Source: a virus | Reading direction: 5' to 3' (one strand) | Virus record (IMG/VR): IMGVR_UViG_3300035703_000230 | Coordinates: 1 to 36,789 of that record | DNA length: 36,789 nucleotides | Part shown: positions 1 to 36,789 of the stretch, piece after piece | Layout: the number at the start of each line of letters is the position of its first letter | How positions within the stretch are numbered: the stretch's first letter is position 1 | Translations under genes and position numbers: made by a program | Notes under the pieces: model-generated | Seen by the model: the letters and a program-made list of their open reading frames with translations, nothing else | What the model was told of the DNA's origin: nothing | Database searches by the model: none

Positions 1-44
1 CTGGGGCTTGTTGTACTCAACGGTAATTTTTTTTGGAGCCTTGC

Positions 45-311
45 ATGTTCGATGTCGCCTTACAGAAGTACTTACGCCAGTTCGAACCGCTGAAAAGCGT
101 ACAGGTGGGGTACCGCAGCGAGATGCAAGGACAGCTGGCACCGTTTCTGGTGCTGGTACATGGCTTCATCAACCTGCATGGCAAGGTCCACCAGTACGAA
201 GTGGACGTTGATATGCGGGAAATGAACGGGCCCCGCGACCTAGAACGGCTTGCGGGAATGCTTATCCAGTCTTTTGAGCTGGCTCACCATGAATCAACAC
301 AGGTTCACTGA
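45..311 (+). CDS. Hypothetical small phage protein (88 aa)
   Basis: I do not recognise this protein. It is small and soluble-looking, with a central hydrophobic stretch (PFLVLVHGFINLHGK) and an acidic, leucine-containing C-terminal part, and it has no signal peptide. A TTG at 33 is also possible, but the ATG at 45 has a GGAG at 35-38 six bases upstream, so I chose it. A run of eight T lies just before that ribosome binding site (27-34). It is the first gene of the lysis/packaging operon and its TGA is separated by one base from the next start. It does not look like a small terminase, which would be expected near here and was not found in the window. Confidence 0.7.
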   Translation: MFDVALQKYLRQFEPLKSVQVGYRSEMQGQLAPFLVLVHGFINLHGKVHQYEVDVDMREMNGPRDLERLAGMLIQSFELAHHESTQVH

Positions 312-312
312 T

Positions 313-696
313 ATGGATGTCTCGTCTTACGTCACAGAGAAGCTTACGGCGGCGGTGTCGGGGTTGGCTGGCGGTTCCAGCATGATGGCTTACGTGCGCC
401 CGCTGACGATTACGGAAGCTTTTACGAGAGGTGGGACATCAACGGCATGTGCGGTGATCTTCGGACCGCCGGTTTTGTTGCTCTTAGGGTTACCGACAGG
501 CTGGGAGATGCAGATCCCGGCAGGTTTCATCATTGGCTTTGTGTCGTACAGCCTACTCGGGGTGGTTGCGAACACCCTGCGTAAGTACCACGCGAGTGAC
601 TTGTTTCACATGGTGCGTGTGGCGAGGGGTGACATAGAGCCAGAGACGAAGCCTGAGCCTGAAAAGCCGCGCGCTAAGCGCCGGAAGAAGGCGTAA
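313..696 (+). CDS. Small two-helix membrane protein, possible holin
   Basis: A 127-residue protein with two predicted transmembrane helices at about residues 43-60 and 68-88, separated by a short turn (PTGWEM), followed by a highly charged tail that ends in RAKRRKKA. Two membrane helices with a basic C-terminus next to an endolysin is the usual picture of a class II holin, which makes holes in the inner membrane at lysis. The start at 313 follows the upstream stop by one base; an in-frame ATG at 289 and a TTG at 250 lie inside the previous gene and would give longer forms. The assignment rests on topology and neighbours; it could be another membrane-bound virion or lysis-timing protein. Confidence 0.6.
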   Translation: MDVSSYVTEKLTAAVSGLAGGSSMMAYVRPLTITEAFTRGGTSTACAVIFGPPVLLLLGLPTGWEMQIPAGFIIGFVSYSLLGVVANTLRKYHASDLFHMVRVARGDIEPETKPEPEKPRAKRRKKA

Positions 697-699
697 GTC

Positions 700-1197
700 A
701 TGGTTGAACTGCTCGGCGGCGGTGTATTGGGCTCGGTTCTGGGCGGTGTGTTCCGCTTAGTACCCGAATTCCTCAAGGCGTTCGACAAAAAGAACGAGCG
801 CGCACACGAATTGTCCATGTTCGACCGCCAATGCAAGCTCGAAGAGCAGCGTGGTGCGCAGAAGATGGCGGAGATTGGTGCGCAGCGTGACCTTCAGGTC
901 GATACGAGCGTCATGTCTGCGTTCAATTCTGCGATTGAGCAGCAAACGGAGATGGTCAAGGCTGCGGGAGCAGGCTGGGTTGCCTCGCTGAGCGCCTCCG
1001 TACGCCCGGTTGTGACTTTTTGGATACTCGGGCTCTGGTCATTCCTGCATGCGTGGTACTGCTACGAGACGTGGCGCGTCGGGCTCGATCCGATGGAGAC
1101 GTTTAAGGCAATGCTGACGCCGGATTTTGCCGCGCTCGTCTCCGGCACACTGAATTACTGGTTCCTTGACCGGACTCTGGCTAAGCGTGGGCTCTAA
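700..1197 (+). CDS. Three-helix holin-like membrane protein (GTA holin_3TM type)
   Basis: A 165-residue protein. A glycine-rich hydrophobic N-terminus (residues 3-20) is followed by a long charged helix (about 28-90), a clear membrane helix at about 101-122 (PVVTFWILGLWSFLHAWY) and a C-terminal hydrophobic segment ending in YWFLDRT. This layout matches the phage/gene-transfer-agent family of three-TM holins, whose C-terminus typically reads like YWFGDR. Such proteins are placed in the inner membrane to let the endolysin out. It starts three bases after the previous stop, and its TAA overlaps the endolysin ATG (TAATG). Having two holin-like proteins in a row suggests a holin/antiholin or holin/accessory pair. 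Confidence 0.75.
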   Translation: MVELLGGGVLGSVLGGVFRLVPEFLKAFDKKNERAHELSMFDRQCKLEEQRGAQKMAEIGAQRDLQVDTSVMSAFNSAIEQQTEMVKAAGAGWVASLSASVRPVVTFWILGLWSFLHAWYCYETWRVGLDPMETFKAMLTPDFAALVSGTLNYWFLDRTLAKRGL

Positions 1198-1643
1198 TGT
1201 CGGACGCTTTGTCGATTACCTCGGAGCTGTGTAAGCACTTCGAGGGATTCCGGTCGAAGCCGTACCTCTGCAGCGCCGGTGTACCCACGATCGGGTACGG
1301 CGCGACCTATTACTTAGACGGTCGCAGGGTAGAGCTCACTGATCCGCCGATCACCCGGGAAGTGGCGACGGGTCTTCTCACGTTCCAACTACAGAGAGAC
1401 TTCTTTCCCGGGGTATTACGCCTATGTCCCATCCTTTTACTCCATCCGACACGCTTAGCGGCGATCACGGACTTCGCTTTCAATCTGGGTCTCGGGAGAC
1501 TGCAGACCTCGACGTTGAGGCGGAAGGTGAATGCGGAGGACTGGGAGGCTGCGAAGGAACAGTTGATGAAGTGGACGAGGGGCGGGGGCAGAGTGTTGCC
1601 CGGTCTAGTGCGCCGACGCGCCGCCGAAGCGAAGCTCCTATGA
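1197..1643 (+). CDS. Endolysin, T4/P22-type lysozyme (GH24)
   Basis: A 148-residue muramidase that cleaves the beta-1,4 bond between N-acetylmuramic acid and N-acetylglucosamine in peptidoglycan at lysis. The catalytic pattern E-(8)-D/C-(5)-T of this family is present as E16, C25 and T31 in FEGFRSKPYLCSAGVPTIGYG, so this is the Cys variant of the triad. The conserved second half follows: ITDFAFNLG at about 90-98, and the terminal RGGGRVLPGLVRRRAAEAKL (in place of the usual NGGGKVLPGLVRRRxxE). There is no signal-arrest-release or signal peptide, so export should depend on a holin, consistent with the two membrane proteins just upstream. Length is typical of the family. The start overlaps the preceding stop (TAATG). 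Confidence 0.95.
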   Translation: MSDALSITSELCKHFEGFRSKPYLCSAGVPTIGYGATYYLDGRRVELTDPPITREVATGLLTFQLQRDFFPGVLRLCPILLLHPTRLAAITDFAFNLGLGRLQTSTLRRKVNAEDWEAAKEQLMKWTRGGGRVLPGLVRRRAAEAKLL

Positions 1644-1756
1644 GGATGCCGGTGTTTGACTGGAACTCGAATGTGAATACGTTCGAATGGATTCTGCAGG
1701 CGGCTGCCGCAGTGCGCGTAGAGCGCGAGCTCGATCGGATTAGTCGTCGCAGATGA
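1640..1756 (+). CDS. 38-residue ORF coupled between endolysin and terminase
   Basis: ATG at 1640 overlaps the endolysin stop (ATGA), and its own TGA at 1754-1756 overlaps the terminase ATG at 1753 (ATGA). The product is MRMPVFDWNSNVNTFEWILQ followed by AAAAVRVERELDRISRRR: an amphipathic stretch and then a basic helix. The double four-base overlap and the lack of any other gene in the gap make it likely to be translated, by coupling. The same frame stays open upstream to 1424 inside the endolysin gene, but that part is arginine/serine/glycine-rich shadow sequence. Function unknown. It is too short to be a normal small terminase. Confidence 0.6.
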   Translation: MRMPVFDWNSNVNTFEWILQAAAAVRVERELDRISRRR

Positions 1757-3198
1757 ATATCAACTACGTCGCACCGGGACCAGTTAGCGAAGCATTCCAT
1801 CAAGACAGCTCGTTCGTTCGCGGACTGATGGGACCTGTCGGCTCTGGCAAGTCGACGGCGTGTTGCTTCGAGATTCTCTCCCGCGCGCTCGAACAGCAGC
1901 CGGGACCGGATGGCATCCGTCGCTCACGCTGGGCGATCTGCCGTAACACGTATCCTGAACTCAAGTCGACCACGATTAAGACGTGGATGGACTGGTATCA
2001 GGATCTCGCGACGATGAAGTGGGATACGCCCATCACGTCGCACATCAACATCTCGGACATCGGTGACGGTACGGGACTTGAGCTTGAAGCGATCTTCATG
2101 GCGCTCGATCGCCCTGAGGATGTCGGCAAGCTGAGGTCGCTGGAACTCACCGGCGGCTGGATGAACGAAGCGTCTGAGATGGACAAGGCTGTGCTCGACA
2201 TGCTGACCCAGCGTGTCGGACGCTTCCCTTCGAAGCGCAACGGTGGTCCGAGCTGGACGGGTGTCATCATGGACACGAACCCGCCGGACGACGACAGCTG
2301 GTGGTACAAGCTCGCAGAAGAAGATCGTCCTGAGATCTTTAAGTTCTTCAAGCAGCCCGGTGGCTTGATGCGTGACAACGATCCGAAGTCAGAGACTTTT
2401 GGTCAGTACCTGCCGAACCCGGACGCCGAGAACATTGCGAACCACTCGCTCGGTTACCAGTACTACCTGAACCAGCTCGCCGGCAAGACCGACGACTGGA
2501 TCAAAGTATTCCTGCTCGGCGATTACGGTACGACGATGGACGGCAAGCCCGTCTATCCGGAGTACAACGACAAGATTCACTTCAGCGAAAAGCAACTGAA
2601 CCCGGTCTCTGGAATGCCCATCCTCCTCGCGTTCGACTTCGGTCTCACGCCAGCGTGCGCATTCTTGCAAATGAACAGCCGCGGTCAGCTGATGATTCTC
2701 AAAGAACTCGTCTCGGAGGACATGGGCATACGCCAGTTCTACTCCGAGGTGGTGCGCCCGGTGATCCGTGGCGAGTACAGCAAATATCGTGTTGAGGCAG
2801 TGGGCGACCCTGCCGGCAACATTCGCAGCCAGACCGATGAGAAGACCTGCATGCAGGAGCTCATGGAATTAGGTCTGCTGTGTGAGCCCGCTCCGACGAA
2901 CGAGTTCATCGCTCGCCGTGAGTCAGTGGCGTACTTCCTTCAGCGTTTGTCGGGTGGCGAGCCGGGATTCCTGCTCGACCCCAGCTGCAAGATGCTGCGG
3001 AAGGGATTCAACGGGGGATACCGCTACGAGCGGTTAAGGGTGTCCGGCACTGCGCGATTCAAAGATCGACCGGTGAAGGACAAGTTCAGTCACATCCATG
3101 ACGCATTGCAGTACGGATGCTTACACATGAGGTCTGAGATGAATCCAGTCAGAGCCAAAACGGTGAGACAAGCGCCCGCCGCTGCAGGCTGGGTCTAA
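1753..3198 (+). CDS. terL: Terminase large subunit
   Basis: The DNA packaging motor: an N-terminal ATPase pumps DNA through the portal and a C-terminal RuvC-like nuclease cuts the concatemer. The Walker A loop is GPVGSGKS at residues 27-34. A candidate Walker B/coupling region is LELTGGWMNEASEMDKA around 135-150, and TGVIMDTNPP follows near 175. The nuclease acidic residues are visible as AFDFG (D295), VGDPAGN (D352) and HDALQYG (D450). The length of 481 residues is normal. The start overlaps the preceding small ORF and the portal begins six bases after the stop. No small terminase is recognisable next to it. Confidence 0.95.
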   Translation: MNINYVAPGPVSEAFHQDSSFVRGLMGPVGSGKSTACCFEILSRALEQQPGPDGIRRSRWAICRNTYPELKSTTIKTWMDWYQDLATMKWDTPITSHINISDIGDGTGLELEAIFMALDRPEDVGKLRSLELTGGWMNEASEMDKAVLDMLTQRVGRFPSKRNGGPSWTGVIMDTNPPDDDSWWYKLAEEDRPEIFKFFKQPGGLMRDNDPKSETFGQYLPNPDAENIANHSLGYQYYLNQLAGKTDDWIKVFLLGDYGTTMDGKPVYPEYNDKIHFSEKQLNPVSGMPILLAFDFGLTPACAFLQMNSRGQLMILKELVSEDMGIRQFYSEVVRPVIRGEYSKYRVEAVGDPAGNIRSQTDEKTCMQELMELGLLCEPAPTNEFIARRESVAYFLQRLSGGEPGFLLDPSCKMLRKGFNGGYRYERLRVSGTARFKDRPVKDKFSHIHDALQYGCLHMRSEMNPVRAKTVRQAPAAAGWV

Positions 3199-3204
3199 GC
3201 ACAC

Positions 3205-5139
3205 ATGGCACTTCAATCGCAAAGACTACGCCGGGATATCGACAAGACGGAGGTCCCAGAGACTGCCGTATTGTCTTTGGCTGCGTACATCGACAAGTGC
3301 TATCAGGAGGCGAAATCCGCCAAGGCGGATATCACTGAGCGCCTGCTGAAGTGTGAGCGCCAGCGTCGTGGCGAGTACGACCCGGACAAGCTTGCCCAGA
3401 TTCGACAGACGGGCGGCGCGGACATTTACATGATGCTCACGGACATTAAGTGCCGTGCAGCTGAGAGCTGGATCAAAGACGTCATGCTGTCGACCGGGCA
3501 GCAGACGTGGTCCTTGTCTCCCACTGTTGAGCCTTCACTACCCAACGAAATGCGTGAGGGCGTGATCGAGACCGTGGTCATGGAAGCCGATGCTGTTCAA
3601 CAGCAGGGCATGGCGATCGATCCCCGTGCGATCGATGCGCGCATGAAGGAGCTGTACGAGGCGGTCACGAAAGCTATCAACGACAAGGCGAAAGACGCTT
3701 CGTCGAAGATGGAGCGCCGCATGCAGGACAAGCTCGTTGAAGCGGGCTGGTCGGATACACAGGCTGAGCTGATCTATGACTTCGTGACGTTCCCGGCGGC
3801 GATCCTCAAGGGTCCTGTCGTGAAGAAGAAGCGCGCCCTGAAGTGGGGTCGCAACTTCAAGCCTGAGGTCTTCGAAGATATCGCCGAGTCCTTTGAGCGC
3901 GTCTCGCCGTATGACATCTTTCCGTCGCCTAACGCGGTCAACTGTCAGGACGGCTACATCATTCAGCGTCACCAGCTGACGCGCGCGGATCTCGCCGGAC
4001 TCCTCGGCACACCGGGCTACAACGACGACGCCATCAAGGCGGCGCTCGAACAGTACGGTCGCAGTGGAATGCAGTTCATGGAGCAGAGCGACAGCGAGCG
4101 CAACTTGCTCGAAGGTCGCAACCACACGCTCGTCGGCACGGAGATCATTGACTCGATTGAGTTCTGGGGTTCTGTCTCAGGCTCAATGCTCATCGAGTGG
4201 GGACTCACGAAAGACGTCGAGCCCGAGGGTGAGTACGAGGTCAACTGCTGGAAGGTGGGTTCGCACGTCATCAAAGCGATCAAGAACTCTGACCCGCTCG
4301 GTCGCCGTCCGTACTCTAAGGCGAGCTGGGAAGCGATCCCGGGCGCGTTCTGGGGCGTGGCGCTACCGGAAGTCATGCGTGACGTGCAGGTGATTTGCAA
4401 TGGCGCAGCGCGCGCTCTCTCGAACAACATGGGCATTGCGTCGGGTCCGCAGGTCGAGGTGAGCATTGATCGCTTGCCGGACGGCGAGAACCTGACGCAG
4501 ATGTATCCATGGAAGATTTGGCAGACGACTTCCGATCGCACCGGTGGTGGTCAGCCGGCTGTTCGTTTCTTCCAGCCGAACATGAACGCCGAAACTTTGA
4601 TGAACGTCATGCAGTACTTCCAGCGCGTGGCGGACGAAGTGACGGGTGTTCCCAATTACGTCTACGGCTCAACCTCGGTATCGGGCGCAGGACGCACAGC
4701 GTCTGGTCTTTCGATGTTGATGGAGAACGCCGCCAAGGGCATTAAGCAGGCAATCCTCTCGCTCGACAAAGCCATGAGCGAAATGCTGACCCGCCTCTAC
4801 GATCACCTGATGATCTACGACGACGATGTCTCCATTAAGGGTGACATGCAGATCGTGGCGTCTGGCGTGGTCGGTACGCTGCTCAAGGAAACGATGATGG
4901 CTCGCCGCAACGAGTTCATGCAGATGACGGCGAATCCGTTTGACCTGCAGATCATAGGACCCGCTGGTCGCGCTGAGCTGCTGCGTCAAGCAGCGAATGG
5001 TCTCAACATTGATGTCGACAAGATCGTGCCGAAGCCCGAGGAGATCCTCGCTGCTGAGAAGGCGCGACAAGAGGCGGAGGCTGCAGCCGCCGAGCAAGCC
5101 ATGATGCAGCAGCCACAACCGCAAGGAGTCATGCAATGA
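3205..5139 (+). CDS. Portal protein
   Basis: A 644-residue protein that forms the dodecameric ring at one capsid vertex, binding terminase during packaging and the connector afterwards. Supporting features are its position directly after terL, its length, an N-terminal segment with QIRQTGGADIYMMLTDIKCR and AAESWIKDVML, and a C-terminal long-helix region (YGSTSVSGAGRTASGLSMLM then ENAAKGIKQAILSLDKAMSE) typical of portal stem/wing helices. The C-terminal end is Ala/Glu/Gln-rich (about 610-644), as often seen in portal barrel helices. It resembles the portals of short-tailed phages with P22- or BPP-1-like structural modules. The stop overlaps the next start by ATGA. Confidence 0.92.
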   Translation: MALQSQRLRRDIDKTEVPETAVLSLAAYIDKCYQEAKSAKADITERLLKCERQRRGEYDPDKLAQIRQTGGADIYMMLTDIKCRAAESWIKDVMLSTGQQTWSLSPTVEPSLPNEMREGVIETVVMEADAVQQQGMAIDPRAIDARMKELYEAVTKAINDKAKDASSKMERRMQDKLVEAGWSDTQAELIYDFVTFPAAILKGPVVKKKRALKWGRNFKPEVFEDIAESFERVSPYDIFPSPNAVNCQDGYIIQRHQLTRADLAGLLGTPGYNDDAIKAALEQYGRSGMQFMEQSDSERNLLEGRNHTLVGTEIIDSIEFWGSVSGSMLIEWGLTKDVEPEGEYEVNCWKVGSHVIKAIKNSDPLGRRPYSKASWEAIPGAFWGVALPEVMRDVQVICNGAARALSNNMGIASGPQVEVSIDRLPDGENLTQMYPWKIWQTTSDRTGGGQPAVRFFQPNMNAETLMNVMQYFQRVADEVTGVPNYVYGSTSVSGAGRTASGLSMLMENAAKGIKQAILSLDKAMSEMLTRLYDHLMIYDDDVSIKGDMQIVASGVVGTLLKETMMARRNEFMQMTANPFDLQIIGPAGRAELLRQAANGLNIDVDKIVPKPEEILAAEKARQEAEAAAAEQAMMQQPQPQGVMQ

Positions 5140-5453
5140 GCAAGTGGGCATCGTTCGCCACAGGAATGGGCGAGGGCTACCTCGCTGGCAAGCGTTACAA
5201 GGACACGAAGAAAGAGCGCGACGAAGACCGTCAGATGATGAAAGACATCCTGATGTCTCGCGCTGAGAAGACCGCTACCGATCCGGTTGTAGCTGGTCCG
5301 TCTGCTTCGGTTGCGAGCAGCATGGTCGAGAGCGACCCGCTCGGAATCCGCAGCATGTATGACCCGGAGGCGAAAGCTAACGGCGGGATGGTCGGCGAAA
5401 TGCCGAAGCATCACGACAAGATGAGCTGGCAGCGCGGCTCGTTCAAGAAGTAA
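5136..5453 (+). CDS. Hypothetical protein between portal and scaffold (105 aa)
   Basis: A 105-residue protein with a short N-terminal segment (SKWASFATGMGEGYLAGKRY), a strongly charged helix (KDTKKERDEDRQMMKDILMS) and a glycine/methionine-rich tail (ANGGMVGEMPKHHDKMSW). The ATG overlaps the portal stop by four bases and the stop overlaps the next start (TAATG), so it belongs to a translationally coupled chain. I do not recognise the family. The position suggests a small head-assembly or packaged protein. Confidence 0.8.
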   Translation: MSKWASFATGMGEGYLAGKRYKDTKKERDEDRQMMKDILMSRAEKTATDPVVAGPSASVASSMVESDPLGIRSMYDPEAKANGGMVGEMPKHHDKMSWQRGSFKK

Positions 5454-5656
5454 TGAATCAATTCCCGCGAGATCTCGCAGAGCGCCTGAGACGGGACTCA
5501 GACGTGCAACGGCTCGCGGAACTGTTGACTAAGTACAGAGAGGAAAAGCGAGTGGAGCTGGAGGACGCTACGGCGTCTCTTCAGGTTCACAAGCTGCAAG
5601 GCTACTGCCAAGCGCTCTCTGACTTGATCAAGCTGCTTTCACTCGAAGGCAGATAA
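5453..5656 (+). CDS. Hypothetical small helical protein (67 aa)
   Basis: A 67-residue, highly charged, all-helical-looking protein. The second half (ATASLQVHKLQGYCQALSDL then IKLL) has the pattern of small phage head-region proteins in which a helix with an RLQG or KLQG motif is followed by a leucine-rich end. The start is the ATG in TAATG shared with the preceding gene. Function unknown; it may be a coiled-coil partner of the head proteins. Confidence 0.75.
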   Translation: MNQFPRDLAERLRRDSDVQRLAELLTKYREEKRVELEDATASLQVHKLQGYCQALSDLIKLLSLEGR

Positions 5657-5661
5657 ACCCC

Positions 5662-5678
5662 GCCGGAGGTTCTCCGGC
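5662..5678. terminator. Perfect 7-bp hairpin after the small head gene; weak terminator or processing site
   Basis: GCCGGAG (5662-5668) and CTCCGGC (5672-5678) form a perfect 7-bp stem with a three-base GTT loop, five bases after the stop codon at 5656. There is no T run after it, so it is not a canonical intrinsic terminator. It may slow polymerase or protect an RNA end. The rest of the 105-bp gap to 5762 shows only a further short GAGAG/CTCTC palindrome near 5720-5730 and no convincing promoter. Confidence 0.35.
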
Positions 5679-5761
5679 ATAACCCGCCCTGACTCCAGTC
5701 ACGTAGGCAGAGACTCCTGAGAGGCTCTCTTGCGCGTAGGACACGGCTCAGAGGATTGATA

Positions 5762-6706
5762 ATGCCCAGACTACCGAAGTCAGTTGAGAAGCAAGCAGAG
5801 CTTGCGGACCAGATCTACCAGCAGGCGTACGGAACTCCTCAGCAACCCCCTGAGGCTCCGAAGGCAGCCGAGACACCATCCGCACCTCCTGCAGATTCCA
5901 CACCCCCGGCACCTGCCGATAGCGCTCCGTCAGCGGAACCCGCGAAAGCAGAACCGGAAAAGCCCGCAGAACCTTCAGAAGAAGGCGACCTGAACCACTG
6001 GAAGCAACGCGCGAAAGTGGCTGAAGGGCGTCTCACGAAGGAGATGCCGCGCATGGCGCAGACCATCCGCGAGATGAAGGACCAGATTGCTGACCTGCAG
6101 ACAAAGCTCCGCGAAGCGGAAGCCAAGCCTGCAGCGCCTGCCGACGCCGGCGTCAAGCCGGAAGAAGTCGAGCAGTACGGCAAGGACTTCATCGATATGG
6201 TCCAGCGTGTAGCGCGTAACGCCACACCGGGTGTTGATCCGAATCTGCAAGCGCAGGTGAAGGAAGTCACGGAAACGCAGCGCCGGGTAGCGCGACAGCA
6301 GTTCTTTGATCAGCTTGGTCGCGAAGCTCCGCAGTGGGAAGCGCTAAACACGGACGAGGGATTCCTTGCATACCTCGGTGGACTCGATCCCTACACGGGA
6401 CGTCCCCGGCAGGAACTCTTCGACGATGCTTACGAGAAGCTCGATGCTTGGCGTATCGCGAACTTCTTCAACTCGTACAACGAGTCTCGGCGTGTAGAGC
6501 CCGAGTCGCCAAAACCTAGCCTTGCCGATCAGGTGGTTCCGTCCGCTAACAAAGCGAACAAGCCACCGCCGAGCAAGAAAGTGTGGACCACCGCGGATGT
6601 CGCTCGTTTCTATGACGAGCTTCGACGCGGCGTTCACACGCAGGATGAGGCGGCGAGGATTGAGCAAGACATTTTCGCCGCACAGAAGGAAGGTCGTTTG
6701 CGCTGA
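5762..6706 (+). CDS. Putative capsid scaffolding protein
   Basis: A 314-residue protein placed between portal and major capsid protein, where the scaffold usually lies. After a short helix it has a Pro/Ala/Glu-rich segment (about 27-75), then a charged coiled-coil-like region (RLTKEMPRMAQTIREMKDQI and following, about 90-122). It ends in a compact C-terminal part with WTTADVARFYDELRRGVHTQ and AARIEQDIFAAQKEGRLR, a pattern common at the end of scaffold/head-morphogenesis proteins of P22-like heads. Scaffold guides coat protein assembly and is removed before packaging. I chose ATG 5762 because GAGGA at 5751-5755 is six bases upstream; a TTG two codons earlier is possible. Confidence 0.8.
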   Translation: MPRLPKSVEKQAELADQIYQQAYGTPQQPPEAPKAAETPSAPPADSTPPAPADSAPSAEPAKAEPEKPAEPSEEGDLNHWKQRAKVAEGRLTKEMPRMAQTIREMKDQIADLQTKLREAEAKPAAPADAGVKPEEVEQYGKDFIDMVQRVARNATPGVDPNLQAQVKEVTETQRRVARQQFFDQLGREAPQWEALNTDEGFLAYLGGLDPYTGRPRQELFDDAYEKLDAWRIANFFNSYNESRRVEPESPKPSLADQVVPSANKANKPPPSKKVWTTADVARFYDELRRGVHTQDEAARIEQDIFAAQKEGRLR

Positions 6707-6731
6707 GACAATACTGTCTAGCGTGTAAATA
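6706..6731 (+). promoter_or_regulatory. Candidate promoter/regulatory element upstream of the coat gene
   Basis: The 70-bp gap before the coat gene contains AGACAATAC (6706-6714), within which AGACA and TGTCT (6715-6719) form a short inverted repeat, followed by TAAATA at 6726-6731. The same AGACAATAC occurs in the intergenic region before the small gene at 17711, where it overlaps a better promoter-like pair. Here the spacing from GAGACA to TAAATA is only 15 bases, short for a sigma-70 promoter. The element may be a phage promoter or a regulator site; the call is tentative. Confidence 0.25.
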
Positions 6732-6776
6732 AACCAAACAGAGGTGCGGCAGAGACAACATTCACAGGAGTAATTT

Positions 6777-7763
6777 ATGTCTCTCGCAGTCTCTAACAAC
6801 TATTACGGTGCCGGTGCCGGCACCAGCGACAGCTACGCTGGCGTTTTCATCCCGCAGATTTGGTCTGGCAAGCTTCAGGTCAAGTTCTATCAGTCGACGG
6901 TTCTGTCGTCGATCACGAACAACGACTGGGAAGGCGAGATCAAAGATCAGGGCGATAAGGTCGAGATCCGCACGATCCCCTCGATCACCATCTCGAACTA
7001 CACCAAGGGTCAGAGCCTCTCTTCGCAGGTCCCGACCGGTGGCGTGGTTGAGCTCTTGATCGACAAGGGCAAGTACTTCCAAGTCGTCGTTGACGACGTG
7101 GATGACGTGCAGAGCGATCTCAAGCTGATGGACATCTTCACGAACGATGCCGCTCAGCAGATGAAGATCGCGATCGACACGGACGTGCTCGCTGGCGTGA
7201 AGAACGCCGCTGCTGCCGCCAACCAAGGCGCTGCCGCGGGCGCTCTCTCGGCGAACGTCAACCTCGGTGACGGCAACGCCACCGGCGGTTTGACTGGCGC
7301 GAAGCTGACCAAGGACAACGTGATCGAGAAGATCGTTGCCATGGGTCAGGTTCTCGACGAGCAGAACGTGCCGGAAGTGGGTCGCTGGATGGTGATCCCG
7401 GCGTGGCTTGCCGCTCTGATCAAGACGTCAGACCTCAAGGACGCCTCGATCTCGGGTGACAACATGTCGCCGCTCCGTAACGGTCGCCTCGGCATGGTGG
7501 ATCGCTTCACGCTCTACGTCAGCAACCTGCTCCCGACCGCCACTGGTGCGGCTCGCGAAGCTGGCGACGCTGGCGCTGGCACCGTGAAGGGCACCTACGT
7601 CTATGCGGGCACCAACGACGCCATCACGTTCGCCTCTCAGGTGACCAAGGTGGAGTCGCTGCGTTCGCAGACGACTTTCGGCAACCTCGTCCGTGGATTG
7701 AACGTCTACGGCTACAAGGTGATCAAGCCGGAAGCTCTCGCCGAGGGCTTCTTCTACGCCTAA
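6777..7763 (+). CDS. Major capsid protein (HK97 fold)
   Basis: A 328-residue coat protein that builds the icosahedral shell. It follows the scaffold gene, has the strongest-looking translation signal in the area (AGGAG 6766-6770, six bases before ATG) and is followed at once by a strong terminator, as expected for the most abundant virion protein. The sequence is rich in Ala, Gly, Val, Asp and Thr. It includes an N-terminal IPQIWSGKLQVKFYQSTVLS segment (E-loop/N-arm region) and a C-terminal VTKVESLRSQTTFGNLVRGL strand region found in coat proteins of this type. An Ala/Gly-rich insert is at about 140-175. No protease domain is fused or adjacent. Confidence 0.9.
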   Translation: MSLAVSNNYYGAGAGTSDSYAGVFIPQIWSGKLQVKFYQSTVLSSITNNDWEGEIKDQGDKVEIRTIPSITISNYTKGQSLSSQVPTGGVVELLIDKGKYFQVVVDDVDDVQSDLKLMDIFTNDAAQQMKIAIDTDVLAGVKNAAAAANQGAAAGALSANVNLGDGNATGGLTGAKLTKDNVIEKIVAMGQVLDEQNVPEVGRWMVIPAWLAALIKTSDLKDASISGDNMSPLRNGRLGMVDRFTLYVSNLLPTATGAAREAGDAGAGTVKGTYVYAGTNDAITFASQVTKVESLRSQTTFGNLVRGLNVYGYKVIKPEALAEGFFYA

Positions 7764-7781
7764 TTCTTAGGCACACCGGGG

Positions 7782-7817
7782 CTGGGGGAGGGCAGCCTCC
7801 CCCGGTCCTTTTCTTTT
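7782..7817 (+). terminator. Strong rho-independent terminator after the coat gene
   Basis: CTGGGGGAGG (7782-7791) pairs with CCTCCCCCGG (7796-7805), a 10-bp stem with one G-U pair and a GCAG loop, followed by the T-rich tail TCCTTTTCTTTT (7806-7817). It lies 18 bases after the coat stop and ahead of the connector genes, so it would make coat mRNA more abundant than the downstream genes unless antitermination occurs. Confidence 0.9.
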
Positions 7818-7828
7818 ACAGGAATCAC

Positions 7829-8023
7829 ATGCTTCTGAGACACAAGCAAACAGGCGACGTCTACGTCTACCACAAGGTCCTCATGGACAGTGGTGAGTAC
7901 GACATCTACGAAGAGCCAAAGCCTGCAGTGGTTGTGTCTGAGCAGCCTGAGATGAAGAAGGCTCGCAGAAAGAAAGTCGCGATCCAGACTGACGGAGAAA
8001 CTAATGGCACAGACACCGAATGA
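7829..8023 (+). CDS. Small head-region protein (64 aa)
   Basis: A 64-residue protein with an N-terminal beta-like section (MLLRHKQTGDVYVYHKVLMD, then SGEYDIYEE) and a basic, disordered C-terminus (KKARRKKVAIQTDGE). An AGGA at 7820-7823 lies before the ATG, and its 3' end overlaps the next gene by 20 bases. I do not recognise a named family. Small proteins of this type after a coat gene may be head-decoration or connector-associated, but there is no direct support for that here. Confidence 0.75.
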   Translation: MLLRHKQTGDVYVYHKVLMDSGEYDIYEEPKPAVVVSEQPEMKKARRKKVAIQTDGETNGTDTE

Positions 8024-8702
8024 GTTGCTCACCCGCGCGGGTGACATTCTGCAGGACACGACGAATGTGCGCTGGACGCAAGCAGAGTTGCTCCGTTATT
8101 TGAATGACGGACGGCGCGAGCTTGCGATTCATCGCCCGGACATCTACTCCTCGACCAGCACGTTGACCTTGGTTGCGGGCTCGAAGCAGACCATCCCCTC
8201 GGATGGCAACCGCTTCCTCGACGCCGTACGCAACATCTCCGCCGCTGATGCGGTGGGTCGTTCCGTGCGCATTGTTGAGCGCGAGATCCTCGACGCCCAG
8301 CGCCCGGATTGGCACACGGAGACTGCCTCGACGAACTTGAAGCACTTCATGTTCGATGAGCGCAGCCCGAAGACGTTCTACGTCTATCCGCCTGCCACTG
8401 CCGGTCACAAGCTGGAGATCGTCTACTCGAAGTCTCCGGTCGACATCACTGACCAACAGCTGTCCTCGACGACTGTTCTTGAGAGCGAGGACATCTACGC
8501 GGGCGTGTTGCTTGATTACGTTCTGTACCGCGCGTTCAGCAAGGACGCCGAGTACGCCGGGAACGTCCAGCGCGCCGCCATGCACTACCAGATGTTTGCC
8601 AATTCATTGGGCATCGGTAACCGCAAGCGCATCGCGACCTCGCCGAACGTGGCGAACATGGACGGAACGCCGCCGAAGTCCGCGAACCTTGAGGTGGCGT
8701 AA
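8004..8702 (+). CDS. Head-tail connector/adaptor protein
   Basis: A 232-residue protein that starts with a helix pattern of phage adaptors (ELLTRAGDILQDTTNVRWTQ, AELLRYLNDGRRELA). It continues with a beta-rich middle (TLVAGSKQTIPSDG; FMFDERSPKTFYVYPPA; LEIVYSKSPVDI) and ends in helices (ESEDIYAGVLLDYVLYRAFS). This arrangement is shared by the DUF6682-type/P22 gp4-like adaptors that dock under the portal and join the tail to the head. GGAG at 7994-7997 is six bases upstream of the ATG. The gene order after the coat gene supports the role. Confidence 0.8.
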   Translation: MAQTPNELLTRAGDILQDTTNVRWTQAELLRYLNDGRRELAIHRPDIYSSTSTLTLVAGSKQTIPSDGNRFLDAVRNISAADAVGRSVRIVEREILDAQRPDWHTETASTNLKHFMFDERSPKTFYVYPPATAGHKLEIVYSKSPVDITDQQLSSTTVLESEDIYAGVLLDYVLYRAFSKDAEYAGNVQRAAMHYQMFANSLGIGNRKRIATSPNVANMDGTPPKSANLEVA

Positions 8703-9352
8703 TGGCGACGCTCAGCGACTTCTATCAGTACGTCATCCCCGAAGTACCGGGATGCCCAGAGGTGACCGCAGACGTAGCAATCCGTGCGGCACTTATCGAG
8801 TTCTGTGAGAAGACGCTGGTCATTCAGCGCGACCTTGACCCAGTCACCGTGGTGAAGGGGATTACCGACTACGACATCGACCCGCCAGCTAGTCAGCTGG
8901 TCAGCAGGTTGATGCGCGTTTGGTACAAGGATGTCGAGCTGACGCCGACTGCGCCGGACAACGTCCACAACGCCGAGGTCTACAACACGCTGTTCACGGG
9001 CGCCGACAAAGAGCGCTCTGACCCACGCATGTTTATCCAGAAGGATGAGCGGACGTTCTCGATCTACCCGATCCCTAAAGACACGGTTGCCAACGGGCTT
9101 ACCATACGCGCCGCCCTAAAACCTACCCGAAATGCGGAAACCATCGAGGACGTCCTGTTCGAGGACTACGCCGAGACGGTCGCCCATGGGGCGAAATACC
9201 GATTACTCAGCATGGCGAGTAAGCCGTGGACTAATGGTCCGGCGGCTAGCCTTGCACTTGCTGCGTTCAATAGCGGCATCAACGTCGCTCGCCAGCGCGC
9301 TTCCCGTGGACACACGCGCGCGGACCTGCGTGTCCGCCTGACAGGAGTCTGA
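8702..9352 (+). CDS. Putative neck/tail connector protein
   Basis: A 216-residue protein starting with MATLSDFYQYVIPEVPGCPE, with a helical segment (VAIRAALIEFCEKTLVIQRD) and beta-rich parts (SRLMRVWYKDVELTPTAP; RTFSIYPIPKDTVANGLTIR). It ends in an alpha-helical region and a basic terminus (ARQRASRGHTRADLRVRL). It overlaps the adaptor stop (TAATG). In several podovirus-like phages a protein with this start and layout follows the adaptor and is part of the tail hub or neck. The exact role is inferred from position. Confidence 0.7.
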   Translation: MATLSDFYQYVIPEVPGCPEVTADVAIRAALIEFCEKTLVIQRDLDPVTVVKGITDYDIDPPASQLVSRLMRVWYKDVELTPTAPDNVHNAEVYNTLFTGADKERSDPRMFIQKDERTFSIYPIPKDTVANGLTIRAALKPTRNAETIEDVLFEDYAETVAHGAKYRLLSMASKPWTNGPAASLALAAFNSGINVARQRASRGHTRADLRVRLTGV

Positions 9353-9353
9353 G

Positions 9354-9692
9354 ATGGCAGAGAAGATTAAGCTCGTACAGGGCGACACCCGCCCTCAGGT
9401 GCGTGTCACACTGACCGACGAGAACACCGGAGACGTCATTGACCTCACCGGCGCTACGGTCACGCTTCACTTCCGCGAGGTGGGCGGCACGGCGCCGCTC
9501 TTCTCCCGTCAGGGGATTGTGAACCCCGAGGAAGCCACGCTCGGCAAGGCTGTCATTGCATGGCAGTCGGGCGACCTGAACGTCGATGCCGGCGAATACG
9601 AGGGCGAGATCGAGGTCTACTGGGCAGCCACTGGCGCCCGCCAGACCGTGTACGACCTGCTCAAGTTCCGCGTCCGTGAGGACATCGGGTGA
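9354..9692 (+). CDS. Ig-like beta-sandwich protein (BppU N-terminal-like)
   Basis: A 112-residue protein consisting of one beta-sandwich: KLVQGDTRPQVRVTLTDENT, VIDLTGATVTLHFREVGGTA, GKAVIAWQSGDLNVDAGEYE and a closing VYDLLKFRVRED strand. The DLTGATV motif after a strand and the D-x-G-x-Y/YE turn are typical of the N-terminal domain of phage baseplate upper proteins (BppU_N) and related tail Ig-like domains. It would act as a structural connector in the tail tip. AGGAG at 9343-9347 precedes the ATG. The last four bases overlap the next gene (GTGA). Confidence 0.75.
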   Translation: MAEKIKLVQGDTRPQVRVTLTDENTGDVIDLTGATVTLHFREVGGTAPLFSRQGIVNPEEATLGKAVIAWQSGDLNVDAGEYEGEIEVYWAATGARQTVYDLLKFRVREDIG

Positions 9693-11128
9693 AACTGACG
9701 GCTGCGTGGACGGCGCTCAAGAGCGCTATCACCGCCTCGACGATCAGCGCGACCACCTCTGCCGGCGCCCTTGCCGCTGCCTTTCAAGCCTCAGCCCTCA
9801 AGCTGGTCTACGAGATCGGGCTTTTCCTAATTCTCATAGAGCGTGACGAGACGGTCTCGGCACAGGACACCCTGCGGCAGGACCTCGCCAAGAAGCTCGC
9901 TGATGCCCTCGGGGCGATCGATCGCTACGTCGCCCAGTTCGACAAGAGCTCCACGGACGCCGCCAGCGTCTCGGACGACCAGATTCTGGCGCTCCAGAAG
10001 GCATTAGGGGAGGGCGTGACAGCGACCGAGACTCGGGCGTACTTATTCGCCAAGGCGCTGCAGGACAATCCTGTGCTGTCTGACGCGCTGTTTAACAGTG
10101 TCGCCAAGCTGCTGACGGACGCCGGCACGGTCACCGAGGACGCCACGGTACACCTGACCAAGAATCTCGCCGACGCCGCCCAGTTGCTGGACGAGGCTCA
10201 TGCGCAGTTCGCCAAGAACGTAGCGGACATCGCAGTCACCGCCGACTTCGCTTACCGGGATATCAGCAAGCCGCTGTTTGATGGCGTAGGCGTAACGGAC
10301 GACGTCGATGGCGCAGCCACGATCGAGGACGACCAAGAGGTCTTCTTCTTCAAGACGACTAGCAACGCCGCCGGGGTAGGGGATGTCTTCTACCGGCAGG
10401 TCAACTACGTACGGTATTTTGATGACGTCGGCGGGGTCTCCGAAGCCCATACGAAGGGGGTTGAGAAGACCCTCGCAGACACTGCACAGCTGTTCGATAG
10501 TCTGTTCACGGCGTTCGAGAAGCCCTTGGCAGACAACGGGCTTGCCATCGAACAGGCTGCGAAGTCCCTTCAGAAATCGGCGGCGGATCTCGCTGCCATT
10601 ACTGACGAGCAGAACCGAAGCTTTGGTAAGGCGCTGACAGACGAATCAGCCCTGTCGGAAGACAGCGTGTTCGACTTCAGCAAGTCTCTGGCGGACGGCT
10701 CCGGGGCGGCAGACGCCATCGAGTCGGCGTTCAGCAAAGTCCGCGAGGACGCTGCAGCACTGGCAGACGCAGTGGCAGTGGCGGCAGACAAGTCAGCCGC
10801 AGACGCCGCCCAGCTCGCCGATGCGCTGTACTCGTCGTTCATTAAGGCACCGTCAGATGCGGTGCAACTTACAGACACCATCCTGCTGACCATCACGTAC
10901 CTCCGCTACCCGGAGGACACGGCTGCGGTCGCGGAACTGATCAGCAAAGCACTTGCAAAAATCCCGTCTGACGCTGCCACGGTTTCGGATGCTTCGTTTA
11001 GAGCACCGAATCTTGGCAAGTCGGATTCTGTGGGCGTGGGCAGTTCGGGAACACTGCGCTCACAAGGGTACTGCGACTTCTCGTATTTCGCAGAGGATTA
11101 CGTCGGTAGTTCTCGTTCATTCACTTGA
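9689..11128 (+). CDS. Repeat-built virion/tail protein: sixteen 18-residue repeats
   Basis: A 479-residue protein with a GTG start inside the previous stop (GTGA) and GAGGA a few bases upstream. Residues 66-209 and 258-401 each hold eight consecutive 18-residue repeats without spacing errors, with consensus F/L-x-K-x-L-x-D-x-x-x-L/V-x-D followed by five residues. Each block is followed by a related cap: VNYVRYFDDVGGVSEAHTKG and ITYLRYPEDTAAVAELISKA. The C-terminus (FSYFAEDYVGSSRSFT) matches the YFAEDYVG ending often seen in phage fibre-region proteins. A hydrophobic segment (LKLVYEIGLFLILIERD) is at about 38-53. The gene lies between tail connector genes and the fibre, so a tail spike/fibre shaft is the best guess. 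No enzyme domain is seen. Confidence 0.85.
   Translation: MKLTAAWTALKSAITASTISATTSAGALAAAFQASALKLVYEIGLFLILIERDETVSAQDTLRQDLAKKLADALGAIDRYVAQFDKSSTDAASVSDDQILALQKALGEGVTATETRAYLFAKALQDNPVLSDALFNSVAKLLTDAGTVTEDATVHLTKNLADAAQLLDEAHAQFAKNVADIAVTADFAYRDISKPLFDGVGVTDDVDGAATIEDDQEVFFFKTTSNAAGVGDVFYRQVNYVRYFDDVGGVSEAHTKGVEKTLADTAQLFDSLFTAFEKPLADNGLAIEQAAKSLQKSAADLAAITDEQNRSFGKALTDESALSEDSVFDFSKSLADGSGAADAIESAFSKVREDAAALADAVAVAADKSAADAAQLADALYSSFIKAPSDAVQLTDTILLTITYLRYPEDTAAVAELISKALAKIPSDAATVSDASFRAPNLGKSDSVGVGSSGTLRSQGYCDFSYFAEDYVGSSRSFT
9884..10315 (+). repeat. First block: eight in-frame 54-bp (18-codon) repeats
   Basis: This block encodes residues 66-209 of the repeat protein. The unit length is exactly 54 bp in all eight copies, but the DNA and protein sequences have diverged, with only the K, L and D positions well kept. 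Examples are FAKALQDNPVLSDALFNS and LTKNLADAAQLLDEAHAQ. Confidence 0.85.
10460..10891 (+). repeat. Second block: eight in-frame 54-bp (18-codon) repeats
   Basis: This block encodes residues 258-401. Examples are FEKPLADNGLAIEQAAKS, FGKALTDESALSEDSVFD and FSKSLADGSGAADAIESA. The period is again exactly 54 bp in eight copies. The two blocks have the same number of units and similar caps, which suggests duplication of a larger cassette. Confidence 0.85.
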
Positions 11129-11142
11129 TGTGAGGATCTTAG

Positions 11143-11604
11143 ATGAACAGTCTTGAAAACCTGAAGGTTAAGGGTCGCCTGAGCATTGTTCTGCGCGACA
11201 AGGACGGTAACGTCAAGGACGAGCGAGACGTCGACAACCTCGTCGTCAACGCCGGTCTGGCGTACATCATCAGCCGTATGGTTGGCACCTCGAAGTCGGT
11301 CATGTCGCACATGGCGCTCGGCTCGGGCACGACTGCCGCGGCTGCTGGTCAGACCGATCTCGTCAGCTTGCTCGGTTCGCGTGAAGCGCTCGACACGACG
11401 ACGATCGCCGGCACGAACAACGAGAAGGTGGTGTACGTCGCTTCGTTCGAAGCCGGTGATGCGACCGGTGCCGTGACCGAGGCGGGCATCTTCAATGACT
11501 CGTCTGCGGGCGACATGCTCTGCCGCACTGTGTTCCCGGTGGTGAACAAGGCTGCGGACGATGCGCTGACGGTGACGTGGACGATCACGCTCTCTGCAGT
11601 GTGA
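11143..11604 (+). CDS. Phage structural protein, fibre-associated (153 aa)
   Basis: A 153-residue, beta-rich protein: LKVKGRLSIVLRDKDGNVKD, NLVVNAGLAYIISRMVG, MALGSGTTAAAAGQTDLVSL, then VVYVASFEAGDATGAVTEAG and the ending DDALTVTWTITLSAV. The pattern of an early D-x-x-N-x-V-x-N-A-G, then M-x-x-G-x-G-T-T, then an E-A-G-I-F strand is common in small virion proteins encoded beside fibres, probably baseplate or fibre-connector proteins. GAGG at 11132-11135 is the ribosome binding site. A hairpin follows seven bases after the stop. Confidence 0.8.
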   Translation: MNSLENLKVKGRLSIVLRDKDGNVKDERDVDNLVVNAGLAYIISRMVGTSKSVMSHMALGSGTTAAAAGQTDLVSLLGSREALDTTTIAGTNNEKVVYVASFEAGDATGAVTEAGIFNDSSAGDMLCRTVFPVVNKAADDALTVTWTITLSAV

Positions 11605-11610
11605 TTTGGC

Positions 11611-11629
11611 GGGCGTGAGACCCACGCCC
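11611..11629 (+). terminator. Probable intrinsic terminator before the tail fibre gene
   Basis: GGGCGTG (11611-11617) and CACGCCC (11623-11629) form a perfect 7-bp GC-rich stem with a five-base AGACC loop. It lies seven bases after the stop at 11604 in a 58-bp gap. The tail is only TTCCACTCC, so termination may be partial. Confidence 0.5.
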
Positions 11630-11662
11630 TTCCACTCCGTTACTAGCCGTTAGGGAACAAGC

Positions 11663-14600
11663 ATGGCAAGCATTACGACTCGTACCGGCAAAGGATCGCC
11701 GCTAACCAACGCTGAAGTCGACAGCAACTTCACAGAGCTCAACACAGAGCTTGGACTCAAAGAAGTTGCTGCGAACAAGGGCGTGGCTGGCGGATACGCT
11801 TCTCTCGATAGCAGCGGGAAAGTACCGTCTGCTCAGTTGCCGTCCTACGTCGACGACGTGGTCGAGGGTGCGAACCTTGCTGCGTTCCCCGGCTCCGGTG
11901 AGACCGGAAAGATCTACGTTGCGCTCGACACCAACAAGACCTACCGATGGTCTGGCTCAGCGTACGTAGAGATTTCAGCTTCCCCGGGCAGCACGGATGC
12001 AGTGACGGAAGGCAGCACGAATCTGTACTTCACGAACACGCGCACTCGCGCAGCGCTCAGTGCGTCAGGCTCGCTGTCGTACAACAGCACGACTGGCGTG
12101 TTCTCGTACACGCAGCCGACCAATGTCAGTGCGTTTACGAACGACAGCGGGTACATCACCAGCTCGGCGCTTTCTCCGTACCTGACGAGCTCCACGGCAG
12201 CAAGCACGTACCAGACGACGCTTGTCTCCGGCACGTCTATTAAGACGGTGAACGGACAGTCGGTTCTCGGCTCTGGGAATATCCAGATCGACGGCGGTGT
12301 GACGAGCTTTAACACGCGCACTGGGGCAGTCACGCTTTCGTCTGGCGATGTGACGACCGCGCTCGGCTATACGCCGTACAACAGCTCGAACCCAAGCGGG
12401 TACATCACAAGCTCATCTTTGAGCAGCTATCTGTCGCTGACTGGCGGCACAATGAGTGGCGGTATAACAGGAATAGCGCCATCCGTTCAAAGCGCAATCA
12501 CGGGTGTTGTTGCTGGCAATGCAGCGTTCCGAACGAGCGAGACCAATGTCGGCACGACTGCTGGGTACATCCCGGCGATTGGACAGACGAGCGTATACAC
12601 GAGTGGATATCGCTCGCACATGGTTCTCGGCTCGTACCGAACTGCTAGTGGTTGGGGCGGCGGTCCTTTTCTTGCTTGGGGCGGAAGTGACAGCAACGCG
12701 ACCGAGGCATGGGTATTCAATACTGGTGGTAGCATCACGCATACCGGTGGACGAACATTCTTAGATAGCAGTAACTACAGCAGCTACGCCCTGCCATTGA
12801 GCGGCGGGACAATCACCGGAACAGCTCTGCAAGTAGGTACAGCATTTGCCTACGATAACCCCGGTGGTTGGAACGCCAACATCGTTGCGGCGGGGTCGAC
12901 GCACGCAAGATTTCGCTTGCGAGCCACCTCGTTTTCGGGGAGCGGTGATCGTGAAACGTATCTTTGGCTTGATAACTCAGTCAGCCCTGCAACTGGTCTG
13001 TACTCAAATGCAAGCACGTTCAATTTTAACGGCAGTATCGGCACGGTTCAGGTTGCCGGGAATACAGTTCTCCACGCCGGGAACTACACGTCCTACTCGC
13101 CTTCGCTGACTGGTAGTGGTGCGTCTGGTACGTGGGGCATCAGCATTACGGGGTATGCGAATTCTCTCAACAACTATTACACCGCAGACGATTGGCTGCG
13201 AGCTGTCGGGGACGCCTATCAGTTCAAGATTTACGGAAACACACGCTCTGTCATATTCCGTACAGACGGTGTAAGCAATCCTTACGGCGGCGGAGCAGAT
13301 TACGCATTTAACTGGTTTTACGGCGGCGGAGCTGCTGGCAACCGGATAATGCTTCTGCAAACAGACGGAAATTTGTGGACTAACGCATATGGCTGGCTAC
13401 ACGACGGATTTGTCCGCACTACAAACAACTCAAGCCTGAACAGCGACAGCCGCAACAGCCGCGGCGTAACCCGTTTGTATCGCCGCGATGACAACAGCGA
13501 CTATAGCGTTCAGACGTACTGGACTGGTTCACGCTGGTACTTGGCTGGGTATGCCGGGGACGGATTTCATGCTGGATGTGAGGTTGAATACGCCGCTAGC
13601 GCAGGCACCGCATCTACCGCTAACAGTATCGACGGCTGGGGTTTTGTAAATACCGGATCGAACACTAGCGTAAATGCAGACAATATCGATAGTAACGGCA
13701 TCTCGTACTACACCGCTGGTGTTCCGAATTTCTCTGGCAACTCTACAGACGGTGCTTTGTACTCTCAAGCGTATAGCGGCTCATGGCAGCACCAGATAGC
13801 TGGTGATTACCGCTCAGGGCAGATCGCGCTGCGTGGAAAAAATAGTGGTACGTGGCAGGCGTGGAGAACCGTCCTCGACAGCGGAAACTACAGCAGCTAC
13901 GCACTCCCGCTGAGCGGCGGCACGATGAGCGGTCCAATTCGCCGCTCGGCTCATGCGCAGGGATTCCTTGAAGGGTCGTACAATAATGTCGGCGGAAACG
14001 CCTCGAACACGAACCCAATCTACACAATCGGGTCCGCATACAATCCGACCGACAGCTCGCTTGCCAATATGTATGGCATCGGTTTCTCTCACCCGAATCT
14101 GTGGGGCGGCGGCAACAGGACCGATGACTGGGGTCTGTACGTCGTAGCCGCTGGCACGGTGATGGCGACGATCGGCGCTGGGTCGAGAACGGCGTGGTTT
14201 GCAAACCAAGTCTTTGCTGACGGAAGTTTCAGGTCGCCGATTTTCTATGACAGCAACAACACTGCGTACTACACAGACCCAGCCAGTACGTCCCGCGTAA
14301 ATGAAGTCCAGTCGGATCGCACGTACGGGTTCACGGACATCCGCTCGCCGATTTATTACGACTACAACAACACCGGCTACTACGTAGACCCGGCTGCCAC
14401 AACTTCTCTCAGAACTGTCGGTGATTGGAGAGCTGATAGCTCGGGATGGACTGGCGAGTTTGCGGGAAAAATTCAGTACCACAGCAGTAACTGGTACTTC
14501 CAGTACGCTGGCAGCGCGCTTTTTAGAAACTCTGGCGGGTCAAACGTCACAAGCATTGACTCAGCAGGAAACCTAACCGCGAGCGGAAATATCCGTTCTG

Positions 14601-15634
14601 GCGGGAATGTCTTTACCGACGCAAATTATGGTTACGGACTGGTTGGTGTATATACATCAACTCGGTATCAGGGCGTGTTCGCCATGGGCGACTCGTACAA
14701 GCTCCCTGCTGACGGTTCAGGCACTGGTTCGCTATACGGAATCGCGTGGTCGCATCCGAACGCGGGCGGCATAGCTGGGAACCTGAACACGCACGGCGCG
14801 CTGATCATGGAGAACGGCACGTTCTTGGCGGCATTGTCAGGCTCAATCAGAAGTCGTGACGACATGCGTACGCCGATTTTCTATGACAACAACAACACCG
14901 GTTACTACCTGAACCCAGATGGTGGAAGCTACTTATACAGCCTGACCTTGGCTGGCGGGGCGTACTTCCGACCTTCGACTTGGATTCAGATGGATGGGTC
15001 ATACGGAATGTATTGGCCCAATCACTATGGTGTGCATTTTTATCCGAACGCTAGCTCCACGTACACGCAGCTGCAAATAGACGGTAGCAAAAATTCGTAC
15101 AGCGGCATGTACATCTCCCACAGCGCCGTAAACGGGATGATGTACGACTCCGGCGGTAACGGCGGCGTATATCGCGAGGCGAATGGGCGCTGGTACTTTT
15201 ATTACCTTGTCGGTAATAACTGTATGGGTATCAACACCTCGACAACCTCGTCCTCGTATGGGCTTTACGTATCGGGCGGTGTCTATTCGACTGGCAACGT
15301 GGTCGCGTACTCGGACGCTCGACGCAAGACGAACGTTGTCACCGTTGGTGGCGCGCTTGACAAGGTGGCACAGCTGCGAGGCGTGTACTACACCCGCATT
15401 CCCGGCGAGGAAGACGAAAAGACAGACCCGAATCGCCGCGAGATTGGCGTGATCGCGCAGGAGGTCAACGAGATCCTGCCCGAGGTCGTCACGTATGCAG
15501 CGGACATCGACGAGTACGGTGTGCAGTACGGCAACTTTGCCGGTCTGTTCATTGAGGCGATCAAGGAATTGAAGTCACAGGTGGCTACGCTGAGCGCGGA
15601 AGTCGCTGAGCTTCGAGGGAGGTCAGTGCATTGA
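11663..15634 (+). CDS. Tail fibre/spike with C-terminal S74 intramolecular chaperone
   Basis: A 1323-residue receptor-binding fibre. The N-terminus (MASITTRTGKGSPLTNAEVD then SNFTELNTELGLKE) is a common fibre head. The shaft has repeated elements: YALPLSGGTITG-type motifs (three or more), TSSxLSxYLTS strands, and three FYDSNNTAYYTDPA-like modules near residues 862-882, 892-912 and 1070-1090, all typical of trimeric beta-helical fibres. The C-terminal 107 residues are the endosialidase-type chaperone (Peptidase S74). SDARRK gives the Ser1217/Lys1222 pair expected for self-cleavage just before S1217, followed by GVIAQEVNEILPEVV and a terminal coiled coil. The chaperone trimerises the fibre and is then shed. 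The gene has lower GC in the shaft than its neighbours, suggesting exchange of host-range modules. Confidence 0.93.
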   Translation: MASITTRTGKGSPLTNAEVDSNFTELNTELGLKEVAANKGVAGGYASLDSSGKVPSAQLPSYVDDVVEGANLAAFPGSGETGKIYVALDTNKTYRWSGSAYVEISASPGSTDAVTEGSTNLYFTNTRTRAALSASGSLSYNSTTGVFSYTQPTNVSAFTNDSGYITSSALSPYLTSSTAASTYQTTLVSGTSIKTVNGQSVLGSGNIQIDGGVTSFNTRTGAVTLSSGDVTTALGYTPYNSSNPSGYITSSSLSSYLSLTGGTMSGGITGIAPSVQSAITGVVAGNAAFRTSETNVGTTAGYIPAIGQTSVYTSGYRSHMVLGSYRTASGWGGGPFLAWGGSDSNATEAWVFNTGGSITHTGGRTFLDSSNYSSYALPLSGGTITGTALQVGTAFAYDNPGGWNANIVAAGSTHARFRLRATSFSGSGDRETYLWLDNSVSPATGLYSNASTFNFNGSIGTVQVAGNTVLHAGNYTSYSPSLTGSGASGTWGISITGYANSLNNYYTADDWLRAVGDAYQFKIYGNTRSVIFRTDGVSNPYGGGADYAFNWFYGGGAAGNRIMLLQTDGNLWTNAYGWLHDGFVRTTNNSSLNSDSRNSRGVTRLYRRDDNSDYSVQTYWTGSRWYLAGYAGDGFHAGCEVEYAASAGTASTANSIDGWGFVNTGSNTSVNADNIDSNGISYYTAGVPNFSGNSTDGALYSQAYSGSWQHQIAGDYRSGQIALRGKNSGTWQAWRTVLDSGNYSSYALPLSGGTMSGPIRRSAHAQGFLEGSYNNVGGNASNTNPIYTIGSAYNPTDSSLANMYGIGFSHPNLWGGGNRTDDWGLYVVAAGTVMATIGAGSRTAWFANQVFADGSFRSPIFYDSNNTAYYTDPASTSRVNEVQSDRTYGFTDIRSPIYYDYNNTGYYVDPAATTSLRTVGDWRADSSGWTGEFAGKIQYHSSNWYFQYAGSALFRNSGGSNVTSIDSAGNLTASGNIRSGGNVFTDANYGYGLVGVYTSTRYQGVFAMGDSYKLPADGSGTGSLYGIAWSHPNAGGIAGNLNTHGALIMENGTFLAALSGSIRSRDDMRTPIFYDNNNTGYYLNPDGGSYLYSLTLAGGAYFRPSTWIQMDGSYGMYWPNHYGVHFYPNASSTYTQLQIDGSKNSYSGMYISHSAVNGMMYDSGGNGGVYREANGRWYFYYLVGNNCMGINTSTTSSSYGLYVSGGVYSTGNVVAYSDARRKTNVVTVGGALDKVAQLRGVYYTRIPGEEDEKTDPNRREIGVIAQEVNEILPEVVTYAADIDEYGVQYGNFAGLFIEAIKELKSQVATLSAEVAELRGRSVH

Positions 15635-15981
15635 GCATCTCGTACCACTTTGCAATTAGGCAGACGAACCAGACGAATGTCGGGTCACTGTCAGGCGTGG
15701 TGACGCACATCCACTTTGACTACGTCGGCACAAGCCCAAGTGGGCGCGTGGTGAGCTGTCAGGGCGTCGTGCCGTTCACAGTCGCCGACAGGACAATCGA
15801 CACGGCTGAGGGAGAGAAGGTTATTAAGGGTGACCTCGATCCGAATAGCTTTATCCCTGCGCCAGAGGTGACAGAGGCGGTTCTGCTGTCGTGGCTCGAA
15901 GAGCGAGTCCCGGCTGCCACGATTCAGCTTTTTCAGAAACACATATCCGAGCGCATTGCGCAGATGGAGGAAGTTCAGTGA
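15631..15981 (+). CDS. Fibre-adjacent small protein, paralogue 1 of 3
   Basis: A 116-residue protein with a TTG start (15631) that overlaps the fibre stop; the strong GGGAGG at 15617-15622 supports that start. It opens MSISYHFAIRQ, has VVTHIHFDYVGTSPSGRVVS and ends with FIPAPEVTEAVLLSWLEERV and IQLFQKHISERIAQMEE. It shares its layout with the next two genes: M-S/A-x-S/T-Y-x-aromatic start, a beta core, a F-x-P-x-x-x-L/V-T-E-x-V-L-x-W-I/L segment, and a final amphipathic helix. The role is unknown; a fibre assembly chaperone or fibre-attached protein is a reasonable guess from position. Confidence 0.8.
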   Translation: MSISYHFAIRQTNQTNVGSLSGVVTHIHFDYVGTSPSGRVVSCQGVVPFTVADRTIDTAEGEKVIKGDLDPNSFIPAPEVTEAVLLSWLEERVPAATIQLFQKHISERIAQMEEVQ

Positions 15982-16352
15982 GCATGACTTACACGTGGAA
16001 AGTGACCGGCATCAAGGTGCGAGACGAGGTGAACGCGCAGGGCGTGACCTTGCCTCAGGCTGTATGCCAGACGTACTGGGTGAAGACTGGTGTGGATGCG
16101 AACGGCAACGAAGGCTCCTTCGCGGGAGCGACCCCGTTCACCGCGCAGACCGTACCGGCGGATCAGTTCGTGCCTTTCGACCAGCTGACCGAGGAGGTTG
16201 TCCTTAACTGGATTAAGGCTGTTGTCGTCGGTCACTACGAACAGCACGTGAACAATGCGATTGCAGAGAGCATTCGCATCAAGACGGTGACCGAGCCTGC
16301 TTTGCCGTGGGCGCCGCCTCCGAGTGAGCCCGCCACGCCGCCTGCCGCTTAA
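15978..16352 (+). CDS. Fibre-adjacent small protein, paralogue 2 of 3
   Basis: A 124-residue protein. I chose GTG 15978 because it overlaps the previous stop (GTGA), lies seven bases after GGAGG at 15966-15970, and gives MSMTYTW, matching MSISYHF of the neighbour; ATG 15984 is the alternative. It contains VTGIKVRDEVNAQGVTLPQA and an acidic G-rich loop with NGNEGSFAGATPFTAQTVPA. The paralogue signature FVPFDQLTEEVVLNWIKAVV and a helix with HYEQHVNNAIAESI follow, and a Pro-rich end starts LPWAPPPSEP. This is the best conserved-looking member of the trio and resembles small proteins found after fibre genes in T7-like phages. Function unknown. Confidence 0.82.
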   Translation: MSMTYTWKVTGIKVRDEVNAQGVTLPQAVCQTYWVKTGVDANGNEGSFAGATPFTAQTVPADQFVPFDQLTEEVVLNWIKAVVVGHYEQHVNNAIAESIRIKTVTEPALPWAPPPSEPATPPAA

Positions 16353-16364
16353 TCGGAGCTGCGC

Positions 16365-16685
16365 ATGGCTGTCACATACACGTACGCCATCAACGGGCTG
16401 CGCGTCGCCTCACAGGGCGCGCTGTCCGATGTCGTGCGCGAGATCGATGTGAACGTATGGGGCGCTGATGGCGTCGTGGAGTTCCACCTGCCTGTCCTCG
16501 TCCGGCTGCCCGATGCGATCCCGGGCGCTTTTACACCGTATGAGTCGCTGTCGCGCGAGCAGGTGGTCGCGTGGATCGACGAAAGCCGGTCAACGACTCA
16601 CGCGAAAGGTCATATCGCCAACGTGATTGCCCGGATGATCGAGGAGGCTGCAATGCAGACCAAGCCAATCCCGTGGGCGCAGTAA
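16365..16685 (+). CDS. Fibre-adjacent small protein, paralogue 3 of 3
   Basis: A 106-residue protein beginning MAVTYTYAINGLRVASQGAL, with SDVVREIDVNVWGADGVVEF, the shared segment FTPYESLSREQVVAWIDESR, a last helix GHIANVIARMIEEA and a terminal KPIPWAQ that corresponds to PALPWAP in paralogue 2. CGGAG at 16354-16358 precedes the ATG. Three related genes side by side imply tandem duplication and divergence, perhaps each serving a different fibre or tip protein. Confidence 0.8.
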   Translation: MAVTYTYAINGLRVASQGALSDVVREIDVNVWGADGVVEFHLPVLVRLPDAIPGAFTPYESLSREQVVAWIDESRSTTHAKGHIANVIARMIEEAAMQTKPIPWAQ

Positions 16686-16688
16686 GCC

Positions 16689-17624
16689 ATGCCATTACAG
16701 TCGTCTGGCGAAATCAGCATGTCGCAGATCAACGCGGAGTTTGGTCGCGGCAATGACTTGAACTCGTATCGCGGGACATCACACGCCAGCGGTACATTCC
16801 CAAGCGGTGCGATTGCGTTCAGTGATTTCTATGGCAAAAGCGTCCCGCCGTCAGGCGGCACGTTTACCCCAGACGGCAGCACGTCGTCCAGCAGCCGGAC
16901 CGTGCTCACTGATTTTTACTCCGGAGAGACAGGCGGCGCAGCGGGACGTTCTATTTCGTGCAGTCAGCCCGCTTCATGGACATGGACCAGAGTCTCTGGC
17001 TCATTTGGTGCCGGTCAGGTTGACGGAAGCACTCTGGTCGCGTCTGGTAGCGCGACAGGGACCACGGCAAACTTTTTTCTTTCCGCAGGGTTTAACACCT
17101 ATCGAGCTGCCGAGTTCGAGGTCAACGCGACGTCGGGTAGCAACACCCGGTATTGGCGAGTTGTTCTTGAAGCCGAGCACTCATCGTGCCCGTTCTGTTG
17201 CTTCACGCCCGACACCCTAATCCTTATGGGCGACGGCTCGCTCAGGGCGATCGGAGAGGTTCAGGTCGGCGACTTCATTCTCACGTACAGCGAGGAGCTG
17301 AAGACCAATGTCGCCGTGCCGGTAACTGAGGTCATCGTCCGCACCGACCGCCCGATGTACCAGTACACCTTCGAGGACGGCTCTACGCTCAAGGCGTCAG
17401 AGGAGCACCCGCTGTACATCCTCGGCAAGGGTTATGCGTCCCTCGTCCCGGTACCCGAGTACAAGGACATGGGTCTCGCGAAGGTCGTCGAGCTTGGGGA
17501 CAGCGTCGTGAACGAGCTCGGCAGCCCGAAGAAGATCGTGAAGATCGAGCGCATCGTGTATCCGGGCGCCGTGTATACGTTCGGCAACACCCGGTTCTAC
17601 GCGAACCACGTTCTCGTCTACTAA
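16689..17624 (+). CDS. Virion structural protein with C-terminal Hint (hedgehog/intein) domain
   Basis: A 311-residue fusion. Residues 1-55 are the common phage motif with IS.SQI..EFG, LNSYRGT and GAIAFSDFYGKS, found at the start of many tail-tip proteins. Residues 56-165 are a beta-rich, Ser/Gly/Thr-rich domain. Residues 171-311 are a Hint fold: block A CFTPDTLILMGDGSLRAIGE with candidate nucleophile C171, then VQVGDFIL; block B DGSTLKASEEHPLYIL with S237 and H240 at the T-x-x-H positions; and block F VYTFGNTRFYANHVLVY at the very end. There is no C-terminal Asn and no C-extein, so splicing is not possible, but N-S acyl shift and cleavage or thioester transfer before C171 is. C167 and C170 precede it in SSCPFCCF. 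The start follows the previous stop by three bases. Confidence 0.85.
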   Translation: MPLQSSGEISMSQINAEFGRGNDLNSYRGTSHASGTFPSGAIAFSDFYGKSVPPSGGTFTPDGSTSSSSRTVLTDFYSGETGGAAGRSISCSQPASWTWTRVSGSFGAGQVDGSTLVASGSATGTTANFFLSAGFNTYRAAEFEVNATSGSNTRYWRVVLEAEHSSCPFCCFTPDTLILMGDGSLRAIGEVQVGDFILTYSEELKTNVAVPVTEVIVRTDRPMYQYTFEDGSTLKASEEHPLYILGKGYASLVPVPEYKDMGLAKVVELGDSVVNELGSPKKIVKIERIVYPGAVYTFGNTRFYANHVLVY

Positions 17625-17658
17625 TCATCGCCTTAACACACGGGATTTCCCTGAATCA

Positions 17659-17682
17659 TCCGGTAAACTAGACAATACCGGA
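17659..17682. repeat. Perfect 7-bp inverted repeat in the intergenic region
   Basis: TCCGGTA (17659-17665) and TACCGGA (17676-17682) are separated by ten bases that include TAGACA. The geometry fits a dimeric repressor or activator operator overlapping the candidate promoter, or a small RNA hairpin. No T run follows, so it is not an obvious terminator for the Hint gene. Confidence 0.5.
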
Positions 17683-17696
17683 CGGTACGGGTTAAT
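17669..17696 (+). promoter_or_regulatory. Candidate sigma-70-like promoter for the small gene at 17711
   Basis: TAGACA (17669-17674, five of six matches to TTGACA) and GTTAAT (17691-17696, four of six matches to TATAAT) are 16 bases apart in the largest gap of this region. Transcription would begin just before the strong ribosome binding site at 17700-17706. The -35 part overlaps an inverted repeat and shares AGACAATAC with the gap before the coat gene. Confidence 0.35.
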
Positions 17697-17710
17697 CCGA
17701 GGAGGTATAC

Positions 17711-17872
17711 GTGAGTACTCTGAAATTTGAGGTGTCGGTGGAGGAGGGCAACCTGCTGGTTGCCGCCCTTGCTAAGCAGCCCTTCGAGGCTGTGGCGGGT
17801 CTGATTCAAAAGTTGCAGCAGCAAGCTGCCCAGCAGCTTCAGCCGCCGCCTGAGGCGCCGAAAGCCGACTAA
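17711..17872 (+). CDS. Small phage protein (53 aa) in its own transcription unit
   Basis: GTG start with AGGAGGT at 17700-17706, one of the strongest ribosome binding sites in the window. The product begins MSTLKFEVSVEEGNLLVAAL, continues AKQPFEAVAGLIQKLQQQAA and ends in a Pro/Glu tail (QLQPPPEAPKAD). The FEVSVEEGNLL...AL.K.PF..V..LI..LQ.QA pattern recurs in small proteins of many short-tailed phages; function unknown. A beta strand followed by two helices is likely. A promoter-like pair lies upstream and a good terminator follows, so it seems able to be expressed alone. The opposite-strand ORF here is a shadow. Confidence 0.8.
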   Translation: MSTLKFEVSVEEGNLLVAALAKQPFEAVAGLIQKLQQQAAQQLQPPPEAPKAD

Positions 17873-17878
17873 ACCTGA

Positions 17879-17904
17879 GCCCCGCCCTGCGCGGGGCTTC
17901 TTCT
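17879..17904 (+). terminator. Rho-independent terminator
   Basis: GCCCCGC (17879-17885) and GCGGGGC (17891-17897) form a perfect 7-bp stem with a five-base loop CCTGC, followed by TTCTTCT. It lies six bases after the stop of the 53-residue gene and ahead of the next operon start at 17920. Confidence 0.85.
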
Positions 17905-17919
17905 ATCTGGGGTCCGTAA

Positions 17920-18231
17920 ATGAAAGCGAAAGACGTCAAGCGCGAAGGCGGCAAGCTGGTCTACCGCGGTCACACCTTCGACGGCTTTAACAAGCCGAAG
18001 AAAGCCCCCGCCGGTGACAGCGCGAAAAAGATGGTCCTCGCCAAGAAAGGCGACGACGTAAAGCTGGTGAAGTACGGTCTCCGTGGTTACGAGGACTACA
18101 CCCAGCACGGCAGCGAGAAGCGCCGCGAGAACTATCTCAAGCGCTCGGCTGGCATCCGTGACAAGTCCGGTAAGCCCACCAAGGACGACAAGTTCAGCGC
18201 GAACCACTGGGCGCGCAAGGATCTCTGGTAA
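17920..18231 (+). CDS. Conserved basic phage protein (103 aa)
   Basis: A 103-residue, lysine-rich protein. The C-terminal half (GLRGYEDYTQHGSEKRRENY, LKRSAGIRDKSGKPTKDDKF, SANHWARKDLW) matches a pattern repeatedly seen in phage and some large-virus genomes: Y-x-D-[FY]-T-Q-H, RR-x-N-Y-L-x-R-[SA]-x-G-I, then SAN-x-W-[AS]-R-[KR]. The function of this family is not known to me. The N-terminal half (VYRGHTFDGFNKPKKAPAGD) is Lys/Pro-rich. Its TAA overlaps the next ATG (TAATG). High charge suggests nucleic-acid contact, but this is inference. Confidence 0.78.
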   Translation: MKAKDVKREGGKLVYRGHTFDGFNKPKKAPAGDSAKKMVLAKKGDDVKLVKYGLRGYEDYTQHGSEKRRENYLKRSAGIRDKSGKPTKDDKFSANHWARKDLW

Positions 18232-20819
18232 TGGCGGCGCTCGTCCTCAAAGGATTCGCCGGCATGCGCCCGTTGATCGACCCGCGCTTGCTGAACGACG
18301 CTGAGGCGCAGTACGCCCTCAATGCGCGTCTGCAGTCGGGCGCCCTTGTTCCGTACAAGGCGAACGGCAGCACGGCTATTACGGTCGGACAGGCGGTCGC
18401 ATCGGCAGTCCGTAAGCTGTACCCGGTCCTGAACAACACCAAGTGGATGTCGTGGACCAGTGAGGTCGATGTGATCGAGTCCCCCATTCTGGAGGACCAG
18501 TACGATCGCATTTATTGGACGGGCGACAGCTTCCCCAAGTACGGACCGAAGACGTTCGTCGCGGGCGGCAGCGCACCGTACCCGTCGCAGTACTACCGCC
18601 TCGGGCTGCCGAAGCCGGCGAACACCCCCGTCGTCACGGGCGCCGTTGTGTCCGAGGCTTCTACCCAGACGCGCGAATACGCCATCACCTACCTGAACGC
18701 CGCCGGCACCAAGGAGTCGGCGATCGGGACCACGGCGAAGACCACGGTCCTCACGAACCACTACGACTTCGGGCTGTACCCGGCGACCGCCGCGGTCAGC
18801 GGTACGACTGTCACCCTGACTTTCACGAACACCCACGAATTCGAGAAAGACGACTACGTGATCCTGTCTGGCGTGTCGGGTGCCTTTAAGGTCCTGACCA
18901 CCCCGGACGGCAAGACGCTCACCTTCGACAGGGGGGCAACAGCTGTTACTGCCGGGTCGTTCAACATCTCGAAGCGCATCCTCGCTCGCGTCACCCTGAC
19001 CAGCCTGCCCGTCGACGACAACGGTCAGTCGGCTGTCACCCAGAAGCGCATCTACCGCAAGGTCAATGACGTCTACCGCCGTGTGGCAACCATCCCGCTG
19101 ACGCAGACGAAGTACGAGGACGACGCCCTAGACGCTGAGCTGACCAGCGCGCCCACCATACCCACCGGCGCCGCAGACGTTCCGCCGAAGCCCGTATTCG
19201 CCCCTACGGCGACGCTGGAGATCGACGACGAGTCGACCACAGGGGTCAGCGATGCGTCCCTACAGAAGCGCGTATACGCCGTCAGCTGGGTCGACGAGAC
19301 GGGCTATGAGAGCCCCCTGTCAGACAGCAGCGGCTTCATTGGTGTGGTGGACGGTACTTCCCGGGTGAAGATCGTCCACGGCGGGGAGATTCCCGAGGGC
19401 GCCGAGAAGAAGCGCCTGTACCGCCAGAACGTCACGGTCAGTAGCGAGGGCACCTTCACGGTCACCGAGTCCAGCTACAAGCTGGTCATTGAGATGCCCG
19501 CCAGCCAGACCACCTACACGGACACTCTGTCCGCCGCGAGCATTGCCTCGCGCGCTGCGCCCACCAACCCGGACGCACTTATCCCTCCTGATCAAGCCTA
19601 CGCCGCCTCGGGCAACCTGCAGCCCACCCGTTCCGCCGAGACCCGTGTGTACGTGTACACCTATGTCTCCGAGTACGGCGAGGAAGGTCCCCCGAGCGAG
19701 CCCTCAGAATCGGTCGATGTCGATCCGGAATCCCCGGTCACCATTTCCGGCATTTCCGGCGCGCCCACTGGCAACTACAACGTCGCCAAGGTGTACATCT
19801 ACCGCAGCGCCACGGGTAACGCCGCGACGAGCTATCAGTTCGTCAAGGAAATCCTGATCGGCGTGAGCTCGACGCAGGACAACGTCCCGCAGGCATCCCT
19901 CGGTGAAGTGCTGCCTTCCACGGACTGGCTACAGCCGCCATCCGATCTGCAGGGATTGCGGTTAATGGCGAATGGAATCGCCATCGGGTGGTCTCAGGAA
20001 AAGACTATCTGCTTCTCTGAGCCTTACCTGCCTCACGCATTTCCCGCGGGTGCTCGCTTAACCGTGGAGTTCCCTGTCGTCGGCATCGGCGTGTTCGGTC
20101 AGTCGGCTGCGATCCTCACCAAGGCGCACCCGTACATCGTGACCGGCGTGGACCCGAAGTCCATGACGATGCAGAAGCTGCCTCTCGAACAGGCATGCGT
20201 GTCCAAGCGCTCGATCGTTGAGACCGAGAGCGGAATCATCTACGCATCTCCGGATGGTCTAGTGATGATCGGCGCTGGCGGTGCGCGTGTGCTCACCTCG
20301 GGCGTCCTGAGCCAAGCGCAGTGGCAGGCGTACAACCCGTCGAGCATTCACGGCTACTGGCACGAAAACCGGTACCACGGTTTCTGCACGGTGAACAACA
20401 CGGTCAAGATGTTTATCTTTGACCCTACCGGTCAGACGGCTACGTGGTGCGAAACCGATGTGGTCGCCTACGCTGGTCACCGCGTTGTACAAGACGACAA
20501 CTTGTACCTAATGTCGACTGCCGGCATTGAATCACTGTTCGCCGGCAACGCCAATCGCACGTACCGCTGGGTCTCAAAGATTGCGGCGCTGCCGTCACCG
20601 CTGAACATGTCGTTCGGTCAGGTGATTGCCAATGCGTACCCGGTGACATTGAAAGTCACAGCAGATGGAACTGAGCGCACATATACCGTCACCAGCTCAA
20701 ACCCGTTCCGCCTGCACTCGGGCTTCCTCGCCCGCGAGTGGTACGTGGAGATCACAGGTACCAGTGACGTGACGGGCGTGGCTCTGGCGCAGTCTGCGTG
20801 GGAGCTCAAGAACCTATGA
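18231..20819 (+). CDS. Large virion/tail protein with repeated beta domains (862 aa)
   Basis: A large structural protein. The N-terminus (VLKGFAGMRPLIDPRLLNDA, then AEAQYALNARLQSGALVPYK) is a recognisable start of big tail proteins in podovirus-like phages. The middle has three tandem domains, each opening with a strand such as REYAITYLNAAGTKESAIG (about 148), RVYAVSWVDETGYESPLSD (about 345) and RVYVYTYVSEYGEEGPPSEP (about 470). Each closes with an arginine-tyrosine strand such as QKRIYRKVNDVYRRVATIPL, KKRLYRQNVTV and AKVYIYRSATG. The C-terminal 300 residues look like a beta-propeller or tubular part (GIAIGWSQEKTICFSEPYLP). A tail nozzle or tubular-B-like role fits but is not proven. It overlaps the next gene by ATGA. 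Confidence 0.8.
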   Translation: MAALVLKGFAGMRPLIDPRLLNDAEAQYALNARLQSGALVPYKANGSTAITVGQAVASAVRKLYPVLNNTKWMSWTSEVDVIESPILEDQYDRIYWTGDSFPKYGPKTFVAGGSAPYPSQYYRLGLPKPANTPVVTGAVVSEASTQTREYAITYLNAAGTKESAIGTTAKTTVLTNHYDFGLYPATAAVSGTTVTLTFTNTHEFEKDDYVILSGVSGAFKVLTTPDGKTLTFDRGATAVTAGSFNISKRILARVTLTSLPVDDNGQSAVTQKRIYRKVNDVYRRVATIPLTQTKYEDDALDAELTSAPTIPTGAADVPPKPVFAPTATLEIDDESTTGVSDASLQKRVYAVSWVDETGYESPLSDSSGFIGVVDGTSRVKIVHGGEIPEGAEKKRLYRQNVTVSSEGTFTVTESSYKLVIEMPASQTTYTDTLSAASIASRAAPTNPDALIPPDQAYAASGNLQPTRSAETRVYVYTYVSEYGEEGPPSEPSESVDVDPESPVTISGISGAPTGNYNVAKVYIYRSATGNAATSYQFVKEILIGVSSTQDNVPQASLGEVLPSTDWLQPPSDLQGLRLMANGIAIGWSQEKTICFSEPYLPHAFPAGARLTVEFPVVGIGVFGQSAAILTKAHPYIVTGVDPKSMTMQKLPLEQACVSKRSIVETESGIIYASPDGLVMIGAGGARVLTSGVLSQAQWQAYNPSSIHGYWHENRYHGFCTVNNTVKMFIFDPTGQTATWCETDVVAYAGHRVVQDDNLYLMSTAGIESLFAGNANRTYRWVSKIAALPSPLNMSFGQVIANAYPVTLKVTADGTERTYTVTSSNPFRLHSGFLAREWYVEITGTSDVTGVALAQSAWELKNL

Positions 20820-23800
20820 CGACGAAGCTGCCGAATATCCCTGAGTTCGACGGGACCAACGCAGCAGAAGTCGTCGGTGCACTCAAAGAAGCACTGGAGG
20901 TCCGTGTCGGTCGCCGCGGTGACCAGCTCGACGCCGGGGTTACCTTCCGTGACCTCGAAGCGCTTGGCGTGGTTCAGTCTGATTCAACCGGTAGCGCATC
21001 GAGCCTGCTCAGCACACCGGTGCGTGTGCGATCGACGCTGCTCGACGGCGCGATCCCTGAGCTGTACGACCCGACAAAGGACCTTACGACGCCGCCCGCG
21101 CCTTCGGAGCTGCGGGCAACAGCTGTTTTCGACACTGTTTTCCTGTCGTGGAACATGTCTGGCTTCCCGAACCAGTCGTACTGGGAGATCCATAGATCTT
21201 TCTCAAACGACCTATCGGCTGCCGCCATGGTTGGTACCTCGACCAGCCAGTTCTTCACGGACGTGGTGGGCGAGAACCGCACGGTCTACTACTGGGTGCG
21301 CACAGTCTCTGCTGCTGGCATCAAGTCGGCGTGGAACAGTTCGTTCGGCACCGAAGTCAAGACCGGTGTCGACCCGGCAATCCTCATTGCCGCGGTCGAG
21401 GGGAAGATCCTCGAAAGCAGCCTGTCGAAGGACTTGGCTACGCGGATCGGCGATGCCGTCGACTCGACGCGCGTTACGTCGCGGAAGGTCAATAAAGAAA
21501 TTCAGGATCGCATTAACGCCGTTGCTGCCGAGGCGGCAACTCGCGCTCAAGCTTTGCTAGACGAAGCGGCTGCCCGTGGCACTGCCATCACGAACGAAGC
21601 GACAACTCGGGCTAACGCGGACAGCGCACTGGCTCAGCAGATCACAACTCTAACGGCAACAGCTGCTGGCACGTATGCCACGATCGCTGCTTTACAAGCT
21701 GAGCAGACCGCCCGCGCAGACGGCGATAGCGCCCAAACCACAGCCCGTGAAACACTCGCTGCGCAGTTGCGCGGTAGCTATACGGGCAATGACATCAATG
21801 CGCTGACAACTGGTCTTGTTTACAGCGAGCGTCAGGCGCGCGTTACCGCCGACAGCGCTATCTCCAGCAGCGTCACAGCGCTTAGCACTCAGGTCAATGA
21901 CCCAACCACGGGTCTGCCTGCCACGCGCTCGACGCTTATCAATGACTACTACACGAAGTCTGCGACAGACTCAGCGATTGCTACGGCGTCGAACAGCCTG
22001 ACGACCAGCTTCAATAACACGTTGACCGGGTATGCCACTAACGCAAACCTGACGACGAACTACTACACGAAGTCTGCCACTGATAGCGCCATCAGTGCCG
22101 CTACGCAAAGTCTCGTCTCGACGACGGCGCTGAATAGCGCACTGGGCAGCTACGTCACTAACGCGACGCTCACGAATAACTACCTGACGTCCACGCAGAC
22201 GAACAGCGCGATATCGGCGGCGACCACCGGTCTTGTCTCAACGACTGCGCTGAACAATGCGCTGGGCTCGTATGTTACGACCGCGACACTTACTGCAGAC
22301 TACTACACGAAGACGGCGACCGACTCGGCGATCAGCTCCGCAACCACGACGCTCACGTCAACGTTCAACAATACGTTGACTGGTTACGCGACGACTGCCG
22401 CTGTTCAACAGAACTACTTCACCAAGGCTGATGGTCAGTCACTGCAAGGGCAGTACACGGTCAAGATTGACCTGAACGGGCATGTGTCTGGATTCGGTCT
22501 TGCATCGACGGTGGTAAACGGAACACCTACCTCGGCGTTCATTATCCGTGCAGACCGCTTCGCGATTGTTGACCCTGCGTCTACAGCGAATAACCTGACG
22601 CTCAACCCGTCCTCTGACACGGTTCCGTTTGCGTACGTCAGCGGCATAGCCGGCGTTCCGAATGGCGTTTACATCAAAGACGCATTCATTCAGAACGCCA
22701 GCATCACGGACGCCAAGATCGGTTCGGTTGCCGCTAAGAAAATCACTGCTGGCTACGTCACCGCATCGATTGCCTTCAACGGCTCTCAGGTGTACGGAGC
22801 GAGCCTGTACTCCGGCGGAACAACGTCGACGAGTTACGACGCTCAGGGCAACGTCACTGGTTTTACTGCGAACAATCCGACCTTCAAGGTTGAGGGCGGA
22901 AACGTCGAGATTGTCTCGACAAACTTTCGCATCAAGTCTCTGTCGACGTCTACCTCGTACATCACGCCATTCAAGGTTGAGGGCGGCGTCGTCTACATTG
23001 ACACGCTAGCGGTCATCAAAGCGGGTGACATCACCACGGCGATGATCCAGAACGCGCAGATTACAAGCGCGCAGATTACAAGCCTGACAGCAGAGAAGAT
23101 TGTTCCTAGCCCGAACGGGCTGACTATCGACGCAAACCTGATAACGCTCGACGGCAATGTCACGCTTGATACCTACTACGACAGCTCCATTGGTCGCAGT
23201 CGCCTTCGCATCAAAGACCTTGGCGTCACGACGGCGAAGATCGACGACTTGGCGGTGACCACGGGAAAGATAGCCAACTTGGCGGTAGGCACGCTGAAGA
23301 TCGCTGGCAACGCCATCACACAGCCTGAGGTGTACACGGCGGCAGACGTATACGTGCCGACTTCTTCGGCGATTGTAATGACGAATAGCGGAGTTAATGA
23401 AACCTATAACTACGTGGGCTCAGGCAACGGCGACTACCAGTTCGTGCAGGAATACGACTTCTATACTGGGAACTTCTTTGAATACTACGCTTATGTTGGT
23501 CAGGGTAACGGCGATCACGTTCGAGTGGTGACCTACGGCGCGCCTTCATTTACCGGCGCAATTACCGTTATAGAAACCCCAGTAGTTACCGTTGGGGTTG
23601 ACGCTACCGCTGCTGTGCAGATTGTGTACTACGCAACCCACGACGGCTCGATCTACACCTACAACGACTCCGGACAGCATCTCTTCATGCTGCTCGACAC
23701 TGGAGCCGGATACCGACTCGTTGCGCAACAGCAGGTCGGTCTGCGGACAGACAGTAGCGCAGACACTATGGCATCGCTGCCGATCGCCATGACGTTTACA

Positions 23801-23932
23801 GCGAGGAACATCACGACCGCGCGAGTAAAGATCTTGACCGGTAGTCGCCGGGTGGACTTGGCAATGGGTAATGGCAGCAACCCGTGTTGGTTGAGAAATA
23901 GCACCATTTCGTTGCTAGGAGCCAAGCGATGA
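20816..23932 (+). CDS. Lambda J-like tip attachment/host-specificity protein
   Basis: A 1038-residue protein that probably contacts the host. Residues about 93-184 form a fibronectin type III-like domain (PPAPSELRATAVFDTVFLSW). A helical part with RINAVAAEAATRAQALLDEA follows, then several repeats of YYTKSATDSAI and LTGYAT/LGSYVT units forming a trimeric coiled shaft (about 370-535). Residues about 540-690 match the DUF1983 segment of lambda J: GQYTVKIDLNGHVSGFGLAS, SAFIIRADRFAIVDP, VYIKDAFIQNASITDAKIGS. The C-terminal 250 residues are beta-rich with YVGSGNGDYQF and YVGQGNGDHVR. I chose ATG 20816, which overlaps the previous stop; a GTG six codons earlier lies inside the upstream gene. Confidence 0.88.
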   Translation: MTTKLPNIPEFDGTNAAEVVGALKEALEVRVGRRGDQLDAGVTFRDLEALGVVQSDSTGSASSLLSTPVRVRSTLLDGAIPELYDPTKDLTTPPAPSELRATAVFDTVFLSWNMSGFPNQSYWEIHRSFSNDLSAAAMVGTSTSQFFTDVVGENRTVYYWVRTVSAAGIKSAWNSSFGTEVKTGVDPAILIAAVEGKILESSLSKDLATRIGDAVDSTRVTSRKVNKEIQDRINAVAAEAATRAQALLDEAAARGTAITNEATTRANADSALAQQITTLTATAAGTYATIAALQAEQTARADGDSAQTTARETLAAQLRGSYTGNDINALTTGLVYSERQARVTADSAISSSVTALSTQVNDPTTGLPATRSTLINDYYTKSATDSAIATASNSLTTSFNNTLTGYATNANLTTNYYTKSATDSAISAATQSLVSTTALNSALGSYVTNATLTNNYLTSTQTNSAISAATTGLVSTTALNNALGSYVTTATLTADYYTKTATDSAISSATTTLTSTFNNTLTGYATTAAVQQNYFTKADGQSLQGQYTVKIDLNGHVSGFGLASTVVNGTPTSAFIIRADRFAIVDPASTANNLTLNPSSDTVPFAYVSGIAGVPNGVYIKDAFIQNASITDAKIGSVAAKKITAGYVTASIAFNGSQVYGASLYSGGTTSTSYDAQGNVTGFTANNPTFKVEGGNVEIVSTNFRIKSLSTSTSYITPFKVEGGVVYIDTLAVIKAGDITTAMIQNAQITSAQITSLTAEKIVPSPNGLTIDANLITLDGNVTLDTYYDSSIGRSRLRIKDLGVTTAKIDDLAVTTGKIANLAVGTLKIAGNAITQPEVYTAADVYVPTSSAIVMTNSGVNETYNYVGSGNGDYQFVQEYDFYTGNFFEYYAYVGQGNGDHVRVVTYGAPSFTGAITVIETPVVTVGVDATAAVQIVYYATHDGSIYTYNDSGQHLFMLLDTGAGYRLVAQQQVGLRTDSSADTMASLPIAMTFTARNITTARVKILTGSRRVDLAMGNGSNPCWLRNSTISLLGAKR

Positions 23933-24300
23933 GCTTCATGGCTGTGTTCGATTCAAGCGGTAGATGTAAGTACGTACTCGATGGAAGCACAGACGCTGTC
24001 GACGTCAGCGACGAGGCGGCGGTCGTGTACATGGACGAGAAGGTAGATCCGAACACGGTTTGGTACGACCACGCATCCAGCAAGATGGTGCCGCGCACCC
24101 CGTTCAGGATCTCCGTTTCGCAGAACAAAATTGAACGGATACCTGCCGACACCGTTGCGCACGTTGGCTCTGATTCATTCGTGGCGAGCGAAGGCTCGAT
24201 TGAGTTTGAAGTTGACTACGCGCAGAAGGTGGTCGTGACGCTATTGAATGTGCGCCACCTAGACACAGTCGTGGAGGTTCAGTGTGAAGCTGAAGGTTAA
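23929..24300 (+). CDS. Small protein following the J-like gene (123 aa)
   Basis: A 123-residue protein with ATG overlapping the preceding stop (ATGA). It is beta-rich: MAVFDSSGRCKYVLDGSTDA, VVYMDEKVDPNTVWYDHASS, MVPRTPFRISVSQNKIERIP and VDYAQKVVVTLLNVRHLDTV. Short proteins with an MAVFD.SG..K.V...D start and a VWYD motif often follow fibre or tip genes and may attach to or help fold them. The family is not named here. The last 17 bases overlap the next gene. Confidence 0.75.
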   Translation: MSFMAVFDSSGRCKYVLDGSTDAVDVSDEAAVVYMDEKVDPNTVWYDHASSKMVPRTPFRISVSQNKIERIPADTVAHVGSDSFVASEGSIEFEVDYAQKVVVTLLNVRHLDTVVEVQCEAEG

Positions 24301-24457
24301 ACAAAACTACGCAGAGCTTCGCCGTAAAGAGTACCCGGCAATAGGAGATCAGCTCGACGCTCTGTGGAAGGGCGGCGAGGCGCTCGAAGCCATGCGCCAG
24401 CAGATTGTGGCGGTGAAGGAGAAATACAAAAAGCCGAAGGAGGTTCCCAGTGAATGA
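24284..24457 (+). CDS. Small phage protein of the YAELRRKEYPxIGDQLDALWKG family (57 aa)
   Basis: A 57-residue protein with a GTG start at 24284 and GGAGG (24273-24277) six bases upstream. The product MKLKVKQNYAELRRKEYPAI then GDQLDALWKGGEALEAMRQQ and IVAVKEKYKKP is a widespread short phage protein pattern, encoded near the ends of tail modules. Its biochemical function is not known to me. It overlaps the preceding gene by 17 bases and the following gene by eight bases. Confidence 0.85.
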   Translation: MKLKVKQNYAELRRKEYPAIGDQLDALWKGGEALEAMRQQIVAVKEKYKKPKEVPSE

Positions 24458-25058
24458 TCTGATGGCAGCGTTGCAGCGAAACTTGGGTAACACCCTGACG
24501 CCCGAGCTTGCCTCCGGGCTTTACATGGCGGCGCAAGAGCAGCCTACGCCGATCGACCTCCACAGTATCCCAAAGGATACACACTGGGGTTACTCGCTCG
24601 CCGTTGAGCGCATAGAAGATTGCGTCGACGAGATTAAGCCGCTGCATGCCGCACACTGGGAAGAGACTGAATCCTATCGACACAGCTTGCCGCTGAACGT
24701 CGATTACGAATACATGATCAACGCGGAGCGTGCAGGGCGGTTCGTGCTCTTCACACTTCGCGGACCCGACCACGAACTGGTCGGCAACTGCATGATGTAC
24801 CTGACTCGCTCAACGCACACCCGGCAGTGGATCGCGGAGGAAGACACGATCTTCATTCGCAGGGACCACCGCAAGGGGCGCCTTGGCATCAAGCTCATTC
24901 GCTATGTCGAGACGGTCCTGAACGCGCTCGGTATCACCGAGATCCGCGTGACCGTTAAGACGGTGAATCGCGCCGGTGAACTATTGCAGGCGCTCGGGTA
25001 CCAACACACAGCCAATCAACTTACGAAGGTTCTTGTAGGAGAAGCCCATGTGCAGTGA
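24450..25058 (+). CDS. GNAT-like acyltransferase fold protein in the virion module
   Basis: A 202-residue protein with a GTG start (24450) six bases after GGAGG at 24439-24443. From about residue 50 it follows the Gcn5-related acetyltransferase layout: an alpha start (RIEDCVDEIKPLHAAHWEET), strands FVLFTLRGPDHELVGNCMMY, then motif A DTIFIRRDHRKGRLGIKLIR with R-K-G-R-L-G as the acetyl-CoA loop, and ITEIRVTVKTVNRAGELLQA as motif B. Similar proteins lie next to internal virion protein genes in several podoviruses. Whether it acetylates a host or phage protein or keeps only the fold cannot be told. A His/Tyr near YQHTA is the candidate acid. Confidence 0.75.
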   Translation: MNDLMAALQRNLGNTLTPELASGLYMAAQEQPTPIDLHSIPKDTHWGYSLAVERIEDCVDEIKPLHAAHWEETESYRHSLPLNVDYEYMINAERAGRFVLFTLRGPDHELVGNCMMYLTRSTHTRQWIAEEDTIFIRRDHRKGRLGIKLIRYVETVLNALGITEIRVTVKTVNRAGELLQALGYQHTANQLTKVLVGEAHVQ

Positions 25059-26343
25059 CGCACCGAAGCCGCCTGATATGCGCCCGATAGCTGACGCCAT
25101 GCGTCAGATCGGCTCACAGATGGAAGCCCTTGGGCGCGACCAGTTACGTTTCGGACAGCGCCGCTACGAAGAGACGATGCCTTTCTACCAGCAGATGGTG
25201 CAGGCAAATCTCGAAGGGCAGCGGATGTCCATGCGTCTTGCTCGCGACGCCGAGATGGATCGTCAGAAGTTCCGCGCCCTCGAAGACCAGATGGTCTCGG
25301 AGGCGATGAATCAAGACAGAACAGCTGTTCGCAATCAGTACGCCGGTCGCGCCGCCTCTGACGTTGAGCAGGCTACCGCAGCTGCGCGCTCAGTCGCTGC
25401 GCGCAATTTGTCTCGCATGGGCATCAACCCGAACGCCGCGCGGTTCGCAGACCTGAACAACCAGATTACATTGGGCACGGCGGCGACTCGCGCAGGCGCG
25501 ATGAACAATGCCCGCATGGCTGCCGATCAGGTGGTCGATGCGAAGCGCATGAACGCGATCAGCCTCGGTCGTAACTTGCCTGCTACTCAGCTCAGTGCGA
25601 TTGGCACGGGCTCGTCTGTTGGCAACAGCAACGCCGGTCTGTTCAACGCGCAGAACGCACCAATGTTTGCTGGCTATCAGGGCGCCATGGGCGGCTTGCA
25701 GGGCGCGCTCGGTGCGCAGTCGGGTATCGCTAATGTGATGAACATGGGATACCAGAACGAGCTCGCAGCTTCGCAGGCTGGTGGCGCTGCCATGCAGGGT
25801 CTCGGCTCACTTGTTGGTGCGGGTCTCTCGTTTATGTCCTCGCGCGACATGAAGGAAGACAAGACTCCGGTGAAGAGCGGCTCTGCGCTCGATGCAGTGC
25901 GCGACATGCCCGTTGAGACTTGGAAGTACAAGGGCGACAACCGCGAACATGTGGGTACCTACGCAGAAGATTTCAAGCGTGAAACCGGAATGGGCGACGG
26001 TCGCACTATCTCCGTGCAGGACGCCCTCGGCGTCACCATGGCAGCGATTAAGGACCTCGATGCGAAGGTCGAGCGCATGGGTGGCAAGAAGATGGCTGAC
26101 GGCGGCTCTGTGCGTGGTGGGAAGAACCACAGCAAGAAGGGCGGGAAGATTACGGGTCCCGGCACTGGCACCTCGGACAGCGTTCAGGCAATGAACCGCG
26201 ACACCGGTCAGCCGATCCTACTCTCGAACGGAGAGTACATCCTGCCGGCTGACACGGTTCGTAAGGTGGGCAAGGAAGCGCTCGATGACCTCGTCGAGAA
26301 AACGCACAAGCCCGTCCGCAACTCAGCGATTCGGAGATCCTAA
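25048..26343 (+). CDS. Putative internal virion protein with an S74-like domain
   Basis: A 431-residue protein. Residues 1-120 are a charged helical region (SQMEALGRDQLRFGQRRYEE); 120-250 are Ala/Gly/Asn/Met-rich with QNAPMFAGYQGAMGGLQGAL and look membrane-active or flexible. From 264 SSRDMKED there is an S74/endosialidase-chaperone-like domain: ALDAVRDMPVETWKYKGDNR, HVGTYAEDF, ISVQDALGVTMAAIKDLDAK. S264 and K269 keep the S-x4-K spacing, but the usual D and R between them are changed. The end, about 350-431, has KKMADGGSVRGG and the common phage segment GPGTGTSDSVQAM, SNGEYILPADTVRKVG. Location before the giant polyvalent gene suggests an ejection protein. AGGAG at 25037-25041 supports the ATG; it overlaps the previous gene by 11 bases. 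Confidence 0.75.
   Translation: MCSDAPKPPDMRPIADAMRQIGSQMEALGRDQLRFGQRRYEETMPFYQQMVQANLEGQRMSMRLARDAEMDRQKFRALEDQMVSEAMNQDRTAVRNQYAGRAASDVEQATAAARSVAARNLSRMGINPNAARFADLNNQITLGTAATRAGAMNNARMAADQVVDAKRMNAISLGRNLPATQLSAIGTGSSVGNSNAGLFNAQNAPMFAGYQGAMGGLQGALGAQSGIANVMNMGYQNELAASQAGGAAMQGLGSLVGAGLSFMSSRDMKEDKTPVKSGSALDAVRDMPVETWKYKGDNREHVGTYAEDFKRETGMGDGRTISVQDALGVTMAAIKDLDAKVERMGGKKMADGGSVRGGKNHSKKGGKITGPGTGTSDSVQAMNRDTGQPILLSNGEYILPADTVRKVGKEALDDLVEKTHKPVRNSAIRRS
25319..25330. repeat. Recurrent palindrome AACAGCTGTT (12-bp palindromic copy here)
   Basis: GAACAGCTGTTC at this site is a 12-bp palindrome. The 10-bp core AACAGCTGTT also occurs exactly at 18938-18947, 21118-21127, 29009-29018 and 29189-29198. 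The 8-bp core ACAGCTGT is present at ten places found by eye: those five plus 8456, 10486, 28314, 30773 and 36347. In the five exact 10-bp copies the codon phase is the same (ACA GCT GTT, Thr-Ala-Val). Confidence 0.6.
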
Positions 26344-27587
26344 TGGCACAGGCTATGAAGACGATCGGCGCCGTCCTGAACGAAGCGTCGGACGCGAACA
26401 TGCGCGACATGGAGAATAACCGTCGCTCTGCGCTGACCAGTATTCAGCTCAAGGGGCAGGTTGCCGATCAGCGTTACCAAGAAGAGCAGCGCGGGCGTGA
26501 GCGGGACTACCTCTCCAAGCTGAAGGACATCTACAACGAAGAGATGTTCGTGAAGAAGCCTGTAAGCGCTCAGCCGACTGGTGCGATCCCGACGCCGGAT
26601 GCGGACGGGAACTTCCCGGCTCAGCAGTTCACGACGGAAGCAATCGACCCGTCCAGCCGTCAGGGCATGGAGGCGATCTCGCGTGTGCAGATGCGCAGCG
26701 TTGCGCTTCGTCAGCAGCTCGGGCTTGCGAAGCCTGAGGAAGTGCAAGGGCTTGTCGACTTCCGCCGCAAGGTGGAGGCGTACGGCGTGGCTGACGACTT
26801 CAAGCGCGCCTTCGGTGGCGACGCGGACGCCGTTAAGCGCATTGCGGATCAGTTCAAGCTTGAAGGCTTGCAGTCTGTTCAGTCTGGTCAGGACGAGATG
26901 GGCTTCCTGAATATCTTTGCTGTCAGCACCAAGCCGGACGGCACGAAGACGCGCGTACCTATTGGTCACCTTGCTGCGGCGTTCTCACCTGAGATTGATC
27001 AGATGATCAAGGGTAGCCGTGAGGCGATTAAGGCGGGGGATGACCTGAAGAACAACGCCGCGGATCGTACCTACAAGGATCGCATGGGAACCGCAGCTCT
27101 TACGAACGCAGAGACTAACTCCAGCAAAGCCTCAAAGAGGATGGCGGATAGCGACGCATATCGTACGCTTTCGGATCTTGAGTCAAAGAATGCCGGCAAA
27201 TACCTCGCCACTGGCTTCACCATCAGAGGTCCCAGCGGAAAAGCAGAGACTGTGCCAGATGACGGCGCGAGTGGGCTTGTTCATCAGTTCGGCGCCATCC
27301 TCATCGAACAAGAAGACTTCTCTGGCGGCAAAGCGCACGTCACGGCGCGCGAGATGGTATCCAATATCAATCAGCGCGCCCGGTCACGTTACGATGCGGA
27401 GCTGAAGGCAGCGCAGGACAACCTTGCTCGGCTCAAAGCGTCCGGCGCAAGCAGGGATGAAGTCAGAGCAGCAAGTCAGAAGGTGTTTGACATGGAGGAC
27501 AACGGGGTTACTTACTGGCAACAGTACAGACAGGATCTGGTCAACCAGATACTTTCCCGTGCCAACGGTTCCCAGCAAGGGGAGTAA
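26343..27587 (+). CDS. Putative internal virion (ejection) protein (414 aa)
   Basis: A 414-residue, mostly helical and strongly charged protein with no membrane segment and no recognised enzyme motif. It opens with MAQAMKTIGAVLNEASDANM and RRSALTSIQLKGQVADQRYQ, has long coiled-coil-like parts, and ends with QQYRQDLVNQILSRANG. It overlaps the previous gene (TAATG; GGAG at 26333-26336) and the giant polyvalent gene begins three bases after its stop. Proteins in this position in podoviruses are usually stored in the capsid and ejected with DNA. Role inferred from position only. Confidence 0.7.
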   Translation: MAQAMKTIGAVLNEASDANMRDMENNRRSALTSIQLKGQVADQRYQEEQRGRERDYLSKLKDIYNEEMFVKKPVSAQPTGAIPTPDADGNFPAQQFTTEAIDPSSRQGMEAISRVQMRSVALRQQLGLAKPEEVQGLVDFRRKVEAYGVADDFKRAFGGDADAVKRIADQFKLEGLQSVQSGQDEMGFLNIFAVSTKPDGTKTRVPIGHLAAAFSPEIDQMIKGSREAIKAGDDLKNNAADRTYKDRMGTAALTNAETNSSKASKRMADSDAYRTLSDLESKNAGKYLATGFTIRGPSGKAETVPDDGASGLVHQFGAILIEQEDFSGGKAHVTAREMVSNINQRARSRYDAELKAAQDNLARLKASGASRDEVRAASQKVFDMEDNGVTYWQQYRQDLVNQILSRANGSQQGE

Positions 27588-27590
27588 TCC

Positions 27591-30500
27591 ATGGGTCTTT
27601 TGAATGCCTACCGAGATGTCACTGGAGATCCGTATTCCGGAACCGGAGAAGCGACCGAGAAGAACCGCGAGCGCGCAGCTGTTATTGAACAGAAGTCTGT
27701 GCGTGGCGGATTGCTTGGAGCGTATGACGACGTCCTGACGCAGCCGGCGAAATCTTTGCCCGCTCCAGACCCACTCGCGCGTCCGCAGGCAATACCGACA
27801 GACAAGGAATCGCGTCGACTGGAATACGGTGCCGGCGAGTTTGCCGAGGACGCCGGTCGTAAGGCGACTGGCGCATTGGTTGGCGGCACGCTCTCCATGC
27901 CCGCTGGCGCCGAGGCTGGCATCAAGGGCGCTATCCGTCGCGGCATTACGGGCGAGTCTCAGCCGGTGGCTGCTGGCGCTTTGCTGCAGAAGGCAAGCGA
28001 CTGGCTCATGGACGCCACGGGATTCATGTCGTACGCCGAGCAGGCGGAGAACCGCGAGAAAGCAGCGGTCGCATTTGACCGCCTAGTTTCTGGGGTGAAG
28101 ATCCCCGGGGCGGAAGGGCTTGCTGAGTACGGCTCACGGGTGCAGCGCGATATCGAGTCGGGCATCTCGGAGGCTGGCAAGCAGCGCCTCGAAGGTGCGA
28201 CCCCGCGCGGCAACATCCTCAAGGGCGAGTTCAGCTTTGGCGACGATCCGACCGTGTCCGGCTACCTCTTACAGGCAGCCGGCGTATTGGGCTCGCTCGC
28301 GCCCACTGTGGCGACAGCTGTCATTACCCGCAGCCCAACAGCGGCAATGGCTGTTGGCGGCACACAGGCGGCTGGAGAGGCTGCTAGCACGGCACGCGAG
28401 TACGTCGGCAACCTGTCCGACGAGCAGCTCACCGAGGTCAGCCCGTACTACAACACCTTGTTGCGTAACGGCGTGTCCACCGAGGAAGCCCGCCAGATCG
28501 TCACGGACAAGGCGGCAGAGACCGGCGCTTTACTGCAGGGCATGGTGGCAGCCCTTGGCTCCCGGGTTACCGGCAAGCTGCTAAACGGCGCCTACGACGA
28601 CATCCTGCGCCGCGTGGGTGGCAACCGAGCTGGCGCTACTGCCGCCGGCGCTGCTTTTGGCGCAACCGAGGAAGGTCTGCAGGAAACCGCTGAGGGTATC
28701 GCCTCTGACGTGGGCATCCGCTCGCAGATCACGAATAAAGAAATCGGCGAAGGCTCGGCTGCCAACTTGGTGCTAGGCGCACTGGGCGGCGCGCCGGTCG
28801 GCGCTATCAGCGGCGCAAAGTCCACGCCGGAAAGCGCCCTCGACGCTTACCTCAAGCGCGCGATCGACGGTTCTCGGGTTAATCAGGAATCCGTTGACCG
28901 ACAGGTCCGGGCAGCGCTCGACCCGAATCGCGATGTTGCACTTGACCCGCTGGAAAATATCCGCCCTGCGGACAGCGAGCTGGGTGACGTTGCTGTTCAA
29001 ACGCCGGGAACAGCTGTTGGCGTTCAACAAGACCGACCCGAACAGACTCCTGCTACGGCACAGGCTCAAAATCTGAGCCTGCCAGATACCCCGGAAAACA
29101 GCGCTGCAGTCAATCCTATAGACGCGGCACTTAGTCAGTCTGAAGACCAGTTTGTCGCTGAACTTGAAGCCAAACAGGCTGCTCAGGCAACAGCTGTTGA
29201 ACAGCCGCCTGAGGATAGCTTTACGGCTGCCGTGGCTAGCATGAAACAGGACCTCGGCTTAGACGAAGCTGACACCCTGAATCTTGGGTTGGTCACGACT
29301 GATACTCGCCTGAACCGTTTCAAGGGCGCGCTCGAATCCGCCTTCGGTGTGAAGGTCCACTTCGTCGACTTCGGCGAACAGTTGTCGACCGATACCGGCA
29401 AGCAGCTCGGTGCGTTCAGTGGTTACCGTTCTGGCGACACGATCCTTGTTAGTGCCAAGGACGTCGACTTGCTCGACACCACATGGCACGAACTGACCCA
29501 CGTACTGGAGACCCGGCATGCCGATGTCTACCAGACTCTGCGGGACACCGTGGTTCCCGCCATGGACGCCACGATCCGCCAGACGCTGATCGACAATCTG
29601 AACCAGCGCCGTCGTGCCGAGGTCGGTCGTGACATGACCCAGCGCGAGCTCGACTCGGAGCTCGTTGCGTACGTCGTGGGTGATCTCGTCCGCAACCCGC
29701 AGACGCTTGGTCAGATGTTCGATAGCTTCGAGAACCCCGAGGTCGCCAAGACTTTCCGCGACGTTCTCGCCGATGTGCTGCAGAAGATGTTGGCGGTCAT
29801 CAAGGGTCCGCAGTACATCAAGGAACGCGCACGACTGGTGGAAGCACAGAAGGCGGTGACGGCTGCGTTTGCTGAGTATCAAAAGCGTGAGACTCAGAAG
29901 CGCATGGCAGCCCCGGCACAGCCTGCTGCAGCGCCAGCCACTACAATGCCGCCTGCGCTCGCACAGAAAGTAGCGGTCGCCAACACGCCCAAGCCGCGGC
30001 TGAGGAACCCGTTCTTAGATCAGGACCCTGAAGCTACCCCAGCATCTCAGCAAGCCGCCCCTGTTGCCGCTGCGCCAACAGCTGCCCCGGTTGCGCAAGA
30101 CGCTTCTGCGGCTCCTGCAGCGCCCGCAACAGCACCCGGACAGCAGTCACAAACTGATACACCGCCCTCGACCGCCACAGAGCCTGCCGATGAAGCCGAC
30201 GCCTACAAGCGCGTTGGCGGTCAGTTCAACCGCGATATTCAGAAACGCGGCAAGCTCGCGTCTGACACGTTCAAGCAGGCGCTCGATCAAGATCCGCAGG
30301 GCATGGTCGATGAATACCTGCGTCGCTTTGGTCGCGAGGTGAACGCCGATCACGCACGTGAGCTGTCGCCGATCTACGTGGAGAACCCTGCGGTCTATGC
30401 CGCCTATGTCCACGAAGGCGCATCACGTCTGTCCAAGATGGTGTTCGACTACGTCCTTACTAACGCGGAGCAGGGCGACATCGTTCGCTTCACGGCTGGC

Positions 30501-33500
30501 GGCGGCGGATCAGGTAAGGGATTTGCGGTTAAGCAGCTCAACCTGCGATCGCCGAACGTCATTCTGTACGACGGCACACTTAGCAAACTTGATACCGCGA
30601 CTTCTTTGATTAACAAGTCGCTCGCGTCAGGACTGCCGACCGAGGTTTACTACATCAACTCGGACGCCATGGACTCGCTTGGTCGTGCCATGAAGCGTGC
30701 TGAGCGCGTAGGTCGTACGGTACCAATCGAGGTATTGGCTGAGGCTCACGACGGAGCATCTAACGTAGCGCGACAGCTGTTGACGCTGTTTGCAAACGTG
30801 CCTCTCCGCATCGTGAACAACGGAAAAAATGGTGTGGCGTACGGCTCCATCAATGATTTACCGCGGTATAATGTCGCCGACCTGAAGGAGAAGATGTATG
30901 CGGGACTCAACCGCAGAGTCAAAGAAGATGGATACCCAATCAACCTCGCAATCGGCTTCGCGCCAGATCGGTATTCTGGAGAAGCTGTCGAAGAGCAGCC
31001 CGCAGAACGAGACGATCGACCAGTTCGAGCAGCGTCAAGACGTGGAGTTGCTGGCGCGCCGTCAGCAGTTCGCGAACAGCTCGACCAACCCGCTGCAGCG
31101 CCTGTTGAAGAACCGGTAACGGTTTCTGTTTCGCCAGAGACAATACCGGCTGACACGAAGACACAGCAGACGACGTCCGCTCGTCGCACCAAGAAACCCG
31201 CAGAACCCGCTACACCGCCGAAGCCGCCGATCGACAGCGCCGTTGCGCAGTCCGTTGCGCGCTCACTCGGTCTGACCGACGAAGAGCTGCGCTCCACCTC
31301 GCTCGGTTATCAAACCGGCAAGTCCGGTGGCGATCAGTTCAATACGCCGCGACTGGGCGACCTGAAGGAGACCGTGCTCGGCATTGAGCGCGCTCGTCGG
31401 TTCAGTGGACTGCGCCAGCTCAGCATCGACAACGAGACGGATCAGGACGTCATTGCCAAGCTGATTGCCGCCGAGGCGTTGGCTGCGATCCGCGCTGGTC
31501 AAAGCGCGCAGGAGTGGTACGACTCCACGATTGCTCGCCTCATGGGCATGGCTGCGCTGAAGTATCCGGAGCTAGCGGACAACCGCGAGTCGCAGATGGC
31601 GTTCCGCCTTGCGATCGCCGTGTCGTCGCAGGGGCTGAACGTCGAGGACAACCTGACATTCGCTCTGCCCGTGTACGAGTACTACCGCGAGAACGGCGAG
31701 TTCCCTGAGCGCGGCTCGGGTGAAAGCTCCGCCGCCATGGCGAAGAACTTCCGCCTTGCCAACGAGCTGATGAGCGAGATGGGCAAGGACATGTTCATGC
31801 GCTTCCTTGAGACCCCGTTCACCGCCGGTGAGCTGAAGTCGATGGGATACAACGTCGACGAACTGGTCGACGAGAACGTGCTCGGTTCGTCCGTGTTCGG
31901 TCCGAAGATTGGCTTCGGGTTCTACTCGAACCTGTCCGGCAACTTTGAGCCGGTGACGATCGACATGTGGTTCATGCGAACCATTGGTCGCTTGACTGGA
32001 AAGCTGCGCGCGTTCGACGCCGAGAAGTTTGCCGGTCAGATCGCTCGCTTCCGTGCGTCGTTTGCACTCACGGGTGACAACGGTCTGTTCGCCAGCACAC
32101 GCAAGGCTGACGGCACCCAGATGTTCGACCCGGAGCTGGTAGCTCAGGCTGCCACGGACGACGAGTCGGCGATCGCGCTGGCACGTCTGGTCTCCCGGGC
32201 GCACGAGAAGGACTTCAAGGACAACCGCGAAGCCTTCGACAATCAGACCCGCGAGAAGAGCGAAATGGTGCTCGCCGCAGACACCATGATTCAGTCGCTC
32301 GATAAGCCGAAGGACGCGCCGGGTAACGGCACCGAGCGTCGCAACCTGCGCCAGATTGTTCGCAAGGCAGTCACGCTGGTGGAGGGCGTACACGGTAAGC
32401 GTGTGCCGCCTGCCGCTCTGCAGGCGCTCATTTGGTACCCTGAGCAGGAGCTGTACAAGTCGTTCGGCGTGAGGCTGCGGGTTACCAGCCAAGACTACGC
32501 GGGTGCTATCCGCAAGATTCTGGAGAAGGAGGGTTACAGTGGACGAGAACTCAGCGCAGCAGCCGAATCTGGATCAAGACGCCTACAGTCGCTGGCTGCA
32601 GAACCTCAGCAACGAGAAGATCAAGCAGCTGGCGAAACGGACCGCCGAGTTCGTGCGCTTGAGGGAGCAGAACGCGAAGTCTTCGTTGAGCGAAAACAAG
32701 ACGAGTTCGTCCTAAGACAGGAGCGCAAGAAGCCGCGCCGCAAGCGCGTCGTCTTCGAGGTCGCACCGGACCCCAACAACGAACAGCTGGTCGCAGCATG
32801 GCGTGAGCTGTCTCCTGAGCGCCGCGCGGAAATCAGTAACAAGATCGCCCGCCCGCTGATGAAGCGCATCGGCGACTTGTTTGAAACCCGTGTCCGCTTG
32901 TCCACTCAGGTGGGCAGCTATCTCGACGATACGAACCCCTCGTTCGCCATGCTGGTGGACTCAGGTGACGTGGTCGAGATCGCGAAGACCGCTGGCTTCG
33001 TTCTGTCGCAAGACAGCATGATTGCCTTCTCACCCAAGCCTTTTAAGGGCGGGGCAGAGACCGGTGCCGTCACGATCGACGTGGGCGACATCAATGCCAC
33101 ACAGGTGGACGAGATCTACCAGAAGCTGCGCCAGATCCGTGTCGGTGGCGAGCAGGTGGTTGGTGGGCAGTCGACTTTCAACGGTCAAATGGTCGTCCTC
33201 AACTACTCGAACGTAGACACCGAGACGCTTGCCAGCCTAATAAACACCCAACTGCAGAACGACTACGTAGTGCGAACCGCCGAGGTTTATACTGCGTTCC
33301 CAGAGAAACAGGAGTACGACTATGCCAGTCCAGAGAATGACCCCCGAGGAAAAGCAAAGGATCTTCGGGAACGGGGTCGTGCTCTTCGGGCAGAAGCCTC
33401 AGCCCTCCTCGCAGCCGAGCTCGGAATCGAAGACGCAGGAGACGTCCGAGCAGAGCCCGAGTCAGTCGGGCAATTCAGCCGAAGAGACGTTGAGCTAGCT

Positions 33501-36500
33501 GCCAACCAAGATCCTCGCGCGCCGAAACTTTTCGGCATCAGCGAGAACCCCTCCGTACTGCGCGCTGTCGGCGCGCCAGACCAGCTGCTCGTCATCGAGC
33601 CGCGCACAGTCGTCAAGGTCGTAAACCCCGAGTTCGTTGGTAAGTCTGCGAGCGCAGATGCTGTGCGCCGTACTGCGACTGGGCTTGTTGTACCGGCTGC
33701 CCCTCGCATTGCGCTGACCGTCGACGAGCTGCGCTCTGTGCCGCAGATGATCGCCGACCCGGTCGCTGTAATACGCAGTGAGGGCGGCACCATGACGCGC
33801 CGTTACGGCTACAAGGTCGTGCTCGACATGGTGAAGGACGGTAACCCCGTGGTCGCCATTGTCCACCCGGACGTGCGTTACGGAGGCGACAGGGCGTCCG
33901 AGATCGCCAGCGTGTATCCGGTGAACGAGCCGAACTCGCTGACCGAGATCAACCGGGAGCTGAATAGCAGCAACCTGTTGTACTTCAACAAGGGTAAGGC
34001 GGTTGCATTGTCAGGGAAGATCAAGGGCGGGTTACCCAGCCTTGCCAAGGTCGCCCCGACGACCGCGAAGAACCCGGGCTCAGTACCGAATCGCGCGTTC
34101 ACGCCGCTGCGTAACAGCAACTTCTCCCGCCGTGTGCCGATCCCCGGTCAGCGCTTTACGCTGCCGGCTCGTACGCTGCGCGAGAAGTACTTCGAGAACC
34201 TGTTCGAGAACCGCATGTCGCGCGTCGAAGACGTGCAACAGGCTGTTGAACAGCAGGGCGGTACGCTCGACATCCGTGATGCACAGGGCAATGTTATTGG
34301 CACCACTGATATCGCAAGCGCAAGCCAGCGTATGCGTGGCGCGGTGCGCGGTCGTCTCGATCGCTTCAAGAAGGAAGTCGAGATCCCGCTGATTGAGAAG
34401 GCGGCGAAGCTGGGCGTGAACCTCGACGAGGTCGCTCAGTACCTGTACGCGGTATACGCCCCGGAGCGTAACGCAATCATTCAGCAGCGCAACCCGACAC
34501 AGTTCGGCACTGACGGCGGCTCGGGCATGACCAACGTCGAAGCCATGCAGATCGTGGGCACCTTCCGTGCGCGCAGGGACTTCCCGCAGATCGCGCAGAT
34601 CGCGAGGGAGTTCCAGCGCATTACGCAGATGACGCAGAACGTCCTGCTTAGCGAAGGACTGGTTGAGCCGGCGGTCATTGCGCAGTGGAAGAAGGACAAC
34701 CCGAACTACGTCCCGCTTCGCGGCTTTGAGAACTTTGACGAAGCCACCGGTCAGTCCCTTGGCGTCGGATCGCCGGGACGAACCGACCCGCGAAACCCGT
34801 TCGTGAAGGTAGCCAAGGGTCGAGAGACCCGCGCCGGTCAGATCCTTGAGAACATCCTGAAGGACTACTCGGATGCCATCGTGCTCGCCGAGAAGAACAA
34901 GGTCTACCGCCTGCTCCTGCAGTTTGTCCGCGAAAACCCGGACCAAGAGCTGTGGCAGGTCAACGCACCTAAGGTCTCGCGCTCGTACTACAAGGGCGGC
35001 ATGTCCCCGCTTGGCTACGCGCAAGGAACCGTGCGTGTCGCCTTCGAGGTCAACGAGGACCCGAGCGAGACGATCGCAGTGCGTGTGCAGGGTAAGCCCG
35101 TGTTCATCCGCGTGAAAGACCCGGGCATGCTCGAAGACCTGCAAATGGCAGGCGCGATCGGCAGCGGCGATCAAGCGAAGCTGTACTTCCGCGTGTGGTC
35201 TGGCGTTATGCAGACGCTCGCGAAGCTACGTACCACTCTCTCGCCGGCGTTCGTGTTCATCGACGCTATTCGCAACACCGAGACTGGCGGCTTCTGGAAC
35301 TTGGTGAAGTATGGTCCGAAGACCGCAGCCAAAGCGTATGCACGTCTGTACAAAGCAGCGCGCGTGGCATGGAAGGCTGAGCGAGACGGCACGTGGCAGG
35401 GCAACAACGACACGATCACGATCCGTGAGCCGGGTCAGCCTGCGCGCACTGTCACGCTGAAGGAAGCCTACGACATGTACCGCGCTGATGGCGGCAAGGT
35501 CGGCTACCTCGACATCAAGGAAATCGAAGACATCCAGCAAGACATACAGCAGCGCTTCCGTGCTGCTCAGGCGTCTGGCTCACTTGATCCGCGCACCTAC
35601 GGCACACAGATGCTTGGCGTGGTGAACAAGGTCGAAGACCTGATGCTCGATGCCGCTGGCTCGATCGAAACCTCCATGCGATTCGCGACGTACTTAGCTC
35701 GCCTCGAAGCCGGCGCAAACCGGCAGGACGCGACCAACGCCGCAAAGAACGTGACGGTGAACTTCGATCGCAAGGGCAAGTGGACCCCACACCTTGGGCT
35801 GCTCTACATGTTTGCCAACGCGAACATTCAGGGTACCCGCGCGACGTACAACCTGATCTTCAAGTCAGGCAAAGCTGGCGCAATGCTCGGCGGTTCATTG
35901 ATTGCACTGGGCTATGCGATTGCGCAACTCGGCGCCGCCGACAGTGGGGATGACGACGAGCCTTACTGGGACAAGAAGCTATACAAGCAGGCAAAGATTA
36001 AGAACCTGCTGTTCTTCACCGAGGACGGAGACACCATCACCATCCCGATGGCGTACGGCTCTGGCTTCTTCGTGAACATCGGTTACGCGCTCAGCGACCT
36101 GCAGCGTGGGGTGCCGTTGGCGAAGGTTGGTGCTTTCATGCGCGACTCCTTCTTCACGCACTTCTCGCCGTTCGGTTCACTAGAGAACCCGGCGACGTTT
36201 GCGGCACCGACCTTGCTCGATCCGATCTTGGTCAGCGCTTCGAACATGACAGAGCAGGGTATCCCACTGATGCCGGACTCGGTGTACGAACCGAACAAGC
36301 CGGACAGCGAGAAGTTCTGGACGGCAACTCGCGGAACAATGTTCCAACAGCTGTCGCAAGCCATGAACGAGGCTACTGGCGGTACGCCGGCGTACTCGGG
36401 CGCCATCGACGTGTCGCCTGAAACGCTGCGCTACTGGTTCGGCTTTATGACCGGCGGTGCTGGCGGCTTCGCGCGCGACGCAGCTGACTCTGTGATGCTC

Positions 36501-36789
36501 ACCACAGAGATCGGTCTTGATGCAGCGATTGATAAGAACAAGATCCCGATTCTGCGCAGCTTCTATCAGCAGAACACTGGTAAGCAGAATCAGACCGAGT
36601 TCTTTGAGAACGCCAAGACTGCAGAGACTGCGCTCAACGAGCTGAACAGCTTGTGGGGCACGGAGTACATGCAGCGCGACGACGTGCGCGATCGGTTCGC
36701 AGAGCGACGCACACTCGCATCCATGGGTAGCGCTGTTCGCGGGTATCGAAACGAGCTTTCAGCTTTGCGAGCAGACGAAGTGAAGGTTA
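27591..36789 (+). CDS. Giant polyvalent protein (over 3066 aa, 3' end outside window)
   Basis: One open frame from ATG 27591 (AAGGGGAG upstream) to the window edge with no stop. Visible modules: residues about 95-420, Gly/Ala-rich hydrophobic segments; about 545-760, a zincin metallopeptidase with HELTH at 633-637; a Pro/Ala linker at 770-860; about 880-1110, a zeta-toxin-like kinase with Walker A GGGGSGKG at 970-977; about 1200-1650, an unnamed domain with GPKIGFGFYSNLSGNFEP and VTIDMWFMR (D1458); about 1710-1910, an unrecognised domain; about 1975-2140, a MuF C-terminal-like domain (SEIASVYPVNEPN, NLLYFNKGKA); about 2200-2700, an LPD38-like region (YAPERN, GSGMTN, IDAIRN); then a hydrophobic stretch near 2763-2785. 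Such proteins are injected with phage DNA to counter host defences. Domain edges are approximate. Confidence 0.92.
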   Translation, partial: MGLLNAYRDVTGDPYSGTGEATEKNRERAAVIEQKSVRGGLLGAYDDVLTQPAKSLPAPDPLARPQAIPTDKESRRLEYGAGEFAEDAGRKATGALVGGTLSMPAGAEAGIKGAIRRGITGESQPVAAGALLQKASDWLMDATGFMSYAEQAENREKAAVAFDRLVSGVKIPGAEGLAEYGSRVQRDIESGISEAGKQRLEGATPRGNILKGEFSFGDDPTVSGYLLQAAGVLGSLAPTVATAVITRSPTAAMAVGGTQAAGEAASTAREYVGNLSDEQLTEVSPYYNTLLRNGVSTEEARQIVTDKAAETGALLQGMVAALGSRVTGKLLNGAYDDILRRVGGNRAGATAAGAAFGATEEGLQETAEGIASDVGIRSQITNKEIGEGSAANLVLGALGGAPVGAISGAKSTPESALDAYLKRAIDGSRVNQESVDRQVRAALDPNRDVALDPLENIRPADSELGDVAVQTPGTAVGVQQDRPEQTPATAQAQNLSLPDTPENSAAVNPIDAALSQSEDQFVAELEAKQAAQATAVEQPPEDSFTAAVASMKQDLGLDEADTLNLGLVTTDTRLNRFKGALESAFGVKVHFVDFGEQLSTDTGKQLGAFSGYRSGDTILVSAKDVDLLDTTWHELTHVLETRHADVYQTLRDTVVPAMDATIRQTLIDNLNQRRRAEVGRDMTQRELDSELVAYVVGDLVRNPQTLGQMFDSFENPEVAKTFRDVLADVLQKMLAVIKGPQYIKERARLVEAQKAVTAAFAEYQKRETQKRMAAPAQPAAAPATTMPPALAQKVAVANTPKPRLRNPFLDQDPEATPASQQAAPVAAAPTAAPVAQDASAAPAAPATAPGQQSQTDTPPSTATEPADEADAYKRVGGQFNRDIQKRGKLASDTFKQALDQDPQGMVDEYLRRFGREVNADHARELSPIYVENPAVYAAYVHEGASRLSKMVFDYVLTNAEQGDIVRFTAGGGGSGKGFAVKQLNLRSPNVILYDGTLSKLDTATSLINKSLASGLPTEVYYINSDAMDSLGRAMKRAERVGRTVPIEVLAEAHDGASNVARQLLTLFANVPLRIVNNGKNGVAYGSINDLPRYNVADLKEKMYAGLNRRVKEDGYPINLAIGFAPDRYSGEAVEEQPAERDDRPVRAASRRGVAGAPSAVREQLDQPAAAPVEEPVTVSVSPETIPADTKTQQTTSARRTKKPAEPATPPKPPIDSAVAQSVARSLGLTDEELRSTSLGYQTGKSGGDQFNTPRLGDLKETVLGIERARRFSGLRQLSIDNETDQDVIAKLIAAEALAAIRAGQSAQEWYDSTIARLMGMAALKYPELADNRESQMAFRLAIAVSSQGLNVEDNLTFALPVYEYYRENGEFPERGSGESSAAMAKNFRLANELMSEMGKDMFMRFLETPFTAGELKSMGYNVDELVDENVLGSSVFGPKIGFGFYSNLSGNFEPVTIDMWFMRTIGRLTGKLRAFDAEKFAGQIARFRASFALTGDNGLFASTRKADGTQMFDPELVAQAATDDESAIALARLVSRAHEKDFKDNREAFDNQTREKSEMVLAADTMIQSLDKPKDAPGNGTERRNLRQIVRKAVTLVEGVHGKRVPPAALQALIWYPEQELYKSFGVRLRVTSQDYAGAIRKILEKEGYSGRELSAAAESGSRRLQSLAAEPQQREDQAAGETDRRVRALEGAEREVFVERKQDEFVLRQERKKPRRKRVVFEVAPDPNNEQLVAAWRELSPERRAEISNKIARPLMKRIGDLFETRVRLSTQVGSYLDDTNPSFAMLVDSGDVVEIAKTAGFVLSQDSMIAFSPKPFKGGAETGAVTIDVGDINATQVDEIYQKLRQIRVGGEQVVGGQSTFNGQMVVLNYSNVDTETLASLINTQLQNDYVVRTAEVYTAFPEKQEYDYASPENDPRGKAKDLRERGRALRAEASALLAAELGIEDAGDVRAEPESVGQFSRRDVELAANQDPRAPKLFGISENPSVLRAVGAPDQLLVIEPRTVVKVVNPEFVGKSASADAVRRTATGLVVPAAPRIALTVDELRSVPQMIADPVAVIRSEGGTMTRRYGYKVVLDMVKDGNPVVAIVHPDVRYGGDRASEIASVYPVNEPNSLTEINRELNSSNLLYFNKGKAVALSGKIKGGLPSLAKVAPTTAKNPGSVPNRAFTPLRNSNFSRRVPIPGQRFTLPARTLREKYFENLFENRMSRVEDVQQAVEQQGGTLDIRDAQGNVIGTTDIASASQRMRGAVRGRLDRFKKEVEIPLIEKAAKLGVNLDEVAQYLYAVYAPERNAIIQQRNPTQFGTDGGSGMTNVEAMQIVGTFRARRDFPQIAQIAREFQRITQMTQNVLLSEGLVEPAVIAQWKKDNPNYVPLRGFENFDEATGQSLGVGSPGRTDPRNPFVKVAKGRETRAGQILENILKDYSDAIVLAEKNKVYRLLLQFVRENPDQELWQVNAPKVSRSYYKGGMSPLGYAQGTVRVAFEVNEDPSETIAVRVQGKPVFIRVKDPGMLEDLQMAGAIGSGDQAKLYFRVWSGVMQTLAKLRTTLSPAFVFIDAIRNTETGGFWNLVKYGPKTAAKAYARLYKAARVAWKAERDGTWQGNNDTITIREPGQPARTVTLKEAYDMYRADGGKVGYLDIKEIEDIQQDIQQRFRAAQASGSLDPRTYGTQMLGVVNKVEDLMLDAAGSIETSMRFATYLARLEAGANRQDATNAAKNVTVNFDRKGKWTPHLGLLYMFANANIQGTRATYNLIFKSGKAGAMLGGSLIALGYAIAQLGAADSGDDDEPYWDKKLYKQAKIKNLLFFTEDGDTITIPMAYGSGFFVNIGYALSDLQRGVPLAKVGAFMRDSFFTHFSPFGSLENPATFAAPTLLDPILVSASNMTEQGIPLMPDSVYEPNKPDSEKFWTATRGTMFQQLSQAMNEATGGTPAYSGAIDVSPETLRYWFGFMTGGAGGFARDAADSVMLTTEIGLDAAIDKNKIPILRSFYQQNTGKQNQTEFFENAKTAETALNELNSLWGTEYMQRDDVRDRFAERRTLASMGSAVRGYRNELSALRADEVKV
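30898..31119 (+). CDS. Nested small gene 1 inside the giant gene (73 aa, +1 frame)
   Basis: ATG at 30898 has AAGGAG (30885-30890) seven bases upstream. The product MRDSTAESKKMDTQSTSQSA, SRQIGILEKLSKSSPQNETI, DQFEQRQDVELLARRQQFAN ending LQRLLKNR is a plausible polar helical protein. Third codon positions are G or C in 59 of 72 sense codons after the start, whereas the giant frame over the same bases has 30 of 72. The giant frame here encodes the linker after its kinase domain (residues about 1103-1177). I counted these by hand. Function unknown. Confidence 0.55.
   Translation: MRDSTAESKKMDTQSTSQSASRQIGILEKLSKSSPQNETIDQFEQRQDVELLARRQQFANSSTNPLQRLLKNR
32539..32715 (+). CDS. Nested small gene 2 inside the giant gene (58 aa, +1 frame)
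   Basis: GTG at 32539 with AGGAGGG at 32527-32533, a near-perfect ribosome binding site five bases upstream. Product: MDENSAQQPNLDQDAYSRWL, QNLSNEKIKQLAKRTAEFVR and a Ser/Asn/Lys-rich end. Third positions are G or C in 49 of 58 codons, against 22 of 58 for the giant frame over the same bases. The giant frame there reads as an Arg/Glu/Ala-rich linker between its domains (residues about 1650-1709). The frame is the same +1 frame as nested genes 1 and 3. Function unknown. Confidence 0.55.
   Translation: MDENSAQQPNLDQDAYSRWLQNLSNEKIKQLAKRTAEFVRLREQNAKSSLSENKTSSS
33322..33498 (+). CDS. Nested small gene 3 inside the giant gene (58 aa, +1 frame)
   Basis: ATG at 33322 with AGGAG at 33310-33314 seven bases upstream. 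Product: MPVQRMTPEEKQRIFGNGVV, LFGQKPQPSSQPSSESKTQE and a Ser/Gln/Glu-rich tail. The N-terminal PEEKQRIFGNGVVLFG looks like a folded or peptide-binding segment, the rest disordered. Third positions are G or C in 48 of 58 codons versus 28 of 58 in the giant frame. The giant frame here is the linker just before its MuF-C-like domain (residues about 1911-1970). It is the most protein-like of the three nested ORFs. Confidence 0.55.
   Translation: MPVQRMTPEEKQRIFGNGVVLFGQKPQPSSQPSSESKTQETSEQSPSQSGNSAEETLS

Follow-up and report, generated by a model that had tools for sequence, protein, structure and literature searches.

Hint proteins, which include inteins, bacterial intein-like (BIL) domains and Hedgehog proteins, share a first chemical step, an N–S acyl shift at Cys1 that is aided by a TxxH motif and, in inteins, is assisted by the Asp of block F (PMC10663303). 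Hedgehog uses this first step only, passing its N-terminal domain to cholesterol, and BILs mostly cleave (PMC7664689). Among the latter, BIL2 from the BUBL1 locus of Tetrahymena passes a ubiquitin-like domain to lysine without ATP (PMC8616854), and B-type BILs, which have the intein motifs minus the usual C-terminal motif, are expected to undergo N-terminal cleavage (PMC7765530). Control of the first step has also been described: in the MoaA intein of Pyrococcus abyssi a native disulfide between Cys-3 and Cys1 controls activity and, as in an engineered DnaE redox trap (3nzm), pairing of the N-flank Cys with Cys1 blocks that step (PMC3922620). In this report, we focus on a gene of a tailed phage represented by an IMG/VR record alone (the window, i.e. 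the whole stretch of 36,789 nucleotides that was analysed), the product of which ends in such a domain and is a putative virion tail protein by virtue of gene position and relatives. Phages with Hint-ended tail proteins may thus process components of their own tails, by cleavage or by chemical attachment. If active, the domain would represent protein self-processing of the Hedgehog/BIL kind performed by phages on host-contact proteins, and thereby a new route to the maturation or covalent attachment of tail components. For protein chemistry, it would be a small natural N-terminal thioester domain that comes with its own Cys switch. An odd single gene also becomes a family with clear testable residues, namely C171, S237, H240, C167, C170 and Y311. 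The features of the gene are as follows.

16689..17624, plus strand: Hint-ended tail-region gene, with an ATG start, 311 codons for amino acids and a TAA stop (from ORF and sequence)
16689..16850, plus strand: anchor-like N-terminal module, residues 1-54 (SSGxISMSQINAEFG...FYGK), modelled with low confidence
16857..17180, plus strand: β-rich variable middle domain, residues 57-164, model pLDDT mostly 65-90
17187..17198, plus strand: CPFC motif, residues 167-170, positions -4 to -1 relative to Cys1, delineated by conservation and by an identity jump at codon 166
17199..17621, plus strand: Hint domain, residues 171-311, delineated by profile, fold and structure matches
17199..17201, plus strand: C171, the predicted Cys1 nucleophile, invariant
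17397..17408, plus strand: block B S-E-E-H, residues 237-240, with S237 and H240 invariant
17619..17621, plus strand: terminal Tyr311, invariant, placed by structural alignment just before the intein Asn position

The gene sits within a structural block that also encodes a terminase, a head-tail adaptor/portal-type protein, a major head protein, a tail fibre ending in an S74 domain, three DUF7936 proteins, a DUF5754 protein, an internal virion protein (phrog_511) and a tail tip protein. The nearest named relatives of single proteins, which are Rhizobium phage RHph_TM3_14A for the head protein (51% identity) and Burkholderia phage BcepIL02-type and Vibrio phages for the internal virion protein (30-33%), indicate that the virion is probably short-tailed.

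The earlier note had read the end of this protein as a near-complete Hint domain, and this holds: C167, C170, C171, S237-E-E-H240 and VYTFGNTRFYANHVLVY are all in place, and the domain is in fact complete, spanning residues 171-311. The profile search that the note had suggested gives a match above the cut-off to NCBIfam TIGR01445 (intein_Nterm; 30.4 bits versus 24.5, residues 171-243), alongside a Pfam Hint match under the gathering score (E = 4e-5) and Hom_end_hint and PT-HINT matches that are both below the cut-off. When a family profile built from eleven members was compared with solved structures, it matched BIL2 (E 1e-12), a BIL from C. thermocellum (3e-9) and the gp41-1 intein (4e-7). 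The same eleven-member alignment yielded an AlphaFold2 model of the Hint domain with a pLDDT of 93.5, the full-length model being weak (65.9). The horseshoe fold, whose absence would have spoken against the assignment, is present, with Z scores of 15-22 against BIL, intein and Hedgehog structures; in the Foldseek and VIA-align rankings BIL2 comes top (E 1.7e-11, Z 22.3), ahead of inteins, a second BIL and Hedgehog. The N-terminal nucleophile and block B T/S-x-x-H typical of the Hint superfamily correspond to C171 and to S237 and H240, respectively. As a side observation, the Ataxin-1/HBP1 AXH domain also matches the phage Hint family (17184-17621; PDB profile E 4e-5), and Pfam AXH is just over the cut-off for L096 (E 5e-8), which suggests that AXH and Hint may be related.

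Comparison with known systems highlights similarities and differences. BIL2 (PDB 6y75, 6tmm) is the best structural match, with an rmsd of 1.9 over 141 aligned residues, and Cys1 and the C-terminal region are in register. However, BIL2 possesses a terminal Asn143 and a ubiquitin-like C-flank, whereas the phage domain, which is only 25% identical, ends at a Tyr with nothing after it. Compared by the published definition of B-type BILs alone (PMC7765530), the phage domain shows blocks A and B and an altered block G, with the block F Asp also missing; the conserved C-terminal His-Asn of A-type BILs is absent. Unlike B-type BILs, which lie inside bacterial proteins and have C-flanks, the phage domain is at the end of tail proteins, is preceded by CPxC and has a fixed Tyr. 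The Hint domain of Hedgehog (Hog, 1at0; Z 16.7) is likewise C-terminal, and the first acyl shift alone modifies and releases the Hedgehog N-terminal domain, but it is followed by a sterol-recognition region, whereas no acceptor-binding region, sterol-type or other, follows the phage domain, the chain of which stops at Y311. The PT-HINT domains of polymorphic toxins precede a toxin payload, whereas nothing follows the phage domain, the sequence of which weakly resembles those of RHS and toxin-type HINT proteins. Finally, the 3nzm redox trap aligns with a Z of 15.2, but the phage cysteines are found at -4 and -1 rather than -3, and a disulfide between any of them and Cys1 is putative.

Which residues are retained, and which are lost, was assessed in 26 loci from IMG/VR and GTDB genome scans, which provided 19 distinct Hint sequences (12 clusters at 85% identity) diverging down to 36% identity. 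Ten IMG/VR loci encode relatives of the 311-residue protein, eight of them full length and 71-90% identical. Residues invariant in the 19 distinct sequences include C170, C171, F172, T173, P174, S237, H240, P241 and Y311, and every chain ends at the same alignment column, in VLVY-stop or a close variant. The residues used for the last steps by inteins (the Asp of block F, the penultimate His and the terminal Asn) are missing from the family, and block B carries a Ser rather than a Thr. This agrees with the claim in the earlier note that there is neither a C-terminal Asn nor an extein. Y311 aligns with BIL2 position 142, immediately before terminal Asn143 (an Ala in the crystal), and the phage chain therefore stops a single residue ahead of the Asn that cyclises in inteins. 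There is no His-Asn followed by a Cys/Ser/Thr extein residue across the family, no intein-type His-Asn read-through in the 60 bases 3' of the stop in the window gene and 18 relatives, and no insertion between two exteins, the 141-residue domain being at the extreme C terminus. An ordinary intein in this gene is ruled out by the lack of extein, His-Asn and read-through. Similarly, a search of the whole window record with the family profile for a split C-part found a single copy, in the ORF itself. Across Hint sequences, dN is 0.003-0.33 and dS 0.02-2.2. Comparisons with a reliable dS (0.11-1.0) give a dN/dS of about 0.1-0.3; because dS values above 1 are saturated, the ratio is only indicative, but it points to purifying selection.

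The conserved unit is larger than the Hint domain. It starts approximately five residues before C171, rather than at C171 itself, as shown by C170, which never varies, and by C167, which is present in 17 of the 19 distinct sequences. In L096 and L099, the Cys at -4 is absent and a CEYCC motif stands a few residues upstream instead. Of the two roles that the earlier note had offered for C167 and C170, alternate nucleophiles now appear less apt, and a disulfide or metal site is favoured, with the MoaA intein as a precedent (PMC3922620). By analogy, the CPxC motif beside Cys1 may gate the first step through a disulfide or a metal.

The next finding is that this module, together with the preceding CPxC motif, terminates phage proteins with unrelated N-terminal parts, including those of the window type. 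In L087 it ends a siphophage tail-tip protein (phrog_2048), the gene of which is 3' of those for the tape measure and distal tail proteins and 5' of a tail fibre gene; in L096 and L099 it ends a subtilase (Pfam S8, E 1e-24); in L090 and L094 it ends β-rich proteins whose neighbours are collagen-like or S74-like fibres; and in L114 it ends a glycine-rich tail protein. Two records carry two Hint copies each, and N-terminal parts of the L101 type are found in three loci only. Conversely, L010 encodes a window-type N-terminal part in the same gene order without Hint, and the module formed by residues 1-54 is common to many Hint-less phage proteins (L010, L041-L065). Comparison of the window gene with L008 at the DNA level reveals an identity of approximately 44% immediately ahead of codon 166, which rises to 89-100% at that codon and beyond, with 51% in the middle domain, 96% in the Hint part and 98% in the downstream flank, while GC3 is 0.87 in the Hint part versus 0.61 in the remainder of the gene. 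The module is therefore exchanged as a unit between tail proteins, with CPxC as its left edge. Two further arrangements were seen: in the subtilase genes (L096:4384-6426 and L099:4381-6426), a phage Peptidase_S8 protein has a region rich in cysteines and ends in a Hint domain of the same kind, which joins a protease to a putative self-processing domain, and in L076:1020-5642 (DUF4815) and L066:4776-5651 Hint lies near the C terminus after GCGSGCFTPDTL or GGCDCFTPDTL and is followed by approximately 80 more residues.

We lean towards the view that these domains are phage-borne, N-terminal-only acyl-transfer modules akin to Hedgehog and B-type BILs, with catalysis and its product being predictions. 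In the folded domain, H240 and S237 would strain the C170-C171 peptide bond, and attack by C171 would generate a thioester between the upstream tail domain and the Hint domain, a step that CPxC might gate by disulfide or metal. Splicing would be blocked without block F Asp, terminal His-Asn and extein, and the thioester could be resolved by water, by a thiol, or by an amine or hydroxyl group on a second molecule, so that the tail domain would be either released or attached via its carboxyl end (...CPFC). Since the first-step residues are kept, the last-step ones are lost and there is no extein, N-side chemistry would be the only plausible route. The earlier note had proposed that a thioester serves to release or attach the N-terminal part, during tail assembly or at the host surface; the fold, the C-terminal place on a tail-region protein and the lack of an intein C terminus stand, and they limit the predicted chemistry to the N side. 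Given the reducing conditions of the cytoplasm, release or transfer during tail assembly appears more probable than host attachment. A more elaborate possibility, to which we give little credence, is a transferable redox-gated module on diverse phage tails, in which the cysteine cluster would be an off-switch until a change in redox state, whereupon the thioester would move the tail domain to a lysine or sugar, either on the host surface or on a different tail protein, i.e. ATP-free covalent joining of a virion part.

An active acyl-transfer module is favoured by invariance of Cys1, S-x-x-H and terminal Tyr down to 36% identity, by a fold closest to BILs, by low dN/dS, and by the swapping of a unit that is C-terminal on unrelated tail-type proteins. 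The lack of an acceptor-binding region after the domain counts against it, as does the absence of C167 from its usual position in L096 and L099. The missing block F Asp and the Thr-to-Ser change in block B weaken the case for the predicted activity, judged from sequence, but do not remove it. These losses, with those of the penultimate His and terminal Asn, are what might be expected if the Hint domain were a stable C-terminal tail domain without chemistry, the cysteines of which make inter-subunit disulfides or bind metal. The domain could be retained for structure alone, as the fold by itself is a compact β domain with a cysteine cluster at its junction, but a pure scaffold has no need of an invariant Cys1 and S-x-x-H at 36% identity, or of a fixed chain end, and we consider this unlikely.

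Less probable still is that the domain acts as a self-removing C-terminal chaperone or cap, with a role like that of Peptidase_S74, which would aid folding or assembly and then be cut off by thioester hydrolysis. This would be a sub-case of acyl transfer with water as the acceptor, and it would fit the C-terminal place, the exchange among tail proteins and the proximity to S74-ended fibres in the window, L004, L094 and, by family matches, PSTNGR1. The Hint-ended protein itself has no S74 match, although the upstream fibre does. However, Hint domains have, to our knowledge, no chaperone role, and a chaperone may be superfluous for some members, such as the protease and the tail tip protein. That the domain is the decaying remnant of an intein, inserted near the C terminus of a tail gene and having lost its C-extein, would explain the clear intein homology, but it is hard to reconcile with the same end and residues on unrelated proteins, low dN/dS, two copies within single phages and the failure to find an intact extein-bearing relative in the family, which makes it very improbable.

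Among described phages, the sole homologue at E < 1e-5 is QPB11246.1, a 317-residue protein of the isolated Providencia phage PSTNGR1 (30% identity over 78%, E 4e-6), weaker matches being mostly enzyme inteins; queries with L076, L090 and L101 found nothing closer. The PSTNGR1 gene is directly 3' of a tail fibre gene, the C-terminal part of whose product matches long-tail-fibre families. Its product has Cys1 and S-x-x-H, a longer C terminus, and residues 1-52 that match phrog_26817. A scan of genome contigs identified one Hint-module locus, in a Desulfuromonadales MAG; 136 genomes from the same order yielded no others, and plasmid matches are distant and mostly toxin-type HINTs. The notion that a Hint domain at the end of a tail protein is unusual has to be tempered, because BFVD already contains uncultured-phage Hint proteins, some of which bear names that refer to fibronectin or collagen domains. 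Inteins in phage enzymes are likewise well known, and in the library that we searched, the literature on Hint domains in the tails, virions or fibres of phages comprised enzyme inteins and no paper describing a Hint-ended tail protein. The group is distinguished by its CPxC-Cys1 junction, by a terminal Tyr that is fixed and by exchange among unrelated tail proteins.

Several other features of the window are worth recording. Three tandem DUF7936 paralogues (15631-15981, 15891-16352 and 16365-16685) lie between the S74 fibre gene and the Hint gene, and one to three of them are retained at the same place in close relatives. Just 3' of the Hint gene there is a small unnamed gene with a GTG start and a good ribosome-binding site (17711-17872), followed by a terminator-like hairpin (17877-17899). 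The right arm (29259-35174) contains minus-strand ORFs, five of which were tested and have no PHROG match, three of them also lacking a Pfam match. The tail gene block includes a GNAT acetyltransferase gene (24450-25058), and a second S74-containing structural protein is encoded at 25048-26343, in which the S74 domain spans residues 264-310 and is followed by further residues.

Follow-up and report, generated by a model that had tools for sequence, protein, structure and literature searches.

Conserved reading frames nested in the interdomain linkers of giant phage polyvalent genes are probably small protein-coding genes

A giant polyvalent gene with three nested reading frames

The window, by which we mean the whole stretch of DNA analyzed here, is a 36,789-base IMG/VR virus record in which a giant open reading frame (ORF) runs from position 27591 to the contig end. 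Its product carries unrelated domains on one polypeptide, including the Pfam domains Zeta_toxin, MuF_C and LPD38 and a HELTH zincin motif, and its C-terminal part resembles the DarB-like genes of cultured phages, Burkholderia and Vibrio phages among them. The gene is thereby like those of the polyvalent or DarB-like antirestriction proteins, in which several unrelated domains share one polypeptide and for which injection with the phage DNA has been inferred as a class (Iyer et al, 2017; PMC5512222). Three short ORFs, termed n1, n2 and n3, lie inside the giant gene, each preceded by a Shine-Dalgarno (SD) sequence:

27591..36788, + strand: giant DarB-like polyvalent gene, one ORF of 3066 codons that runs off the contig
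29268..29813, + strand: zincin-like metallopeptidase module, HELTH at codon 633 (29487), without a nested gene at its end
30243..30920, + strand: zeta-toxin-like kinase module, host of n1 (Pfam PF06414, E 4.5e-13)
30885..30890, + strand: SD sequence of n1, AAGGAG, 7 nt spacing
30898..31119, + strand: n1, 73 codons, ATG at 30898, +1 relative to the giant frame
31221..32520, + strand: mod2, the VTIDMWF module, host of n2 (81 copies in relatives)
32526..32532, + strand: SD sequence of n2, AAGGAGG, 6 nt spacing
32539..32715, + strand: n2, 58 codons, GTG at 32539, +1 relative to the giant frame
32727..33326, + strand: mod3, an undescribed module, host of n3 (35 copies, order relative to mod2 varies)
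33310..33314, + strand: SD sequence of n3, AGGAG, 7 nt spacing
33322..33498, + strand: n3, 58 codons, ATG at 33322, +1 relative to the giant frame
33711..34001, + strand: MuF_C module (Pfam PF18819, E 1.1e-13), without a nested gene at its end

The kinase module contains a Walker A motif, GGGGSGKG, at codon 970 (30498). The mod2 module is predicted to be all-helical (AlphaFold2 pLDDT 89.5) and weakly resembles DUF7178; its predicted fold gave no significant match in Foldseek, and its top match in VIA was PUGT gp46, the glycinyltransferase of phage PaMx11 (Z 7.1). Judged from the predicted model, mod2 may at best weakly resemble a phage DNA-base transferase, a likeness that is suggestive only. 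For mod3, AlphaFold2 predicts a tandem ferredoxin-like fold (pLDDT 88.5), with VIA matches to the AcrB porter (Z 9.5) and a phage SAM lyase (Z 7.5); the tandem ferredoxin-like arrangement is a common one, and we do not claim a function for mod3 from these matches.

The window and a closely related contig (L002) break off at the same base, position 36789 of the window, just past the last giant codon seen. When the end of the window is joined to its start, the giant ORF would close about eight codons later. The shared contig end and the closing of the giant ORF suggest that the record may be circular or have a common physical end.

The three +1 ORFs and their AGGAG-type sites had been proposed in a first-pass annotation of the window, and both stand at the coordinates given there, with SD spacings of 7, 6 and 7 nt. 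All three ORFs lie at module junctions, again as proposed, except that n3 is better placed after mod3, a module absent from that annotation, than before the MuF_C module. The G/C contrast that had been counted by hand at third positions is reproduced by computed values: across n1, n2 and n3 the giant frame has a GC3 of 0.41, 0.37 and 0.48, compared to 0.71 for the whole giant gene, and a GC1, which equals the nested GC3, of 0.81, 0.83 and 0.81. The giant-frame dips are strong (z -5.0, -4.8 and -3.6, respectively). The accompanying caveat, that codon bias alone falls short of proof, also holds, with further GC3 dips at 28983-29201 and 30075-30164 in linkers without a convincing nested ORF. Moreover, when synonymous codons of the giant gene were shuffled, the longest +1 ORF had a median length of 158 aa, and the n1-n3 intervals remained free of +1 stops in 10-63% of shuffles. 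ORFs of this length are therefore expected in the +1 frame of shuffled giants, and the window by itself proves nothing; it is the comparison with relatives, below, that raises all three well beyond chance. Searches of n1, n2 and n3 against Pfam and PHROG returned no match, the other nested proteins described below likewise gave nothing convincing, and n2 gave chance matches only among named phages.

Conservation of the nested frames and selection on both frames

A profile scan of viral contigs for mod2 yielded 80 loci, mostly at 47-65% identity, and two bacterial genome assemblies also have mod2 with a nested n2. A nested +1 ORF is present at the 3' end of mod2 in 81/81 copies and at the 3' end of the zeta-like kinase in all 17 copies, each of the latter with an SD sequence before n1. 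At the 3' end of mod3, 32 of 35 copies pass our filter, and the other three retain the ATG and the ORF with a weak SD sequence. No such ORF was found at other modules (0/72: N-terminal 0/6, zincin 0/14, MuF_C 0/3, central 0/25 and LPD38 0/24). Conversely, no copy of the kinase, mod2 or mod3 without its nested ORF was found among the relatives. The first-pass annotation had regarded loss of the start, the ORF or the ribosome-binding site in homologs as decisive against nested genes; start and ORF persist in all relatives except those truncated at the end of a contig, and three n3 copies alone lack a usable SD sequence.

The nested starts are tightly placed. In all mod2 copies not truncated by a contig end, n2 begins 16-22 nt past the last conserved residues of mod2, with an SD sequence and an ATG or GTG codon. 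Start codons are ATG for n1 (17/17) and n3 (35/35), and ATG (70) or GTG (12) for n2, with an SD spacing mostly of 5-9 nt across copies. The giant-frame codon that holds the nested start ends in T, never in the synonymous C, in 134/134 cases, and at n3 is always TAT; log10 P for this third-base T is -6.2 for n1, -12.9 for n2 and -8.4 for n3 (10, 25 and 15 independent lineages, respectively). The n2 relatives form one recognizable family with the motif M-x-N-x-S-A-Q-Q-P-N-L-D-Q-D-x-H. Those of n1 fall into two subfamilies, one including the window, L002 and L007, and a wider-spread one with a terminal motif like L-A-G-K-E-T-P. Relatives of n3 are present in two uncultured podovirus records, MW202640 and MW202722.

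We estimated dN/dS in both frames by a simple OLGenie-like count on independent pairs, uncorrected for multiple hits. Over n2, the nested frame gave 0.40 (0.29-0.54) and the giant frame 1.38 (1.14-1.66); in a mod2 control with matching phases, the values were 0.73-0.92 for the nested frame and 0.14-0.19 for the giant frame. These data show that selection changes frame over n2, with amino-acid constraint falling on the nested frame and the giant frame unconstrained yet open. Similarly, the first 36 n2 codons have a BLOSUM score of 55 in the nested frame versus 29 in the giant frame on identical bases. Over n1, nested dN/dS was 0.25 (0.06-0.36), giant 0.37 and the control about 1, from four pairs only; over n3, nested dN/dS was 0.46 (0.39-0.54, 27 codons), just under the nearest control at 0.54, and giant dN/dS was 0.76. 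Nested and giant frames are conserved about equally at n1 and n3. Nested dN/dS was thus lower than the control at n1, n2 and n3, and the per-frame analysis that the first-pass annotation had proposed left its nested genes standing. Overall, these comparisons indicate purifying selection on the inner frame beyond that on the outer frame, clearly for n2 and n1, weakly for n3, and also for the n4 family described below.

Across all nested ORF pairs, the nested protein is better conserved than the giant frame in 2449/3544 pairs in the +1 frame and in 0/175 in the +2 control. The giant frame is nonetheless open in all copies: when nested codons were redrawn synonymously and the giant frame checked for stops, the median probability of an open giant frame given the nested protein was 0.017 for n2, 0.04 for n1 and 0.08 for n3. 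Constraint on the nested frame together with an always-open giant frame indicates that both are used, the nested frame for its amino acids and the giant frame at least as a linker. Over n2, the giant frame accepts almost any residue and is kept stop-free, linking to the next module.

From this comparative evidence, n1, n2 and n3 are very probably real protein-coding genes, set in the +1 frame across interdomain linkers and served by their own internal ribosome-binding sites on the giant mRNA, at which ribosomes are predicted to start. Two readings without such genes can be weighed against the same data. If the +1 frames were open through the codon composition of a GC-rich gene, with nothing translated, window ORFs no longer than those of shuffled genes and GC3 dips in other linkers would both be expected, as found. 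The conserved starts and families, selection in the nested frame, and the counts of 0/72 at other modules and 0/175 in +2 speak against such shadow ORFs, which we consider refuted by the comparative data and give almost no credence. Programmed +1 frameshifting, in which the nested sequence would be an alternative C-terminus and the SD-like sequence a stimulator, fits the presence of an SD-like sequence upstream of each junction and the +1 phase of all families. A frameshift requires no start codon, however. Almost all copies conserve an ATG or GTG at the same position, with an SD spacing mostly of 5-9 nt and the third-base T, which makes frameshifting very improbable.

A fourth nested +1 family, n4 (~125 aa), occurs in DarB-like giant genes of cultured phages, among them Serratia phage Parlo, Pseudomonas phage Skulduggery, Klebsiella phage ZX1, Ruegeria phage 45A6 and Vibrio phages. 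In our scan, n4 was overlapped by the giant frame in 44/44 loci and began with ATG in 43 and GTG in one. Its nested dN/dS is 0.45-0.48 and that of the giant frame 1.1-1.56, and the nested protein is more conserved in 890/890 pairs; flank controls for n4 pairs fell out of register and were set aside. The 120-aa nested ORF of Ruegeria phage 45A6 has relatives at 32-36% identity, all in the +1 frame within giant genes. Where tested, n4 stands directly before the giant's helicase-methylase part; it is not tied to the module that precedes it, the giant sequence upstream being not conserved where n4 is. Burkholderia phages BcepIL02 and JC1 have a nested +1 ORF of 107-112 aa, over which GC3 of the giant frame drops from about 0.88 to 0.44. 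In P1, neither darB and ddrB nor sit and darA showed a nested ORF of similar quality, and the lack of comparable ORFs in P1 darB and ddrB indicates that the feature is common but not universal. Another nested +1 family (MSARQAQLYPHLQEALDARVLSTNEAW...) lies in the N-terminal half of the giant gene in three loci (L020 2936-3142, L018 2954-3160 and L024 2942-3139), with SD sequences present and GC3 dips to 0.30-0.39. One further locus (PQ492659, L086) belongs to Limnohabitans phage DC33, which GenBank files under Inoviridae; with a 39-kb genome and a giant polyvalent gene, it looks like a tailed phage.

None of the GenBank records examined lists the nested ORFs, which gene callers drop because they lie within a larger gene. 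In keeping with the first-pass annotation, the open-access literature searched yielded no account of small genes nested within polyvalent or DarB-like ones, and a word search of the text of PMC5512222 returned nothing on nested genes. By comparison of their sequences, these ORFs make up an unannotated class of conserved small genes, located in interdomain linkers of phage proteins that are among the longest. They are spread across uncultured phages and phages that infect Burkholderia, Pseudomonas, Serratia, Klebsiella, Vibrio and Ruegeria.

Association with modules and possible roles

Module order varies among loci: the window has mod2 followed by mod3, and L043, L045 and L067 have mod3 followed by mod2, with the zeta-like kinase in a separate gene. 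Each nested family belongs to one module and stays with it although the order is reshuffled. Nested genes accompany the reshuffled modules and not other modules, suggesting that each family encodes a module-specific partner.

Our favored guess, offered tentatively, is that each nested gene encodes a cognate partner or antidote for the module with which it overlaps. Such a partner would most likely bind its module during virion production and keep silent, soluble or correctly loaded an effector that would be injected into the next host; the zeta-like kinase might be an example. Because they overlap, effector and partner would stay linked when phages recombine, and their translation would be coupled. 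The zeta-epsilon and PezT-PezA toxin-antitoxin systems match a zeta-like kinase with a small protein of its own. An antidote would be most naturally expected for the kinase here, and n1 is similarly a small protein paired with a kinase; unlike in those systems, it overlaps the kinase gene out of frame, and it resembles no known antitoxin family in Pfam or PHROG. A bolder and slightly less likely proposal is that polyvalent proteins are built from effector cassettes. Each cassette would join an effector domain to a dedicated antidote or chaperone, whose gene would lie out of frame in the linker that comes next, in which case recombination could not part effector from partner. Were the small proteins partners of particular modules, they would show how a phage can produce effectors for injection and still be produced unharmed itself, and would offer a physical handle on each unknown module.

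The nested genes might instead encode small phage proteins whose functions have nothing to do with the modules. They would sit in linkers because this saves space, and would move with the modules only through physical linkage. We regard this as a serious possibility, though short of an even chance, and about equally likely as the partner model. It accounts for n4, which is conserved where the preceding giant sequence is not, and for the exchange of C-terminal tails between the n2 and n3 families, such tails being common to n2 and n3 of different phages. In MW202722 (L156), tandem nested ORFs at 4802-5008 and 5012-5197 lie within one linker; in other phages (L032 and L065), n3 or n2 has the second of them (EEEGIRMEALRRLRVRRL) as its C-terminal tail. 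Against independent cargo, n2 and n3 relatives are never found apart from their modules, nor the modules without them, despite the shuffling of module order.

A cassette exchange is visible in L002, which matches the window at 96-98% identity to either side of an exchanged segment (L002 6919-9001, window 31119-33498). The upstream break falls directly past the n1 stop codon and the downstream break within the n3 tail, both at 3' ends of nested genes. The block mod2-n2-mod3-n3 is replaced by a DUF7178-like module, which matches DUF7178 at threshold and aligns weakly to mod2, and a second module with a nested ORF (8789-9001); the new nested ORF carries the old n3 tail.

Lambda Rz1, encoded within Rz, is a small out-of-frame gene inside another, with its own ribosome-binding site. 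Rz and Rz1 form one functional pair, whereas three or more unrelated nested genes occur along one giant phage gene here. In eukaryotic viruses, the spacer of the hepatitis B virus polymerase overlaps pre-S, and a linker in apple stem grooving virus overlaps the movement protein (reviewed in PMC8227390). As in these two viruses, a fast-evolving interdomain linker shares its bases with a conserved protein encoded in a different frame. Each of those is a lone example in a small virus; in giant phage genes, several unrelated nested genes are found repeatedly at the ends of modules and travel with them.

Origin of the overlaps

The first-pass annotation held that the nested frames are the older ones, and that the giant frame was extended across small genes that once stood between separate module genes. 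Its premise that the nested frames are genuine and lie at junctions agrees with our data, and over n2 and n4 the nested frame carries the amino-acid constraint; their greater age does not follow from this. In favor of fusion, selection over n2 and n4 acts chiefly in the nested frame, and codon usage slightly favors that frame (48/62 for n2, a weak preference). Among about 180 loci, however, we found no unfused relative, and profile scans for n2, n3 and n4 recovered overlapped copies only. Moreover, even in genes that have no module after mod2, a tail of about 120-130 codons covers the whole of n2. We consider an origin by fusion plausible at somewhat less than an even chance.

The overlaps provide a clean natural test of whether genes are born in linkers or linkers form across genes, and their phase bears on the choice. 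All nested families are in +1, and by our reasoning a +2 phase would be expected from ATGA-type junctions between genes, which are common. Inside a gene of this kind, new ORFs with an SD sequence arise about 13 times more often in +1 than in +2, so the observed phase is favored about 13 to 1 by overprinting. Birth of the nested genes within existing linkers would fit their exclusive +1 phase at least as well as fusion does.
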